Shown here piece after piece: positions 1 to 64,000 of a stretch of 64,000 nt of DNA (positions are counted from its first letter, which is position 1; each line of letters opens with the position of its first letter). Origin of the DNA: Methylophilaceae bacterium (GTDB taxonomy: Bacteria; Pseudomonadota; Gammaproteobacteria; Burkholderiales; Methylophilaceae); the NCBI GenBank assembly GCA_009926205.1, contig RFPI01000003.1, forward strand, positions 1-64,000, read 5' to 3'. Position numbers and translations under genes: made by a program. The notes below the pieces were generated by a model. The model was given only the letters and a program-made list of their open reading frames with translations. It was not told where the DNA came from and ran no database searches.

Positions 1-1046
1 CCAATGCTAACCCGCAAATATTCAGGCATGCCGTAATTCGCGATTGGACGCACAATGACGCCCTGCTTTAGCAAGCTCTGATAAACTGCGGCGCCATCGC
101 CGACCTTAAAACTAACAAAGTTACCATAGGATGGAATGAACTCTAATTTAAGCTCACTCAGGCCTTGCGTTACTTGTTCCATGCCTGCCTGATTCAGGGC
201 ACGACTACGGGCTAGATAGTTATGATCGTGTAATGCGGCAACCCCAGCAGCCTGCGCTATGCTATTAATATTAAACGGCTGTCTGACTCGATTGATTAAA
301 TCTGCAATACCAGGACTAGTCGCGCCAAACCCAAGCCTCAATCCAGCTAGGCCATAGGCTTTTGAGAATGAGCGAGAAACCAATAAATGTGGAAACTCAG
401 CCAACCAATTCAAAGCCTCTGATTTATCAAGCTCAGACAAATACTCGTCATATGCCTCATCCAACACCACCAATATGGAGCGAGGTACCTGATCGATAAA
501 AGCTTTTAGACTAGCTTTATCTATGAGTGTGCCGGTTGGATTGTTTGGATTGGCAATAAAAATCAGTCGCGTTTTTGCAGTAATCGCTTTGTACATTGCA
601 TCCAAATCATGGGCATAATCTTTAGCAGGTACCGCAATACCTTTGGCCCCAACGGCTTGTGTCACCAGCGGATAAACGGCAAAAGCATGTTGCGAAAACA
701 CTGCCTCATCACCAGCAACCAAGAATGTTCGAGCAGCCAACTCTAAAATATCGTTAGATCCATTGCCAAAGACGAGCTGGTTTACACCTAAATTAAATTT
801 CTCAGCCACGGCTGCCCGTAAATCTACATTACCCCCATCAGGATATCGAGCAATATCTCCTATCGCCTCCTGCATCGCCTCATAAGCCTTAGGGCTTGGA
901 CCTAAAGGATTTTCATTGGAAGCTAGTTTCACAATATTTTCAGGCTTCAGTCCCATTTCGCGTGCCAAGTCACTTATCGGCTTGCCAGGTTGATATGGCG
1001 CGATAGAACGAATATAGGATGGAGCTAATTCACATAAATCAGACAC
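1..1046 (-). CDS. hisC: Histidinol-phosphate aminotransferase, C-terminal end missing
   Basis: PLP-dependent aminotransferase that converts imidazole-acetol phosphate to histidinol phosphate in histidine synthesis; some homologues also act in aromatic amino acid transamination. Translation from a GTG at 1046 gives about 348 codons that run off the left edge. Visible family marks are KLASNENPLGPSP near the N-terminus, FIANPNNPTGT in the middle and the PLP-lysine region SRSFSKAYGLAGLRLG. The frame ends at LRVSIG, so only a short C-terminal tail is missing. AAGAGG lies 6 nt before the GTG, which decides the start. It follows pheA by 10 nt and is the last visible gene of gyrA-serC-pheA-hisC; that position next to pheA leaves a role in aromatic transamination open. 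Confidence 0.93.
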   Translation of the reverse strand, partial: MSDLCELAPSYIRSIAPYQPGKPISDLAREMGLKPENIVKLASNENPLGPSPKAYEAMQEAIGDIARYPDGGNVDLRAAVAEKFNLGVNQLVFGNGSNDILELAARTFLVAGDEAVFSQHAFAVYPLVTQAVGAKGIAVPAKDYAHDLDAMYKAITAKTRLIFIANPNNPTGTLIDKASLKAFIDQVPRSILVVLDEAYDEYLSELDKSEALNWLAEFPHLLVSRSFSKAYGLAGLRLGFGATSPGIADLINRVRQPFNINSIAQAAGVAALHDHNYLARSRALNQAGMEQVTQGLSELKLEFIPSYGNFVSFKVGDGAAVYQSLLKQGVIVRPIANYGMPEYLRVSI

Positions 1047-1056
1047 GTTTAACCTC

Positions 1057-2133
1057 TTAAATCACAGCAGATGGGTAAGAACCCAACACTTTGAGTAGAG
1101 ACGCTCGCTCAGAAATTTCCGCGAGAGCCTTTGCTACTTTTGCATCTTGTTGATGGCCTTCAATATCGACAAAGAACACATATTCCCATAAGCCCATTTT
1201 GGCTGGGCGTGATTCAAACTTAGTCATACTCACTTGATTCTTTGCCAGTGGCTCTAGAATAGAAACCATTGCGCCAGGCACATTTTTGGTCGCAATCAAC
1301 AATGAAGTTTTGTCTTTACCTGAAGCCGCCACCTCATGCGATGCCAACACCAGAAAACGCGTGGTATTTTTTGGATCATCCTCAATATGCATTGCTAATG
1401 CTTGCAAACCAAATAACTCTGCAGCACGTTCACTAGCAATAGCTGCCACCCCTTGCTCATTTGCAGCCAATCGAGCGCCTTCTGCATTACTCGAGACTGC
1501 TTGTAGGGTTGCATTTGGTAAATGTTGATGCAGCCACTCATGGCATTGCGCAAGCGACTGGCTATGAGAGTAAACCTTGCTAATCTGATTCAAATCTTTT
1601 TCTTGGCTGAGAAGATTATGATGTATCGCCAAGGTAATCTCTCCGCAAATTTTTAAACCGGTAGCAGTCAACAAATCTAGCGTGCGACCAACAGCACCTT
1701 CAGTTGAGTTTTCAACTGGCACAACACCATAGTCGGCCTGTCCTGCCTCCACCATGCGAAATACGTCATCAATAGAAGCACATTGCATAGGCGCAGATAA
1801 ACCGCCAAATTGTTTATTCGCTGCCTCTTCGCTGAATGTCCCCAAAGGGCCCAGAAAAGCAACGGTCAGGGCCTTTTCTAGAGTACGGCAATTCGACATA
1901 ACACTACGGAATATGGCGGTAATCGCTTCATCTGGTAAGGGGCCATGATTGAGCTCAACCAAGCGTCTTAAGACTTGAGCCTCGCGCTCAGGACGGTATA
2001 TTGGCCCTCCACCCTTCAATTCACCGATTTGCCGGGCATGACTTGCTCGCTGATTGACCAAATCGAGCAATTGCTCATCGATGGCATCAATTTGATCGCG
2101 ATGTTGTTTTAGTTGGCTATCGTCTTGTTTCAT
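1057..2133 (-). CDS. pheA: Bifunctional chorismate mutase/prephenate dehydratase (P-protein)
   Basis: Converts chorismate to prephenate and then to phenylpyruvate for phenylalanine synthesis. The 358-residue protein has the three usual parts: an AroQ-type helical chorismate mutase domain (about 1-90, with YRPEREAQVLRR), a prephenate dehydratase domain starting at FLGPLGTFSEEAA (about 93) with the TTRFLVLA motif, and a C-terminal ACT domain (about 275-350) with the ESRP motif that binds phenylalanine in this family, so feedback inhibition is expected. Length is normal for a P-protein. It lies 13 nt after serC and 10 nt before hisC in one operon. Confidence 0.97.
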   Translation of the reverse strand: MKQDDSQLKQHRDQIDAIDEQLLDLVNQRASHARQIGELKGGGPIYRPEREAQVLRRLVELNHGPLPDEAITAIFRSVMSNCRTLEKALTVAFLGPLGTFSEEAANKQFGGLSAPMQCASIDDVFRMVEAGQADYGVVPVENSTEGAVGRTLDLLTATGLKICGEITLAIHHNLLSQEKDLNQISKVYSHSQSLAQCHEWLHQHLPNATLQAVSSNAEGARLAANEQGVAAIASERAAELFGLQALAMHIEDDPKNTTRFLVLASHEVAASGKDKTSLLIATKNVPGAMVSILEPLAKNQVSMTKFESRPAKMGLWEYVFFVDIEGHQQDAKVAKALAEISERASLLKVLGSYPSAVI

Positions 2134-2146
2134 GGCATGCCTCGCT

Positions 2147-3229
2147 CTATTTGTTGTCTTTGGCGAACTGCTGCATAAACGCTACTAGCGTCTGCACTCC
2201 CTCGATAGGCATGGCGTTATAAATAGAAGCACGCATACCACCGACTAGCTTATGTCCTTTTAATTGCAATAGACCCTGCTGCTGGGCTGCTTGAAGGAAA
2301 GCTGCGTCCATACTTGAATCTGGCAGAGTAAAAGGAATATTCATACGTGAACGATTTTCTAGCGCGACTGGTGAGCGATAGAAATTAGATGCATCAATAT
2401 AATCATAAAGCAAATTGGCCTTTTCGATATTGCGCTGCTCCATAGCAGCCAGACCACCTTGCTGTTTTAGCCATTTAAACACCAGACCCGCCATATAAAT
2501 CGCATAGGTGGGTGGCGTGTTATACATGGATTCATTTTCAGCATGGATTTTGTAGTCCAGCATCGTCGGTACGCTGCTGGCAGCATGACCTATTAAATCC
2601 TCTCTTATAATGACGATAGTAAGTCCGGCTGGACCGATATTTTTCTGTGCACCGGCATAGATCAGCCCATAGCGACTGACATCAACGGGACGAGACAAAA
2701 TATGCGACGACATATCGCAAACCAATGGAACTTCGCCACTATCAGGTAGGGTGAACATTTCCACTCCACCTATGGTTTCATTGGATGTGATATGTAAATA
2801 GGCGGCATTGGGATTAAGTTGCCAGGTGGCTAAATCGGGCACGTAGCTGTAGTTTTTGTCTGAACTACTTGCAACGACATTCACTTGGCAAAACTTTGCT
2901 GCCTCATCAATAGCTTTTTTGGACCAAATGCCAGTATTGACATAGTCGGCACTAGACTTGTTACGCAATAGGTTGAGCGGCACCATGGAAAACTGCAAAT
3001 GCGCCCCGCCTTGCAAAAATAGTACGCGATACTGTTGCGGAATCTGCATCAAATCACGCAAGTCTTGCTCGGCTTCTGCCGCGATTTGCATGAACTCTTT
3101 GCCGCGATGACTCATTTCCATCACAGACATGCCAGAAGCATGCCAATCAGGCAATTCTGCCTGTGCTTGAATAAGCACCTCTTTAGGCAATACAGCAGGA
3201 CCAGCTGAAAAATTGAAAATGGGCTTCAT
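2147..3229 (-). CDS. serC: Phosphoserine aminotransferase
   Basis: Transaminates 3-phosphohydroxypyruvate to phosphoserine (serine pathway) and also acts in pyridoxal phosphate synthesis. The 360-residue protein begins with FNFSAGPAVLP, the typical SerC N-terminus, and carries the PLP-binding lysine at about K196 in YAGAQKNIGPAG. Family length is about 360. It starts 10 nt after the gyrA stop, so it is probably cotranscribed with gyrA, the usual arrangement in betaproteobacteria. Confidence 0.97.
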   Translation of the reverse strand: MKPIFNFSAGPAVLPKEVLIQAQAELPDWHASGMSVMEMSHRGKEFMQIAAEAEQDLRDLMQIPQQYRVLFLQGGAHLQFSMVPLNLLRNKSSADYVNTGIWSKKAIDEAAKFCQVNVVASSSDKNYSYVPDLATWQLNPNAAYLHITSNETIGGVEMFTLPDSGEVPLVCDMSSHILSRPVDVSRYGLIYAGAQKNIGPAGLTIVIIREDLIGHAASSVPTMLDYKIHAENESMYNTPPTYAIYMAGLVFKWLKQQGGLAAMEQRNIEKANLLYDYIDASNFYRSPVALENRSRMNIPFTLPDSSMDAAFLQAAQQQGLLQLKGHKLVGGMRASIYNAMPIEGVQTLVAFMQQFAKDNK

Positions 3230-3239
3230 GCGCTATCGC

Positions 3240-5789
3240 TTATTCTTCATCATCCTCACCGGACTCGACCACTTTCTCTAGTCCAGATAGTTTTTCACCT
3301 TCACCAAGATTAATCAGAGTAACGCCTTGGGTAGCACGACCAAGTTCACGAATTTCTTTTACACGGGTGCGAATCAAAACGCCGCCTGTGGTAATCAACA
3401 TAATCTCGTCTTCATCCCCCACCAAGCGGGCCGCGACCACACGACCATTACGATCGCTGATAGCGATGGCTTTCACCCCTTGTGTGCCACGGCCAGAGTG
3501 ACGGAAATCTGCCAAGACAGTACGTTTTCCATAACCATTCTCAGTGGCCACCAAAACTGTTTGCTGATCGTTTTCTGCCACCAATAAGGAAAGTACTTGT
3601 TGATCTGCTTGCAACTTCATGCCGCGAACCCCACGCGAGCTTCGGCCTGTAGCACGCACTTCTTCTTCATCGAACCATACTGCTTTACCACCATCGGAGA
3701 CCAACACAATATCCTGTGCACCATTGGTAATCTCTGCACCAATGAGATAATCGCCATCATCTAGATTAATAGCAATAATGCCGCTCTTACGAGGGTTAGA
3801 GAATTCAATGAGCGCGGTCTTCTTCACAGTGCCCATCGAAGTCGCCATAAAGATAAAGTGCTCTTCGTCAAATTCTTTAATCGGCAGGATGGCATTAATC
3901 TTTTCACCTTCTTGCAAGGGGAACAGATTCACTATCGGTTTACCACGGCTTGCGCGTCCACCTTGAGGAACTTCATAGACTTTCAGCCAGTAAACTTGAC
4001 CGCGACTAGAGAAACACAAAATGTAATCATGGGTATTAGCCACAAACATTTTATCGATAAAGTCATCTTCTTTAGTTGCTGCAGCTTGTTTGCCTCGGCC
4101 GCCTCTACGTTGTGAGCGATACTCATCAAGCGGCTGAGATTTGATATAACCTGTATGAGACAAGGTCACCACCACATCTTGTGGGGTAATGAGATCTTCT
4201 AATGACAAGTCCTGAGCGTTATGGACAATTTCGCTTCGACGCTGATCACCAAACTGCTGACGAATCTGTGTCAACTCATCGATAATAATTTGAGTAACAC
4301 GCTCTGCACGCGCCAAGATATCGAGCAAATCAGCAATCAAGTCCATCACTTCACGATATTCATTGACGATTTTGTCTTGTTCTAGACCTGTTAAACGTTG
4401 CAAACGCATTTGTAGAATTTCTTGCGCCTGTACATCGGATAAACGATATCCATTAGGGGTCATGCCGAAATCAACGGAAAGACCGTCTGGACGTGAAGCT
4501 TCCATAGCGGCACGCTTCAACATTTCTTCGACCACAGGTGAATGCCAAGCTTTCGCCATCAATTCTCGTTTAGCATCAGGTGGCGTAGCGGCTGCTTTGA
4601 TAATCGCAATCATCTCATCCACATTTGCCAAAGCCACAGCCAAGCCTTCTAATACATGGCCACGCTCACGCGCTTTACGCAATTCAAATACTGTTCGACG
4701 CGTAATCACTTCACGACGATGACGTAAGAATGCCTCAAGCATTTGCTTCAAGTTGAGCAGGCGGGGCTGGCCATCAAGCAAGGCCACCATATTCATACCA
4801 AAGGTTTCTTGCAACTGCGTTTGTTTGTATAGATTATTGAGGACAACTTCAGGCACTTCACCGCGCTTCAACTCGATAACGACACGCATACCTGATTTAT
4901 CAGATTCATCGCGTAAATCGGAAATACCTTCTATTTTCTTCTCATTGACTAATTCAGCGATTTTCTCAATCAGCGTCTTCTTGTTCACCTGATAGGGCAA
5001 CTCATCAATAATCAGTGACTGACGATTACCTCTTTCCATGTCTTCAACATGGGTGCGACCACGCATCACTACACGGCCACGGCCAGTGCGATATCCTTCT
5101 CGCACACCAGAAGTGCCATAGATTATGCCTGCAGTTGGAAAATCTGGGCCAGGGACAATATCAATCAACTCATCGACGGACATATCAGGATTGGCCAATA
5201 AAGCAAAGCAAGCGTCCAATACTTCATTTAAATTGTGAGGAGGAATATTGGTCGCCATCCCCACGGCAATACCCGAGCTACCGTTGATAAGCAGATTCGG
5301 GATACGGGCCGGCATAATGAGTGGCTCATCTTCAGAGCCATCATAATTGGGACCAAAATCAACCGTCTCTTTATCAATATCTGCGAGTAATTCATGAGCA
5401 ATACGTGACATACGAATTTCCGTATATCGCATCGCAGCAGCATTGTCCCCGTCAACAGAACCAAAGTTACCTTGACCATCAACCAACATGTAGCGCAGTG
5501 AGAAGTCCTGCGCCATACGCACGATGGTGTCGTAAACTGCAGTATCACCGTGGGGGTGATATTTACCGATAACGTCACCCACAATACGCGCAGATTTTTT
5601 GTATGCCCGGTTCCAATCGTTGCTTAACTCATGCATCGCAAACAAAACGCGTCTATGAACTGGCTTGAGGCCGTCACGTACATCAGGTAATGCTCGTCCT
5701 ACGATTACGCTCATCGCATAATCAAGATAAGAACGGCGCATTTCTTCTTCAAGACTTATGGGCAGGGTTTCTTTGGCGAATTGGTCCAT
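3240..5789 (-). CDS. gyrA: DNA gyrase subunit A
   Basis: Breakage-reunion subunit of the type II topoisomerase that introduces negative supercoils. The 849-residue protein has the full N-terminal catalytic region with the active-site tyrosine at Y122 ([11 protein letters not shown]) and the quinolone-determining stretch [10 protein letters not shown] with T83 and D87 in E. coli numbering. A C-terminal beta-pinwheel with GyrA-box-like repeats follows, and the protein ends in an acidic tail (ESGEDDEE). Threonine at 83 is the normal residue in many proteobacteria and does not by itself mean resistance. It is the first gene of gyrA-serC-pheA-hisC, with a likely promoter just upstream. No Shine-Dalgarno is visible before the ATG; the leader is very AT-rich. 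Confidence 0.98.
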
Positions 5790-5811
5790 GTTTTTTATAT
5801 AAAATTGAGTA

Positions 5812-5839
5812 GTTATAAAGGGTTAGTTTTTGATAGCAA
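5812..5839 (-). promoter_or_regulatory. Putative sigma-70 promoter of gyrA
   Basis: Read on the minus strand, TTGCTA (5834-5839) and TATAAC (5812-5817) are separated by 16 bp, placing transcription start roughly 15 nt before the gyrA ATG. This is inferred from consensus match only. Confidence 0.4.
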
Positions 5840-6002
5840 AAAACAGCTCAAATTCTAGCAGATTTCATGCTTCTCCGGCAGTTTTATTTACACCAAAAAC
5901 TCACTGCAATGCGGCTTAAATACTGCATTTTTAAAATACCTATGAAAATCCTTTTACTTGCAGAAATGCCAAGCTGTATTTTTTAGCTAACACCCTATTT
6001 TT

Positions 6003-6033
6003 TCGTCAATTTTCTACAAAACTCAGGTATAAT
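6003..6033 (+). promoter_or_regulatory. Putative promoter of efp
   Basis: A perfect -10 hexamer TATAAT lies at 6028-6033, about 38 nt before the efp ATG. The -35 is poor; the nearest candidate is TCGTCA at 6003-6008 with a long 19-bp spacer. The rest of the gyrA-efp intergenic stretch (5790-6070) is AT-rich and shows nothing else recognisable. Confidence 0.45.
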
Positions 6034-6070
6034 GCGCGGCTTTTTATAGCGAACAATTTGCAGGATTATT

Positions 6071-6631
6071 ATGAAAACAGCGCAAGAACTCCGTGTTGGT
6101 AATGTAGTGATGATTGGTAGCGAACCAATGGTGGTGCAAAAGACCGAGTACAACAAGTCTGGTCGAAATGCAGCCGTTGTAAAAATGAAATTCAAAAACC
6201 TTTTGACTGATGCTCCTAGCGAAAGTGTTTACAAAGCCGATGACAAATTTGATGTCGTGGTATTAGAAAAGAAAGACGTTACTTATTCTTACTTCGCAGA
6301 TCCTATGTATGTATTTATGGATACTGAATATAACCAATACGAAGTTGAATCTGAAAACATGACTGACGCGCTGAACTTCCTTGAAGATGGCATGGAGTGC
6401 GAAGTGGTGTTTTATAACGGCAAAGCCATCTCTGTTGAATTACCCAACTCTGTTGTTAGAGAAATCACTTACACAGAGCCAGCCGTTAAAGGTGATACTT
6501 CTGGCAAGGTGATGAAGCCAGCACGTATTTCTACCGGTTTTGAGTTGCCTGTGCCTCTTTTCTGTAGCGTGGGCGACAAGATTGAAATTGATACGCGCAC
6601 CTTGGAATATAAAAACCGCGTAAACAAGTAA
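6071..6631 (+). CDS. efp: Translation elongation factor P, arginine type
   Basis: EF-P binds between the P and E sites of stalled ribosomes and helps form peptide bonds at polyproline stretches. The 186-residue protein has the three beta-barrel domains of the family and the C-terminal signature region [16 protein letters not shown]. The tip of domain I reads NKSGRNAA, so the modified residue is arginine (R32) and not the lysine of E. coli. In Neisseria and Pseudomonas the Arg-type EF-P is rhamnosylated by EarP with dTDP-rhamnose (established for the family). earP often neighbours efp but is not next to it here. AGGATT lies about 5 nt before the ATG. A clear terminator follows. Confidence 0.97.
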
Positions 6632-6642
6632 GACAGCACTAC

Positions 6643-6671
6643 AAAAAAAGGGAGCTAATGCTCCCTTTTTT
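6643..6671 (+). terminator. Rho-independent terminator of efp
   Basis: GGGAGC (6650-6655), loop TAAT, GCTCCC (6660-6665), followed by a T run and preceded by an A run. It can work in both directions, so it may also serve the cupin gene on the minus strand. Confidence 0.9.
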
Positions 6672-6696
6672 ATTTGTGTTTACACTCACTAAAACA

Positions 6697-6972
6697 TTAG
6701 AAATGTTTGTAATGTTTCTTTAACTGCTTAGTCACTTCCCAATTGGACTTCAAGCCACGTGGAAACTCCACATAATCACCGGCACGAATCACAACGGTTT
6801 CTCCACCTACTGGAGTTACATGGATTTCACCTTCTAACACATAGGCTTTTTCAGTCATATCAAAATTCAAAGGGAATTTGGATGGTGGGCAATCCCAAAT
6901 ATTCCAACTAGAAACGCCTAGTTGGTCCAGTTTTTCTTGACTTGGATGATGGTCAATGATGATTTGTGTCAT
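6697..6972 (-). CDS. Small cupin-domain protein (DUF861/Cupin_3 type)
   Basis: A 91-residue single-domain cupin. The visible core is EKAYVLEGEIHVTPVGGE, then VIRAGDYVEFPRGLKSNWEV, which matches the Cupin_3/DUF861 family of small beta-barrel proteins often found with (S)-ureidoglycine or EutQ-like annotation. The usual metal-binding histidines of the first cupin motif are largely absent, so metal binding and enzymatic activity are uncertain. It stands alone between the efp terminator and the tRNA-Ser terminator, so it is probably monocistronic. Function unknown. Confidence 0.8.
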   Translation of the reverse strand: MTQIIIDHHPSQEKLDQLGVSSWNIWDCPPSKFPLNFDMTEKAYVLEGEIHVTPVGGETVVIRAGDYVEFPRGLKSNWEVTKQLKKHYKHF

Positions 6973-7016
6973 GGTTTTCCTTTAATTAAAACAATTGAAA
7001 CACTCAATAAACAGTC

Positions 7017-7044
7017 AAAAAAAAACTGCCAAAAGCAGTTTTTT
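7017..7044 (-). terminator. Terminator downstream of tRNA-Ser
   Basis: On the minus strand AAAAAACTGC, loop TTTTG, GCAGTTTTTT followed by a further T run (7020-7029 pairs with 7035-7044). It lies 6 nt beyond the tRNA 3' end. Confidence 0.85.
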
Positions 7045-7050
7045 AAAACT

Positions 7051-7140
7051 TGGCGGAAGAGGTGAGATTCGAACTCACGGAGGGCGTGAACCCTCGACAG
7101 TTTTCAAGACTGTTGCATTAAACCGCTCTGCCACTCTTCC
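7051..7140 (-). tRNA. tRNA-Ser (anticodon UGA)
   Basis: Read on the minus strand, the molecule begins GGAAGAG and ends CTCTTCC plus discriminator G and an encoded CCA (7051-7053), giving a 7-bp acceptor stem. The anticodon loop is CTTGAAA with anticodon TGA (7104-7106 on the plus strand as tca). A long variable arm marks it as a class II tRNA, as expected for serine. TTCGAAT is the T loop. Total length 90 nt. A perfect copy of the half from the anticodon to the 5' end lies upstream (see 7240-7289). Confidence 0.96.
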
Positions 7141-7289
7141 AAACTTTACTGCACTTAACTGTCACTCGACAGTTTTAGTTTCGGCTAACCTAAGCCCTGC
7201 TTAGATTACCCTTCACTGCAATGTGCCGTGGGCACATTGTCAAGACTGTTGCATTAAACCGCTCTGCCACTCTTCCAAACTTTACTGCA
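7104..7289 (-). repeat. 50-bp perfect direct repeat covering the 5' half of tRNA-Ser
   Basis: Positions 7104-7153 and 7240-7289 are identical over 50 bp with a period of 136 bp. The copy inside the tRNA starts at the anticodon and runs through the D arm and acceptor 5' strand to 13 bp beyond the mature 5' end. The second copy is therefore a truncated tRNA-Ser (no 3' half) on the same strand, upstream of the intact gene. The 86-bp spacer also contains a second copy of CTCGACAGTTTT (7165-7176), which is present in the tRNA at 7093-7104. No integrase or other gene is present. Confidence 0.9.
7219..7239. repeat. Perfect 9-bp inverted repeat next to the tRNA fragment
   Basis: CAATGTGCC, GTG, GGCACATTG (7219-7227 and 7231-7239). 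It ends exactly where the second 50-bp tRNA copy begins. There is no T run, so it is not an obvious terminator; it may be a remnant of the event that made the duplication. Confidence 0.7.
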
Positions 7290-7362
7290 ACCTAAACCAT
7301 GTTCAAGCTCAGGCATGCCAGCCTATTTATGGCCTGCGAAAGGCCGGCATTATAGCATCAAA

Positions 7363-7896
7363 TTAATCATCTGCTATATCCGCATCAGGAAATAGCACAT
7401 CCGTGTAGCCAAATTTTCTTAAATCATCGATACGCATAGGATACAAAATACCATCTAAGTGATCGCACTCATGCTGCACGACGCGTGCATGAAAGCCAGA
7501 AACCAGCCTATCGATTGGATTGCCATATTGGTCAAAGCCGCTGTAGTGCAGTCGGCTATAACGCGAAACGATGCCACGCATACCTGGTACCGATAAACAC
7601 CCTTCCCAACCCTCCTCTTTAGAGTCTCCAATAGGCCTGAGTACTGGATTTACCAGAACAGTATAGGGCACTTGCTCCGCATCGGGATAGCGCGGATTAT
7701 GCCCTACGCCAAATATCACCACACGTTGACTGACACCAATCTGTGGGGCGGCAATGCCTGCGCCATTCATATGCGCCATGGTGTCTTGCATATCTTGAAT
7801 CAAAGCATGCAATTCTGGCGTATCAAATTGCGCAATCTCTTCTGCTCGTTGCAATAGAAGTGGATTGCCCATGCGCAATACTGGTTTAATCGCCAT
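7363..7896 (-). CDS. def: Peptide deformylase
   Basis: Removes the formyl group from the N-terminal methionine of new proteins. All three family motifs are present in the 177-residue protein: GAGIAAPQ (motif 1), EGCLSVP (motif 2, metal-binding cysteine) and HECDHLDG (motif 3, two metal-binding histidines and catalytic glutamate). It overlaps the preceding phosphorylase gene by 11 bp, so the two are translationally coupled. It is not beside fmt, unlike the usual def-fmt pair, so a second deformylase elsewhere is possible (inference). Confidence 0.95.
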
Positions 7897-8644
7897 GCAA
7901 TATCACCACTTGTTCAATAATGCTGCATATTTGTCCAATTGTTTGGCGCAAGGTCTTGCCCATTTCTTCATAACTAACTTCATGGCGACTATCTCCTCGG
8001 CCTGCCGCATGATTGGCAACAGGACAAATAGCGGCGTAACGCATCTCCAATTCCCGCGCTAGCGCACATTCTGGCATACCTGTCATACCAACAATGGTGG
8101 CGCCATCGCGCTCAAGCCTATTGATTTCTGCAGCCGTCTCCAAACGAGGTCCTTGCATAGCCGCATATACCCCGCCATTAATCATATGAATTTTGGCACG
8201 CTCTGCTGCTTGAAGACATAGCGCCCGAATTTCAACGCTGTAAGGTTCAGTAAAATCCACATGTTTGACCGCAGCAAGTTCCTGACATTCGTGACCGTCA
8301 AAAAACGTATGTTTGCGCCCATAGGTGTAATCAATCAACTGGTCTGGTAACACGATATCCCCGCTATTCAAGCCGGGCGTGGTAGAACCAACAGCAGAAA
8401 CTGCAACAATATTGCGCACACCAACAGAATGCAGCGCCCAGATGTTGGCACGATAATTAACCGCGTGTGGAGGGATGGTATGACCACTGCCGTGTCTTGG
8501 CAAAAACGCCAAAGTTCGCCCTGATACTTCGCCTAAGGTCACAGGACCAGATGGCTCGCCATATGGGGTACGGATAATCTCTCTTCTGGTAATTTTTAAA
8601 TCCGCAAAGGCGGTTAAACCAGTTCCACCAATAATTCCTAACAT
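7886..8644 (-). CDS. Methylthiopurine phosphorylase, probably S-methyl-5'-thioinosine type
   Basis: A 252-residue member of the MTAP/PNP phosphorylase family, which cleaves methylthio-nucleosides to a purine base and 5-methylthioribose-1-phosphate in methionine salvage. The phosphate-binding start (GIIGGTGL), [11 protein letters not shown], and the later [10 protein letters not shown] are all present. The substrate region reads MTGMPE and ANHAAG, with asparagine where adenine-specific MTAPs carry aspartate. This is the pattern of methylthioinosine phosphorylases such as that of Pseudomonas (family knowledge), so methylthioadenosine would first need deamination. MTAP activity cannot be excluded. 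It is cotranscribed with def. Confidence 0.85.
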
Positions 8645-8752
8645 CAGACATATCCTCCAAACAATCCCACCATTTTAGCCTAAAGCCGCAAGATAAAGAC
8701 ACCTCATACGGCAGTGATACGTTGGCATTTTTTGTGGCATACTCGTACCACC

Positions 8753-9634
8753 ATGAGAAATAGTTTGAGCACGCAAAGCGCCAGTCAGTATCCACAGAAT
8801 ACAGACCAAGAAAGTCTCGCCATTGCGAGGTCGCATTACGAAAATTTTCCTGTCGCTTCCATCATACTTCCCCGCCGTCTGCGCATCCCTATCGCACATA
8901 TCTATCGTTTTGCTAGAGTGGCAGACGACATTGCCGACGAAGGTGATAACACGCCTGAGCAAAGGCTCAAAGCACTCAAACAGTTGCGCGAGGAATTGGC
9001 GCGCATCCGCGATCATAAACCAGCTCATACAGAAATGATGCAGGCTTTACAGCAACAGATAGAGCGTCATGATTTATCCGTATCTCTATTGGAAGACCTT
9101 CTGGATGCCTTTAGCCAAGACGTAACTCAACAGCGTTATGAGAACTTTGCTGAGCTCATGCAATATTGCCGTAAATCTGCCAATCCTATCGGGCGTTTGT
9201 TGCTGCAATTGAACAAAATAGAAGATAGTCATCTCATAGGTTTATCCGATGCGATTTGCAGTGCCCTTCAATTGATTAATTTTTTACAAGATATTGCCAT
9301 CGACTATCAAAAGCAGCGTATCTACCTGCCTCAAGATGAACTCAAGCGATTCAATATTAGCGAGCAGCAAATAGCCCAAGGTGACACTGGCGGAGCTTGG
9401 CAACTGATGATGGATTTTCAAATTAAACGTGCCACCCGTTTATTACAGTCTGGCGCGCCACTGGCCCTGAAACTACCTGGGAGAATGGGACTGGAAATGC
9501 GTATGATTGTGGCCGGCGGAGAACGCATTTTAAAACAGTTGCACGAAGCGCGCGGTGATGTATTTCAGCATCGCCCAAAATTAACGACCAAAGATTGGCT
9601 GATAATGATTTATCGCGCAGTCAGAAAGAAATAG
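8753..9634 (+). CDS. hpnC: Hydroxysqualene synthase HpnC
   Basis: Squalene/phytoene-synthase family. In the three-enzyme bacterial route HpnC turns presqualene diphosphate into hydroxysqualene. The first aspartate-rich motif reads RVADDIADE; the second is degenerate, FLQDIAIDYQKQRIYLP. The ATG at 8753 gives 293 residues; an in-frame GTG at 8714 would add 13 residues, and neither has a convincing ribosome binding site. It is followed 1 nt later by hpnD and then hpnE, the normal order. The promoter must lie in the short gap to the divergent phosphorylase gene. Confidence 0.9.
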   Translation: MRNSLSTQSASQYPQNTDQESLAIARSHYENFPVASIILPRRLRIPIAHIYRFARVADDIADEGDNTPEQRLKALKQLREELARIRDHKPAHTEMMQALQQQIERHDLSVSLLEDLLDAFSQDVTQQRYENFAELMQYCRKSANPIGRLLLQLNKIEDSHLIGLSDAICSALQLINFLQDIAIDYQKQRIYLPQDELKRFNISEQQIAQGDTGGAWQLMMDFQIKRATRLLQSGAPLALKLPGRMGLEMRMIVAGGERILKQLHEARGDVFQHRPKLTTKDWLIMIYRAVRKK

Positions 9635-9635
9635 T

Positions 9636-10472
9636 ATGAATCCTCAGCAATATTGCCAAGAAAAAGCTGCTGCCAGTGGCTCAAGTTTCTATTACAGCTT
9701 TCTATTTTTGCCCACTGCGAAGCGACAAGCGATTACCGCTTTGTATGCTTTTTGCCGAGAGGTCGATGATATCGCGGATGAGTGTCAAGATATCCAAACC
9801 GCCTATACCAAGCTGAACTGGTGGCGCGATGAAATAACGCGATTATATGCGGGACAACCTCAACATCCAGTTAGCCATGCTCTCTCACCAGCAATCAAGC
9901 AATATCAGCTTGCACAAGAGCTCTTTATGGAAATCATTGATGGCATGCAGATGGATTTAGAGCAAGACCGCTACCAAAATTTTAGCCAATTACAACTATA
10001 TTGCTATCGAGTTGCCAGTGTGGTGGGATTGCTATCTGCTGAGATTTTTGGCTATCAAAATCGAAAAACGCTCAAATATGCCCATGATTTAGGCTTAGCT
10101 TTTCAACTCACGAATATTATTCGAGACGTTGGTGAGGATGCCCGTCGTGGAAGAATCTACTTACCTTTGGATGAAATGGCACAATTTGGAGTGAGTGAAA
10201 CAGATATTTTGCACGGTCACCAATCCGAAAAAATTCAAGCTTTGATGGAATATCAAATCAGTCGTGCCCAACAACTGTATGACAAAGCCATGAGCCAGCT
10301 GCCAACAGAGGATAAAGCGAGCCAGAGAACAGGTCTAATTATGGCAGCAATTTACCGCACTTTGCTCAATGAGATTGCGCAAGATGGTGCGCAGAAAGTA
10401 TTGAATTCGCGCACCTCGCTAACACCGTTGCGCAAATTATGGTTGGCATGGGTCACTTATTTAAAGAATTAA
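9636..10472 (+). CDS. hpnD: Presqualene diphosphate synthase HpnD
   Basis: Condenses two farnesyl diphosphates to presqualene diphosphate. The 278-residue protein has both aspartate-rich motifs in canonical form: REVDDIADE near the N-terminus and TNIIRDVGEDARRGRIYLP in the second half, which distinguishes it from the neighbouring HpnC with its weaker second motif. Its ATG lies 1 nt beyond the hpnC stop, so translation is coupled. Confidence 0.93.
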   Translation: MNPQQYCQEKAAASGSSFYYSFLFLPTAKRQAITALYAFCREVDDIADECQDIQTAYTKLNWWRDEITRLYAGQPQHPVSHALSPAIKQYQLAQELFMEIIDGMQMDLEQDRYQNFSQLQLYCYRVASVVGLLSAEIFGYQNRKTLKYAHDLGLAFQLTNIIRDVGEDARRGRIYLPLDEMAQFGVSETDILHGHQSEKIQALMEYQISRAQQLYDKAMSQLPTEDKASQRTGLIMAAIYRTLLNEIAQDGAQKVLNSRTSLTPLRKLWLAWVTYLKN

Positions 10473-10503
10473 TGCTCAGTCATTGATTCATGCACAACAA
10501 AAC

Positions 10504-11841
10504 ATGGGCAACAACCAGCAAACATCCAACACACACATCGCCATTATTGGTAGCGGCATGGCCGGACTCAGCGCCGCTGTTCATCTGCAGCAGTTAGGCC
10601 ATTCGGTCAGTGTGTATGAAGCCGCGCAACATGCAGGCGGCAGAACTCGCAGTGTGCATTTAGCGCGAGCTCAGGTTGACAATGGACAACATATTTTACT
10701 CGGCGCTTATCACCAAACCTTAAATTTACTCCATCGCTGTCAGATACCAGAGCATCAATGTCTACAACGTTTTCCTTTGGATTGGCGGGTTGGCCGTTTA
10801 CACTTACGCACAAGCAAATTACTCCCCTCACCTATTAACCTTTTGCTGGGCTTAATTCAGGCAGTGGGCACCACATGGTCAGAAAAAATAAGCCTAGGCA
10901 AACTCATGCTCGGCTTATATCTCAAGCCTAGTCTGAGTAAGCAAGATGACATCAGTGTAGCGCAGTGGTTAGCAGAGCGAGCTCAATCAGTCTGGGCGAT
11001 AGAGCATATTTGGCGACCAATATGCTTAGCGGCACTCAATACGCCAATAGAACAAGCCAGCGCTTATTATTTTTGCCACGTAATTCGAGATGGCCTGTTG
11101 GGCAGTCATCGAGCCAGCGATATGTTGTTGTGCAAGCAAGATCTCAGTCAAGCATTGATAAACCCCATCATCCAATACCTTCAATCACAGGGAGTAAACA
11201 TTGTCTATTCGCATCGATTGATCAGTATAGAGAAATTGAATCGAGGCTTTTCATTACAATTTGCCAATCAACAGCAGGCGCAGGCGAGCCATGTCATTCT
11301 CGCGATTCCTCCTGCAAATCTATCTGCTTTTCAGGACAGTCTGCCGCAAGCAGCATCATGGACGAAACAAATCCACTACCAGCCGATTACCACTGTTTAC
11401 CTGCAATATGCCGCCAACATAAGCTTGCCAGCCCCCATGCTTGGATTTCCACATACATCAACGACAAATAGTATTGAATTGCAGTGGTTATTTGATCGCG
11501 GCCAATTTGCCCAACAAGCTGGCTTAATCGCTGTAGTATTGAGTGCGCATGGAAAGCAAGACGCATTAGACAACCAACAACTTAGCGCAGAAGTCATTCG
11601 TTTGATGAGCGAGCGCTATCCTGAATGGGGCGCTCCACTATGGGCTAAATGCATACGTGAAAAACGCGCAACCCATCGCTGTGATGTTGGACTAACTCCG
11701 CCTAATATGCTGACAGAAACTCCAGGATTATTGTTGGCAGGCGACTATTTGCATCCCCACTACCCTGCTACCATAGAAGCGGCTGTACAAAGTGGCCTTG
11801 ATTGCGCAAGATGGATTGAAGCGCAGGACATAAGCCGTTAA
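10504..11841 (+). CDS. hpnE: Hydroxysqualene dehydroxylase HpnE
   Basis: FAD-dependent amine-oxidase/phytoene-desaturase-like enzyme that reduces hydroxysqualene to squalene, closing the HpnC-HpnD-HpnE route. The N-terminal dinucleotide-binding motif is IAIIGSGMAGLSAAVHL, and the C-terminal FAD segment LLLAGDYLHPHYPATIEAAV matches the family. ATG at 10504 gives 445 residues; a TTG at 10483 would add 7. No squalene-hopene cyclase follows; the next gene is an SDR protein. The product could feed hopanoids or a C30 carotenoid, which this window does not decide. Confidence 0.9.
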   Translation: MGNNQQTSNTHIAIIGSGMAGLSAAVHLQQLGHSVSVYEAAQHAGGRTRSVHLARAQVDNGQHILLGAYHQTLNLLHRCQIPEHQCLQRFPLDWRVGRLHLRTSKLLPSPINLLLGLIQAVGTTWSEKISLGKLMLGLYLKPSLSKQDDISVAQWLAERAQSVWAIEHIWRPICLAALNTPIEQASAYYFCHVIRDGLLGSHRASDMLLCKQDLSQALINPIIQYLQSQGVNIVYSHRLISIEKLNRGFSLQFANQQQAQASHVILAIPPANLSAFQDSLPQAASWTKQIHYQPITTVYLQYAANISLPAPMLGFPHTSTTNSIELQWLFDRGQFAQQAGLIAVVLSAHGKQDALDNQQLSAEVIRLMSERYPEWGAPLWAKCIREKRATHRCDVGLTPPNMLTETPGLLLAGDYLHPHYPATIEAAVQSGLDCARWIEAQDISR

Positions 11842-11869
11842 ACTCCGCTCTTTTTTCAGGCAATCCGCT

Positions 11870-12622
11870 ATGTTGCAATACCAAGCACCTCATGACTTAT
11901 TAAAAGCCCATATTATTTTGGTCAGCGGAGCCGGCCAAGGGCTAGGTTTGCAGGCAGCGATTAGCTTTGCGCAGCACGGCGCTACAGTGATACTAGTGGG
12001 GCGTAAACAAGAAAAATTAGAAGCAAGCTATGACGCTATCGTCCAGAAAGGTTTGCCAGAGCCTATTATCTTTTGTATGGATTTTGCCAAAGCAACTGAG
12101 TTGGAAATGCAAGCTTTGGCAGAAGGCATCTATCAACAGTTCGGTCAATTAAATGGCATTCTGCATAATGCTAGCCATTTTGATAATTTAAGCCCATTAA
12201 TGCTTCAGACTGGGGAGCAGTTTCAACAAATGATGCAAGTCAATTTGATTGCCCCATTTATGTTGACCAAGGCTTGCATGCCATTATTACAGCGTGCCGA
12301 ACAAGCCAGCGTGATATTTACCTCGAATCACTCTGCCCATGCCCTGCAGCCATTCTGGGGAGCCCATGGCATTAGCAAATGCGCCACCGACAACTTAATG
12401 CAAATGTGGTCTAAGGAGTTAGATAGTCAGACGAATTTGCGTTTTAACAGCATAGTGCCAGGGCCTACACAGACTCCTCAGCGCAAAAAAACCCATCCTG
12501 GCGAATTGCATGAGTCTCTTCCCACCGCAGCAGAATTGATGCCCTTATATTTATATTTGATGGGGAAAGATAGTGTTGGCGTCAGCGGGCAAATCCACTT
12601 TGCCCAAACGTCAGCTAATTAA
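11870..12622 (+). CDS. YciK-like short-chain dehydrogenase with altered catalytic residue
   Basis: A 250-residue SDR-fold protein closest in layout to E. coli YciK, including the N-terminal start before the Rossmann fold and the LMPLYLYLMG segment near the C-terminus. The cofactor motif GAGQGLGL (about 20-27) and the HNAS variant of NNAG are present. The active-site YxxxK reads HGISK: the catalytic tyrosine is replaced by histidine (codon CAT), while the lysine is kept. The conserved serine region reads TSNHS. Dehydrogenase activity is therefore doubtful; it may bind NAD(P) without classical turnover. It follows hpnE by 28 nt and converges on radA. Confidence 0.85.
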   Translation: MLQYQAPHDLLKAHIILVSGAGQGLGLQAAISFAQHGATVILVGRKQEKLEASYDAIVQKGLPEPIIFCMDFAKATELEMQALAEGIYQQFGQLNGILHNASHFDNLSPLMLQTGEQFQQMMQVNLIAPFMLTKACMPLLQRAEQASVIFTSNHSAHALQPFWGAHGISKCATDNLMQMWSKELDSQTNLRFNSIVPGPTQTPQRKKTHPGELHESLPTAAELMPLYLYLMGKDSVGVSGQIHFAQTSAN

Positions 12623-12632
12623 GATCACACTC

Positions 12633-13994
12633 TCAGGACAATTGACTGGCGTGTTGCAAAGCCTGGTCTAACCTATCTACAGCAAATACCTGCAAGCCCT
12701 TAATTTCTTGTTTGGGGGCATTCGCTTTAGGAATAATCGCAAATTTAAAACCTAACTTAACCGCTTCTTTCAGGCGCTCTTGACCTCTTTGAACGGGTCG
12801 CACTTCGCCAGCCAAACCAACTTCACCAAATACTATCAGTTGATTGCTTAACGCCTTGTTTTTTAATGAAGAAACAATAGAGAGCAAGACGGCCAAATCG
12901 ACAGCGGGCTCACTGATTTTGACACCGCCCACAGCATTCACGAATACATCCTGATCGAAGCATGCCACTCCAGCATGACGATGTAATACTGCCAATAACA
13001 TCGCCAAACGATTTTGCTCTAAGCCTACACAGAGTCGTTTTGGATTCATGCTGTGCGAGCTATCCACCAATGCTTGCACTTCTATCAATAAGGGTCTTGT
13101 GCCCTCTTGGGTGACCACAATACAAGAGCCTGCCACCTGAGCAGCATGATGCGAAAGAAATAAAGCGGATGGATTACTGACCTCGCGCAAACCCTTTTCC
13201 GTCATGGCAAACACACCCAATTCATTGACGGCACCATATCGATTTTTAAAAGCGCGTATCAAGCGGAAACTGGAGTTCGGATCGCCCTCAAAATAGAGGA
13301 CCGTATCGACGATATGCTCTAAAACACGCGGGCCAGCCAGTGAGCCCTCTTTGGTGACGTGCCCCACCAATATCATACTAATACCCAACTGTTTAGCAAC
13401 GCGTGTAAGTTGTGCAGAGCACTCTCTGACTTGCGCAACGGATCCTGGCGCAGATTGTAAAACCTCTGAATACACTGTCTGAATGGAGTCAATCACCACC
13501 ACCTGAGGACGCAAGTCCTGCAATATAGTGAGTATCTTCTCTAGATGAATTTCAGCTAACAGATCGAGTGGAGAAGCATCTAAACCTAAGCGTTTTGCGC
13601 GCATTGCGATTTGCTGCGCTGACTCTTCGCCACTAACGTATAACACCTGTTGCTGTTTGCCGAGATGGCATAAGGTTTGCAGTAATAAGGTAGATTTACC
13701 AATACCGGGATCACCGCCAATCAAAACGACGCCACCAGCAACCAAGCCTCCGCCCAGAACCCGATCAAATTCCTCGCTACCCGTAGCAAATCGCTCATTT
13801 TCTTGGGCTCTGACATCGGCCAATTTTTGCACCGTACTGCTGCTCGCCAAAGGAGAAAAACGTGTACTCACTGGTGTTTCTGCGATGGTTTCTACTAAAG
13901 TATTCCATGCCATACAAGCGGCGCACTGACCTTGCCATTTGGGCGACTGCGCGCCACACTCTGTACAGGTATAAACGGTCTTTGCTTTTGCCAT
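12633..13994 (-). CDS. radA: DNA repair protein RadA
   Basis: RecA-like ATPase that drives branch migration during recombination. The 453-residue protein has an N-terminal C4 zinc finger (CTECG then CAAC), a Walker A box GGDPGIGKSTLL, the RadA-specific KNRYG motif (KNRFG in many species) and a C-terminal Lon-like domain with VGGVKISEPAVDLAV. It starts 2 nt after the alr stop, so alr and radA form a unit. Confidence 0.97.
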   Translation of the reverse strand: MAKAKTVYTCTECGAQSPKWQGQCAACMAWNTLVETIAETPVSTRFSPLASSSTVQKLADVRAQENERFATGSEEFDRVLGGGLVAGGVVLIGGDPGIGKSTLLLQTLCHLGKQQQVLYVSGEESAQQIAMRAKRLGLDASPLDLLAEIHLEKILTILQDLRPQVVVIDSIQTVYSEVLQSAPGSVAQVRECSAQLTRVAKQLGISMILVGHVTKEGSLAGPRVLEHIVDTVLYFEGDPNSSFRLIRAFKNRYGAVNELGVFAMTEKGLREVSNPSALFLSHHAAQVAGSCIVVTQEGTRPLLIEVQALVDSSHSMNPKRLCVGLEQNRLAMLLAVLHRHAGVACFDQDVFVNAVGGVKISEPAVDLAVLLSIVSSLKNKALSNQLIVFGEVGLAGEVRPVQRGQERLKEAVKLGFKFAIIPKANAPKQEIKGLQVFAVDRLDQALQHASQLS

Positions 13995-13996
13995 GC

Positions 13997-15073
13997 CTAA
14001 TCTCTATCGCTGACCTGCAAAGGAACACGCGCAGCTACCGCACAGAGTAATTCGTAACCTATGGTATCTGCACTGTGAGCAACCGCATCTACAGGCACAA
14101 GATCACCCCATAATTCGACTTCGTCTCCCAAGCCACAATCAGGCAAATGGCTTAAGTCTACAAACAACATATCCATGGATACGCGGCCGATGAGTCTTGA
14201 GGACTTTCCTGCAACTGCAATCGGGGTGCCGTTTTTGGCATGACGCGGATAGCCATCAGCATAGCCACAAGCTACGACACCAATACGCATTGCTTGGTCA
14301 GCGACAAATGTGTGGCCATAGCCCAAGCCATCACCTTGCGATAGCGTTTGTATGGCAATAATGCGACTGCTAAAGCGCATCACTGGGCGAAGATTGAGTT
14401 GGGATGCTGTTGTATCAGCAAAAGGTGTCGCGCCATACAACATTATGCCGGCTCGTACCCAATCTCCATGAGATTCAGGGTAGCGTAATACACTGGCTGA
14501 GTTGGCCAAAGAAATTGGGTAATCTGAAAAATCTTTAACGGTTTGTTGAAACAGAGCCAAAGGCTGTGCAATTCCGGCCGCTTCATCTGCATTCGCGAAA
14601 TGGGTCATCAATGTGATTTTGCCAACATTGGCGCATTGCTTTAAACGTTGCATCAATGGCGTCAATTGCTCTGGTTGAAAACCTAGGCGATTCATGCCGG
14701 TATTGATTTTAACGAACACCTCAAACGGATGTGGCAGGGACAGAGCTTCTAATATGGTGACTTGCTCTGTTTGATGTATCACCAAACTCAATCTATGTTG
14801 ATTAGCTAATAGCGCTTCATCTGTATCAAACAAGCCCTCTAGCAATAAAATATTTTGCTCATAGCCTGCGTGGCGCAAGTCTAGTGCTTCAGACAATGAG
14901 AGAACTGCAAAGCCTTCAGCGTCTGCTAGACCTTGAGCAGCGTTAAGCAAGCCGTGCCCATAACCATTCGCTTTAATCACCGCCATGACTTTTGATCGAG
15001 GTGCATGTTGACGAGCCACCGCAAGATTATGTCTAAAAGCAGCTAGGTTGATCGTGGCTTGAATGGGGCGCAT
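13997..15073 (-). CDS. alr: Alanine racemase
   Basis: PLP enzyme that interconverts L- and D-alanine for peptidoglycan. The PLP lysine is K34 in MAVIKANGYGHG, and the second catalytic tyrosine lies in the CGYADGYPRH segment. Length (358) is normal. It lies 6 nt after dnaB and 2 nt before radA, the common dnaB-alr-radA order of betaproteobacteria. Confidence 0.97.
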   Translation of the reverse strand: MRPIQATINLAAFRHNLAVARQHAPRSKVMAVIKANGYGHGLLNAAQGLADAEGFAVLSLSEALDLRHAGYEQNILLLEGLFDTDEALLANQHRLSLVIHQTEQVTILEALSLPHPFEVFVKINTGMNRLGFQPEQLTPLMQRLKQCANVGKITLMTHFANADEAAGIAQPLALFQQTVKDFSDYPISLANSASVLRYPESHGDWVRAGIMLYGATPFADTTASQLNLRPVMRFSSRIIAIQTLSQGDGLGYGHTFVADQAMRIGVVACGYADGYPRHAKNGTPIAVAGKSSRLIGRVSMDMLFVDLSHLPDCGLGDEVELWGDLVPVDAVAHSADTIGYELLCAVAARVPLQVSDRD

Positions 15074-15079
15074 GACAGA

Positions 15080-16465
15080 TTAATGATCATCCGCGATATA
15101 GCCGCCAGAAGCGAAGTTCTCGAAGCGAGTGTACTGACCGAGGAAAGTCAGTCTTACTCGACCAATAGGGCCGTTACGCTGTTTACCAATGATGATTTCA
15201 GCCGTGCCCTTATCTTCGGAGTCAGGGTTGTACACCTCATCGCGATAAATAAACAAAATTAAGTCCGCATCCTGTTCAATCGCACCGGACTCGCGTAAAT
15301 CCGACATCACAGGACGTTTATCTGGGCGTTGTTCCACACTTCGGTTTAACTGGGATAGAGCAATCACCGGAACGTTTAACTCTTTAGCCAGTGATTTCAA
15401 AGAGCGGGAAATCTCAGAAATTTCAGTGGCCCGGTTTTCAGAGGCGCGTCCACCATTGGCAGACATCAACTGTAAATAATCGACCACAATTAAGCCCAGA
15501 TTTTGCTTGCAAGACTTTTGCAATCGTCTTGCGCGAGCTCTCAGCTCAAAGGCGTTCAGGCCGGCGCCTTCGTCGATATATAAAGGCGCTTCATTCAACT
15601 TGCCCAAAGCCATGGTTAAACGTGGCCAATCTTCCTCATCCAATTTGCCATTGCGCATTTTGTGTTGATCTAGACGACCCACTGAACCGACCATACGGGT
15701 TGCCAATTGAATCGCCGCCATTTCCATAGAGAAGACAGCGACAGGCTTTTTAATTTCTAATGCGATATGCTCAGCAATATTCAAAGAGAAAGCTGTTTTA
15801 CCCATAGATGGTCGTCCAGCGACGATAATTAAATCGCCAGGCTGCAATCCTGAGGTTCTCTCATCCAAATCATCAAACCCAGTAGCAATGCCCGTCACAT
15901 GAGATTGATCTTCACGTTGGTAAAGCTCCTCAATCCGATTAACCACCGGACCAAGCAATTCTTTGATATCGATAAAGCCTTGGGTGGCATTGCCATCTGC
16001 TTCAGCAATTTTAAAAATCTTCGCTTCCGCCTCATCTAACAATTGCTGAGCGTCCCGCCCCTGTGGCACAAAAGCGCTCTCAGCAATCTCGCTGCCTACC
16101 GTCACTAATTTACGCATAATGGAGCGCTCACGTACTATTTCTGCATAGCGACGGATATTGGCAGCTGTGGGGGTATTCTTGGCTAAGGCGTCGAGATAGG
16201 CCAATCCTCCGATAGAGGTTAGCTCTGCGTTACTTTCTAGAGATTCTGCGACAGTCACTATATCAGCGGGACGGGCTAATTGAATCAAGCGGCTGATATG
16301 TTGATAAATCAGCTTATGGTCATAACGGTAAAAATCGTCCTCGTGCAAGATATCAGCAATTTTGTCGAGAGCTTCATTGTCCAGCAACAAGCCGCCCAAA
16401 ACGGACTGCTCCGCTTCTACGGAATGTGGGGGGAGTTTTAGCGCGTCTAAGGTGTCATCAGCCAT
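15080..16465 (-). CDS. dnaB: Replicative DNA helicase
   Basis: Hexameric helicase of the replication fork. The 461-residue protein has the N-terminal DnaB domain (about 15-115) and the RecA-like C-terminal domain with Walker A GRPSMGKTAFSLN, Walker B LIVVDYLQLM and the C-terminal DLRESGAIEQDADLI segment. No intein is present. It sits 162 nt after the rplI gene behind the terminator of the rpsF operon, so it needs its own promoter. A TATAAT lies only 6 nt from the ATG, and no Shine-Dalgarno is visible (see the promoter entry). Confidence 0.98.
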   Translation of the reverse strand: MADDTLDALKLPPHSVEAEQSVLGGLLLDNEALDKIADILHEDDFYRYDHKLIYQHISRLIQLARPADIVTVAESLESNAELTSIGGLAYLDALAKNTPTAANIRRYAEIVRERSIMRKLVTVGSEIAESAFVPQGRDAQQLLDEAEAKIFKIAEADGNATQGFIDIKELLGPVVNRIEELYQREDQSHVTGIATGFDDLDERTSGLQPGDLIIVAGRPSMGKTAFSLNIAEHIALEIKKPVAVFSMEMAAIQLATRMVGSVGRLDQHKMRNGKLDEEDWPRLTMALGKLNEAPLYIDEGAGLNAFELRARARRLQKSCKQNLGLIVVDYLQLMSANGGRASENRATEISEISRSLKSLAKELNVPVIALSQLNRSVEQRPDKRPVMSDLRESGAIEQDADLILFIYRDEVYNPDSEDKGTAEIIIGKQRNGPIGRVRLTFLGQYTRFENFASGGYIADDH

Positions 16466-16471
16466 AGTGAC

Positions 16472-16500
16472 ATTATACTGTTAGTCGAACATTTTTCGAC
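16472..16500 (-). promoter_or_regulatory. Putative dnaB promoter region with small palindrome
   Basis: On the minus strand TATAAT is at 16472-16477, so transcription would start at or next to the dnaB ATG (leaderless or nearly so). At the -35 position there is no consensus but a 6-bp palindrome, GTCGAA-N5-TTCGAC (16484-16500), that could be an operator. Based on consensus only. Confidence 0.35.
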
Positions 16501-16583
16501 TAGCTAGCTTGAATTATGCAGAGATAATTTATTCAGCTTTGCTGCACCAGTTTCACCATGAATGACTTGGGTGATACATAACA

Positions 16584-16610
16584 AAAAAGGCTGCACTAGG
16601 CAGCCTTTTT
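16584..16610 (-). terminator. Terminator of the rpsF-priB-rpsR-rplI operon
   Basis: GGCTGC (16589-16594), loop ACTAG, GCAGCC (16600-16605), flanked by A and T runs. It lies 18 nt beyond the rplI stop and is symmetrical enough to work in both directions. Confidence 0.9.
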
Positions 16611-16627
16611 CGATGACTTGCAATGAC

Positions 16628-17077
16628 TTATGCTTCGCCCAATACTGAAACAGTAATGTCCACCACTACATCATGGTGGAAAGCGATAGACACTGGATGG
16701 TCACCCACTGTCTTCAATGGACCATTCGGCATACGTACTTCTGCTTTAACTACTTGGAAACCTTGCGCAGTTAAAGATTCAGCAATGTCAGTATTAGTGA
16801 CAGAGCCAAACAAACGGCCATCTACGCCAGCCTTTTGAGTGATTTGTAATAGGAAACCAGCTAATTTTTCGCCACGTGCTTTTGCTGCAGACAATAATTC
16901 AGCTTGTTGTTTTTCCAATACCGCACGACGTTGCTCGAATTCAGCGATGTTTGCTGTCGTTGCGCGCTTTGCTTTACCTTGAGGAATCAAGAAATTACGG
17001 CCGTAACCGTCTTTTACCTTAACCACATCACCAAGGTTACCCAGGTTGACTACTTTTTCTAATAAGATAACTTGCAT
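16628..17077 (-). CDS. rplI: Ribosomal protein bL9
   Basis: Large-subunit protein with an N-terminal rRNA-binding domain ([19 protein letters not shown] and the [11 protein letters not shown] signature), a connecting helix and a C-terminal domain; 149 residues is the normal length. It is the last gene of the rpsF operon, 11 nt after rpsR, and is followed by a clear terminator. Confidence 0.98.
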
Positions 17078-17088
17078 GACGATTCCCC

Positions 17089-17319
17089 TTAGTGCTTATC
17101 TGTATATGGCAACAAGGACAAGAAACGTGCACGCTTAACAGCTGCTGTCAGCTGACGTTGATACTTTGCTTTTGTACCAGTAATACGTGCAGGAATAATC
17201 TTGCCATTTTCGCTAATGAAATCTTTTAATAGCTCTACATCTTTGTAGTCTACTTGTTTGATGCCTTCTGCAGTAAATCTGCAGTAACGGCGACGTTTAA
17301 ACATATCTCTTGCCATCAT
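17089..17319 (-). CDS. rpsR: Ribosomal protein bS18
   Basis: Small-subunit protein that pairs with bS6 on the platform. The 76-residue sequence has the [25 protein letters not shown] core of family S18 (given here by its start DYKDVELL and end PARITG) and the zinc-independent N-terminus RRRYCRF. It lies 10 nt after priB and 11 nt before rplI. Confidence 0.98.
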
Positions 17320-17329
17320 CTAATCCTTT

Positions 17330-17620
17330 TCAATATTCGATTTTGTTTAGATGCAACACCAGTTGTGAGCTTTTTAAACTACGTTTAGCTAAAAATCCGC
17401 TCGCAATCACTTGACTAGCTTCGCTGATTTTATCGATCTCTAGCGCTAGATTACCTAATGCTACGACCATCAATTCACACAACACTTGGCGTCGCATTCC
17501 CGCTTCAATTTGCTCTGATTGATGTTGCAGTGCAAAACTCAGTAGCGGGATGCCTGCCGGGGTATAGCGTATTGGCTGTTTATTCACCAACACACCGCTA
17601 ATCTTGACTTGATTAGTCAC
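17330..17620 (-). CDS. priB: Primosomal replication protein N
   Basis: Single-stranded-DNA-binding OB-fold protein of the replication restart primosome. The 96-residue sequence has the typical start (ISGVLVNKQPIRYTPAGIP) and C-terminal IASGFLAKRS. The start codon is GTG (17618-17620). Its place between rpsF and rpsR is the classical location in beta- and gammaproteobacteria and supports the call despite the low sequence conservation of this family. Confidence 0.93.
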   Translation of the reverse strand: MTNQVKISGVLVNKQPIRYTPAGIPLLSFALQHQSEQIEAGMRRQVLCELMVVALGNLALEIDKISEASQVIASGFLAKRSLKSSQLVLHLNKIEY

Positions 17621-17636
17621 CGGCTGATTAATTCAA

Positions 17637-18017
17637 TTACTCTGCTGATTCCTCAGCGGCCTCAGCCGTTTCACCCTTTTCCAATACTGATTTGGATTTT
17701 TCTTCCTTCATCATTGGAGATGGCGTTGTTTCAGCTGCGTTAGTCGCAATCGTCAAATGGCGCAATACAGCATCATTAAACTTGAATGCGTGTTCCAACT
17801 CACCTAAAACTTCCAGGCTACATTCGATATTCATTAACACATAGTGTGCTTTGTGAATTTTTTGGATAGGGTAAGCAAGTTGACGACGACCCCAATCTTC
17901 TAGGCGGTGAATAGCACCACCATTGGATGTCACCAGTGTGCGATAACGTTCGATCATCGCAGGCACTTGCTCGCTTTGGTCCGGATGGACGATAAATACG
18001 ATTTCGTAATGCCGCAT
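17637..18017 (-). CDS. rpsF: Ribosomal protein bS6
   Basis: Small-subunit platform protein. The N-terminus [18 protein letters not shown] and [13 protein letters not shown] are family signatures. The 126 residues end in an acidic, alanine-rich tail ([14 protein letters not shown]), as in E. coli bS6, where glutamates are added after translation. AAAAGGAG precedes the ATG by 6 nt. First gene of rpsF-priB-rpsR-rplI. Confidence 0.98.
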
Positions 18018-18082
18018 GTAAACTCCTTTTGGATAAAGACTCCTGTAATGCGAAACAGTGAGCCAAGGTTGAAAAGCCCGCG

Positions 18083-18111
18083 ATTCTAACGTATTCGCGA
18101 TGTCAAATCAA
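18083..18111 (-). promoter_or_regulatory. Putative sigma-70 promoter of the rpsF operon
   Basis: On the minus strand TTGATT (18106-18111) and TAGAAT (18083-18088) with an ideal 17-bp spacer. The -35 overlaps the stop codon of the upstream MfnE-like gene. Confidence 0.6.
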
Positions 18112-18725
18112 TGTTTTAGATAAATTTGTCGGGCATATAAGCTTAAATCCCAGTCTTTTTGTAAATTTTCTAGGGTTTCAGCAGCGCATAGCCAACAACA
18201 CTGCTGATTTTGTTGCAAAAGCTCAATCAAATAATCATCGATCCACTGGGGTTCTATCTCTGTCGTTTGCTGCAAGGTGTGCATAGGTAATGATTTGACC
18301 AATAATAATTGCGCCATCTCACCGGTTTTGGCCAAACACCACGCAGCCAACCAAGCAGCAATGCTGTCCGCACTGACCCGCCAACTTCGTGGCAAAAGAT
18401 TATCCTGTCGCAACATTGCATAGGGCTGCCAAATCAAGCTACGGCCCTCCTGAATCATTCTGAGAAGGTCATCTTCATGCTCCACAAGTGTAAGCTCAGG
18501 AAGCATTTTTTGCATCACCTGCGCGGTCTGATTCATCGCAGCGATGGCCATAAAATGCGCAGTTTCATCATCAAAGCCGCTCAGCTTCTGCGCTTTTCTA
18601 ACTTGATCTGCATACACCCCACCCCCAGGCACAATCAGCGTCGCTGGCATAGCTGCCAAGGATTGCAACCAAGCTTGCAACCATGGATTGCCTAACAGAC
18701 TTCCGCCCAGTTTAACGATGCGCAT
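18108..18725 (-). CDS. Amino-acid-kinase family protein, MfnE-like (C1 carrier synthesis)
   Basis: A 205-residue kinase of the aspartate/glutamate/uridylate kinase fold. It begins MRIVKLGGSLL, has the glycine loop IVPGGGVYADQV and the later WRVSADSIAAWLA, matching the COG2054 proteins of methylotrophs and methanogens. Methanogen MfnE phosphorylates aminomethyl-furanmethanol phosphate to the diphosphate during methanofuran synthesis (family knowledge); the same step in methylofuran synthesis is the likely role here (inference from neighbours). The ATG at 18725 is preceded by AGGG and overlaps pabB by 14 bp; a longer frame from 18749 is less likely. It is the last gene of the four-gene minus operon. 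Confidence 0.8.
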   Translation of the reverse strand: MRIVKLGGSLLGNPWLQAWLQSLAAMPATLIVPGGGVYADQVRKAQKLSGFDDETAHFMAIAAMNQTAQVMQKMLPELTLVEHEDDLLRMIQEGRSLIWQPYAMLRQDNLLPRSWRVSADSIAAWLAAWCLAKTGEMAQLLLVKSLPMHTLQQTTEIEPQWIDDYLIELLQQNQQCCWLCAAETLENLQKDWDLSLYARQIYLKH

Positions 18726-20112
18726 GTGCACCCTGTGGCAATGTTGCAATTAACTCGAGCATGGCTGAGGCCTTATCCCATGTTTCTTTATATTCTTTTT
18801 CCATTTCAGAATCCGCCACAATGCCGCCACCGGCCCAAAAATCGAATTTCTGGTTTTGGTAAACTGCAGTACGAATCGGGATATTCATATCCATATTCCC
18901 ATCAAAGCCAATATAGCCAATCGCGCCACAATAAACGCCGCGAGAGTCGGGCTCTAGGGACTCAATAATTTGCATAGCCCTCAATTTAGGCGCGCCAGTA
19001 ATTGAGCCACCCGGAAAACAAGCGCGTAGAACATCCACTGCGGTCATATTTTCCGCCAGCTTTCCTCGCACCGTACTGACCAAATGATGCACATTAGTGA
19101 ATGATTCTAAGGTAAATAATTCACTCACTTGAACGCTGCCGGTTTGGCATACTTTTCCCAAGTCATTGCGCAGTAAATCTACGATCATCAAATTTTCTGC
19201 CTGATCTTTGCGACTATGCTGCAACTCCCGTGCATTTTTTGCATCTTGTTGCATATCCTTATGACGAGGTCGCGTTCCTTTGATGGGGCGGGTTTCCACG
19301 GCACCACCAACAACCCGCAAAAAACGCTCTGGCGAGGCTGATAGAATCTGTATTGGCTTGTCAGCCTGCCCAACATTCATCCATGCCATAAAAGGCGCAG
19401 GACTTAACTCCCTCAATTTGCAATAAGCAGAAAAAGCATCACCTGTAGCGGCGACACGAAAACGTTGAGCCAAATTGACTTGATAACAATCTCCTGCATG
19501 GATGAACTGCTGTATCGCTTGGAATGCTTCTGCATATTGAGTCGCCGTCATATTGCTAGTCACCTGACCAGTGACCGCAAGGGGCGAATACTCTACTGAG
19601 GTTTTATCTTCATGGGCTTGCACAGTTGCACACAACTCCTCCCATTGCGCCGCAGTCTGGGGATGTTTGAGATGACTAATTAAGCATGTTTGACCTAACT
19701 CGTGATCAACTACCAAAGCCCAATCGTAGATACCCACTTGCATTTCGGGAATTTCTGAAGCGCTTTGCAAACGCGTATATTGTTCAATTCTGTGCCCCAA
19801 ATCATAAGCAAAATAGCCCAATGCCCCACCTTCAAATGGAAGCTCAAAAGCATCATGAGGAAAACGCGCTAATTGTTGTTTTATGATGTCAAATGGATCT
19901 TCATCACTAAGTGTCGTTTGGCCATTTTCGCTCACGCGGGTGTGGTGAGTGTCAGCGATGATGGTACAAAATGGATTAGCCACCATAATATCAAAGCGGC
20001 CACGCCCGCTGGCAGGCTGCCCACTATCCAGCCACATAGCCCAAGGCATATGGGCAATCCGTGCAAACAAATCTGCACTGTTTGCTTCGTATTTCAAATG
20101 GAGTTTCAGCAT
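18712..20112 (-). CDS. pabB: Aminodeoxychorismate synthase component I
   Basis: Makes 4-amino-4-deoxychorismate from chorismate and ammonia on the way to 4-aminobenzoate. The diagnostic PIKGTRPRH motif has the lysine of PabB where anthranilate synthase (TrpE) has alanine. FPGGSITGAPKLRAM and the GGGIVADSE segment near the C-terminus are also typical. ATG at 20112 gives 466 residues and leaves a 10-nt gap after the MfnF-like gene; an upstream in-frame start at 20148 would overlap that gene. Its place inside a C1-carrier operon fits, because 4-aminobenzoate is a precursor of both folate and tetrahydromethanopterin. Confidence 0.93.
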   Translation of the reverse strand: MLKLHLKYEANSADLFARIAHMPWAMWLDSGQPASGRGRFDIMVANPFCTIIADTHHTRVSENGQTTLSDEDPFDIIKQQLARFPHDAFELPFEGGALGYFAYDLGHRIEQYTRLQSASEIPEMQVGIYDWALVVDHELGQTCLISHLKHPQTAAQWEELCATVQAHEDKTSVEYSPLAVTGQVTSNMTATQYAEAFQAIQQFIHAGDCYQVNLAQRFRVAATGDAFSAYCKLRELSPAPFMAWMNVGQADKPIQILSASPERFLRVVGGAVETRPIKGTRPRHKDMQQDAKNARELQHSRKDQAENLMIVDLLRNDLGKVCQTGSVQVSELFTLESFTNVHHLVSTVRGKLAENMTAVDVLRACFPGGSITGAPKLRAMQIIESLEPDSRGVYCGAIGYIGFDGNMDMNIPIRTAVYQNQKFDFWAGGGIVADSEMEKEYKETWDKASAMLELIATLPQGAHAHR

Positions 20113-20122
20113 ATTTTTTCTA

Positions 20123-21154
20123 TCATAAAGCCAACCTAGCAATGGCATACGCAGGGAAACACATCATGGCCAAATCAAGCAAATGTTGATCTTGCGTGGT
20201 GATTAGTTGCTCTGGACTCATGAAATCGCGTTGACTATTGATTGCCAATTGTTTGACCAGAAAAGCGCCTGCACCCACACCAAGCAAAGCAAGCTGTTGA
20301 GGGATATTGTGTCGATGGACCAATCTTTCTAAAGATTGTTGCAACAATTCTAGTTGAGCTTTACGAAATGCTTGTGCTAACGCCAACCAAACTTGTGTAT
20401 CAGCAGATTCGACATCCGCCCCAACCATACGCGCTAAGCGCCTACAGGTAGCTGTCACCGACTTATCTTTACCATCCGCTGTGGCTGCAAGGTCATGATG
20501 AGCGGCCAATTCAGCGGTTAAACGATAAACATCTGCCGTAGTCGCAAAATATTCTGCAGCTACATTCGTTTGCTTACCCATCCATTCAATCCTTGGTGTC
20601 AGAGCCATTAAAGGTGTGCGTACCACGCCGCTGTATAACAGCTCATCTTCTTGTAATCGATGCGCGTCGTCCAAGCCAATATTCTGAACTTGGCCATCCC
20701 GTACATAAATAAAATCCGTCGTCGTGCTTCCAATATCCACCAATAATACCTGTGCGTAATGTTTTGCCGCCAACTGAGCGCTCGCCATCCAATTTGCTGA
20801 AGCAATTAGACTGGCGTAAAGGTGCGCCTGTGAAATATCGACAAAGCCCTGTTTGCCAGCGTATAGCTTGGCCTGTGGTATCCATTGTGCGATTGCTTGG
20901 GCGATTTGTTCGACGCCATCCATTCTGTTTTCGAACAAATCCACTAACTCCGCCGTCATGGTAACAGCATGCGCCAGTGGTTGATTGTGCACGTGCAAGG
21001 TGAGTTCTTGTGTCACTTGCTGCATACATTGATGTAATTCATCTAGGCCACGCCAAACCGGACATGGTAATTGCCAAATATTTACAATCTGCGCATCTTG
21101 ATTGAGTAAACATGCTTTTAAATGGGCACCGCCGATATCCCAACCTACTATCAA
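20123..21154 (-). CDS. Hydantoinase/oxoprolinase-family protein, MfnF-like (H4MPT-linked C1 pathway)
   Basis: Member of the COG1548 family long annotated as H4MPT-linked C1-transfer pathway protein; the methanogen homologue MfnF joins the furan and tyramine parts of methanofuran (family knowledge). ASKHA-type ATPase marks are visible: GWDIGGAHLKA at the N-terminus, LLVDIGSTTTDF in the middle and LLGVGAGAFLV near the end. The start is TTG at 21154: AAGGAG lies 7 nt before it and the TTG overlaps the TGA of the preceding gene. This gives 343 residues; a longer frame from 21241 would run deep into the upstream gene. Likely role: methylofuran synthesis (inference). Confidence 0.85.
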   Translation of the reverse strand: MIVGWDIGGAHLKACLLNQDAQIVNIWQLPCPVWRGLDELHQCMQQVTQELTLHVHNQPLAHAVTMTAELVDLFENRMDGVEQIAQAIAQWIPQAKLYAGKQGFVDISQAHLYASLIASANWMASAQLAAKHYAQVLLVDIGSTTTDFIYVRDGQVQNIGLDDAHRLQEDELLYSGVVRTPLMALTPRIEWMGKQTNVAAEYFATTADVYRLTAELAAHHDLAATADGKDKSVTATCRRLARMVGADVESADTQVWLALAQAFRKAQLELLQQSLERLVHRHNIPQQLALLGVGAGAFLVKQLAINSQRDFMSPEQLITTQDQHLLDLAMMCFPAYAIARLAL

Positions 21155-22164
21155 TTGAGAGCTCCTTCGATATTGACCATCACTCGCTGATGGGCAAAAG
21201 CCGGCAGTTGTAACTCTTGATTGGCAAGGGATAACAAGCAAGATGCGGGATTGACTTGCATAGCCTGATGCAGCCCTACATAAGAGGTAGTAAGTCGAGG
21301 ATTAATATCCAATATTGCATAGTGTGTTTTTCCTTGATTCTGTTGGATTTGTACATCTACGCCCATATAGCCAAATAGATTCGGCATGGAAATGCCTATT
21401 TGGTGAGCCAGCAACTCAAAGGCAGGCATATGTTCCAGCATGGCATTGAGCTCACAAGCCTGCAGTTTCAAATGTTTTTGTTGCCGCAAAATATGTTGTT
21501 GATTGGCACTGAGTACCGTCACTTCGCCAGCCCTTGATAACATACAAAAGCTTGCAGATAAGCCATCCATAAAGGGTTGCACCAAATAAGCATCAGCACA
21601 ACTGGCTAAGCATGATGTTAAATACGCCACATCACCTAAGTACATCGCCTCGGCACCAGCGCCATCAATGGGTTTAGCAATCCACTCGATCGACGAGTCA
21701 AAAGCATCAGATTGATTGAGCCAATCTAACGCCAAAAAGCTTTCGGCAGTAGGGATTTGATGTCGCTTAAGATGCTGAAAAGTCAGCCATTTATCCCCAA
21801 AAATCCTCACTGCTTCAGTATGACAGCCTAGCAGCAACTTGCCTGACTGCTCCACCATTTGTGTTAAACGCAACAATGTTCCATTGCTCTCTGGCGCAAT
21901 TGGCAAAACCGCATCAGCCGCATCAATCTCACGTTGCCAGATTTCCCAAAGATCGTCTTCATAGGCAATATTGACGACCTCATCGCAGTGACTTGGACTG
22001 GGCAAGCGAATATCTCGAGGACAGATCAGTTGCACATCTGCGATTGTTGAAAAATCGCGCAATACCGCATCACGCATCATGCTACCCTCTTGCAACAGCG
22101 ATGATGAAATCGGCTCACGGTATAATCCACCACCCGTGATAAATTCGCAGACAAATAATCTCAA
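21151..22164 (-). CDS. ATP-grasp ligase, MfnD-like (C1 carrier synthesis)
   Basis: A 337-residue ATP-grasp protein of the COG1821 type. It starts RLFVCEFITGGG, the family N-terminus, and contains GAGAEAMYLGD and the C-terminal metal-binding DINPRLTTSYVG. Methanogen MfnD attaches glutamate to tyramine in methanofuran; the methylotroph carrier methylofuran also has a glutamate chain, so an amino-acid ligase role is likely (inference). The only workable start is TTG at 22164, because an in-frame stop lies three codons upstream. AGGA precedes it by 11 nt and sits inside the divergent neighbour. It overlaps the next gene by 4 bp. First gene of the minus operon. Confidence 0.82.
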   Translation of the reverse strand: MRLFVCEFITGGGLYREPISSSLLQEGSMMRDAVLRDFSTIADVQLICPRDIRLPSPSHCDEVVNIAYEDDLWEIWQREIDAADAVLPIAPESNGTLLRLTQMVEQSGKLLLGCHTEAVRIFGDKWLTFQHLKRHQIPTAESFLALDWLNQSDAFDSSIEWIAKPIDGAGAEAMYLGDVAYLTSCLASCADAYLVQPFMDGLSASFCMLSRAGEVTVLSANQQHILRQQKHLKLQACELNAMLEHMPAFELLAHQIGISMPNLFGYMGVDVQIQQNQGKTHYAILDINPRLTTSYVGLHQAMQVNPASCLLSLANQELQLPAFAHQRVMVNIEGALN

Positions 22165-22830
22165 ATGAAGTTAATTCCTGTTGTCGATTTGATGCAAGGC
22201 CAGGTCGTGCATGCCCGGCTTGGTGAGCGGCAAGATTACCAGCCGATTCAATCGCCATTGTGCGATTCCAGTGAGCCCATCAGCATAATTCAGGCACTAG
22301 CGGCATTATACCGTTTCGATACTTTGTATATTGCGGATTTAGATGCAATACAGGGAAATTCTGGGCAGATAGCATTGCTGAAGCTGATTCAGCAAAATTT
22401 TCCCAAAATTGAGATTTTGTTAGATGCGGGCTTTAACCATGCTGAACAAATCACCCAATACCCGAAAGTCATTACTCCAGTCATAGGCAGTGAGAGCCTA
22501 AGCAGCCTGCAACAACTGCAAAATATCCATCGCCATCTCAATGGCAGTTACGTTTTGTCGCTGGACTTCAAACAAGGATTTTTAGGCTGTCAGGAGATTT
22601 TGCAATCGTCAGAATGCTGGCCTGAAATTGTCATCGCCATGTGCCTTAGCCATGTAGGCAGTGAATTGGGACCAGATTGGGAGTGTTTACAGAGTTGTCA
22701 CGCACTTAAACCAAGCGCTCAATGGATTGCTGCCGGTGGCGTACGCCACCGACAGGATTTGCAAGCATTGGAAAAAATCGGATTTAGCAGTGTCCTGTTA
22801 GCAAGCGCACTGCATAAGCAAGCTATCTAG
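22165..22830 (+). CDS. HisA-like TIM-barrel protein of the methylotrophy cluster
   Basis: A 221-residue protein related to HisA (phosphoribosylformimino-AICAR-phosphate isomerase), COG1411 type. It keeps the HisA-like start MKLIPVVDLMQGQVVHARLG with the first catalytic aspartate (D8), an internal SLDFK strand and the phosphate-binding AAGGV and LLASALH strands. Such proteins are found with C1-carrier genes in methylotrophs and methanogens and have no firmly known reaction that I can name. It starts at the base next to the start codon of the divergent ATP-grasp gene. Likely role: a sugar-phosphate or furan/pterin step in C1 carrier synthesis (inference). It is not the histidine-pathway HisA by context. 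Confidence 0.8.
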   Translation: MKLIPVVDLMQGQVVHARLGERQDYQPIQSPLCDSSEPISIIQALAALYRFDTLYIADLDAIQGNSGQIALLKLIQQNFPKIEILLDAGFNHAEQITQYPKVITPVIGSESLSSLQQLQNIHRHLNGSYVLSLDFKQGFLGCQEILQSSECWPEIVIAMCLSHVGSELGPDWECLQSCHALKPSAQWIAAGGVRHRQDLQALEKIGFSSVLLASALHKQAI

Positions 22831-22837
22831 TCTTGCC

Positions 22838-24043
22838 TTACTCTTCACCACCACTCATATTAGGCGTCGCGCTAATTTTGTGAATCGCTAAGTCTGCGCC
22901 CATGTATTCGTCTTCTATATCCATGCGAATACCTGTACGAATTTTGAGTAAACCATAGACAATAAATCCACCCGCAAGGGCAATCGCGACACCAAGTAGA
23001 GTACCTATCAGTTGTGACATCAGGCTCACGCCACCCATACCACCTAAAGAGCTAGCGCCAAATATCCCTGCCGCAATACCACCCCAAGCACCGCACAAAC
23101 CATGTAATGGCCAAACACCCAATACGTCATCAATCTTTAAGCGATTTTGCGTAAGGGTAAATGCCCAAACAAATAGCGCGCCAGCCACACCACCGGTCAC
23201 CAAAGCGCCCAGTGGATGCATCACATCTGATCCTGCACAAACAGCCACCAAACCAGCCAAAGGGCCGTTATGGACAAAGCCAGGGTCGTTGTCCCCGACC
23301 AACAAAGCCATCAAAGTGCCTCCTACCAAGGCCATTAGTGAGTTGACTGCCACCAAACCGCTTATACCTGACATGGTTTGTGCAGACATCACATTAAAGC
23401 CGAACCAGCCTACCGTGAGTATCCATGCACCTAACGCGAGAAACGGAATATTGGAAGGCGGATAAGCATGCAGGCGTCCATCCTTGCCATATCTTCCATG
23501 GCGCGCACCCAGTAATAGCACGGCGGCCAAAGCAATCCATCCACCCATCGCATGTACCACAACAGAACCAGCAAAATCATGAAAGGCAGCACCAAAAGAA
23601 GAAGTCAACCAATCCTGAATACCAAAGTGCTTGTTCCAAGCGATACCCTCGAAAAATGGATATACGAAACCAACTAACAGGAATGTTGCCGCTAACTGCG
23701 GTTTAAATTTTGCTCGCTCTGCGATACCGCCAGAGATAATGGCTGGAATAGCTGCCGCAAAGGTCAATAAGAAGAAGAATTTAACTAATTCATAGCCATT
23801 ATGCTGGCTGAGTATTTCAGAGGGTTCTAAGAAGCCCGAACCATAAGCGATGAGATATCCAATAAAAAAATAAGCAATGGTTGATACTGAAAAGTCGGCC
23901 ATGATTTTGACCAAGGCATTGACTTGGTTTTTACGTCTAACTGTCCCCACCTCAAGAAAAGCGAAGCCAGCATGCATCGCCAGCACCATAATGGCACCCA
24001 GCAAAATAAACAAAACATCACTAGTGGAAAATTGCATTTCCAT
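22838..24043 (-). CDS. amtB: Ammonium transporter
   Basis: Inner-membrane ammonium channel of the Amt/MEP/Rh family. The 401-residue protein has about 11 hydrophobic helices; family marks are HAGFAFLEVGTVRRKN, the DFAGSVVVHAMGG histidine helix and the GALFVWAF segment. Most Amt genes lie beside glnK, but none is present here. CTGAGGAGAA precedes the ATG by about 6 nt. A sigma-54 promoter with two NtrC-like sites lies upstream, so it should be induced by nitrogen limitation. Confidence 0.95.
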   Translation of the reverse strand: MEMQFSTSDVLFILLGAIMVLAMHAGFAFLEVGTVRRKNQVNALVKIMADFSVSTIAYFFIGYLIAYGSGFLEPSEILSQHNGYELVKFFFLLTFAAAIPAIISGGIAERAKFKPQLAATFLLVGFVYPFFEGIAWNKHFGIQDWLTSSFGAAFHDFAGSVVVHAMGGWIALAAVLLLGARHGRYGKDGRLHAYPPSNIPFLALGAWILTVGWFGFNVMSAQTMSGISGLVAVNSLMALVGGTLMALLVGDNDPGFVHNGPLAGLVAVCAGSDVMHPLGALVTGGVAGALFVWAFTLTQNRLKIDDVLGVWPLHGLCGAWGGIAAGIFGASSLGGMGGVSLMSQLIGTLLGVAIALAGGFIVYGLLKIRTGIRMDIEDEYMGADLAIHKISATPNMSGGEE

Positions 24044-24105
24044 TCGAGTTCTCCTCAGAAATCTTTATATAATTTTTATTGCGCAAAATAGCACAGGCAC
24101 AATAA

Positions 24106-24121
24106 AGCAAGAGCAATGCCA
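24106..24121 (-). promoter_or_regulatory. Sigma-54 promoter of amtB
   Basis: The minus strand reads TGGCATTGCTCTTGCT: the invariant GG (-24) and GC (-12) are separated by exactly 10 bp, as required for sigma-54. Predicted start is near 24095, giving a leader of about 52 nt. Confidence 0.8.
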
Positions 24122-24176
24122 TACCCAATATCTTACTGATTTATATGGGTTTTATAATGTCACATGGTATTTAATA

Positions 24177-24193
24177 CGCACCATTTTAGTGCA
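24177..24193 (-). promoter_or_regulatory. NtrC-binding site 1 upstream of amtB
   Basis: CGCACCATTTTAGTGCA matches the NtrC consensus TGCACCA-N3-TGGTGCA at 12 of its 14 defined positions. It is centred about 90 bp upstream of the predicted amtB transcription start, a normal enhancer position. Confidence 0.75.
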
Positions 24194-24206
24194 TTTGCAC
24201 GAGGCG

Positions 24207-24223
24207 CGCTCATTATTGGTGCG
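24207..24223 (-). promoter_or_regulatory. NtrC-binding site 2 (weaker) upstream of amtB
   Basis: CGCTCATTATTGGTGCG keeps one good half (TGGTGC) and a weak one. Its centre is 30 bp from site 1, close to the spacing of paired NtrC enhancer sites at glnA in enteric bacteria. Confidence 0.5.
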
Positions 24224-24289
24224 AAAAACGAGCATGACGATTATTCGCTGATTGTTTACACTGTTGGGCAAATTTCAGGGATAGCAAAT

Positions 24290-24607
24290 ATGTGGTTGGA
24301 ACTAAGCCTTATTTTTATTTTTTGCGGAAGTGCATTTCTTTGGTTTGATAGCATAGGTGCACGCGATATTGCCATACAATATGGCCGTGAACTGAGCGCG
24401 CGTACATCTTTACAACTATTGGATGAAAGCGTCGCCTGTAGTCGTTTACGCCTAGCCAGAAATGCACGTGGCCATATGCAGATTCAACGTCATTATGACT
24501 TTGATGTCAGCGCCAATGGTGGCGATAGACTTCATTGCGAACTCGTGCTACTGGGAAAACAATTAGTTTCGTGGCATATCCCACCCTATCCTGTCCGCTT
24601 ACATTAG
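24290..24607 (+). CDS. DUF3301 family protein, one membrane helix
   Basis: A 105-residue protein with an N-terminal hydrophobic helix (LELSLIFIFCGSAFLWF) followed by a cytoplasmic-type domain with the DUF3301 pattern LLDESVACSRLRLARNARG and QRHYDFDVSANGGDR. Function unknown. The ATG at 24290 is preceded by AGGGA at about 8 nt, and the family starts just before the membrane helix; an in-frame ATG at 24164 would add 42 residues across the amtB enhancer and is unlikely. It lies 11 nt before gluQ. Confidence 0.75.
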   Translation: MWLELSLIFIFCGSAFLWFDSIGARDIAIQYGRELSARTSLQLLDESVACSRLRLARNARGHMQIQRHYDFDVSANGGDRLHCELVLLGKQLVSWHIPPYPVRLH

Positions 24608-24618
24608 CCACTTGATTC

Positions 24619-25512
24619 ATGATAGGTCGTTTCGCCCCCTCCCCAACTGGACCTTTACATATTGGCTCACTACTGGCTGCGGTTGCGAGCTATCTCGAGG
24701 TTAAAAGCCAAGGTGGACAATGGTTATTGCGCATAGAAGACATAGATACCCCTAGGCAAATGCCAGGCGCAGATCAAGCCATCATCGACACCCTAGAATC
24801 GCATGGCTTTTGCTGGGATGGTGAAATCATCTACCAAAGTCAACGTTTAGATTTGTACCATGAAGCACTAAAACGACTCCAAGAGTTAGATTTGCTGTAT
24901 GGGTGTCAGTGCTCGCGTAAACAGATTGCTGAGCATCCTAAGGTCAGCATGGGAGTAGATGGATTTGTATATCCCAATATCTGTAATCACTTGCATCTGG
25001 ATTTGCACCAGCATGCCGTTCGCATTAAAGTTTCAGATAAAATGATCAATAAAAACATAGTGTTTGAAGATTTAATTCAAGGAAAGATTGAGCAAAATTT
25101 AGCGCAGCAAGTCGGGGATTTTGTGCTGCGTCGAGCCGATGGAATATTTAGTTATCAACTCGCGGTTGTGGTGGATGACGCAGCCCAAGGCGTAACAGAT
25201 ATCTTAAGGGGCTGTGATTTATTAGACTCCACCCCACGGCAAATTTTTTTACAGCACTGTTTAGGCTTAGCCCAAGTAAATTACTGCCATATTCCCATTA
25301 TTGTAAATGCCGCAGGGGAAAAACTCAGCAAGCAAACATTAGCCCCCGCACTACAATCTCAACATGCTGTTGCCAATCTGCATCACGCACTCACACTGCT
25401 AGGACAAGCACCACCCAAAGAGCTAATATATGAGTCACTTGATCACCTCTGGCAATGGGCTTTTCAACATTGGGATATTGGCCAAATTCCGGTACGTCAA
25501 AAAATTGTTTAA
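24619..25512 (+). CDS. gluQ: Glutamyl-Q tRNA(Asp) synthetase
   Basis: GluRS paralogue without the anticodon domain; it attaches glutamate to the queuosine of tRNA-Asp. The 297-residue protein has the class I HIGH motif (GPLHIGSL), a KMSKS-like EKLSKQT, and the zinc ligands CQC and YPNIC. Length fits the family, less than two thirds of GluRS. Translated just after the DUF3301 gene. Confidence 0.95.
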   Translation: MIGRFAPSPTGPLHIGSLLAAVASYLEVKSQGGQWLLRIEDIDTPRQMPGADQAIIDTLESHGFCWDGEIIYQSQRLDLYHEALKRLQELDLLYGCQCSRKQIAEHPKVSMGVDGFVYPNICNHLHLDLHQHAVRIKVSDKMINKNIVFEDLIQGKIEQNLAQQVGDFVLRRADGIFSYQLAVVVDDAAQGVTDILRGCDLLDSTPRQIFLQHCLGLAQVNYCHIPIIVNAAGEKLSKQTLAPALQSQHAVANLHHALTLLGQAPPKELIYESLDHLWQWAFQHWDIGQIPVRQKIV

Positions 25513-25557
25513 ACCCTGATTTCAGCTAGAGACGCGGGCTTAGTTTGGCATGTTAAA

Positions 25558-26445
25558 ATGACCAATATGAAAGACAATGACCTACTCCATCGTTTCCTGT
25601 TTGAGAATACAGATGTTCGCGGAAATGCTGTGCATTTATCCGACACTATACAACAGGCACTGCAACACACCGATTACCCTCCTGTATTGCATAAAGCATT
25701 GTCAGAGTTGATGGCTGCGGCTGCATTGCTGACGGCAACTGTCAAACTTGACCAAGGCACTTTGAGCTTTCAAATTCAGGGTCAAGGGCCATTAAATTTA
25801 TTAGTAGTGGAATGTAATGCCGCACTTAGAATGCGCGCCACAGCCAAATGGCAAGGGGACTTGCATGGCTTGGGCTTTAAGGACTTGATTGGGAATGGTC
25901 ATTTTGCCATCACCTTGGACCCCAGAGACGGCGGTCAAACCTACCAAGGTATCGTCGAGGTAATAGGCGACAATATTGCCCAAATATTAGAAACCTATAT
26001 GCAGCAATCTGCTCAACTTGAGACGCGTATTTGGCTCTCAAGCAATCCCCATCAAGCCGCTGGACTACTCTTGCAAAAACTTCCACAACAACAAACGGAA
26101 GATCAAGACTCATGGCAGCGAACCACCATGTTAGCGGACACCGTCCAAGCCGATGAATTACTTCAGCTCGATACGAATACGCTACTCAGACGCTTATTTC
26201 ACGAAGAGAATGTAAGGCTGTTCGACCCAAGTCCAGTCGCATTTGAATGCCGTTGTAGTCATCAAAGCGTCAGCAATATGCTGCGTTTACTTGGCCGCGA
26301 GGAAATCGATAGCATCATCCAAGAACAAGGAAGCATCTCTGTCAATTGTGATTTTTGCAATGCCGCTTATGTATTTGACCCAATTGATGCAAGCCAGCTT
26401 TTTGTGAATGAGATGCCCAACAGCAGCTCAAAAAGCCTACATTAA
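25558..26445 (+). CDS. hslO: Redox-regulated chaperone Hsp33
   Basis: Holdase chaperone switched on by oxidative unfolding. The C-terminal zinc-redox motif CRC...CDFC (CxC, then CxxC about 30 residues later) is intact in the 295-residue protein, and FLFENTDVRGNAV is the usual N-terminus. The start may be the ATG at 25558 or the one three codons later. Its stop overlaps that of the convergent SpoU methyltransferase by 4 bp. Confidence 0.96.
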   Translation: MTNMKDNDLLHRFLFENTDVRGNAVHLSDTIQQALQHTDYPPVLHKALSELMAAAALLTATVKLDQGTLSFQIQGQGPLNLLVVECNAALRMRATAKWQGDLHGLGFKDLIGNGHFAITLDPRDGGQTYQGIVEVIGDNIAQILETYMQQSAQLETRIWLSSNPHQAAGLLLQKLPQQQTEDQDSWQRTTMLADTVQADELLQLDTNTLLRRLFHEENVRLFDPSPVAFECRCSHQSVSNMLRLLGREEIDSIIQEQGSISVNCDFCNAAYVFDPIDASQLFVNEMPNSSSKSLH

Positions 26446-27221
26446 CTAAAAGCCACCTGCCTCACGCGCTCGAACAAGCATACTGCGCAAGCTGCCGCCA
26501 CATTCAGTGACTCCAAGTCGGACTGCATGGGAATTGCGATGATTTGGTGCGCTTGTTGCAATAAATCAGCAGATATTCCGGTGCCTTCATTACCCATTAG
26601 CAATGCTGTTGCGCCGCGCATATCGCATTGATATAGGCTTTCTCCATGCATAGCCGTGGCGAATACCTGACCATTAAAATCACGCACAAGCTGAGACAAA
26701 TCTGCACGTTCTACAACAGGTAACAAAAGTTGTGCGCCCTGCCCGCCGCGCAATGCTTTGGGGGACCATGCATCGGTACAACCGGTCGACAAATATACTG
26801 CTTGCACCCCTGCTGCCACTGCGGAGCGCATCATACTGCCTAAATTACCCGGATCTTGGATATCTTCTAGTAAAAGAATAAATTGCGCCGATGGCTCAAC
26901 CGGCAAATGTGGAATATCCACCAAAGCCATGACGCCTGATGGACTTGCTACCGGCGATAATTCCGCAAACATAAGCGAGGGAAACATCAAGCTAGGAATA
27001 TCTTGGTGGCGTTGAATAAAGTCTATGACCTCTTGTTGGCTCTCACCTTCAGAAATCAACAACAATTCAGGCTCGCCAAATTTGCTGATATAGGTTTCCA
27101 GCAAATGTACCCCATCGAGCAAGGTTTGACCGCTTTGACGCCTTTCTCTGGCTTGTTCAGTCAATCGCTTAAGCTGTTTAAAGCGCGGGTTATCTCGAGA
27201 GGTAATATGTTTAAATGTCAT
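26442..27221 (-). CDS. TrmH/SpoU-family RNA 2'-O-methyltransferase
   Basis: SPOUT-fold enzyme using S-adenosylmethionine. The 259 residues contain an N-terminal substrate-binding domain (SRDNPRFKQLKRL) and the three SpoU motifs: LLEDIQDPGNLGSMMRSA, LLMGNEGTGI and IPMQSDLESLNVAAA. This layout resembles RlmB-like and TsnR-like 23S rRNA enzymes, but the exact nucleotide cannot be told from sequence. No operon partner; monocistronic. Confidence 0.9.
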   Translation of the reverse strand: MTFKHITSRDNPRFKQLKRLTEQARERRQSGQTLLDGVHLLETYISKFGEPELLLISEGESQQEVIDFIQRHQDIPSLMFPSLMFAELSPVASPSGVMALVDIPHLPVEPSAQFILLLEDIQDPGNLGSMMRSAVAAGVQAVYLSTGCTDAWSPKALRGGQGAQLLLPVVERADLSQLVRDFNGQVFATAMHGESLYQCDMRGATALLMGNEGTGISADLLQQAHQIIAIPMQSDLESLNVAAACAVCLFERVRQVAFS

Positions 27222-27363
27222 GTGAATTTGCTTAAACTGCTAGATAAAATGATTTAATCGATAGCATTTTAATGCAAGCCTGACGGAATCAAATAAAATT
27301 CATCTTACTGGAATATGCAAAAGCAATAAGCTCGCATCTACGCCCAAGGAAATTATTCAGATT

Positions 27364-28002
27364 ATGCAAACAAGTTTTATCGTCCAAGCAATACAGTCAG
27401 TTTATCAAGATGTACTGACACACGAGGCTGATATTGAAAAACTCGATAGAGAGATTGGTGATGGTGACCATTACATTAATCTCAAACGTGGTTGCCAAAC
27501 CTTACAGCAACTCTGTCCAGAATTAGCAGAGCTTACCGCCCAACAAGCGCTACAAAAGATAGGTATGACGCTATTGAGCTCGGTAGGCGGTGCATCAGGA
27601 CCGCTATTGGCAAGTTTCTTTATCACCATGGCAAAAACCTTGCAGCCGACTGCAAGCCAAAAGGATATCGCCTTAGCCTTTGCTGAAGGGGTAGCCGCCA
27701 TTGGTCAACGAGGCAAATCTGGATTAGGTGAAAAGACCATGTTAGATGTACTCATCCCCGTTGCCGAGCAATTCAAACAAATGGTCAGTGATGGGCATAG
27801 TGCTCTAGAGATAGCTCAGCAATTACCTCATGTGGCTGCCGAAGGATTAGAATCTACCCGTCCCTTGCTTGCTACCAAGGGGCGCGCGGCAGGACTTGGG
27901 GAGCGTGCCATCGGTCATCTAGATGCCGGCGCAAAAAGCTGTGAGGTGATAATCAACAGTGTATGTCGCTTGGTGATAGCACAACAGAATAGCGAACAAT
28001 AA
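27364..28002 (+). CDS. dhaL: Dihydroxyacetone kinase, ADP-binding subunit DhaL
   Basis: The nucleotide-carrying subunit of split dihydroxyacetone kinase. The 212-residue protein has LDREIGDGDHYINLKRG, with the aspartates that bind magnesium and ADP, MTLLSSVGGASGPL, GEKTMLDVLIPV and LGERAIGHLDAGA, all as in E. coli DhaL. In PTS-type systems DhaL keeps ADP bound and is rephosphorylated by DhaM. It precedes dhaK by 9 nt (the reverse of E. coli dhaKLM), and no dhaM is nearby. Confidence 0.92.
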   Translation: MQTSFIVQAIQSVYQDVLTHEADIEKLDREIGDGDHYINLKRGCQTLQQLCPELAELTAQQALQKIGMTLLSSVGGASGPLLASFFITMAKTLQPTASQKDIALAFAEGVAAIGQRGKSGLGEKTMLDVLIPVAEQFKQMVSDGHSALEIAQQLPHVAAEGLESTRPLLATKGRAAGLGERAIGHLDAGAKSCEVIINSVCRLVIAQQNSEQ

Positions 28003-28011
28003 GGAATCACG

Positions 28012-29010
28012 ATGAAGAAATTTATCAATCAAGTCGATGACATTTTAGTAGAGAGCCTACAAGGCTTTGCAAAGGCGCATGCGGATATCGTTAAGCTCCA
28101 TCTATCACCCAACTTTATTACACGGCAACACAAAGCGCACAACAAGGTTGCCCTAATTTCCGGGGGCGGATCAGGACATGAGCCACTGCACAGCGGTTTT
28201 GTTGGTAAAGGAATGTTGGATGCAGCATGTCCTGGCTATGTGTTTACCTCACCCAGTCCCGATCAAATGCTAGCGGCGGCTGAAGCAGTGGAATGTGGCA
28301 AAGGCGTATTGTTTATCGTGAAAAACTATGCTGGTGATGTCATGAATTTTGAGATGGCTGCAGAGATGCTCTCCGTACCGAATGCCACGGTGCTGACCAA
28401 TGATGATGTTGCTGTTCTGAATTCAAGCTACACCACAGGTCGTCGCGGTGTCGCTGGCACGGTCATCGTAGAAAAAACACTAGGCAGTCTTGCAGAAACA
28501 GGCGCAGATTTAGCGCAATGTGTTGCATTTGGGGAAAAAGTGAATCAACGCTGCGGCAGTATGGGGGTCGCTTTGACGAGTTGCACTGTTCCTGCTGCGG
28601 GCAAACCCACTTTTGATATTGCTGACCATGAGATAGAAATGGGCGTAGGCATCCATGGTGAACCAGGACGTAAGCGAGAAAAACTAAGACCCGCCAATGA
28701 CATCGTCGAGGATATGATCAATGCAATATTGCATGACTTTGAGTCGCGCAATATCAGCCCTTCTCAAGGTGTCATTTTGCTCGTTAATGGCTTTGCCGCA
28801 ACACCGCTGATGGAGCTATATTTGCTCTACCATGCCGCGAGTGATCAACTGAAACAGCATGGAATCAATATTCAACGTTCTTTGGTGGGCAACTACACTA
28901 CCGCTCTAGATATGGCTGGTGCCTCGATTACCCTATGTGCTAGCGATGCAGAAATTTTGCAGCATTGGGACAGCCCTGTGCATACGGCTGGCTTGCGTTG
29001 GGGAATCTAA
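28012..29010 (+). CDS. dhaK: Dihydroxyacetone kinase, substrate-binding subunit DhaK
   Basis: Binds dihydroxyacetone as a hemiaminal on an active-site histidine, about H215 here in VGIHGEPG. GGGSGHEPLHSGFVGKGML and NYAGDVMNFE are typical. The 332 residues correspond to the DhaK part alone, with no fused DhaL domain. SD-like AAGGA precedes the ATG. With rpiA downstream (46 nt) the unit probably serves carbohydrate-phosphate metabolism in a methylotroph, though the phosphate donor is not shown here. Confidence 0.92.
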   Translation: MKKFINQVDDILVESLQGFAKAHADIVKLHLSPNFITRQHKAHNKVALISGGGSGHEPLHSGFVGKGMLDAACPGYVFTSPSPDQMLAAAEAVECGKGVLFIVKNYAGDVMNFEMAAEMLSVPNATVLTNDDVAVLNSSYTTGRRGVAGTVIVEKTLGSLAETGADLAQCVAFGEKVNQRCGSMGVALTSCTVPAAGKPTFDIADHEIEMGVGIHGEPGRKREKLRPANDIVEDMINAILHDFESRNISPSQGVILLVNGFAATPLMELYLLYHAASDQLKQHGINIQRSLVGNYTTALDMAGASITLCASDAEILQHWDSPVHTAGLRWGI

Positions 29011-29056
29011 GCAAAAACAATGGGTCTGATAAAAATCATATGGTTGGGGAATAAAA

Positions 29057-29731
29057 ATGAATGACAAACAGTTGGTCGCCATCGAAGCCAGTCAATTGGT
29101 GCAAGACGGGATGGTGGTAGGTTTAGGCACAGGCTCTACCGCCAATTTTTTTATTGAAGCCTTGGCCCAACGCCAACAGCAAGGCTTAAACATTAGCACC
29201 ATCGCCAGTTCTACGATTAGCGCAATCAAAGCCGCAGCATGTGGCCTTACATTAATCGACTTTGCGCAAGCCAGTCACGTCGATTTATATGTTGATGGTG
29301 CTGATGAAATCTCTCCTCATCTCACCTTATTAAAAGGGCGCGGCCAAGATTTGGTGATGGAAAAACTGCTTGCACACTATGCCAAATCGTTTGTCGTCGT
29401 CGCCGACAAAAGCAAACTAGTAAGCCGCATCGGTGAAAATTTTGTGATTCCCATTGAAGTCATGCCTAGCGCTTGGAAGATGGTGAAAGCGCAATTACTT
29501 GAGTTAGGTGCTACAGGTGACATTCGCCTCAATGCATCACAAGACAATGTTGCCGTGACTGCATCCGGTAGTTATGTGTTGGATATGCGCTTTCCCATTC
29601 AGTACGATGAAAAACGACTCAATGATTTATTGAACGCCATCCCTGGTGTTGTTGAACATGGAATTTTCTATGGATTGACGCAACAAGTGATTATTGCCGA
29701 TCAAGGTAAGTTAGAAATCAAGCAGGCATAG
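29057..29731 (+). CDS. rpiA: Ribose-5-phosphate isomerase A
   Basis: Interconverts ribose-5-phosphate and ribulose-5-phosphate; in ribulose monophosphate methylotrophs this helps regenerate the formaldehyde acceptor. The 224-residue protein has GLGTGSTANFFIEAL, ASS for sugar binding and YVDGADEISPHLTLLKG. The loop after LLKG reads GRGQDLVMEK where many RpiA have GGGGALLREK; the catalytic glutamate position is kept. The GGGGA before the ATG is a good ribosome binding site. A strong terminator follows. Confidence 0.94.
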   Translation: MNDKQLVAIEASQLVQDGMVVGLGTGSTANFFIEALAQRQQQGLNISTIASSTISAIKAAACGLTLIDFAQASHVDLYVDGADEISPHLTLLKGRGQDLVMEKLLAHYAKSFVVVADKSKLVSRIGENFVIPIEVMPSAWKMVKAQLLELGATGDIRLNASQDNVAVTASGSYVLDMRFPIQYDEKRLNDLLNAIPGVVEHGIFYGLTQQVIIADQGKLEIKQA

Positions 29732-29760
29732 AATTGCACAGAAGCAAATGCTCTTCAATA

Positions 29761-29789
29761 AAAAAGCCTAGATACACTAGGCTTTTTTT
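29761..29789 (+). terminator. Terminator after rpiA (and facing the EF-hand gene)
   Basis: AAAAAGCCTAG (29761-29771), loop ATACA, CTAGGC then seven T. The A-rich 5' side means it can also end transcription from the minus-strand EF-hand gene. Confidence 0.92.
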
Positions 29790-29811
29790 GTTGCGCATAA
29801 AAAACTAAATC

Positions 29812-30291
29812 TTATTTCTTTTTAGATTTAGTTTTTTTGGCATCTTTACCATGTTGATGCATAAACTCGTGCACTTCATCACGGGATACTGTGCCATCTT
29901 TGTCGGTATCAATAGCATCGAAGTTCTTTGCAACATTCTTCAGCTTTTTGGCTTCTTCACGGTCTAAAGTACCATCGGCATCTTTGTCTGCAGAGGCAAA
30001 TTCTTTGTCGCGCTTTTCATGCATTTTAGCGTGCTCAGCATCGCGACCACATGCATTCAACTCTTCTTTACTGACTGTGCCATCTTTGTCAGTATCCATT
30101 TTGTCAAAGTCGTGATCGCAAACTAATTTAGCCTCTTCACGATCAAGAGTGCCGTCTTTATCTTTGTCCGCTTGATCGAAACTCATCTTGTTATGCATTT
30201 TGCAATGCTCACCCATGTCGTCATGATCGGCATAGACAAGTCCTGCATTCAACAACAAAGCCAATAACAAACCACCGGTTAATTTTTTCAT
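29812..30291 (-). CDS. Secreted protein with four EF-hands
   Basis: A 159-residue protein with a signal peptide (MKKLTGGLLLALLLNAGLVYA, cleavage likely after A21) and four canonical 12-residue EF-hand loops at about 42-53, 66-77, 102-113 and 128-139: DKDKDGTLDREE, DTDKDGTVSKEE, DKDADGTLDREE, DTDKDGTVSRDE. All four have D at 1, 3 and 5, G at 6 and E at 12. Loops within a pair are only 12 and 14 residues apart, and the two pairs look like an internal duplication. The tail is lysine-rich. Periplasmic calcium or rare-earth binding is possible; no proline at loop position 2 as in lanmodulin. GGAG precedes the ATG by 8 nt. Confidence 0.85.
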   Translation of the reverse strand: MKKLTGGLLLALLLNAGLVYADHDDMGEHCKMHNKMSFDQADKDKDGTLDREEAKLVCDHDFDKMDTDKDGTVSKEELNACGRDAEHAKMHEKRDKEFASADKDADGTLDREEAKKLKNVAKNFDAIDTDKDGTVSRDEVHEFMHQHGKDAKKTKSKKK

Positions 30292-30342
30292 GTTTATTTC
30301 TCCAAATCATCATAAAAAGGCGTTCATGTGCTTGCGACGACA

Positions 30343-30385
30343 ATAATACGAAATAAGTTCCCTAAGCTCTATTGACCTACATCAA
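30343..30385 (-). promoter_or_regulatory. FNR/CRP-type box with -10 element in the EF-hand/rsuA gap
   Basis: TTGACCTACATCAA (30372-30385) matches the FNR/DNR consensus TTGAT-N4-ATCAA with one mismatch. On the minus strand a -10-like TATTAT (30343-30348) lies 23 bp away, the class II spacing, pointing to the EF-hand gene. On the plus strand TATAGC (30407-30412) is 21 bp away, so rsuA could be the target instead. Confidence 0.5.
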
Positions 30386-30443
30386 CCAAATCCTGCATTT
30401 CTAGAATATAGCTCAATAAAGTAACGCGTAGGGGAAATATGCG

Positions 30444-31193
30444 TTGACCTTTATAATGTCGACTATGACAAAAAAAATGACTTTAGAACGTATTTTGCAC
30501 AGCCAAGGATTTGGCTCACGTAAAGAGTGCCGCACTATGGTGCGCAATGAGTGGGTCAGCGTGCATGGCGAATTAATCACTGATCCTTTTGTAGAGTTCG
30601 AGCTGTCAGGTTTCCAATTTGAAGTGGAAGACGAGGTATGGCATTACCGTGAACAAGCCTATCTGATGATTAACAAACCGCCGCATTATGAATGTTCACA
30701 AAAACCCATCCATCACGCATCGATTTATAGTTTATTGCCTGAGCCAATTCGTGAGCGAGGGGTTCAATGCATAGGACGGCTAGATGAAGACACAACTGGC
30801 CTCATCTTACTTTCTGATGACGGTCAATTTATCCATCGTATGAGCTCGCCTAAATGGAAAGTACCTAAAGTCTATCAAGTCACCTGCAAACACCCTGTGG
30901 ATCCAGATCAAGTTCAAACATTATTGACGGGCGTGATGCTGAATGATGAGCTTGAGCCTTTACAGGCTTTATCCGTTGAACAAATTGACGATCTCACAAT
31001 CCAAATGACCTTAGCGCAAGGCAAATACCATCAGGTTAAACGTATGGTAGCTGCCGTAAGCAATCGCGTTGAGGCGCTGCACAGAGTGAAAATTGGCCCA
31101 CTGACCTTACCTACAGACCTAGCCCAAGGGGCTTGGCGTTGGCTAACAGAAGCCGAGGTTGAACTGTTGATGCAGTCCCCCAAAAATAGTTAA
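30444..31193 (+). CDS. rsuA: 16S rRNA pseudouridine synthase, RsuA type
   Basis: Makes pseudouridine in 16S rRNA (position 516 in E. coli). An N-terminal S4 domain (ERILHSQGFGSRKECR) is followed by the catalytic GRLDEDTTGLILLSDDG with the active aspartate, and by the YHQVKRMVAAV segment. Length 249. The TTG at 30444 has AGGGG 9 nt upstream, but in-frame ATGs at 30456, 30465 and 30477 are equally possible; homologues usually begin near the last. Separate from the rluB-type enzyme at 53.7-54.9 kb. Confidence 0.9.
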   Translation: MTFIMSTMTKKMTLERILHSQGFGSRKECRTMVRNEWVSVHGELITDPFVEFELSGFQFEVEDEVWHYREQAYLMINKPPHYECSQKPIHHASIYSLLPEPIRERGVQCIGRLDEDTTGLILLSDDGQFIHRMSSPKWKVPKVYQVTCKHPVDPDQVQTLLTGVMLNDELEPLQALSVEQIDDLTIQMTLAQGKYHQVKRMVAAVSNRVEALHRVKIGPLTLPTDLAQGAWRWLTEAEVELLMQSPKNS

Positions 31194-31223
31194 TTCCATC
31201 GTTTTTGCATCAAAGGGATATAC

Positions 31224-31748
31224 ATGAAGAGTTTTAGCTTTAGAAAAATGTTGCTGTTATGCCTGATAACCATCAGTGTTTGCTTTGCTGATGACGCTGA
31301 CAATTACCCATCCGTCACCGGCTTTGATATCAATCGATATTTGGGGACTTGGTACGAAGTTGCCAGACTTGACCACAGTTTTGAACGCGACTTAGACAAA
31401 GTCTCTGCAGATTACAGCCTCAGAGATGACGGCGGAATGAAAGTCATTAATCGTGGCTACAATATCAAAACCAAAAAATGGGAAGAAGCGCACGGCAAAG
31501 CTTTTTTTACTAAAACGCCGGATATTGGACGCTTGAAGGTGAGTTTCTTTTGGCCCTTCTACGGCGCATACAACATCATTGCCTTAGATAAAAATAACTA
31601 TGAGTGGGCGATGGTGACTGGCGGAAAAGATTATCTTTGGATTCTCTCTAGAAGTCCTCAAATGCCCTACATTATCAAACAACAATTGATTGCACGCGCT
31701 AAAGAAATGGGATTTGAGACTGACAAGTTGATTTACCCAACCCCCTGA
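31224..31748 (+). CDS. Bacterial lipocalin (Blc-like)
   Basis: Beta-barrel carrier of hydrophobic ligands. The 174 residues match E. coli Blc closely: FDINRYLGTWYEVARLDHSF, YSLRDDGGMKVINRGYN, FFWPFYGAYNIIALD and DYLWILSRSP. A signal peptide is present, but the cysteine region (ISVCFADD) has valine before cysteine and is not a normal lipobox. The protein may therefore be soluble in the periplasm instead of lipid-anchored like Blc. AAGGGA lies before the ATG; 31 nt after rsuA. Confidence 0.92.
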   Translation: MKSFSFRKMLLLCLITISVCFADDADNYPSVTGFDINRYLGTWYEVARLDHSFERDLDKVSADYSLRDDGGMKVINRGYNIKTKKWEEAHGKAFFTKTPDIGRLKVSFFWPFYGAYNIIALDKNNYEWAMVTGGKDYLWILSRSPQMPYIIKQQLIARAKEMGFETDKLIYPTP

Positions 31749-31807
31749 TGCGAGAACATTTTATCTAGCATAACGGGGAGTCATGAATGGATTGATAGTT
31801 TGCGGTT

Positions 31808-32413
31808 CTAATAAGAATCACTGAACCGCTCTATCAGCCCTTGCGCCTCCGCTTCAGGTAATTCAGCGATAATCTCTACTCGGTCAGAAAACTGCTTATC
31901 CAGCACACGTCCACCAAGCTTTTGCAACTCGCGGATAAAGTAATCCAATTGCTTAAAAGATAACTTTATATGGATGCGTTGCATTTCAACAAAAGGAATG
32001 ATTTCCCCAGCATCTATAGCCAACTTGGCTGTGCCCCCATAGGCGCGAGCCAATCCGCCTGTACCAAGATTAATACCGCCGTAGTAACGGATCACCCCGA
32101 CTGCAATATTAATTAAATCACGCCCTTCTAATAGCTGAAGAATTGGCTTCCCTGCTGTACCCGAGGGCTCACCAGCATCACTAAATCTTTGCACTATCCC
32201 TTGAGATGTTTTCAGCCTAAACGCATAGGCCAAATGACTAGCGCTTTGGTGCTCGGTGGCCATCGCGCGAAGAAGTTGCGCGACACTGCGCTCATCCGCA
32301 CAGTAGGCAGCAACAGCGATAAAACGGGATTTATTGATGGTTTGCTCGGCGTGACCTGCCTCGCGCAGACGACAATAAGCGATGTTAAATCTCCCCTTTG
32401 CGTGCCTGATCAA
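31808..32413 (-). CDS. YigZ/IMPACT family protein
   Basis: A 201-residue protein with the conserved IMPACT N-terminal domain: INKSRFIAVAAY, RFSDAGEPSGTAGKPIL and VIRYYGGINLGTGGLARAYGG. A C-terminal ferredoxin-like domain follows. E. coli YigZ is the closest named relative; eukaryotic IMPACT proteins act in translational control, but the bacterial function is not established. The ATG at 32413 lies within the end of the DUF302 gene, overlapping it by 29 bp. Confidence 0.9.
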   Translation of the reverse strand: MIRHAKGRFNIAYCRLREAGHAEQTINKSRFIAVAAYCADERSVAQLLRAMATEHQSASHLAYAFRLKTSQGIVQRFSDAGEPSGTAGKPILQLLEGRDLINIAVGVIRYYGGINLGTGGLARAYGGTAKLAIDAGEIIPFVEMQRIHIKLSFKQLDYFIRELQKLGGRVLDKQFSDRVEIIAELPEAEAQGLIERFSDSY

Positions 32414-32894
32414 TAATCTGTATCAGCACTTTTTCTAGCGCTTGTGCGGCTTTCTGAGCACGTTGTGTGGGATTTTTGATATGTTTTAAGTCGTGAGTGG
32501 GTCTATCGATGGCTAAATATAACTGACCATTTCGAGTGTAAAGACCAATTCGACAAGGTGCAAAAACGACAAATTCAGGATGATCCAAGAATATTTCTGT
32601 GCCCAGCCCCAAATTGCAAAAACTTCGGGTTTCTAACACGCCTTGGGGTGTCATGCCGCGCTGCAGCATATGCTCCCCGATAGGGAAATTGGCAGGATTA
32701 ACGAAATTCAAACCTTCAGAAATCACCTTTAAGCTAGTCACGACATCGTCATAACTGACTCCAGGTTCAACGGCGACTTCATAAATAGCATTATTTTCAT
32801 CCACGGCAGGCAGCGCTTGGGCCGCCTGAGTAGTGGGTAACAGTGTCAGCAAACTTAACAGCAGTATGACTAAAAAAGATGTTTTCATCGCCAC
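32385..32894 (-). CDS. DUF302 family periplasmic protein
   Basis: A 169-residue protein with a signal peptide (VILLLSLLTLLPTTQA) and a DUF302 domain (YDDVVTSLKVISEGLNF, then VVFAPCRIGLYTRNGQLYLA). Two cysteines remain in the mature part. The function of DUF302 is unknown. It overlaps the IMPACT-family gene and is probably cotranscribed with it. Confidence 0.85.
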   Translation of the reverse strand: MAMKTSFLVILLLSLLTLLPTTQAAQALPAVDENNAIYEVAVEPGVSYDDVVTSLKVISEGLNFVNPANFPIGEHMLQRGMTPQGVLETRSFCNLGLGTEIFLDHPEFVVFAPCRIGLYTRNGQLYLAIDRPTHDLKHIKNPTQRAQKAAQALEKVLIQIIDQARKGEI

Positions 32895-32945
32895 TCCAAG
32901 ATCTATGTGAGACTTTAGATGCTTATTGTAGCGAGAAAAGCTGGC

Positions 32946-34757
32946 TTATTCTTCTTTTGCTGCGCGTTTGCGTTCGTGTTCTAGCAAATGACGTTTACGA
33001 ATACGGATAGTCTTAGGAGTAATTTCTACCAACTCATCATCATCAATAAACTCAACTGCAGATTCCAAGGTCAATTGCACTGGTGGCACTAAACGCACTG
33101 CCTCGTCCGTACCTGATGCACGTACGTTGGTTAATTGCTTACCTTTAATAGGATTGACAATCAGGTCGTTATCGCGACTGTGGATACCAATGACCATTCC
33201 CTCGTACAGTTTCTCACCAGGCGATACAAACATACGGCCGCGATCTTGTAGTTTCCATAACGCATAAGCCACGGCTTCTCCGTGCTCAGCAGAAATCAAT
33301 ACGCCATTGCGGCGACCGGGCATGTCAGGTTTAACCGACGCATACTCATCAAAAATATGCGCCATCAACCCCGTACCACGTGTCATGGTCAGGAATTCAC
33401 TTTGGAAACCAATCAAGCCACGTGCAGGAATCTTGTATTCCAAGCGAGTACGACCGTTACCGTCAGATTCCATATTCTGCAACTCACCACGGCGGCGACC
33501 CAACTCTTCCATCACTGCGCCTTGTGTGTCATCTTCGACATCCACGGTCAATATTTCATATGGCTCACAACGCTCACCATTAATTTCTCTGTACACCACA
33601 CGCGGTTTACCTACTGCAATCTCAAAACCTTCGCGGCGCATGTTTTCTAACAAGATGGTCAAATGCAACTCACCACGTCCGGAAACACGGAATACATCGG
33701 CATCAGCGGTATCTTCAACACGCAACGCCACATTCACCAGCAATTCTTTCTGCAAACGGTCACGAATTTGACGGCTAGTCACAAACTTGCCTTCGGTTCC
33801 GGCAAGTGGAGATGAGTTCACCATAAAGTCCATCGTCAAGGTTGGCTCATCAACGGCCATCAAAGGCAAGCCCACAGGTTGGTCTTTGTCAGCGATGGTG
33901 ACACCAATACCAATCTCTTCCAAACCAGAGATAATCACGATATCCCCAGCTTCGGCTTCTTCAACGGGAACGCGTTCTAGACCCTTAAAGCCTAATACTT
34001 GATTAATTCGGCCTTGAGCAACTTGTTGGTCACCATTCATTACCACCACCACTTGACCGGGTTTTACACGGCCATTCTGAATCCGTCCTACCCCCAAACG
34101 ACCGGTATAGCTAGAGTAATCTAAAGCGGAAATTTGTAATTGCAGCGGCGCATTGCTATCACCCTTGGGTGGTTCCACGTGTTTAAGGATGGTTTCGAAC
34201 AAAGCACGCATATCGGTTGAGCTTTGCTTGATGTCTAAGGTAGCAAATCCATTTAAAGCTGATGCGTATACCACAGGAAAATCTAATTGTTCATCCGTGG
34301 CGCCCAAATTAGCGAACAAATCAAACGTTTGATTGATCACCCAATCTGTACGTGCGCCTGGTCTATCAACCTTATTAATGACCACAATCGGTTTTAAACC
34401 TTGCGCCAAAGCTTTTTTGGTCACGAATCGGGTCTGTGGCATTGGGCCTTCAACCGCATCAACTAGCAGAAGAACGCCGTCCACCATTCCCAATACGCGC
34501 TCTACCTCACCGCCAAAGTCAGCGTGTCCCGGCGTATCCACAATATTAATGTGCGTGCCTTCATAGTTCACGGCTGTGTTTTTAGCCAAAATGGTAATGC
34601 CGCGCTCTTTTTCCAAGTCATTGGAATCCATCACCCGTTCAGAGACGGCTTGGTGCGCGGCAAAAGTGCCAGATTGCTGCAACAGTTTGTCCACCATGGT
34701 GGTTTTACCATGGTCAACGTGGGCAATAATGGCAATGTTTCTTTGATTTCTAGACAT
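32946..34757 (-). CDS. typA: Ribosome-binding GTPase TypA/BipA
   Basis: EF-G-like translational GTPase acting in 50S assembly, especially in the cold or under stress. The 603 residues show G1 [10 protein letters not shown]3 [15 protein letters not shown] and G4 NKVDRPGA, with the TypA-specific C-terminal domain ([18 protein letters not shown]). Divergent from the rhlE helicase, another assembly and cold-linked gene. Confidence 0.98.
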
Positions 34758-34916
34758 GAGAGAGGCTCAATTCAACAATTAATATCAGATTAGTTGGGCA
34801 CGCCATTCAGCTTTAATTGGCTTTCAAGCCGTGCAAAAGGGCGCGATTTTATCACAACTCGCTTGCTAGCCTATTGAAGCATTGCGATAAATTACATCTG
34901 ATTAACATTATTTACT

Positions 34917-34944
34917 TTGACATATCAGTACATACCGCTATACT
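34917..34944 (+). promoter_or_regulatory. Strong sigma-70 promoter of the rhlE leader
   Basis: Perfect -35 TTGACA (34917-34922), 16-bp spacer, TATACT -10 (34939-34944). Predicted start is near 34951, about 255 nt before the helicase ATG. Confidence 0.75.
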
Positions 34945-34950
34945 GCGCGC

Positions 34951-35205
34951 TCATGTTTGTTGGCAGCGAAGTATTTGCCCCAAACCGACGTTATTTGCCC
35001 TAGCCCTCCAAAGCCCGTGTATTAAGGTGGCTTTCATATTTACTGGTTAGCGGCTGTGATGAACTCCGTGCGCCGGTATATCTTTTTCTTACCGAATTCG
35101 ATTGTTGCGCTGATTACCGAGGACTTGAGTCCAGCGATTTGCTGCACTTTAGCCCCGCGGCTCATGCCTGCTTGCGCCTTTATTTAGTTTGATTAAGGAT
35201 TATGA
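34951..35205 (+). promoter_or_regulatory. Long 5' leader of the first rhlE gene
   Basis: Roughly 255 nt of probable untranslated leader with no convincing reading frame. Visible structure: CGGTA (35074-35078) pairing with TACCG (35090-35094) around a U-rich loop; GGAC-TTGA-GTCC (35121-35132) enclosed by CGCT/AGCG (35109-35112 and 35133-35136); and TATTTGCCC twice in the first 60 nt. A cis-regulatory RNA for helicase expression is an inference. Confidence 0.4.
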
Positions 35206-36843
35206 ATGACATCCACCTCAACGGTCAGCTTTGACCAATTAGAACTTCACCCATCTATTTTGCGCGCAGTTGCCGCCGCAGGTTACCTGCAAGCAACACC
35301 GGTACAGGCGCAAGCCATCCCGATGATATTGGCTGGCAAGGATTTACTTGCTTCTGCTCAAACAGGCACAGGTAAAACCGCAGCATTTACCCTGCCAGCA
35401 TTGAATTTATTAGCTACTCCACATCCACTCAAGAGTCGTGGACCACGTATTTTGGTATTGACCCCAACGCGTGAGTTGGCAGCTCAAGTGAATGAAGCCG
35501 CAAGAAAATACGGCAAATTCATTAAAGCGCGCACCGTGAGCATCGTGGGTGGCATGCCCTACCCACTGCAAAACAAATTATTGTCGCAACCACTCGATAT
35601 TTTGGTGGCGACCCCTGGTCGTTTACTTGATCACATGGAGCGCGGACGTATCGATATGTCCCGTCTGCAAATGTTGATTTTGGATGAAGCAGATCGCATG
35701 TTGGATATGGGCTTTATGCCTGATGTAGAGCGCATTTGTGCTGCCCTACCGAGTGAACGCCAAACTTTATTGTTTAGCGCCACGCTAGACAGCAATATCA
35801 AGCGTATTGCCAGTGAAATTCTGCATCAACCACAAACCATAGAAGTCACACCGCAAACGCAAAAACACGAAAACATTGAGCAACGCCTGCACTTAGTGGA
35901 CGACATGCATCATAAAAATCGTTTACTAGAGCATTTGCTGATTTCTCCAGAAGTCAATCAAGCGATTGTGTTTACTTCAACAAAACGTCACGCCGATTTA
36001 TTAGCAGAAGACTTATACGCAGCTGGTCACAAAACTGCAGCACTTCATGGTGACATGACTCAAGGCGCGCGTAATCGCACCCTCACCAAACTGCGTCACG
36101 GTGATGTCAAAGTTTTGGTGGCCACCGATGTTGCAGCCCGTGGGATTGATGTACATGGTATTACACACGTTATTAATTATGACTTACCTAAGTTCGCCGA
36201 AGATTACGTCCACCGTATTGGCCGTACTGGTCGTGCTGGCAATACAGGAGTGGCGGTATCGTTTGCCTCAGGGGCAGAGCGTCATCAAATTCGTAAGATT
36301 GAGCAATACACTGGCCAACGTTTAGAATTTAGTGTGATTGCCGGTTTAGAACCCAAACGTGCCGCTCCACAAGGCCGCAATGAGGGTCGTGGACGCAACG
36401 AAAGTCGTGGTCGTAACGAGTCCCGCAATGGCAAAGGTGGCAAACCTGGCTATGCTGGTAAGCCAGCGCACCGCGGCGCACCAAGCCACTCTGCACCAAG
36501 CCAAGACAAACAACGTTTTGCAGAACCAGTTCAGGGCTATCACAGTCTGAGCTCGCATGAATGGAGTCAATCTCCCGCCGGCGCTGACAGAAACCCGCGC
36601 GCAAATAAACAGCGCGGCAGTGATACGCGTTACGGTGAACATCGTGCCGCAGATCCACGCAAACAAGAACGCCACCCAAGCGATCGAGCACACCATAGTG
36701 CTAAACCACAAGGTGCTAAATTAGGGGTGAGCAAATCAGCGGGCGATAAATTTGGTACCAATAGACCAAGAAGTGCTCCTAAAGGTGACAGCCGCTTTGC
36801 TAATCGTGATAAATCGCGTCAAGCACGCCGCTCATTTGTTTAA
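35206..36843 (+). CDS. rhlE: DEAD-box RNA helicase, RhlE-like, with basic low-complexity tail
   Basis: ATP-dependent RNA helicase. Motifs in order: Walker A AQTGTGKT (51-58), PTRELAAQV, DEAD (160-163), SAT, then HRIGRTGRAG in the second RecA domain. The helicase core ends near residue 385 and is followed by about 160 residues of Gly/Arg/Asn/Ser-rich sequence, with a GRNESR-type unit repeated three times, suited to RNA binding. SD AAGGA lies 6 nt before the ATG at 35206. It is followed 19 nt later by a second helicase of the same family. Confidence 0.93.
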   Translation: MTSTSTVSFDQLELHPSILRAVAAAGYLQATPVQAQAIPMILAGKDLLASAQTGTGKTAAFTLPALNLLATPHPLKSRGPRILVLTPTRELAAQVNEAARKYGKFIKARTVSIVGGMPYPLQNKLLSQPLDILVATPGRLLDHMERGRIDMSRLQMLILDEADRMLDMGFMPDVERICAALPSERQTLLFSATLDSNIKRIASEILHQPQTIEVTPQTQKHENIEQRLHLVDDMHHKNRLLEHLLISPEVNQAIVFTSTKRHADLLAEDLYAAGHKTAALHGDMTQGARNRTLTKLRHGDVKVLVATDVAARGIDVHGITHVINYDLPKFAEDYVHRIGRTGRAGNTGVAVSFASGAERHQIRKIEQYTGQRLEFSVIAGLEPKRAAPQGRNEGRGRNESRGRNESRNGKGGKPGYAGKPAHRGAPSHSAPSQDKQRFAEPVQGYHSLSSHEWSQSPAGADRNPRANKQRGSDTRYGEHRAADPRKQERHPSDRAHHSAKPQGAKLGVSKSAGDKFGTNRPRSAPKGDSRFANRDKSRQARRSFV

Positions 36844-36862
36844 AAGGTATTGATTAAAAGAT

Positions 36863-38236
36863 ATGACGCAACAAGCAGATTTTGCCAGTTTAGACTTAGC
36901 CGCGCCGCTTATGCAGGCGCTGGATAAGCTTGGTTACCAACAACCGACACCCATTCAAACACAAGCTATACCGGAAGTATTAGCTGGGCATGACTTAATG
37001 GCCGGTGCTCAAACAGGTACTGGCAAAACTGCTGCGTTTTCTCTGCCACTTTTACAATTATTGCTACCGCACGCTAGCACTAGCGCCTCGCCTGCACGAC
37101 ATCCCATTCGTGCTTTGGTGTTAGTGCCAACGCGTGAATTAGCAATACAGGTAGAAGAAAGCATTAAACAATACGCTGAATATACCGGCTTACGTTCAAC
37201 TGTGGTGTATGGTGGTGTAGATATCAAAACACAAACACCACACTTGATGCGTGGCGTAGAGATTCTTGTAGCGACCCCTGGTCGGCTGTTAGACCATGTG
37301 GAACAACGTACCCTGCAGCTCAACCAAGTACAGATTTTGGTATTAGATGAAGCTGACCGTATGTTGGACATGGGCTTTATGCCAGATCTAAAAAGAATTT
37401 TGAGTTTATTGCCAAAACAACGTCAAAACCTGATGTTCTCCGCAACCTTCTCAGGTGAAATTAAAAAACTGTCGGAAGCGTTTCTGCATCAACCAAAACT
37501 CATTGAAGTGGCGCGCAGCAATGCCACCAACGATAATGTAAGTCAGCAAATCTATTTAGTTGACGCTGCTGATAAACAAGTGCAATTGGTCAACCTGCTT
37601 GCGCAGTACGCTGATCAACAAGCGATTGTATTTACCAAAACCAAAATTACTGCCAGCCGGCTAGCCCGCTATTTAGAACGCGAAGGCCTAGCTGCCGACG
37701 CCATTCATGGCGACAAAAGCCAACAAGAGCGTATCTTGGCCTTGGATAAATTTAAACGTGGCGAAGTTAAAGTACTCGTCGCTACCGATGTGGCTGCTCG
37801 TGGCTTGGATATTGATCAGTTACCTTTGGTTTTCAACTATGAAATTCCCAATGTGCCAGAAGACTATGTACACAGAATTGGTCGAACCGGTCGCGCTGGT
37901 GCGAGTGGAATTGCGATATCTTTGGTATCGCAGGAAGAAGAAAAATACCTGCAAGAAATTGAGGCACTCATCAAGCGTGAGTTGCCAAAAACACGCTTGC
38001 AAAATACACCTAGCCCAACCCGTAGCAATACCAGCAAACAGCGCCGCGACGCTCCCTCTGCTGCAAGAACTCCTTCTGCTACAAGTAAGCAAAACTTAGA
38101 TCCGTTCTTTACCCAACCTTACCAACCAAGTGGCACGACTGTCCCTGTGCAACCTAGTTTAGGGATGGGAGCAGGCATAAAAAAAACCAACAAGCCAGTG
38201 GCGGCATTGTTGGGTGGTTTGCAACGTAAAGCCTAA
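36863..38236 (+). CDS. DEAD-box RNA helicase, second RhlE-like paralogue
   Basis: A 457-residue helicase with Q motif (TPIQTQAIPEVLAG), AQTGTGKTAAF, DEADRMLDMGFMPDL, FSATF and HRIGRTGRAGA. The tail after about residue 385 is short, Ser/Thr/Pro/Gln-rich and ends LGGLQRKA, unlike the long RG-rich tail of its neighbour. The two cores are clearly related but differ throughout, so this is an old duplication or two subfamilies and not an assembly artefact. Cotranscribed with the first gene. Confidence 0.92.
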   Translation: MTQQADFASLDLAAPLMQALDKLGYQQPTPIQTQAIPEVLAGHDLMAGAQTGTGKTAAFSLPLLQLLLPHASTSASPARHPIRALVLVPTRELAIQVEESIKQYAEYTGLRSTVVYGGVDIKTQTPHLMRGVEILVATPGRLLDHVEQRTLQLNQVQILVLDEADRMLDMGFMPDLKRILSLLPKQRQNLMFSATFSGEIKKLSEAFLHQPKLIEVARSNATNDNVSQQIYLVDAADKQVQLVNLLAQYADQQAIVFTKTKITASRLARYLEREGLAADAIHGDKSQQERILALDKFKRGEVKVLVATDVAARGLDIDQLPLVFNYEIPNVPEDYVHRIGRTGRAGASGIAISLVSQEEEKYLQEIEALIKRELPKTRLQNTPSPTRSNTSKQRRDAPSAARTPSATSKQNLDPFFTQPYQPSGTTVPVQPSLGMGAGIKKTNKPVAALLGGLQRKA

Positions 38237-38252
38237 TCAATCTTTATCGGTT

Positions 38253-38675
38253 CTATGAGCTTGCCTTGGGCTCCGCTTGATTGCGCATAAAATCAGCGAC
38301 AGACCAAAGGGCTTGGGCTAACCTGACCACCAACGGCTCCTCCATGCCGATATCATGCATCGCACGGACCATACAAAACATCCACTGATCACGTTCTGAT
38401 TCCCCTATCGCAAAAGGCAGATGCCGACGACGCAACATAGGATGACCATAACGCTCGATGTAATGCTGTGGACCACCAGACCAGCCCACTAAAAAAAGAA
38501 ATAATTTTTCTCTGGCTTCGCTTAAATCTGGCTGATGCATCGCTCTAATCCCGGCTGCCCTAGGGTCAGTATCCATGACCTCATAAAATCGGGTGACTAA
38601 TTTCAGCAGGGTATCTTCGCCCCCCAATGCCTCATAAAGCGAAGGCGTATTTGCCTCTTGGATTTCAATCGCCAT
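38253..38675 (-). CDS. Truncated haemoglobin, group II
   Basis: A 140-residue 2-on-2 globin. The proximal histidine lies in the HPMLRRRHLPFAI segment, and the group II tryptophan (G8) in DQWMFCM. YEALGGEDTLLKLVTRFYEVM is the usual start (18 residues shown). Group II globins bind oxygen or NO and are linked to redox and nitrosative stress. It lies 9 nt after purT, so the pair share a transcript headed by an FNR/DNR-type box. Confidence 0.94.
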   Translation of the reverse strand: MAIEIQEANTPSLYEALGGEDTLLKLVTRFYEVMDTDPRAAGIRAMHQPDLSEAREKLFLFLVGWSGGPQHYIERYGHPMLRRRHLPFAIGESERDQWMFCMVRAMHDIGMEEPLVVRLAQALWSVADFMRNQAEPKASS

Positions 38676-38684
38676 CTGCTAACC

Positions 38685-39884
38685 TCAAATTTTCTTAGGT
38701 TTCACTGCAGCTGCAGCCTGACGCGCTTTGCTACGTGCTTGCTCAACATCACCTGCGGTCGCCAATGCCACCCCCATACGGCGGCGTTCAAAGGATTCTG
38801 GCTTGCCAAACAAACGAATATCGCTATCAGCCACACTCAGCGCCTGTTCCAAACCATCAAAGGCAATGCCTTGTGCATCAACACCACCATAAATCACCGC
38901 ACTCGCACCAGCCTGTCTTAGGGATGTATCTACCGGCAAACCTAATATGGCGCGGGCATGTAATTCAAACTCATTCAGGCGTTGCGTGGCCATGGTGACC
39001 ATACCAGTATCATGCGGTCTTGGGCTTACCTCAGAGAACCAAACATATTCATCTTTGATGAATAATTCGACTCCGAACAATCCTAAACCGCCTAGATTTT
39101 CTGTCACCTTATGAGCAATTTCTTGTGCACGCTGTAAAGCCTTAGGATGCATCGCCTGTGGTTGCCAGCTTTCCACATAATCGCCGCGTTGTTGCAAATG
39201 ACCGATAGGTTCACAGAAATAGGTTTGTACTTGCCCTTGAGCATCTTTTGCACGCACAGTCAGCAAAGTGATTTCATAATCAAAATCAATCTGCCCTTCG
39301 ACAATCACCACCCCCTGATTCACGCGCCCTGCACTGGCAGCATAATCCCATGCTTGTGCGACTTGTTCTGGGCCAGTGATTCTTGATTGACCTTTACCAG
39401 AGGAAGACATGGTGGGCTTGATAAAACATGGATAGCCGATACCAGCATCAATCGCTTGCTGTAAATCTTGTTGAGAATGTGCAAAAGCATAAGGCGAAGT
39501 AGGCAAGCCTAGCGTTTCTGCCGCGAGTCGACGGATACCCTCGCGATTCATGGTCAACTGCACGGCGCGAACAGTAGGAATCACTGTGGCCAATCCCTGC
39601 TGCTCAATCTCGGCGAGCGTTTGGGTATTTAATGCTTCGATTTCTGGCACGATTAAATGGGGTTGCTCTTGCTTGACTAATTGCATTAAGGCTTCGTGAT
39701 TGGTCATATCAATCACATGGGCACGATGCGCTACTTGATGACCAGGCGCATTGGCATATCTATCCACCGCAATCACCTCAACCCCCAAACGCTGCAGAGC
39801 AATAATGACCTCTTTACCCAGCTCACCACTTCCTAACAACATTACTCTTGTGGCGCTTGCGCTCAAAGGGGTACCGATGGTCAT
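38685..39884 (-). CDS. purT: Formate-dependent phosphoribosylglycinamide formyltransferase
   Basis: ATP-grasp enzyme that uses formate and ATP to formylate GAR in purine synthesis, bypassing formyl-tetrahydrofolate. The 399 residues begin [20 protein letters not shown] and include the SSSGKGQS loop and [13 protein letters not shown] metal/ATP site. In a methylotroph, formate from C1 oxidation is a ready substrate (inference). TAGGAG lies 6 nt before the ATG. Confidence 0.97.
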
Positions 39885-39983
39885 GAAAACTCCTAGTCAG
39901 ATCTGCGAAAGTTGAAATTTTATCATGCCATCTTCTTAAACGCAGACTGATACGATGAGGAAAAACACCCCATAGACATTCTC

Positions 39984-39997
39984 TTGATGCATATCAA
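39984..39997 (-). promoter_or_regulatory. Perfect FNR/ANR/DNR-type palindrome upstream of purT-globin
   Basis: TTGATGCATATCAA matches TTGAT-N4-ATCAA exactly. It is centred 107 bp before the purT ATG. A class II -10 is not obvious at the expected distance; a TAAAAT lies at 39917-39922, closer to the gene. No gene on the other side starts here, so purT and the globin are the likely targets. Confidence 0.6.
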
Positions 39998-40018
39998 ATC
40001 CAAAGCCCAAGTATAGGC

Positions 40019-40043
40019 AAAAAAAACCCCTCGCTTGGAGGGG
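40019..40043 (-). terminator. Terminator of the RTX-like gene
   Basis: On the minus strand CCCCTC, loop CAAGC, GAGGGG then eight T (40019-40026). It lies 26 nt after the stop codon at 40069. Confidence 0.92.
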
Positions 40044-40068
40044 TAAGGGTGGAGCAGGCAACAAAAGC

Positions 40069-40918
40069 TTAGAAATTAAATACGGAATCCACTTTAAAGT
40101 CTGTTGGCACCACACTGCTCACGTTAGTCAGCGTAGCGATTAATACACTGAGATTGGGACCACTACCATCAGAGTCATAATAGACTTTGATGTTATCGCC
40201 AGTAGTGTCAGCTTTGATAAAGCTCGTTGCTGTACCCGATGTATTTATAGCTCCAGCAGCAATATCAGCAATATAAACATTGGTGTCCGATAGCTCTGAA
40301 ACCTTGAGCGCAAATAGTTCCGGTAGTGTCGAGAAGGTATCCTCGAGAGTCTTCAAAGCTTCAACTCTAAATACAAATTTGTCAGTCCCAGAAACAAAGT
40401 CAGTGATAGTGTCGGCATCGGTGCTGGTCAAAGCGGTATCGGCATAGGTATAGCCGATTACACCGTTGGCTGTAGAATCATCACGCGCATAGGTTCTCAC
40501 TGTTTGGAAGACAAACTGATCCGCCCCAGCGTTACCTGTGAATAAATCCTGACCTCCATTTCCAATAAAAATATCCGCCATGGAGGTACCTAAAAAAGTC
40601 TTTTTATTGGCATTTCCCTCGAATGTCAGCCCTTTTTTAGTCACCCTACTGGCATCAACCACCACAAAATTAATACTATTCAATGTCTCACCGGCATCAA
40701 AGCTACCATTGCTATTGGCGTCAATATACTTGCCACCCAAGGCTGCTGTGGTATCAGCAACGGTGCCAGATTTATTGAGGTACCAATGTTCATCTGTCAT
40801 ATATTGATATTGGCTCTCATCGGGATCTCTAGACACAAACCCCCCAACCTCAACTCGCTCGATATTGACGATGTTGCTATCCAGCAACTCCAATTTTCCT
40901 GTGCTACTGTCTACCGCA
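40069..40918 (-). pseudogene. C-terminal part of a frameshifted RTX-like secreted protein
   Basis: About 280 codons in the frame one base off from the upstream fragment. Contents: a glycine/aspartate RTX-like stretch (TSMADIFIGNGGQDLFTGNAGADQFVF starts at about residue 104 of the ATG-less frame from 40893), DADTITDFVSGTDKFVF typical of RTX proteins, and a C-terminus ending DSVFNF that suits a type I secretion signal. There is no ATG or ribosome binding site at its beginning; the nearest start is a TTG at 40893. It reads on directly from the upstream fragment if one G is added. Confidence 0.7.
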
Positions 40919-42122
40919 CCCCTATCCCAGTAGTCACACGCAAGGTGTCGGTTCCAGTGCCCCCATCGATAAAGTCATGGTCAGTTTGTTTTGTACCGCC
41001 AGTGGCTATCCATTCTTTTTGACCGTCGTCACCTTTACTTGAAGTTCCCGGTATACCTGAACCAAAGCTACCGACCACAAACATATCGTTACCACTACCA
41101 CCATAAAGTTGATCATTTCCACCATGCCCTACTAAATAATCATTACCACCATAGCCATAATAAACGTCATTTCCTAAGCGCATGGTCGCATAATCCGCCC
41201 CCTCAGCACCAAACCCACGCTCAGTATCGTTACATCCATCCACGCGCACATAACTATTAGGTAACAAGCCTGTTCCACTTCGCCCTTGATAGACCAAAGT
41301 CAGATTGTGTAATACATTTGCGATGGTGAAATCGTCTAACTGCAAATCAGCGGAATAATAAGATCGACCAACAGCAGGATCGACTAATCCTACAGGCTCA
41401 TCATCACCATCATTATCACCTGCCGCCACTGCATCACTCCACATCAGCGCATGAACAACCTCTTCTTTACCGCCGGGCACCCCGTAAAAGTGTAGGCCTG
41501 GATTGATGGCGCCTTTATCCAAACTAGCGAAATTCTCTTTCAATTGTGTAGCTGTGAGCGTGATTTGAACCCCGGAAGACACATTGATTTTTTCGATATT
41601 GGTAAATTTCAAACCAGTGCTAAAGTTGCCGGACTTAGTAAATGTAATCCCATCTTTCAAGGAACTCTCATCAAGAATCGAAGTACTTTGATTGAAGTTG
41701 GTCGTCGCACCGGGACGTCCTGCAACCTGAAGTTTGGTATCAGAGAAGATATTGGCTTGAGAGGCCAAGGAGCCGGTGTAGGCAAATACGTTTTTTGCTG
41801 CATCGTCTGCTACGGATGTAAATGCGCCTGTTGTACCGTTATAGGCTAATTGCGTAGAGGTGCCGCCATCTATGGTGACGCCTGCCAACTTATTGACTTT
41901 TATAACAAAACTATCTGCGCCTTTGCCGCCAGTAAAAGATTGTGCGTCTTTGGTGCTATTCAAATTATAAATATTACTTCCATCCGCGACGGTAATTTTA
42001 CCTAAACCACCTCCCGTAGTAATGATTGCAGAGTCCGCACCTGTATTGGATGAACCATCAAACAATATTGTTTCAGAAGTATTTTTATTGGTATTTTTCA
42101 GAGTTTTTTTGTATATCGCCAT
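40911..42122 (-). CDS. N-terminal part of a frameshifted RTX-like calcium-binding protein
   Basis: A 403-residue fragment rich in Thr, Gly, Asn and Asp, with no signal peptide, as expected for type I secretion substrates. RTX-type repeats occur early (SFTGGKGADSFVI) and near 330-350 (YGGNDYLVGHGGNDQLYGGS). It ends DTLRVTTGIGVR with TAG at 40911-40913. A run of four G (plus-strand C at 40919-40922) marks the break: with five G the frame continues GGAVDSSTGKLELLDSN into the next fragment, giving one protein of about 685 residues. AAGGAG precedes the ATG well. No type I transporter is nearby. Confidence 0.75.
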   Translation of the reverse strand: MAIYKKTLKNTNKNTSETILFDGSSNTGADSAIITTGGGLGKITVADGSNIYNLNSTKDAQSFTGGKGADSFVIKVNKLAGVTIDGGTSTQLAYNGTTGAFTSVADDAAKNVFAYTGSLASQANIFSDTKLQVAGRPGATTNFNQSTSILDESSLKDGITFTKSGNFSTGLKFTNIEKINVSSGVQITLTATQLKENFASLDKGAINPGLHFYGVPGGKEEVVHALMWSDAVAAGDNDGDDEPVGLVDPAVGRSYYSADLQLDDFTIANVLHNLTLVYQGRSGTGLLPNSYVRVDGCNDTERGFGAEGADYATMRLGNDVYYGYGGNDYLVGHGGNDQLYGGSGNDMFVVGSFGSGIPGTSSKGDDGQKEWIATGGTKQTDHDFIDGGTGTDTLRVTTGIGVR

Positions 42123-42286
42123 GATGTTGCTCCTTATTAAAATTTTGTAGATAAGCTTTTGTGTCTGTTAATTATTGTTGTATAAAAGCTACATAATTTT
42201 AAGTGTGAATTGGCAATATTCAATAGGAATTAATCCTGAAATTTTGATTTAAATCTGTAAGAAAAAACGATAAATCCGGTATGAAT

Positions 42287-42315
42287 TTGTTGGGAATTGC
42301 GTGCTAGGCTATGAT
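42287..42315 (+). promoter_or_regulatory. Putative sigma-70 promoter of the COG0523 GTPase
   Basis: TTGTTG (42287-42292), 17-bp spacer, TATGAT (42310-42315). Start of transcription near 42322, about 30 nt before the ATG. Confidence 0.55.
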
Positions 42316-42354
42316 GCTAGATGCTTATCATGATTGATTGTCTAGTAATTGAAT

Positions 42355-43335
42355 ATGTTAATCCCTGTCACCATTATCACCGGCTTTCTCGGCGCGGGCA
42401 AAACCACCCTACTCAACCATCTTCTCCGTCAAGCAGACATGGCTCATTGTGCACTCATTATCAACGAGCTTGGCCATGTAGGATTAGATGACATTTTGGC
42501 CAAATCATTGGTGCAACAGGTAGAGAGTCCGCACATTGCTGAGAATATGCGCTTGCTGGCATCGGGCTGTTTATGCTGCTCTTTAAATAATGAGTTAGCA
42601 GATACGATGCGCGATTTATTTTTTAAACGCGCATTGGGGGGAATTCCTGCTTTTGAGCGTTTAGTCATCGAGACCACAGGGATGGCTGACCCAGTTCCGA
42701 TTATGGCGCATTTGTTAAATGAGCCCGTGATTAATTCCGTCTATCAATTGGCACAAATGGTCGTCGTGGTGGATAGTCAATATGTGCAACAACAAGTGCA
42801 ACAGCACCGCGAAGCATGGAAGCAAATTGCTAGTGCAGATGTCTTGTTGTTAAGTAAATTAGATTTGATAGACGAGGCTGCCAAGCAACAAGTTAAGCAA
42901 CTCCTGGAAGAAATTAATCCTCATGCAATACAACGGGATTTAATCCATGGACAACTGAATGCCAGCGAATTATTTGCGCTAGATCGAACAAACAACCGAC
43001 CTCAGCAACCGGGAAAAACCACTAGACGCTTTTCTACCGCCCATGGCGAGCAAGTCAGAAGCTTCATCATACAGCTACCAGAACCTGTCAATTACACCCG
43101 CCTAGAGCAAAAGTTGCATTGGCTATGTCAGCAACATGGAGAGAATTTATTACGCTTAAAAGGCATCATACAAGCCGAAGATTTAACTGGCCCGATTGCC
43201 CTGCACGCAGTTCACCATACACTCTATCCAGCCACCCCCATAGATCAGGCCCCCGCTGGGCAATGCAATCAACTGGTGATGATCGGGATAGATTTAGACG
43301 AGCAAGAAATTAGAAAACAAATGATGATGATTTAA
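42355..43335 (+). CDS. G3E-family GTPase (COG0523, CobW-like metal protein)
   Basis: P-loop GTPase of the CobW/ZNG1/YeiR group that handles metal insertion or trafficking. It has GFLGAGKTTLLNHLL (Walker A), the metal-binding GCLCC motif, ETTGMADPVPI and SKLDLID (guanine recognition), then a CobW C-terminal domain (about 225-320). ATG at 42355 gives 326 residues; a TTG two codons upstream is possible. No histidine-rich tail. It stands alone, not beside cobalamin, nitrile hydratase or zinc genes, so the metal and client are unknown. Confidence 0.9.
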   Translation: MLIPVTIITGFLGAGKTTLLNHLLRQADMAHCALIINELGHVGLDDILAKSLVQQVESPHIAENMRLLASGCLCCSLNNELADTMRDLFFKRALGGIPAFERLVIETTGMADPVPIMAHLLNEPVINSVYQLAQMVVVVDSQYVQQQVQQHREAWKQIASADVLLLSKLDLIDEAAKQQVKQLLEEINPHAIQRDLIHGQLNASELFALDRTNNRPQQPGKTTRRFSTAHGEQVRSFIIQLPEPVNYTRLEQKLHWLCQQHGENLLRLKGIIQAEDLTGPIALHAVHHTLYPATPIDQAPAGQCNQLVMIGIDLDEQEIRKQMMMI

Positions 43336-43352
43336 AACAGAAATACTGTTTT
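43334..43352. terminator. AT-rich hairpin between convergent genes
   Basis: AAAACAG, loop AAATA, CTGTTTT sits in the 21-nt gap between the GTPase and hrpA stops and could end transcription from both sides. The stem has few GC pairs. Confidence 0.5.
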
Positions 43353-43356
43353 ACTA

Positions 43357-46300
43357 TTAAATTTTTAACTCATCCCAGATTTTGTCCAAGCGTTTGACTG
43401 ACACAGGAAACGGTGTTTTTAATTCCTGAGCAAACAATGAGACACGCAATTCCTCTATCAACCAGCGATAGTCCAATAAGCCTTGTGGAATCTCGCGTTG
43501 CGCTTGCTGTAGTTGCTGTATTTTCTGCTGCCAGCGTTGCCATATGGCTTGAATCGCCTCCGCATGACGTTGATCACGGTCTGGGCTATTGGCATACTTT
43601 TCAATCCTCATCCGCATCGCTTGAAGATAACGTGGTAAATGCTGCAACCTCTCCCAAGGTGTTTGCGTTAAGAAACGCGCCGTAAGCAATTGGCCTAACT
43701 GCTGTTCTAAATCACGTTTCAATCTAGATTGATGGTTGCTCAGAGCATTGAGCTTTTGCATTAACAAGGGATACTCTTGGCCAATCTGGATCATCAATCT
43801 TATGCTGGCGTCGACCACGGCCGGCAATCTAGCCCGCGCGCGTTGTTTCAATTGCATAAACGCGGCATTGGTGCGAGGCACTTCATCCTCACCAATAAAA
43901 GCTCGGTCAGATATGGCACTCAACATTTGCTCGCGTAAATCATCGGGTGAGATTAGTTGACGCAACTGCAAGGCGTATTGATTAAATTGTGGCAAGCCAC
44001 GCTCCAATTGCTTCATTTGCTCTTTCAGTTCAAAGCGCATCAGGCGGCAAACGCCTAAACGATGGGCCTGTTGGGCAGTCTGAATTTGATCAAATAGCTT
44101 AATTGCCACTGCATCTTGTTGATCCTCTAACGCGGGATAACCCTGCAAATTCAAACCATCGCGTTGAAAGGTAATCGTTTCAGGAATATCACCAAAGTCC
44201 CATTGTTTTAGACCAGTTTTTTCAATCTCTGGGGTTTGTTGGCGGAAGGTTAATTGCGCAGCATTACTCAGATTGGACTGCAGTTGTTTCCAATCACGTC
44301 CCATGCCCAACTCTTTTCCTTGAACATCAGTCACGCTGAAATTCATGCGCAAATGCGCGGGCAAACTTGTTAAATCAAAATCATCCAAGCCTAATTTCAA
44401 TCCCGTTTGCTTGGCAATAAACTCCACTAAACTAGGGATTAAGGCTTGCTGCATATCTGCCTGACTGAGAAATTTCGTCACAAATTCAGGAACCGGCACG
44501 CACACTCTGCGTATGGTTTTGGGCAGTGATTTGATTAAAGCCGCCAACTTCTCTCTTATCATACCCGGCACTAACCACTCAGTCGCTTGATAGTCAATTT
44601 GATTCAGCAAGGCCAAAGGAATCGTCGCTGTGACCCCATCCAAGGCATGTCCTGGCTCAAAACGATATTTCAACGGAATGGTCACCGTGGATAGAATGAT
44701 TTGCTCCGGGAACTGCACTTCGGTAACGGCAGAAGCGCCATGTCGCATCAAATACTCTTTACTGAGATACAACAAGCGTGGCTGTTGCTGCTCGATATCT
44801 TTACGCCATTTTTCAAAACTTGCGCCGTTATAGATGGCACTCGGGATAATCCCGTCATAAAAGGCAAATAACGCGTGCTCATCGACCAACACATCTTGTC
44901 TTCTGGCTTTATGCTCCAATGCCTCAATTTCGGCAATCAATTGTTGGTTATGACGGAAAAAGGCCGCCTGCGTGTCATATTCACGGTTGGCTAACGCCTC
45001 ACGAATAAATATCTCTCGCGACTCTTCGGCATTAATCGGTCCGTAATGAACGCGTCGCTTGGGGATGATGGTCAGACCGTACAAACTGACACGTTCCCAC
45101 GCTTGCACTTGCGCAGCTTTTCTATCCCAGCGAGGGTCACTATAGTGACTTTGAGTTAAATGACGGGCTAAGGGCTCAATCCAGTCAGGATCAATAGCCG
45201 CTACATAGCGACCATATAATTTGCTAGTTTCTATTAATTCTGCCGCCATCACCCATTTGGGTCTTGCCTTTCGCAAAGCAGACCCTGGAGCAATATGAAA
45301 ACGTATCCCACGTGCACCTAAATAACTTTCCGCCTCACCATCTTTAAATCCAATATTGCCTAACATACCGGTCAATAATGCGCGGTGGATTTGTATGTAT
45401 TGCTGATTTAAATCTGTCACTGCTTGATTTAGTTTCAGCTCCAACTCCTGCACTATCTCGCATAACTGAAGATACAACTCACGCCATTCGCGCAGTCGGA
45501 TATAAGACAAGAAATGTTGATGGCAAGTGTTTTGCAATTCGCGGTTAGATTTTTTATTGCGCCATGCTTGGTCGTAGAAATTCCAAAGCTGTATTAGAGA
45601 GAGGAAATCTGAGCGTTCGTGGGCAAATTTTGCATGCGCTTGGTCTGCCGCTTCACGTTTATCCATGGGACGCTCACGCGGATCTTGAATGCTCAGCGCA
45701 CTCACAATCACTAATACTTCGTGCAACACGCCCTGTTGCTCGCCCGCCACTATCATGCGCCCTAATCTTGGATCGATCGGTAAGCGCGATAACTGTTTGC
45801 CCAATTCAGTGATGTGACGCTGCGCATCGACTGCTCCGAGTTCTTGCAGCAACTGGTAGCCATCATTGATGAGTCGTGACGAGGGTGGCTCTATAAATGG
45901 AAAGTCTGCCACATCCCCCAAGCGCAAAGCTGCCATGCGCAATACGACAGCAGCGAGTGAACTTCGTAAAATTTCTGGATCGGTAAACGCAGGGCGCTGC
46001 AAAAAATCTTGCTCGTCATACAAGCGCACACAAATGCCCTCAGATACTCGGCCGCATCGACCAGCTCGCTGTTTTGCAGCGGCTTGGCTAATTTTCTCTA
46101 TCTGTAATTGCTCGACTTTAGCCCGACTACTATATCGATTGATGCGAGCTAAGCCGGTATCAATCACATAACGTATTCCTGGAACAGTGAGCGAGGTCTC
46201 AGCCACATTGGTGGCGAGCACAATCCGCCGCGACCCATGCGGCCTAAATATCTTTTGCTGATCTTCAACCGAGAGACGAGCAAATAACGGGAGTATTTCA

Positions 46301-47388
46301 ATATGTCTTAGCTTGGCTGAGCGGCCTTGATACTTTCTGAGATGCTCTGCGGTATCACGAATTTCGCGCTCACCCGGCAAAAATACCAAAATGTCACCAT
46401 CGCCTTGGCGCAGCAAATCATCGGCGGCGTCTAAAATGGCCTCCTCAATCGCCTCTTCTGAATCATCCTCTTCTAACCAACGAGCTTCGGTTTTGCCACG
46501 TCGTTTGATGCCGTACAAACTATCATCATCCTCTAGCAAATCCTCTTCGATTTCTTGCGCAATAAAGCCCGCTTTTCCAAGTGGGCGATAACGTATTTCA
46601 ACCGGATAGGTGCGACCAGAGACCTCAATCACTGGGGCTTGATTGAAATGTTGCGAAAATCGTTCAGCATCAATGGTGGCAGAAGTGACGATGACTTTTA
46701 AGTCAGGGCGCTTGGGTAATAATTGTTTGAGATAGCCTAACAAGAAATCGATATTCAAACTGCGCTCATGCGCCTCGTCGATGATGATGGTGTCATAGGC
46801 ATTGAGAAAACGGTCATGCTGGGTTTCCGCAAGCAATATACCGTCTGTCATCAACTTGACATAGCTGTGCTCAGATAGCTTGTCGTTGAAGCGGACTTTA
46901 TAACCTACCACCTCGCCCAAGGGAGAATCCAACTCTTGGGCAATTCTGCTGGCGACTGATCGCGCCGCAATTCGTCTAGGCTGCGTATGCCCTATCATCC
47001 CCGCCACACCCAATCCCAACTCTAGGCAAATTTTAGGAAGTTGCGTGGTTTTACCTGAGCCAGTTTCACCGCAGACAATCACCACTTGATGTTGACGAAT
47101 AGCTTGCGCGATTTCATCTTTTCTTGCCGAAACTGGCAACTCTTCTGGATAGATTGGTTGAGGAAGTTGTTGTTGCCTTTGCAGAAAACGTTGCTGTGAT
47201 TTCTGTAGTTTTTGGAGCCACTGTTGCATGACTTTTGCTGACACATCCTGCTGGCCGCTCATTTCACGCCAAGCACGCTGCAAACTATATCGATCGACCA
47301 GCATCGTCTGCTGCAGGGCTTGTGCCAACTGCTCTGAAGATAGCTTGTGATCAGAAAAAGGGGCAGGAGACTGCTTGGATGGATTCAA
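43357..47388 (-). CDS. hrpA: ATP-dependent RNA helicase HrpA (DEAH box)
   Basis: Large DEAH/RHA helicase; in E. coli it acts in mRNA processing and rescue of collided ribosomes. The 1343 residues have Walker A GETGSGKTT (107-115), DEAH at 204-207, SATIDAERF, and QRAGRCGR of motif VI, followed by the HA2/OB region and the long HrpA-specific C-terminal half. An acidic insertion (EDLLEDDDS...LEEDDSEEAIEEA) lies near 280-320. Full length; nothing missing. Confidence 0.97.
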   Translation of the reverse strand: MNPSKQSPAPFSDHKLSSEQLAQALQQTMLVDRYSLQRAWREMSGQQDVSAKVMQQWLQKLQKSQQRFLQRQQQLPQPIYPEELPVSARKDEIAQAIRQHQVVIVCGETGSGKTTQLPKICLELGLGVAGMIGHTQPRRIAARSVASRIAQELDSPLGEVVGYKVRFNDKLSEHSYVKLMTDGILLAETQHDRFLNAYDTIIIDEAHERSLNIDFLLGYLKQLLPKRPDLKVIVTSATIDAERFSQHFNQAPVIEVSGRTYPVEIRYRPLGKAGFIAQEIEEDLLEDDDSLYGIKRRGKTEARWLEEDDSEEAIEEAILDAADDLLRQGDGDILVFLPGEREIRDTAEHLRKYQGRSAKLRHIEILPLFARLSVEDQQKIFRPHGSRRIVLATNVAETSLTVPGIRYVIDTGLARINRYSSRAKVEQLQIEKISQAAAKQRAGRCGRVSEGICVRLYDEQDFLQRPAFTDPEILRSSLAAVVLRMAALRLGDVADFPFIEPPSSRLINDGYQLLQELGAVDAQRHITELGKQLSRLPIDPRLGRMIVAGEQQGVLHEVLVIVSALSIQDPRERPMDKREAADQAHAKFAHERSDFLSLIQLWNFYDQAWRNKKSNRELQNTCHQHFLSYIRLREWRELYLQLCEIVQELELKLNQAVTDLNQQYIQIHRALLTGMLGNIGFKDGEAESYLGARGIRFHIAPGSALRKARPKWVMAAELIETSKLYGRYVAAIDPDWIEPLARHLTQSHYSDPRWDRKAAQVQAWERVSLYGLTIIPKRRVHYGPINAEESREIFIREALANREYDTQAAFFRHNQQLIAEIEALEHKARRQDVLVDEHALFAFYDGIIPSAIYNGASFEKWRKDIEQQQPRLLYLSKEYLMRHGASAVTEVQFPEQIILSTVTIPLKYRFEPGHALDGVTATIPLALLNQIDYQATEWLVPGMIREKLAALIKSLPKTIRRVCVPVPEFVTKFLSQADMQQALIPSLVEFIAKQTGLKLGLDDFDLTSLPAHLRMNFSVTDVQGKELGMGRDWKQLQSNLSNAAQLTFRQQTPEIEKTGLKQWDFGDIPETITFQRDGLNLQGYPALEDQQDAVAIKLFDQIQTAQQAHRLGVCRLMRFELKEQMKQLERGLPQFNQYALQLRQLISPDDLREQMLSAISDRAFIGEDEVPRTNAAFMQLKQRARARLPAVVDASIRLMIQIGQEYPLLMQKLNALSNHQSRLKRDLEQQLGQLLTARFLTQTPWERLQHLPRYLQAMRMRIEKYANSPDRDQRHAEAIQAIWQRWQQKIQQLQQAQREIPQGLLDYRWLIEELRVSLFAQELKTPFPVSVKRLDKIWDELKI

Positions 47389-47588
47389 ATCGACTAACCT
47401 TAGGCTACCACGGGTGACAAAGGCGTCATTTTAACATGCAGATAGTGATGTCTAGGCGCTGAGTGCATGCGATTCAGCTCGCTGTTGTTTCTTCGCTCAA
47501 ATAAATTGACTGAGCTTTGCTATTGGGGCTTGGATAGTCATGCAACTTGCTTGATAATAGCCGCTTTCAGATTTTGGTCAGTTTTGAT

Positions 47589-49475
47589 ATGAGCGATTCC
47601 AACGTCGTCAAGAAAAGCAAGCTACCTGCCCTTACCTTAGCCGCCCTAGGCGTCGTGTTTGGCGACATTGGTACCAGCCCACTGTATACCATTAAAGAGG
47701 TTTTTTCTGCCGGTGCACATCCCGTTCATTTAACACCAGACAATATTTTTGGAATTTTATCCATGATTGTTTGGGCACTCATTATGGTGGTTTCGGTGAA
47801 ATACGTGGCGTTTATCATGCGCGCCGACAACCGTGGTGAGGGTGGCATTATGGCGCTGGTCTCACTTGCCAGCCAAAACACCAATAGACGCCCTGAATTA
47901 CGCAAATTGGTCATCATCTTGGGTATTTTGGGCGCATGTATGTTCTATTCAGACGGCATGATTACCCCTGCCATTTCCGTACTATCCGCCATTGAAGGTC
48001 TTGAGCTTTCCGCTCCAGCCCTGCACCCATTAATCATTCCTATTACCTTGCTGGTGTTGTTTGTGTTGTTCTGGGCACAGAGCAAAGGTACCGCAGTGGT
48101 AGGCTATCTATTTGGCCCGATTATGTTTCTATGGTTTGGTACTTTGGGCACGCTAGGCATAATGAATGTGGCGCAACATCCTGAAATCTTACAAGCGCTC
48201 AATCCCAGCTATGCATTGGCATTCCTGCAACATAATACCTGGATAGCTTTTGTTGCATTAGGGGCCGTGGTACTTGCCGTCACTGGCGCTGAAGCTCTGT
48301 ATGCTGATATGGGGCATTTTGGCCGTCTACCTGTGCGTTTGGCTTGGTTTGGTTTTGTTTTGCCGGCTCTCATCTTGAATTACTTTGGCCAAGGGGCCTT
48401 GGTGTTATTGAACCCTGAGGCGATTAAAAATCCATTTTATTTACTAGCTCCGCAATGGCTTCTGTTTCCCCTGATTGTATTGGCGACTCTTGCAGCAGTG
48501 ATTGCCTCACAGGCTGTGATTACGGGTGCGTTTTCAGTATCTCGCCAAGCTTTGCAACTTGGTTTTATTCCCCGCATGCATGTTGAGCATACTTCTGAAA
48601 GTGAAGAGGGACAAATCTATATGCCTAGAGTAAATTGGGGCTTGATGATTGCCGTGATGGTATTGGTACTAACTTTTAAATCCTCAGGCAATCTAGCCGC
48701 AGCCTACGGTATCGCCGTGACTGGCGACATGGTCATTACCTCTTTGTTAGCCGGAATCGTATTTCATTCAATTTGGGGATGGGGCAAGATACGCACAATA
48801 GCGCTCATCACCACTTTCCTAGTGATTGATATTGCCTTCTTTAGTGCCAATGTACTCAAAATTCCTGAGGGAGGCTGGGTCCCGTTAGTATTGGGCACTT
48901 GTATCTTTACCCTAATGCTGACTTGGAAATCAGGGCGAAGCAAACTGTTTGAGCATATGAAAAATGAATCGATGGAGCTCAACTCATTTATTCAAGCCAT
49001 AGGGGCACACCCGCCAACGCGTGTACCGGGTAATGCTATCTTCATGACGCCTAACCCAGACGGCGTACCTCACTCTATGTTGCATAATCTTAAACACAAC
49101 AAAGTGTTACATGAAAAAGTGATTATCTTGACGGCCAAATTTACTGACTTTCCGCATACCTCCACTGAGGAAAGAGTCATCGTGGAAAGTCTGCCGTATG
49201 AGTTTTATCGAGTCACCGTTCGCTATGGTTTTAAAGATGAACCTAATTTGCCAGAGGATTTGAAATTGTGTGCCCAACAAGGCCTTGCATTAGATGAGAT
49301 GGATACTTCTTATTTTGTGGGCAAAGAAATATTAATTGCGCAGCATGACAACAGTATGGCGTATTGGCGTAAAAAAATATTTATCGGCCTGTTCCGTTCT
49401 GCCGAGACGATTACCAACCAATTTAAACTTCCTCCTAATCGTGTGGTGGAACTTGGCTCACAGGTCTCTTTCTAA
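47589..49475 (+). CDS. kup: Low-affinity potassium transporter Kup
   Basis: Potassium/proton symporter of the inner membrane. The family signature ALGVVFGDIGTSPLYTIKEVF follows a short N-terminus, with about 12 hydrophobic helices to residue 425 and a soluble C-terminal domain. The ATG at 47589 (MSDSNVVKKSK) fits family starts and gives 628 residues; an in-frame upstream start at 47547 is less likely. Downstream M48 protease gene is 26 nt away. Confidence 0.96.
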   Translation: MSDSNVVKKSKLPALTLAALGVVFGDIGTSPLYTIKEVFSAGAHPVHLTPDNIFGILSMIVWALIMVVSVKYVAFIMRADNRGEGGIMALVSLASQNTNRRPELRKLVIILGILGACMFYSDGMITPAISVLSAIEGLELSAPALHPLIIPITLLVLFVLFWAQSKGTAVVGYLFGPIMFLWFGTLGTLGIMNVAQHPEILQALNPSYALAFLQHNTWIAFVALGAVVLAVTGAEALYADMGHFGRLPVRLAWFGFVLPALILNYFGQGALVLLNPEAIKNPFYLLAPQWLLFPLIVLATLAAVIASQAVITGAFSVSRQALQLGFIPRMHVEHTSESEEGQIYMPRVNWGLMIAVMVLVLTFKSSGNLAAAYGIAVTGDMVITSLLAGIVFHSIWGWGKIRTIALITTFLVIDIAFFSANVLKIPEGGWVPLVLGTCIFTLMLTWKSGRSKLFEHMKNESMELNSFIQAIGAHPPTRVPGNAIFMTPNPDGVPHSMLHNLKHNKVLHEKVIILTAKFTDFPHTSTEERVIVESLPYEFYRVTVRYGFKDEPNLPEDLKLCAQQGLALDEMDTSYFVGKEILIAQHDNSMAYWRKKIFIGLFRSAETITNQFKLPPNRVVELGSQVSF

Positions 49476-49501
49476 CGATTACATTTTTTGAAAGGTTGAA
49501 T

Positions 49502-50335
49502 ATGGCGCGCCTATTGTCCAGAAATCTATTCAGCTTATTGCTACTTTGCTTTTTGGTAGCCTGCGCCACCACGACCAAACAAGGCTCGGTGGGGGTTGAG
49601 CGCAAACAATTTATGATGTTCTCTGAGCGTCAAGTGGAGAGCATGTCCTTGCGTAGCTATATGCAAACCTTACAAACCGCGCAAAAGAAAAATACCCTGA
49701 ATAATGACCCCGCCGTGGTTGAACGAGTGCGTAAAATTGCCAATCGTTTAATTGAACAAACGCCAGTATTTAGAAGTGATGCACGTCAGTGGAAATGGGA
49801 AGTCAATGTAGAAACCAACGAGCAAGTGAATGCCTATTGCATGCCAGGCGGCAAGATTATGGTGTTCACTGGGCTGATTGATAAATTGATGGTGAGTGAT
49901 GATGAATTGGCTGCCGTCATGGGCCATGAAATGAGCCACGCGCTGCGCGAACATGGGCGTGAGCGTATGTCTTTGGCAGCGGCTCAAAGTGGCGGTGTGG
50001 CGATCATTGCGGCCTTACTCAGCAGCTCTAAAAACCGAGCTGCAGCCAATGCTGGCGTTCAGGCTGCAGCCATGGGGAGTCAGCTGTTTTTTGCTCTTCC
50101 CAACTCACGCACACAAGAGGTTGAGGCAGATCGTATGGGCTTAGAGTTATCCGCCCGCGCCGGATATGACCCGAATGCAGCCATTAGTCTCTGGCAAAAA
50201 ATGGCACAACAGTCGGATAAAAAACCTCCTGAATTCCTGAGCACACATCCTTCGGATGAGAATCGTATGAATGATTTGCGTCGCCTCATTCCTACCGTGA
50301 TGCCGCTCTATCAACAAGCTAAAAGCAATAGCTAG
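49502..50335 (+). CDS. M48-family metalloprotease, lipoprotein
   Basis: Zinc protease of the periplasm, related to LoiP/YcaL-type outer-membrane quality-control proteases. A lipobox LVAC puts the lipidated cysteine at C21. The zinc site is HEMSH (HExxH) with the third ligand in EVEADRMG. The sequence THPSDENRM near the end is typical. ATG at 49502 has GAAAGG 6 nt upstream; the TTG at 49496 lies directly on that site and is unlikely. 277 residues. No TPR domain, so it is not BepA. Confidence 0.93.
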   Translation: MARLLSRNLFSLLLLCFLVACATTTKQGSVGVERKQFMMFSERQVESMSLRSYMQTLQTAQKKNTLNNDPAVVERVRKIANRLIEQTPVFRSDARQWKWEVNVETNEQVNAYCMPGGKIMVFTGLIDKLMVSDDELAAVMGHEMSHALREHGRERMSLAAAQSGGVAIIAALLSSSKNRAAANAGVQAAAMGSQLFFALPNSRTQEVEADRMGLELSARAGYDPNAAISLWQKMAQQSDKKPPEFLSTHPSDENRMNDLRRLIPTVMPLYQQAKSNS

Positions 50336-50459
50336 CCTTAGCTGACATCAGGCCATAGATAACCTAGCCTTGCAACAAGCTTGGTCTAAGTCAAGATTGC
50401 AAGCCAGTCGCGCATAAAACAGGTAAAATGCCGCTTTTCTTGTTTTACGGAATCCACTC

Positions 50460-51287
50460 ATGAGTCAATTACAAAACATTATCGAAGAAGCCTTTGAGCG
50501 TCGCGCAGAAATCAACCCAGCCAATGCTGACGCAGAGCTGAAGCAAGCCGTTGCCAGCGTACTCGCTGATCTAGATGCAGGTAAATTGCGCGTCGCAACA
50601 CGCGTTGGTGACAGCCAGCAGTGGGAAACCCATCAATGGATTAAAAAGGCGGTGTTATTGTCATTCCGTCTTGAAGACAATGTATTGATGGATGGCGGTT
50701 ATACGCAATATTTCGATAAAGTCCCTTCCAAATTCGCTGATTACGACGAAGCAAAATTTAAAGCTGGTGGTTTCCGTGTGGTGCCAAATGCGATGGTACG
50801 TCGTGGTTCATACATTGCTAAAAATGCCGTATTGATGCCCTCTTACGTCAACATTGGCGCATATGTCGGTGAGGGTACCATGGTAGACACTTGGGCAACG
50901 GTAGGCTCTTGCGCACAAATTGGTAAAAATGTTCACTTGTCCGGTGGCGTGGGCATAGGTGGCGTACTTGAACCTGTTCAAGCTGGTCCGACAATTATCG
51001 GCGACAATTGCTTTATCGGCGCTCGATCCGAAGTCGTTGAAGGCGTTGTAGTTGAAGACAACTGTGTAATCTCTATGGGAGTTTACATCGGACAATCCAC
51101 TAAAATTTATGACCGCGAAACTGGCAGCGTAACCTACGGTCGCGTTCCTGCTGGTTCCGTTGTGGTTTCTGGTAACTTACCTTCTAAAGATGGCAGTTAC
51201 AGCTTGTACTGTGCTGTGATTGTGAAAAAGGTAGATGAAAAGACCTTGGGCAAGGTAGGCATTAACGAACTGTTGCGCGGTATCTAA
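50460..51287 (+). CDS. dapD: Tetrahydrodipicolinate N-succinyltransferase
   Basis: Succinylates tetrahydrodipicolinate in lysine and diaminopimelate synthesis. The 275 residues contain the left-handed beta-helix with hexapeptide repeats ([20 protein letters not shown] region) and the conserved [11 protein letters not shown]. Family length is about 274. It begins dapD-yffB-dapE-prmB; dapD and dapE supply the succinylase route together. Confidence 0.97.
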
Positions 51288-51299
51288 GCACCATTCATC

Positions 51300-52786
<1,487 letters not shown>

Positions 52787-52806
52787 GCCCAGTCAGCTTC
52801 ATTCAG

Positions 52807-53700
52807 ATGAACCAAGCCTACCAATCACTCACCACCATACGCGACTGGATACGCTATAGCGTCAGTCGTTTTGAGCAATCTGGGGTATTTTTTGGACATG
52901 GCACCAGCAATGCTTATGACGAGAGTGTATGGCTAGTCATGAGTGCCTTGCACTTGCCATTAGATACACTAGATCACTTTCTCGACGCTCGTGTATTGCC
53001 ACAAGAGGCTAAGCATTTGCAGCACCTGATTCAACGACGCGTCAGTGAGCGTGTTCCAACCGCTTATTTGCTGCGTGAGGCATGGTTGCGAGGATTCAAG
53101 TTTTATGTGGATGAACGCGTCATTGTGCCTCGTTCATTTATAGCGGAATTATTGGACAACGGGTTACAACCTTGGATTGAATATCCTGAATTAATTGCAA
53201 ATGCCGTTGATATTTGCACGGGCAGTGGCTGTTTGGGTATTTTGTTAGCCAACGCTTTTCCTGATGCGCAAATTGACGTGGTAGACATTTCACCTGATGC
53301 GATTGCTGTGGCCAATATTAATATCCAACAATATCAACTAGAACATCAAGTGCATGCCATTCAATCTGACATGTTTGCCGCCCTGCAAGGCAAGCGCTAC
53401 GACCTGATTATCAGCAATCCGCCCTATGTGGATGCGCAAGCCATGGCTAAACTGCCTGAGGAATATCGCAATGAACCGCAAATTGCTTTAGGTAGCGGCC
53501 ATGACGGTTTAGACCATACGCACACCTTGTTGCATGAAGCTGCGAATTATTTGACGGATGATGGCTTGCTAGTCGTAGAAATTGGTCATAATCGTGACGC
53601 ATTAATTGCAGCCTATCCGAATACCCCATTCACTTGGTTGGAAGTCGAGGCTGGCGATCAGTTTGTGTTTCTGTTGCACAAAGCCGATTTGCCTCAATAG
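52807..53700 (+). CDS. prmB: Ribosomal protein uL3 glutamine methyltransferase
   Basis: N5-glutamine methyltransferase of the HemK/PrmC family acting on ribosomal protein L3. The 297-residue protein has the SAM motif DICTGSGCLGILLANAFP and the NPPYVDAQAM catalytic motif; the N-terminus (LTTIRDWIRYSVSRF) is PrmB-like, not PrmC-like. ATG 21 nt after dapE. Confidence 0.94.
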   Translation: MNQAYQSLTTIRDWIRYSVSRFEQSGVFFGHGTSNAYDESVWLVMSALHLPLDTLDHFLDARVLPQEAKHLQHLIQRRVSERVPTAYLLREAWLRGFKFYVDERVIVPRSFIAELLDNGLQPWIEYPELIANAVDICTGSGCLGILLANAFPDAQIDVVDISPDAIAVANINIQQYQLEHQVHAIQSDMFAALQGKRYDLIISNPPYVDAQAMAKLPEEYRNEPQIALGSGHDGLDHTHTLLHEAANYLTDDGLLVVEIGHNRDALIAAYPNTPFTWLEVEAGDQFVFLLHKADLPQ

Positions 53701-53735
53701 ACCCGCCATCAAAAGTTATGCAAACAAAACTTGAA

Positions 53736-54947
53736 TTAAAACGCTCTTCTGCGTTTTACTGCTGGACGCTTGGTCGCTGGTGTTTTGCTCGGATTGCGCT
53801 CACGTGAGGCAGGTCTACTATCTGCTGATCGCTTGTTATCTGAGTTGCGTTTTGATTCTTGTGGGCGTTTGCCTGCATAAGCCCTAGAAGGTTTGGCAGT
53901 ATATTCATTGCCCTTGGCTGCACTAGCTGGGTTAACTCGGCCAGCACCACGCCTAGGCGCTCTACCCTCTGATTCAGGTGCATTACGCAGTTCAAACGCT
54001 TGTTGGCGGCGTTCATCCGCATCACGAAGCGCCAATCTCTCGCGCGCTGGTTTGCGTAGCTTAGGGGTATAGGCTTGGCCCAAGCGCTCTTTTTCCCGCT
54101 TACTCATTTGCTTGAGCGGTGCTCTTGGCACACTCAGACCTGCCCATTCAAGAATTTCCTGTACCTGTTTAGGTGGCATTTCCATCATCATGGCGCGTTT
54201 TAATCTAGGTGGTAAGGCGACTGGACCAAAACGAACGCGAATCAAACGACTCACTGGTGTTTGCATGGCTTCAAACAATCGTCGCACTTCTCGATTACGC
54301 CCCTCGCGCAATATAACCTGATACCAGTGATTGGCACCCTCACCACCTTGCGCGGTAATCACATCAAAATTGGCAGGACCATCATCAAGCTCTATGCCCA
54401 TTTTCAGTTGGGATAGTTGCGTTTCTGTCAGCTCACCGTAGATACGCACTGCGTACTCACGCTCAACCTCGTAGCGAGGGTGCATAAAGCGATTGGCCAA
54501 TTCCCCTGAAGTGGTAAACATCAATAGACCCGAGGTATTCATATCCAAGCGTCCGATGGCTATCCATTTCGCTCCTCTCACCCGCGGCAATTTATCAAAT
54601 ACGCTGGCACGTTGCTCAGGGTCATCTTGACTGACAATTTCGCCTTCAGGCTTGTGATAAATAAGCACTTTGGGTAATTCAGGCTCGAATGGCAAATGCA
54701 AAATACGGCTATCCAAACGCACGATGTCGCGTTCATTGACCGCTGCTCCCACCGCAGCCACTTTGCCATTAATCGTAATACGCCCACTAGCGACCAATTC
54801 TTCCATATCGCGACGCGAGCCTAGACCAGCCAATGCCAGCAATTTATGTAAACGTTGGGTAGGCAGTGCTGCAAGCGCCTCATCACTAAGTGGGGCGTTG
54901 GGGGGTCGACGAGAAGTTGATACTTGGCGTTTGAATGGTCTTGCCAT
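53736..54947 (-). CDS. rluB: 23S rRNA pseudouridine synthase RluB, with long basic tail
   Basis: Makes pseudouridine in helix 93 region of 23S rRNA (2605 in E. coli). S4 domain (LHKLLALAGLGSRRDMEE, about 32-50), catalytic GRLDMNTSGLLMFT and EGRNREVRRLFEAM are present. After about residue 270 comes a Lys/Arg/Ser/Ala-rich extension of about 130 residues ending KRPAVKRRRAF, likely disordered and RNA-binding. Its neighbours scpB and scpA are the usual context. Confidence 0.95.
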   Translation of the reverse strand: MARPFKRQVSTSRRPPNAPLSDEALAALPTQRLHKLLALAGLGSRRDMEELVASGRITINGKVAAVGAAVNERDIVRLDSRILHLPFEPELPKVLIYHKPEGEIVSQDDPEQRASVFDKLPRVRGAKWIAIGRLDMNTSGLLMFTTSGELANRFMHPRYEVEREYAVRIYGELTETQLSQLKMGIELDDGPANFDVITAQGGEGANHWYQVILREGRNREVRRLFEAMQTPVSRLIRVRFGPVALPPRLKRAMMMEMPPKQVQEILEWAGLSVPRAPLKQMSKREKERLGQAYTPKLRKPARERLALRDADERRQQAFELRNAPESEGRAPRRGAGRVNPASAAKGNEYTAKPSRAYAGKRPQESKRNSDNKRSADSRPASRERNPSKTPATKRPAVKRRRAF

Positions 54948-55075
54948 CTGAGTTTCACATAGGGGCGATTAAACAGATGCTATTTTACCGCGAAAGCAAG
55001 CTTTGAATGGCTTTAGTTATGCATAGCATGTAAAAAGCGTACTCACAGTCTTCTGGGCTCACGCAAGAAAAAGGC

Positions 55076-55681
55076 TTATTCTTGTATGTCCATAGGCAAT
55101 GTGGATTGGGACTCAGGTTGTGCGACGCCTAAGGCAAACTCTGGCTGTTGCACAAAACTTTCAAACGGCGGCAAATCCGCGAGGGATTTTAAATTGAGGT
55201 CATCTAAGAAAGTTTTGGTTGTAGCGTATAAAGATGGGCGACCTGGCACCTCACGTTGCCCCACCACATCAATCCAATCCCGTTCGATTAATTGGCGTAT
55301 GGTATTCGGGTTGACGGCTACCCCGCGCAACTCCTCGATATCCCCACGCGTGACAGGTTGACGATAGGCAATAATCGCCAAGGTTTCTAACAATGCACGC
55401 GAATAACGCTGTGGCCGATCTGGACTCAGTCTTGCCAAAAAAGGGACCAGCTCTTCGGAGGCTTGAAAGCGCCAACCACTCGCCACTTGCACCAAACGCA
55501 TACTTACCGGTTGGCGTTGCTGCCAATCTTGGGTTAACTCGTCCAACAACATGCGCAAAGTCGCACGCTCGATGCGCTCGGGGAATAGACGACTCATGTC
55601 ATCTAAGGATAAGGGCATGGCGCTGGTCAGTAAAGCCGCCTCCAACACAGCTTTCATTTGAGCAATTTGATTATTTTCCAT
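55076..55681 (-). CDS. scpB: Chromosome segregation protein ScpB
   Basis: Winged-helix kleisin partner of SMC in condensin. It contains RYSRALLETLAIIAYRQP and TRGDIEELRGVAVN, the family core, and GRPSLYATTKTFLDDL. The ATG at 55681 gives 201 residues; a TTG at 55696 is a less likely start. 23 nt after scpA. Confidence 0.93.
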   Translation of the reverse strand: MENNQIAQMKAVLEAALLTSAMPLSLDDMSRLFPERIERATLRMLLDELTQDWQQRQPVSMRLVQVASGWRFQASEELVPFLARLSPDRPQRYSRALLETLAIIAYRQPVTRGDIEELRGVAVNPNTIRQLIERDWIDVVGQREVPGRPSLYATTKTFLDDLNLKSLADLPPFESFVQQPEFALGVAQPESQSTLPMDIQE

Positions 55682-55704
55682 ACGCGGTTTAAACAATAAG
55701 CAGA

Positions 55705-56502
55705 TTAATTGAGTTGCACATAAATCGGACTGTAAGCGCCTTGTTGGGTCAGGCTGATTAATCCCTCACGCGCCAACTCGAGTATGGCTAAAAAGCACAC
55801 GACTAATTTGGGTATTCCATCATTCACGATATCAAACAAGGCAGTAAACTCCAGCATGGAAGCGCCCTTGAGCTGTCGCATAATCTGGCTCATATGCTCA
55901 CGCACAGATAACTCTGCACGACCTACTTTGTGATGCGCAAAGTGACTGGCTCGTTTTAATACGTTTTGCCAAGCATCGATTAGGTCATCTAGGCTAACTT
56001 GTGGCGGCTTTTGTTCGCTCACTTTATCGAGATAGGCTTGCGCGACCATAATGTCCACGCCGACTTGTGGCATTTGATCTAATCGCTCTGCGGCCAACTT
56101 GATTGCCTCATATTCAAGTAGACGACGCACCAACTCAGCGCGTGGATCGTCCTCTTCTGCAACCAGTGTTGGCTTGGGCAATAACATACGCGATTTAATC
56201 TCGATTAACATCGCGGACATCAATAAATAATCTGCTGCCAACTCTAATTTTTCCACCCGCATATGCTCAACATAATCCATGTATTGCTGTGTCAGCTGTG
56301 CCATGGGGATATCAAGAATATCCAGATTATGTTTACGGATGAGATACAACAATAAGTCTAATGGACCTTCAAAAGCATCCAAATAGACTTCTAGCGCATC
56401 AGGAGGGATATATAAATCTTGCGGGAGCTGAGTCCACTTTTCACCGTGTATACGAGCCTCAATTTGCGGGGCTTCGGTGAGAGGTAGAGACTGATTGCTC
56501 AT
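55705..56502 (-). CDS. scpA: Segregation and condensation protein ScpA
   Basis: Kleisin subunit bridging SMC heads. FEGPLDLLLYLIRKHNLDILDIP is the family start (about 47-70), followed by the helical EYLLMSAMLIEIKSRMLLP-type segment and the C-terminal winged helix. 265 residues. Lies 9 nt after trpS and before scpB. Confidence 0.95.
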   Translation of the reverse strand: MSNQSLPLTEAPQIEARIHGEKWTQLPQDLYIPPDALEVYLDAFEGPLDLLLYLIRKHNLDILDIPMAQLTQQYMDYVEHMRVEKLELAADYLLMSAMLIEIKSRMLLPKPTLVAEEDDPRAELVRRLLEYEAIKLAAERLDQMPQVGVDIMVAQAYLDKVSEQKPPQVSLDDLIDAWQNVLKRASHFAHHKVGRAELSVREHMSQIMRQLKGASMLEFTALFDIVNDGIPKLVVCFLAILELAREGLISLTQQGAYSPIYVQLN

Positions 56503-56511
56503 ATTGCTTGG

Positions 56512-57717
56512 TTATGCGCTGTAACCTAAACCCATCGCGTCACGAACCTCACGCATGGTTTCTCTCGCCATTTTTCGAGCACGTTCACAACCCTCGGCTA
56601 CGACATTCTTAATCATCATGGGGTCCTCAGCATATTGCGCGGCACGTTCTTGTATGGGTTTTAGCTCTTGCAACACACCCTCAATGACTGGCGCTTTACA
56701 TTCGATACATCCAATAGAGGCGTTGCGACAGCCATTTTGCACCCATTGCTTAGTCGCATCCTCTGAGTAGACCTCATGCAACTGCCACACAGGGCATTTA
56801 TCTGGATCACCCGGATCAGTACGACGAATACGCGCTGGATCAGTGGGCATGGTCTTAATCTTTTTGCTGATTTGATCAGGATCTTCACGCAACGAAATAG
56901 TGTTGTTGTAAGACTTAGACATTTTCTGTCCGTCTAAACCAGGCATTTTTGAAGCGGGCGTCAATTTATGATCTGGCTCAACCAAAATCATCTTGCCACC
57001 ACCCTCTAAATAGCCCAATAAGCGCTCTTTATCGCCCAAGCTCAGGCCTTGTTGCTCTTCAATCATGGCGCGTGCGGCTTCAAGCGCCTCATCATCTCCC
57101 TGCTCTTGATAGCGGTCACGCAACTCTTCATACAGCGTTCCACGTTTGCTACCTAATTTTTTAATCGCGGCTTCGGCTTTCTCTTGATAGCCAAGCTCAC
57201 GGCCATAGATATGGTTGAAACGACGCGCGATTTCGCGAGTAAATTCAATATGCGGGATTTGATCCTCGCCCACAGGCACTTGTGTGGCTTTATAAATCAA
57301 GATATCCGCACTTTGCAGCAAGGGATATCCCAAAAACCCATAGGTGGCGAGATCTTTATGGCTGATTTTTTCTTGTTGATCTTTATAGGTTGGCACACGT
57401 TCTAGCCAACCCAAAGGGGTAATCATCGATAGCAAAGTGTGTAATTCGGCATGCTCTGGCACACGGGACTGAATAAAGATGGTCGCCTGTGCTGGGTCAA
57501 CGCCAGCAGCCAACCAATCGATGACCATTTCCCATACGTTTTCTTCAATAATTTCCGGGGTGTCGTAATGCGTGGTCAATGCATGCCAATCAGCGACAAA
57601 GAATAAACATTCGTGCTCATGTTGCATGCGTACCCAATTTTTCAGTACGCCGTGATAGTGTCCAAGATGCAAGCTCCCTGTAGGACGCATGCCAGATAAA
57701 ACGCGCTCAACCGCCAT
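56512..57717 (-). CDS. trpS: Tryptophanyl-tRNA synthetase
   Basis: Class I synthetase charging tRNA-Trp. HIGH motif GSLHLGHYHG and KMSKS motif GQKMSKSYNN are intact. The 401 residues are longer than the E. coli enzyme because of an insertion at about 175-225 (KRGTLYEELRDRYQEQGDD region), a form seen in many beta- and other proteobacteria. Two CxxC-like cysteine pairs (GCRNASIGCIEC) near 335 could bind metal. Confidence 0.97.
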   Translation of the reverse strand: MAVERVLSGMRPTGSLHLGHYHGVLKNWVRMQHEHECLFFVADWHALTTHYDTPEIIEENVWEMVIDWLAAGVDPAQATIFIQSRVPEHAELHTLLSMITPLGWLERVPTYKDQQEKISHKDLATYGFLGYPLLQSADILIYKATQVPVGEDQIPHIEFTREIARRFNHIYGRELGYQEKAEAAIKKLGSKRGTLYEELRDRYQEQGDDEALEAARAMIEEQQGLSLGDKERLLGYLEGGGKMILVEPDHKLTPASKMPGLDGQKMSKSYNNTISLREDPDQISKKIKTMPTDPARIRRTDPGDPDKCPVWQLHEVYSEDATKQWVQNGCRNASIGCIECKAPVIEGVLQELKPIQERAAQYAEDPMMIKNVVAEGCERARKMARETMREVRDAMGLGYSA

Positions 57718-57792
57718 ATTGATTAACCATATTTAAAGAAAGGTACATTATACGAAAATCCCTGTTGCCCTGCCTTGATTTCATCAAGCCTA

Positions 57793-58431
57793 TTAAAAAA
57801 CCCACTCTAGCAATTGATAAACACCGTATACCAAAGGCATTAAAATGGCTGACAACACCCCAGTGGCGAGTAATAACAGCAGGATAAAAAAGCCGTATCG
57901 CTCCACTTGCGCATATTTCCATGCAATATGATTAGGCAACAAGCTGACGGCAATGCGACCTCCATCCAAGGGAGGTAAAGGTAAAAGATTTAACACCATC
58001 AACACCACATTGATACTTAAGCCTATCCTGCTCATGGTAGAAAGCGCATCGACATAGGGTCCAGGTGCCAAATAGGCAAATTTCATCACAAGTACCCAAA
58101 AAATTGCCATCAGAAAATTAGAAAATGGGCCAGCCGCAGCGACCCAAAGCATATCTCGCTTGGGATGACGCAAACGACCAAAATTGACTGGAACCGGCTT
58201 AGCCCAGCCAAATAAAATCCCACCCAAAATCATGGTGATTGCGGGGAGCAAAATCGTCCCCAATGGATCTATATGATGAATAGGATTTAACGATATGCGG
58301 CCAGCTCGCTCTGCCGTGTCATCGCCAAAATATCGAGCTGCATATCCGTGTGCCGCCTCATGTACGGTAATCGCAAAAATAATCGGGATTGCCCCGATAG
58401 CTGCCATTCTGATGCCCTCTTGTATATCCAT
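57793..58431 (-). CDS. Site-2 protease family membrane metalloprotease (M50)
   Basis: Membrane zinc protease. The HEAAHGYAARYFGD segment supplies HExxH, and NLLPLPPLDGGRI supplies the third ligand. About five hydrophobic helices in 212 residues, with no PDZ domain, so it is not RseP. Substrate unknown. Located between trpS and the yciO-family gene, a conserved neighbourhood. Confidence 0.92.
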   Translation of the reverse strand: MDIQEGIRMAAIGAIPIIFAITVHEAAHGYAARYFGDDTAERAGRISLNPIHHIDPLGTILLPAITMILGGILFGWAKPVPVNFGRLRHPKRDMLWVAAAGPFSNFLMAIFWVLVMKFAYLAPGPYVDALSTMSRIGLSINVVLMVLNLLPLPPLDGGRIAVSLLPNHIAWKYAQVERYGFFILLLLLATGVLSAILMPLVYGVYQLLEWVF

Positions 58432-58471
58432 CGTTACTCCTTCGCTAATTCTTCAATATCTTTGTATATGT

Positions 58472-59101
58472 TTAATCTTGTTGCAAACCAAATGGGGCAA
58501 GATCCCCAGCACCTGCACGAATTAAGACAGGAACCTCCGCCGTCAAGTCAATGACGCTTGTCGGCTGATCAATGCAATACCCCGCATCAATCACCAATTG
58601 CACTTGATGTTCCAAACGATCTCGAATTTCCCATGCCTCATGCATAGGCGGCTCATCGGCAATGGACAAAGTCATACTGAGCATTGGCTCACCCAATGTT
58701 GCTAATAGTGCCTGAGTAACCGCATGATTGGGAACACGCAAACCCACCGCACTGCGTTTAGGATGTTGTAACCGCCTTGGGACTTCTCGTGTTGCCTGCA
58801 AAACAAAAGTGTACGCCCCAGGCGTATTCGCCTTGAGCATACGAAACTGACTATTATTGACCATGGCATAAGTGGCTAATTCAGCCAAATCACGGCATAC
58901 CAGCGTAAATAAATGATGTTCATCAACTCCACGAATGCGACGAATATTATCTTGAGCCGCTTTGTTTCCAATCAAGCAACCAAGTGCATAGCCTGAATCA
59001 GTAGGATAGGCAATCACCCCACCATCACGAAGTATCTGCACGGTCTGTTCTAGCAGTCGCTGCTGAGGATGGGTTTGATGAATTTGAAAGTACTGCGCCA
59101 T
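58472..59101 (-). CDS. Sua5/YciO/YrdC family protein (YciO type)
   Basis: A 209-residue YrdC-fold protein. The nucleotide-binding N-terminal region GGVIAYPTDSGYALGCLIGN and the later NTPGAYTFVLQATREVP are typical. It belongs to the YciO branch by its position beside the PHP phosphatase gene (yciV-yciO in E. coli); TsaC-type tRNA modification activity is not assured for YciO proteins. Confidence 0.9.
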   Translation of the reverse strand: MAQYFQIHQTHPQQRLLEQTVQILRDGGVIAYPTDSGYALGCLIGNKAAQDNIRRIRGVDEHHLFTLVCRDLAELATYAMVNNSQFRMLKANTPGAYTFVLQATREVPRRLQHPKRSAVGLRVPNHAVTQALLATLGEPMLSMTLSIADEPPMHEAWEIRDRLEHQVQLVIDAGYCIDQPTSVIDLTAEVPVLIRAGAGDLAPFGLQQD

Positions 59102-59112
59102 CTGGGTTTCAA

Positions 59113-59961
59113 CTATTGCTGAGAAACTTGATGATATTCAGGCCAGTCATGCCATATGGGCTGACAATTTGTCGGCAAGCTAGGCAGACTTCCCATATCT
59201 ATGTATGACTGACCCTTGCCGTGATAATCCGAGCCTAAGGAGGATAGCAACTGGTATTGCTGGGCAATTTGGGCAAAGGTATTAAATTGCTCTGGCCTGT
59301 GACTTCCTGTGACAACCTCGATACCACGACCACCAAGTTGAATGAATTCTTCTATCAACTGTTTTAATAGTTGTTTACCCATATCATAGCGCCCCGGATG
59401 CGCCAGCACGGCAATGCCACCGCTGCCATGTATCCACTCTAGTGCGGTAGCTAGACTCGCCCATTCGTGTCGCACATAGCCAGGCTTGCCTTTGACTAAA
59501 TAACGTTTAAACACCGATGCGGTATTTTTGGCATGGCCAAGTTCAACCAAATAGCGAGCAAAGTGAGCTCGACTAATAATATTGCCTTGGCTATATCGAT
59601 AAGCGCCCTGCAAAGCATCATGGATGCCTGACTTAGCCAACTCTTCTGCAATTTTTTCCGCTCTGAGAATACGCCCCTCTCGCATCGCTGCGAGACCTTC
59701 ACGCAATGGCGCATGTTGGGGGTCAATACGTAACCCAACAATATGCACTGTGCGCTCATGCCACAAGACGGAAATTTCAACGCCATTAATAAAGTGCATT
59801 CCTAGAGATTCGGCGACTTCACGTGCCTCCTCTAGTCCGCCTAAGTCATCATGATCCGTCAGTGACAGAATACGAATACCTCTACCATGAGCATGACGAA
59901 CTAAATCCGCCGGTGGCAAAACTCCATCGGAAATAGTGGAATGACAGTGCAAATCGATCAT
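59113..59961 (-). CDS. PHP-domain phosphatase (YciV/RNase AM type)
   Basis: Trinuclear metal phosphoesterase; relatives act on 3',5'-bisphosphate nucleotides and RNA 5' ends. Metal ligands: MIDLHCHSTISDG at the start, SLTDHDDLGG, INGVEIS, LAHPGRYD and SLGSDYHG. The ATG at 59961 starts right at the motif and gives 282 residues; the frame extends to 59988. 11 nt before the yciO-family gene. Confidence 0.92.
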   Translation of the reverse strand: MIDLHCHSTISDGVLPPADLVRHAHGRGIRILSLTDHDDLGGLEEAREVAESLGMHFINGVEISVLWHERTVHIVGLRIDPQHAPLREGLAAMREGRILRAEKIAEELAKSGIHDALQGAYRYSQGNIISRAHFARYLVELGHAKNTASVFKRYLVKGKPGYVRHEWASLATALEWIHGSGGIAVLAHPGRYDMGKQLLKQLIEEFIQLGGRGIEVVTGSHRPEQFNTFAQIAQQYQLLSSLGSDYHGKGQSYIDMGSLPSLPTNCQPIWHDWPEYHQVSQQ

Positions 59962-60068
59962 GAAATAGGCTACTCGAATAAAAATCAATCATGGAGTGAT
60001 TGAACTCAATCGCACATCATAGCAAAATAGCGCCTCGCCTCCCACAGTAAAACCAATGAAAGTCAGCT

Positions 60069-60683
60069 ATGAAACTGTTGTTTGATTTGTTCCCCGTGAT
60101 TGCATTTTTTATCACGCTAAAAGTGACAGAAAAAATCAGCGCAATGGCAGTGTTTGCGCGAGAGACGCTCAGCCTTTTAGGGATACAGGACTCACTTCCG
60201 GATGAGTTAATTCCAATCATGCTCGCGACGGTAGTCGTCATTCTCGCCACATTATTACAAATCATATGGGTGAAGCTCCGCCATGGTCGAGTCGATAGAA
60301 TGCTATGGATCAGTGCCGCTCTTGTCGCAGTTTTAGGCGGACTGACGCTTTATCTACAAAACCCAGCTTTTATCAAATGGAAGCCCACCCTGCTTTATTG
60401 GGTATTTGCGATGACGCTTTTGGGTGCTCAAGTCTTATGGAAAAAGAATCTACTCAAAAGCATGATGGGGCAAGAAATTAAATTAGCTGAATCGGTGTGG
60501 CGGACGATTACTTTGGCTTGGGTAGGATTTTTTATCGGCATGGGCTTTTTAAATTTGTATGTCGCGTACCACTACTCTACCGACACTTGGGCTAGTTTTA
60601 AATTATTTGGCAGCTTAGGACTGACCTTTGCTTTTATTTTGATACAAGCATGGTGGATGCAGAAACATATACAGGAGGAATAA
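60069..60683 (+). CDS. yciB: Intracellular septation protein A (YciB)
   Basis: Inner-membrane protein of about five helices, linked to cell envelope synthesis and septation. [13 protein letters not shown] is the usual start and the [18 protein letters not shown] segment the usual C-terminal mark. 204 residues. Its stop overlaps the start of the YciI gene. Confidence 0.94.
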
Positions 60684-60982
60684 TGTGGTACGTCATTATT
60701 GCGCAGGATGCGCCCAACAGTCTTGAACAGCGTATGGCGCACAGACCTGCCCATCTGGCTAGATTACAAGCTATGTTAGACCAAGGTCGTTTGCTGCTAG
60801 CTGGTCCTATGCCAGCCATCGACAGCGCTGACCCCGGTCCAGCGGGCTTTCAAGGGAGTCTCATTGTGGCTGAATTTGAAAATTTACAACAAGCGCAAAC
60901 TTGGGCTGAACAAGATCCGTTTGTAGCTGCCGGTGTTTATCAAAAAGTTGACGTTAAACCATTTAGAAAAACATTACCCTAA
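60683..60982 (+). CDS. YciI-like protein
   Basis: A 99-residue ferredoxin-like fold protein. [18 protein letters not shown] and the [18 protein letters not shown] end match YciI; a conserved His/Asp pair (RPAHLARL, then AEQDPF) is visible. The start at 60683 has an excellent AGGAGG 5 nt upstream and overlaps the yciB stop; the frame extending to 60650 is unlikely. Function unknown. Confidence 0.92.
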
Positions 60983-61006
60983 ATCCAACAGACCCAAAGA
61001 AGAGCA

Positions 61007-61276
61007 ATGATGAGCACCCAAACGACCGCCGACGTCATACGCGCAAAACTAGCAGAACTGACTCCTTTAGAACTAGAGTTACAAGATGATAGCGCCTCGC
61101 ACGCAGGACATCGCGGCAATACTGGCGGGGGACATTTCAATCTCACCATTCGTAGCGCGAAATTTGATGGCTTATCGCAAGTACAGCGGCATCGTTTGGT
61201 GTATGAATTGCTGAGTGATGAGATGCGCACCAGCATACATGCATTAAGTATCCGCGCTATCGCCGCTAACGAATAA
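61007..61276 (+). CDS. BolA-family protein
   Basis: An 89-residue BolA-fold protein; such proteins pair with monothiol glutaredoxins in iron-sulfur cluster handling. SHAGHRGNTGGGHFNLTI and HRLVYELLSDEM are family marks. Situated in the usual yciB-yciI-bolA-parvulin string. Confidence 0.93.
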   Translation: MMSTQTTADVIRAKLAELTPLELELQDDSASHAGHRGNTGGGHFNLTIRSAKFDGLSQVQRHRLVYELLSDEMRTSIHALSIRAIAANE

Positions 61277-61319
61277 ACACTATAATCACAAGAGTTATCT
61301 TTCACTTCCGGAAATCTTA

Positions 61320-62129
61320 ATGCAAACGCACCCGTCTAAATTATTCTTGATAGCCTCCTTTGTTTTGATCAGTTATACCGCCATCGCAGCTGAACCAGTC
61401 ATCGTAACCGTCAATGGCAAACCAATTAAACAGTCTATGTTGGACTTTATTATCAAAGATGCAAACGAACACGGCCAAAAGGTCGATGACAACGTCAAAG
61501 AAGTCATTATTTCCAAATTGATTTCTAGCGAATTGTTGTTGCAAGAAGCCACCAAAGCGGGCATAGATAAAAAACCTGAATATCAAATGCGCGAAGAGCT
61601 AGCGCGTCGAGAATTATTAGTCAGCGCTTATTTGCAGGATTATGTGAAGAACCATCCTGTGAGTGAGTCTGATACTAAAGCGGCCTATGAAAAATTTAAA
61701 CAAGAATTAGGCGATAAAGAATATAAAGCGAGTCATATTCTCTTAGCATCAGAAACTGAAGCCAAAGACGTAATTGCTCAGATTAATAAAGGCGCTGACT
61801 TTGGCAAAATAGCCAAAGAAAAATCTCGTGATCCAGGTTCCAAGGAAAAAAATGGCGATCTAGGCTGGTTCTCTCTGAGCGGCATGGTTAAGCCGTTTAG
61901 TGAAGCCGTTGGGAAATTGCAAAAAGGGTCTCTCACTTCAGATCCTGTTCAGACTCAGTTTGGTTGGCATGTGATTAAGCTAGAGGATGTAAGAGATCTC
62001 AAAGCCCCACCCTATGAAAAAGTTAAAGAGAGTTTGCAAAAGCAATTGGCGAAACGCCAAGTGGAGAAGATGATGGTCGATCTGCGTGCAAAAGCTACTA
62101 TCGTGGACAATAATAAAAATAAAAAATAA
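61320..62129 (+). CDS. Periplasmic parvulin-type peptidyl-prolyl isomerase
   Basis: Folding helper of the periplasm. A signal peptide ends at about residue 24 (IAA-EPV). A SurA-like helical N-domain (25-125) is followed by one parvulin domain (about 135-230: YKASHILLASETEAKD, GDLGWFSLSGM, QFGWHVIKLEDVRD). 269 residues. A strong terminator follows the gene. Confidence 0.92.
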   Translation: MQTHPSKLFLIASFVLISYTAIAAEPVIVTVNGKPIKQSMLDFIIKDANEHGQKVDDNVKEVIISKLISSELLLQEATKAGIDKKPEYQMREELARRELLVSAYLQDYVKNHPVSESDTKAAYEKFKQELGDKEYKASHILLASETEAKDVIAQINKGADFGKIAKEKSRDPGSKEKNGDLGWFSLSGMVKPFSEAVGKLQKGSLTSDPVQTQFGWHVIKLEDVRDLKAPPYEKVKESLQKQLAKRQVEKMMVDLRAKATIVDNNKNKK

Positions 62130-62160
62130 AACCCGTTGATCAAGTTTTGATGGAGTCAGA

Positions 62161-62188
62161 AAAAGCCACGTTTTCGTGGCTTTTTTTT
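62161..62188 (+). terminator. Terminator of the yciB-parvulin operon
   Basis: AAAAGCCACG, TTTT loop, CGTGGC, eight T. Perfect stem, 31 nt after the parvulin stop. Confidence 0.95.
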
Positions 62189-62244
62189 CGTCTTGCCTAA
62201 TTTGATTTTTTCTCGCAATCGCCTCCGTCATGCGGATTTTATGA

Positions 62245-62263
62245 GATAATAAGAACCATTATC
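62245..62263 (+). promoter_or_regulatory. Fur box upstream of feoA
   Basis: GATAATAAGAACCATTATC matches the 19-bp Fur consensus GATAATGATAATCATTATC at most positions, with both 6-bp ends perfect. It ends 21 bp before the feoA ATG, so iron repression of feoAB is expected. Confidence 0.85.
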
Positions 62264-62284
62264 ATTTAAAAAAATGGTTAACGC

Positions 62285-62512
62285 ATGACATCTTTGAGTA
62301 ATCTCGCCGCTGGCAAATCTGCCACTATCGCTAGAATTCACGCGGATGAAGCTTTGTTCCAGCGTATGGCGGCAATGGGCTTGCGTATGGGCAAGCAAAT
62401 TCAAGTAGTGCGCAGAGCCAGCTTCAATGGCCCTATACAAGTCCGAATTGGCACCACCGATATCATGCTCAGACTCAGTGACGCTTCTCGTATCAGCATA
62501 CTCACCGAATGA
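62285..62512 (+). CDS. feoA: Ferrous iron transport protein A
   Basis: Small SH3-like partner of FeoB. 75 residues with LAAGKSATIARIH and MAAMGLRMGKQIQVVRRA, typical of FeoA. No clear ribosome binding site. The TGA overlaps the feoB ATG (ATGA). Confidence 0.92.
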   Translation: MTSLSNLAAGKSATIARIHADEALFQRMAAMGLRMGKQIQVVRRASFNGPIQVRIGTTDIMLRLSDASRISILTE

Positions 62513-64000
62513 AACGTATCGCTCTACTCGGTATGCCCAATACGGGCAAATCCACGCTGTTTAATCGTCTATCTGGCGCATCTGCAAAAGTAGGGAATTG
62601 GCCAGGCATCACCGTCAATTTGATGAGTGCCAAAATCTTGCTAGGCGGACATATCGCCGAGTTAGTTGATCTTCCTGGCATTTACGATTTACATGGTTTT
62701 TCCGATGACGAGCATGTCGTCAGACATTTCCTTAGCAACCATCCTATCGATTTATTAATGGTTGTCGCCAATAGCACACAAATCGACAGACAATTATCCT
62801 TGGTATTGCAACTTCGCCAACTTGGACTACCTGCGATTTTGCTATTGAATATGCGCGACGAGGCAAAACGCTTAGGCATTCATATTCAAACGGCCACAAT
62901 GGCAGAGAAACTCAATATTCCAGTCATAGAAATTAGTGCGAAATATGGCGACCAATGCAACGAGGCGTTAAAAATTGCCGCGCAGGCCCTGCAATCGTCA
63001 TTGCCAGTGAGTCAAGCGCATGTCGCCGAGGTGTTGGCCTCCGATATGTCTATTGAGCAAGAAATGGAATCGATTATTGAGTCTAGCGTAGACTACCCCA
63101 GTCGGCTCAATGATGAAATGACGACTCGATTGGACAATATATTGCTGCATCCTTGGTTAGGTATGCCCATATTTTTGTTTAGCATCTATCTATTATTTGA
63201 ATTAATTTTCACTGCAGGAAAACCTTTACAAGATGGCGTGACAGCTTTATTCACGTGGATTTCACAAGAGCAATTGACGCCACTGTTGAGCAATGCACCG
63301 GATTGGCTCAGCGGTCTACTGGTGGATGGCTTATTTACCGGACTCAGTACCGTCGCCGCATTCGTCCCGGTGATTATTTTGTTTTTCTTGGTCATGACGG
63401 TAGTCGAAGATAGTGGCTATCTATCTCGCGCAGCCTTTCTGATGGATGCCTTGATGGCCAAGATTGGCTTAGATGGTCGTGGCTTTGTCATGGTGTTGAT
63501 GGGCTTTGGCTGTAACGTCCCTGCGTTGATGGGGACTCGGGTGATGCGCTCACGCAATATGCGTTTATTGACCATGTTAGTGATCCCCCTCTCGCTATGC
63601 TCAGCCCGTCTGCAAGTGTTCTTATTTATGAGCGCCATACTTTTTGCGCCCCATCAAGCAGCACTGGTGTTATTCAGCCTTTATATGGTGAGCTTTGCGA
63701 CTATTTTTCTGACAGCACTGATACATCGCAAACGCTACCAGAATCAGGAACCATTTATTCTAGAGCTGCCGCCGTATCGACTTCCAACGGCTAGACAAAT
63801 CATCCTCAGCGCTTGGCAGGAAATCAGACACTTCTTACACCGAGCGACCTCTTTTATTGTGCTTGGCGTTGTAATGGTGTGGTTATTGACGCATTTTCCT
63901 GCAGATGCCGTTCCTGCCAGCGCAGAAACATGGGCAGGTAAAATTGGCTTGTTTTTCCAACCCGTATTAGAGCCTATAGGTATAGATACTCAGTTGGCCA
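62509..64000 (+). CDS. feoB: Ferrous iron transporter B, 3' end missing
   Basis: Membrane iron(II) transporter with an N-terminal GTPase domain. About 497 codons are present before the right edge. G1 GMPNTGKST, switch region VGNWPGITV, G3 DLPG and G4 NMRD are visible, then a membrane region from about residue 215 with EDSGYLSRAAFLMDALM and MGFGCNVPALMGTR. The remaining helices and C-terminus lie outside. Overlaps feoA by 4 bp. Confidence 0.95.
   Translation, partial: MKRIALLGMPNTGKSTLFNRLSGASAKVGNWPGITVNLMSAKILLGGHIAELVDLPGIYDLHGFSDDEHVVRHFLSNHPIDLLMVVANSTQIDRQLSLVLQLRQLGLPAILLLNMRDEAKRLGIHIQTATMAEKLNIPVIEISAKYGDQCNEALKIAAQALQSSLPVSQAHVAEVLASDMSIEQEMESIIESSVDYPSRLNDEMTTRLDNILLHPWLGMPIFLFSIYLLFELIFTAGKPLQDGVTALFTWISQEQLTPLLSNAPDWLSGLLVDGLFTGLSTVAAFVPVIILFFLVMTVVEDSGYLSRAAFLMDALMAKIGLDGRGFVMVLMGFGCNVPALMGTRVMRSRNMRLLTMLVIPLSLCSARLQVFLFMSAILFAPHQAALVLFSLYMVSFATIFLTALIHRKRYQNQEPFILELPPYRLPTARQIILSAWQEIRHFLHRATSFIVLGVVMVWLLTHFPADAVPASAETWAGKIGLFFQPVLEPIGIDTQLA

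Follow-up and report, generated by a model that had tools for sequence, protein, structure and literature searches.

Orf17, a HisA-like protein, in a probable methylofuran operon of a Methylophilaceae bacterium

Gene content of the locus

Four minus-strand genes and a divergent gene for a HisA-like protein lie at positions 18108 to 22830 of the window, the whole 64,000-nucleotide stretch of Methylophilaceae DNA that was analyzed. The features are as follows.

18108-18725, minus strand: MfnE/Orf21-like kinase of the amino-acid kinase fold (PF00696, 29 bits, over the cut-off)
18712-20112, minus strand: PabB, aminodeoxychorismate synthase component I (TIGR00553, 379 bits against a cut-off of 328.4)
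20123-21154, minus strand: MfnF/Orf9-like protein (TIGR03123, 333 bits against a cut-off of 244.1)
21151-22164, minus strand: MfnD-like ATP-grasp ligase (PF18301, preATP-grasp_3, and PF02655, ATP-grasp_3, both over the cut-off)
22165-22830, plus strand: Orf17, HisA-like TIM barrel (PF00977/TIGR00734; ATG start)
22162-22167: abutting head-to-head start codons, TTG of mfnD (minus) and ATG of orf17 (plus), read from the sequence

The first-pass annotation had described this compact arrangement, and it is present as described. The MfnD-like and MfnF-like genes overlap by 4 nt in a common TTGA, a 10-nt gap lies between the MfnF-like gene and pabB, and pabB and the MfnE-like gene overlap by 14 nt. 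Both the MfnD-like and the MfnF-like genes begin with TTG, the latter with an AAGGAG site, and an alternative start at 20148 is possible for PabB. There are 0 nt between the divergent start codons of the MfnD-like gene and orf17; across 26 loci, the gap between orf17 and its divergent gene, at canonical start positions, has a median of 16 nt. A sigma-70 scan found fewer promoter-like sites than in shuffled sequences.

Identity of the encoded proteins

Compared to the archaeal methanofuran system MfnA-F, this genome encodes homologues of MfnB, MfnD, MfnE, and MfnF, but the bacterial counterparts of MfnD, MfnE, and MfnF fall below the equivalog cut-offs, and the tail enzymes MyfA and MyfB are bacterial. 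The kinase scored 57.1 bits against a cut-off of 300 for NF040622 (archaeal MfnE) and the ATP-grasp ligase 101.8 bits against a cut-off of 400 for NF040722 (tyramine-glutamate ligase), and the two are named MfnE-like and MfnD-like only. The MfnF-like protein passed TIGR03123 and attained 170 of the 520 bits set for the archaeal equivalog NF040623. The MfnD-like ligase is distinct from MyfA/OrfY; it groups with the proteins in the MfnD position at 48 loci, separately from the MyfA cluster.

The HisA-like protein at 22165-22830 is the bacterial Orf17. It is 36-49% identical, with full-length similarity, to the 47 others in a 48-member Orf17 alignment. With TIGR00734 (hisAF_rel, COG1411-type) it scored 121.9 bits, below the curated cut-off of 179.85, which was passed by no genome of 259 or of 399; since neither Orf17 nor any surveyed genome reaches this cut-off, the protein was assigned to bacterial Orf17 and not to the TIGR00734 equivalog. 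As here, Orf17 of Methylorubrum extorquens (Mext_1835) belongs to the PF00977 family and occurs in the context of an mfn/fhc/mch island (PMC8141765). Compared to the Methylorubrum island, the island of the present genome is divided among at least three contigs, and it includes an MfnD-like ligase, which most tyrosine-type producers lack.

A set of H4MPT/methylofuran genes has been reported in Methylophilaceae, comprising orfY, mch, orf5, 7, 17, 1, 9, pabB, orf22, 19, and 20 (PMC4109929). Its run orf17-1-9-pabB matches the order found here if orf1 is the ATP-grasp gene, which, judging from its position, it probably is. In contrast to that set, the downstream neighbor at this locus is an ammonium transporter rather than fae/mch or a SIS-domain gene.

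Pathway genes elsewhere in the genome

In the 1.5-Mb genome, contig C45 carries mch, myfA, and myfB, and contig C28 carries mfnB next to neighbors of the DUF447 and DUF6513 types, which indicates that the organism has the pathway. For MfnA, the best match is a doubtful candidate, at 106 bits and with 29% identity to the island MfnA. The earlier description of the locus as an operon for C1-carrier biosynthesis that includes pabB is borne out. It had also been suggested that this placement of pabB ties precursor supply to carrier demand. The gene is indeed within the operon, but the suggestion is weakened: the genome has two chorismate-binding genes, pabB and one on contig C26 (presumably trpE), and PabB is its only aminodeoxychorismate synthase component I. 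As the sole copy, PabB also serves folate and so cannot be a supply dedicated to H4MPT.

Distribution of Orf17

The raw presence of a TIGR00734 match is meaningless, because ordinary HisA also matches in most genomes. In the phylum set, a gap from 70.9 to 81.9 bits with TIGR00734 divided the Orf17 type from the HisA type. In the order set, two purpose-built profiles were needed, as the true Orf17 of several genomes fell short of 1e-19. The Orf17 profile gave 182-293 bits for full-length Orf17 proteins and 44-46 for true HisA; the HisA profile gave 387-397 bits for true HisA and no more than 51 for full-length Orf17.

The first-pass annotation had staked its proposal on the HisA-like gene being uncommon in genomes without the pathway genes, and the survey bore this out. 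Orf17 was found in 13 of 13 mch-positive and in 0 of 246 mch-negative Pseudomonadota genomes (Fisher 4e-22). In the order, it was found in 35 of 37 mch-positive genomes, and the three genomes with Orf17 and without mch are metagenome-assembled genomes, 64-85% complete, with mfnB. As mch and mfnB nearly always co-occur in Bacteria, this profile does not by itself tell a link with methylofuran from one with H4MPT. Both mfnB-positive archaeal controls gave a strong Orf17-type match, and Haloferax, in which mch is present, had neither mfnB nor such a match; at the threshold used for these controls, Thermus and Deinobacterium also match, perhaps via their HisA. A scan of viral contigs for the archaeal Orf17 found none.

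Conserved gene neighborhoods

The unbroken order MfnE-PabB-MfnF-MfnD followed by divergent Orf17 was found in 25 loci of many genera, which argues that the arrangement is not due to chance. Orf17 stands head to head with MfnD in 46 loci or with MfnF in 25, for a total of 71 with the present locus included, and MfnE has a conserved position in 50 loci. A decarboxylase occupies the MfnA position next to MfnE in several loci, and MfnA, B, D, E, and F all occur among the island loci. The MfnC aminotransferase is the only core Mfn step without a conserved island gene: no class I/II aminotransferase was a conserved member in 80 loci, among which only three scattered full-length genes and a single fragment turned up. 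Orf17 is retained in loci without MfnD and is therefore placed outside the tyramine-glutamate half of the pathway. A separate Rosetta-stone search for fusions of Orf17 turned up long open frames in GC-rich loci, and no fusion is claimed.

Fold and active-site residues of Orf17

The AlphaFold2 model of Orf17 (pLDDT 96) is closest to PriA/HisA, with a Z score of 25.9 for PriA 4u28, and its HisA-fold matches have Z scores of 21-26. A single-sequence search of solved structures gave no match, and a profile search gave HisA/PriA/HisF only. In the alignment, D8 is invariant in 47 of 47 sequences and D58, D87, E110, D134, W152, and H217 in 48 of 48; in the predicted model, D8, D58, D87, E110, and D134 are located at or just past the ends of strands 1-5.

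The alignment and this ligand-free model allow a comparison with HisA. Besides the fold, Orf17 has in common with HisA/PriA the equivalents of Asp7/Asp8 and Asp127/129 (D8 and D134 in Orf17) and that of Trp145. In contrast, the column of Asp176 (S. enterica numbering, loop 6), the catalytic acid of HisA that acts in ring opening (PMC9088769), which was located via its motif in 15 HisA sequences, holds Val in 44 and Ile in 4 of 48 Orf17 sequences. Arg83, the gripper of the distal phosphate in HisA, is Arg in only 10 of 48, and close to it, where the HisA set has Gly81, all 48 have Asp87. Orf17 has gained two invariant carboxylates, Asp87 and Glu110, at the distal-phosphate region of HisA, and its beta1 loop is distinct, Arg22 and Tyr25 being invariant in it. 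The loss of Asp176 and of the distal-phosphate Arg, together with the gain of two carboxylates, argues that Orf17 is not a ProFAR isomerase.

Role of the locus in methylofuran synthesis

Methylofuran is a carrier of one-carbon units in methanol-eating bacteria and is essential for formaldehyde oxidation in most methylotrophs. Hemmann et al. (2021) showed that deletion of orf17 in Methylorubrum abolishes methylofuran and leaves no MYFR-Glu intermediates, the latter being possibly an analytical limit according to the authors, that complementation restores methylofuran, and that methenyl-dH4MPT persists in the deletion strain (PMC8141765). The first-pass annotation had the operon making one or both carriers; with methylofuran lost and dH4MPT kept, this narrows to methylofuran, and the H4MPT part does not stand in Methylorubrum. 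The locus is very likely an operon for methylofuran, of a kind that is standard in methanol-eating bacteria, and Orf17 one of the proteins of the methylofuran core. The need for Orf17 in methylofuran synthesis (PMC8141765) and the orf17-orf1-orf9-pabB set in Methylophilaceae (PMC4109929) were already known; the phyletic profile, the 71 head-to-head loci, the residue changes in Orf17, and PabB as the sole aminodeoxychorismate synthase component I are added here.

In the proposed scheme, the locus would be the methylofuran-core part of an "archaeal-type" C1 gene island. The MfnD-like ligase would provide the glutamyl-tyramine/tyrosine half, while MfnB, an aminotransferase step, and MfnE would provide the furan half F1-PP, with MfnE converting F1-P to F1-PP; MfnF would couple the two halves, and MyfA/MyfB would append the glutamate tail. 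PabB, carried within the operon, would supply 4-aminobenzoate for dH4MPT and folate.

Orf17 would be a HisA-descended TIM barrel with a catalytic function, required for the methylofuran core, in keeping with its earlier designation as an unassigned step. We tentatively place its action, at a little less than an even chance, in the furan branch, somewhere from triose phosphate to F1-PP. From conserved residues and the predicted model, its substrate is most likely a monophosphorylated furan-branch intermediate. A site in the C-terminal half may grip a phosphate, Asp8/Asp134 may carry out proton transfer, and at the place of HisA's second phosphate Asp87/Glu110 may face an amine, a carbonyl, or a metal. 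This residue pattern yields a short list of testable substrates, namely monophosphorylated compounds, either acyclic or furans, whose far end is cationic or a carbonyl. Counting against the placement, Methanocaldococcus MfnA-F are reported to build the methanofuran core with no Orf17 homologue taking part, and MfnB of Methanococcus maripaludis by itself yields 4-HFC-P at 25-45 °C (PMC11365854), so that the archaeal scheme contains no chemically empty step.

That the archaeal enzymes function alone in vitro (PMC11365854) would also fit an Orf17 that has no reaction of its own and serves as a stabilizing or channeling partner of MfnB or MfnF, as would its tight linkage to MfnD/MfnF. Such a role is rather unlikely, as the invariant polar set on the predicted catalytic face suggests catalysis.

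A role for Orf17 at the MfnC step is improbable; in such a role it would catalyze or make possible the amination that turns 4-HFC-P into F1-P, for instance through an imine proton shift, and would replace or assist a PLP aminotransferase. The chemistry of HisA/HisF is an imine/enaminol proton transfer, the new carboxylates of Orf17 are at the distal-phosphate place of HisA, and the 80 island loci have no conserved class I/II aminotransferase even though they contain MfnA, B, D, E, and F. Nevertheless, Bacteria could use a generic aminotransferase here, and in Methanocaldococcus the step has been shown for the aminotransferase MfnC, as cited in PMC8141765; an Orf17 homologue is present in M. 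jannaschii as well (PMC8141765). A cofactor-free Orf17 that does the amination/isomerization to aminomethyl-furan phosphate, with no dedicated PLP aminotransferase needed and with co-regulation with mfnD via the overlapping head-to-head 5′ ends, is very improbable.

A function in H4MPT synthesis (the older MJ0703 proposal) would account for the perfect co-occurrence of Orf17 with mch in the phylum sample and for pabB within the operon, yet methenyl-dH4MPT is still present in the orf17 deletion strain (one species, Methylorubrum; PMC8141765), and the strong Orf17-type match found in both mfnB-positive archaeal controls is missing from the mch-positive, mfnB-negative Haloferax; we regard this function as extremely improbable. 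A second ProFAR isomerase (HisA) or HisA/TrpF-type backup, in spite of the HisA fold and the retained Asp8, Asp127/129, and Trp145 equivalents, has next to no probability given Val/Ile for Asp176 in 48 of 48 sequences, the poorly conserved Arg83, the wide separation of Orf17 and HisA profile scores, and the separate HisA gene on contig C10.

Gene island and its organization

The HisA-like protein of the window is Orf17, and its locus is a typical example of an already described gene island. In Methylorubrum extorquens, deletion of orf17 abolished methylofuran, no MYFR-Glu intermediates were seen, methenyl-dH4MPT persisted, and complementation restored methylofuran (Hemmann et al. 2021, PMC8141765). 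Orf17 was omitted from the pathway in that study because no reaction could be assigned to it. A 2014 comparison of Methylophilaceae genomes listed orf17, orf1, orf9 and pabB together (PMC4109929). Thus, neither the link between the HisA-like gene and the carrier nor the membership of pabB is new, and the proposal of the first-pass annotation that the HisA-like protein is the best candidate for an unassigned step raises a real question that had already been recognized (Hemmann et al. 2021, PMC8141765). The interest of Orf17 lies in its residue signature and the clear experiment that this signature permits. The order and coordinates of the four minus-strand genes and the divergent HisA-like gene were confirmed from the sequence and profile matches.

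Genes of the locus
22165-22830, plus strand: HisA-like gene (orf17), starting at the base that adjoins the ATP-grasp start codon
21151-22164, minus strand: MfnD-like ATP-grasp ligase, TTG start, first in transcription order
20123-21154, minus strand: MfnF/Orf9-type protein, TTG start with AAGGAG upstream, passes the curated cut-off
18712-20112, minus strand: PabB, passes the curated cut-off
18108-18725, minus strand: MfnE-like kinase, last in transcription order

The ATP-grasp and MfnF-type genes overlap by TTGA, the MfnF-type and pabB genes are 10 nt apart, and pabB and the MfnE-like gene overlap by 14 nt. The MfnD-like, MfnE-like and HisA-like proteins matched the right models with scores below the cut-offs, which seem to have been set for archaeal sequences. 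The ATP-grasp gene and MyfA, a glutamate-tail ligase, form separate sequence clusters, so the former, below the MfnD cut-off, corresponds to MfnD by position. The mfnD and orf17 start codons (22162-22167) abut head to head with a gap of 0 nt, as at one other locus (L061); the median at canonical start positions is 16 nt (26 loci), and at two loci (L069 and L080) the start codons overlap, giving -1 or -2. This leaves hardly any promoter space, and the two transcripts may therefore be antisense to each other at their 5′ ends. An ammonium transporter gene (22838-24043) follows orf17, where relatives often carry fae, mch and fhc, or a SIS-domain gene.

The genome (1.5 Mb, 104 contigs) has its C1 island split over contigs C17, C28 and C45. 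On C45, mch lies between MyfA/OrfY-type and MyfB/Orf5-type ligase genes; on C28, mfnB adjoins DUF447- and DUF6513-type genes, families named after island homologues. No aminodeoxychorismate synthase component I other than PabB was found in the genome, which has just two chorismate-binding enzymes in all; if the organism makes folate, PabB must serve that pathway too. The closest relatives of this Orf17 come from freshwater proteobacterial MAGs and one Methylophilaceae MAG, and the genome probably belongs to the Methylophilaceae.

Distribution of Orf17

Across 259 genomes of the phylum, TIGR00734 scores fell into two groups, with no score between 70.9 and 81.9 bits, on a scale that would not reveal an Orf17 with a score in the HisA range. 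The upper group (13 genomes) was exactly the set of 13 mch-positive genomes; mfnB occurred in these plus one more. Orf17 was therefore not common in genomes lacking the pathway. Two genomes carry mfnB with neither mch nor an Orf17-type match: in G191 (locus L038) the mfnB gene carries a fused FolB-like domain and a P450-like gene lies nearby, and in G344 (L209) it accompanies DUF447- and DUF6513-like genes. Such genomes may use a furan for something other than methylofuran, may retain mfnB as a relic, or may have gaps in their assembly.

Of the 399 genomes sampled from the order, mch is present in 37. Orf17 was confirmed in 35 of these: three were already in the alignment, and the others were confirmed with custom profiles made in this analysis. 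The remaining two are fragmented MAGs. Three genomes have Orf17 without mch, all of them MAGs 64-85% complete and all with mfnB. Absence of Orf17 from mch-negative genomes, the weaker half of the test, rests on a 1e-19 threshold that missed several true Orf17 genes. Six streamlined genomes of the same family (1.3-1.4 Mb; G412, G476, G505, G643, G534 and G618) lack mch and mfnB and gave no clear Orf17-type match. Of the borderline matches, the one in G412 proved to be HisA. The pattern in these six genomes is consistent with joint loss of mch, mfnB and Orf17.

At a strict threshold, archaeal controls with mfnB gave an Orf17-type match and Haloferax (mch present, mfnB absent) gave none, which is only suggestive of Orf17 tracking mfnB rather than mch; Thermus and Deinobacterium also match, perhaps through HisA. 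Thirty-three plasmids or second replicons (Azospirillum, Paraburkholderia, Rhizobium, Phyllobacterium and others) carry Orf17 homologues, and the C1 island may travel on large replicons.

Comparison with HisA

The model predicted from a 48-sequence Orf17 alignment (pLDDT 96) most closely matches PriA and HisA (best Z 25.9). Compared to 15 ordinary HisA sequences, Orf17 keeps Asp8, Asp58, Asp134 (HisA Asp127/129), Trp152 (HisA Trp145) and the Gly-Gly of the C-terminal-half phosphate site. However, HisA catalytic Asp176 is Val or Ile in 48/48 Orf17 sequences and the distal-phosphate arginine is lost (roles of HisA Asp176, Trp145 and Arg83: PMC9088769), and Orf17 is therefore rejected as a HisA. 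In their place Orf17 has invariant Asp87 and Glu110, together with a beta1 loop of its own carrying invariant Arg22 and Tyr25, and His217 where HisA has Tyr. In the predicted model, Asp8, Asp58, Asp87, Glu110 and Asp134 lie on the catalytic face, at or just past the C-terminal ends of strands 1 to 5.

Possible reactions of Orf17

A requirement for Orf17 in making the methylofuran core comes from the literature and is strongly supported by the co-occurrence and linkage found here. Its substrate would carry a single phosphate, with an amine, a carbonyl or a metal-bound group at the far end, and sugar ring opening would not be needed. Triose phosphate, 4-HFC-P and F1-P would be better candidates for such a site than a ribosyl-aminobenzoate compound. 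A reaction on the furan branch ahead of F1-PP is a real possibility that falls slightly short of probable; the main evidence against it is that archaeal MfnB is active alone in vitro (PMC11365854) and that MfnA-F are reported to suffice for the archaeal core. Alternatively, Orf17 could assist MfnB or MfnF as a partner without catalysing a reaction itself, which we consider rather unlikely.

Within the furan-branch reading, the amination of 4-HFC-P to F1-P (the MfnC step) is, as a specific assignment, improbable. In a set of 80 named loci with flanks of up to 10 kb and the window itself, the divergent neighbour of Orf17 is MfnD at 46 loci and MfnF at 25, and the full gene order of the window is present at 25. 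Island genes cover MfnA, MfnB, MfnD, MfnE and MfnF; a pyridoxal-dependent decarboxylase, in the MfnA position, adjoins MfnE in Methylophaga, Thiobacillus and relatives. Class I/II aminotransferase genes are not conserved in these loci, which leaves amination as the single core step without an island gene and Orf17 as the single necessary core gene without a step. Pairing the two is an argument from a gap and not a demonstration. Some alphaproteobacterial islands (L126, L127, L133 and L134) encode MfnB as a fusion with dihydroneopterin aldolase (FolB), which puts a furan step and a pterin step into one protein.
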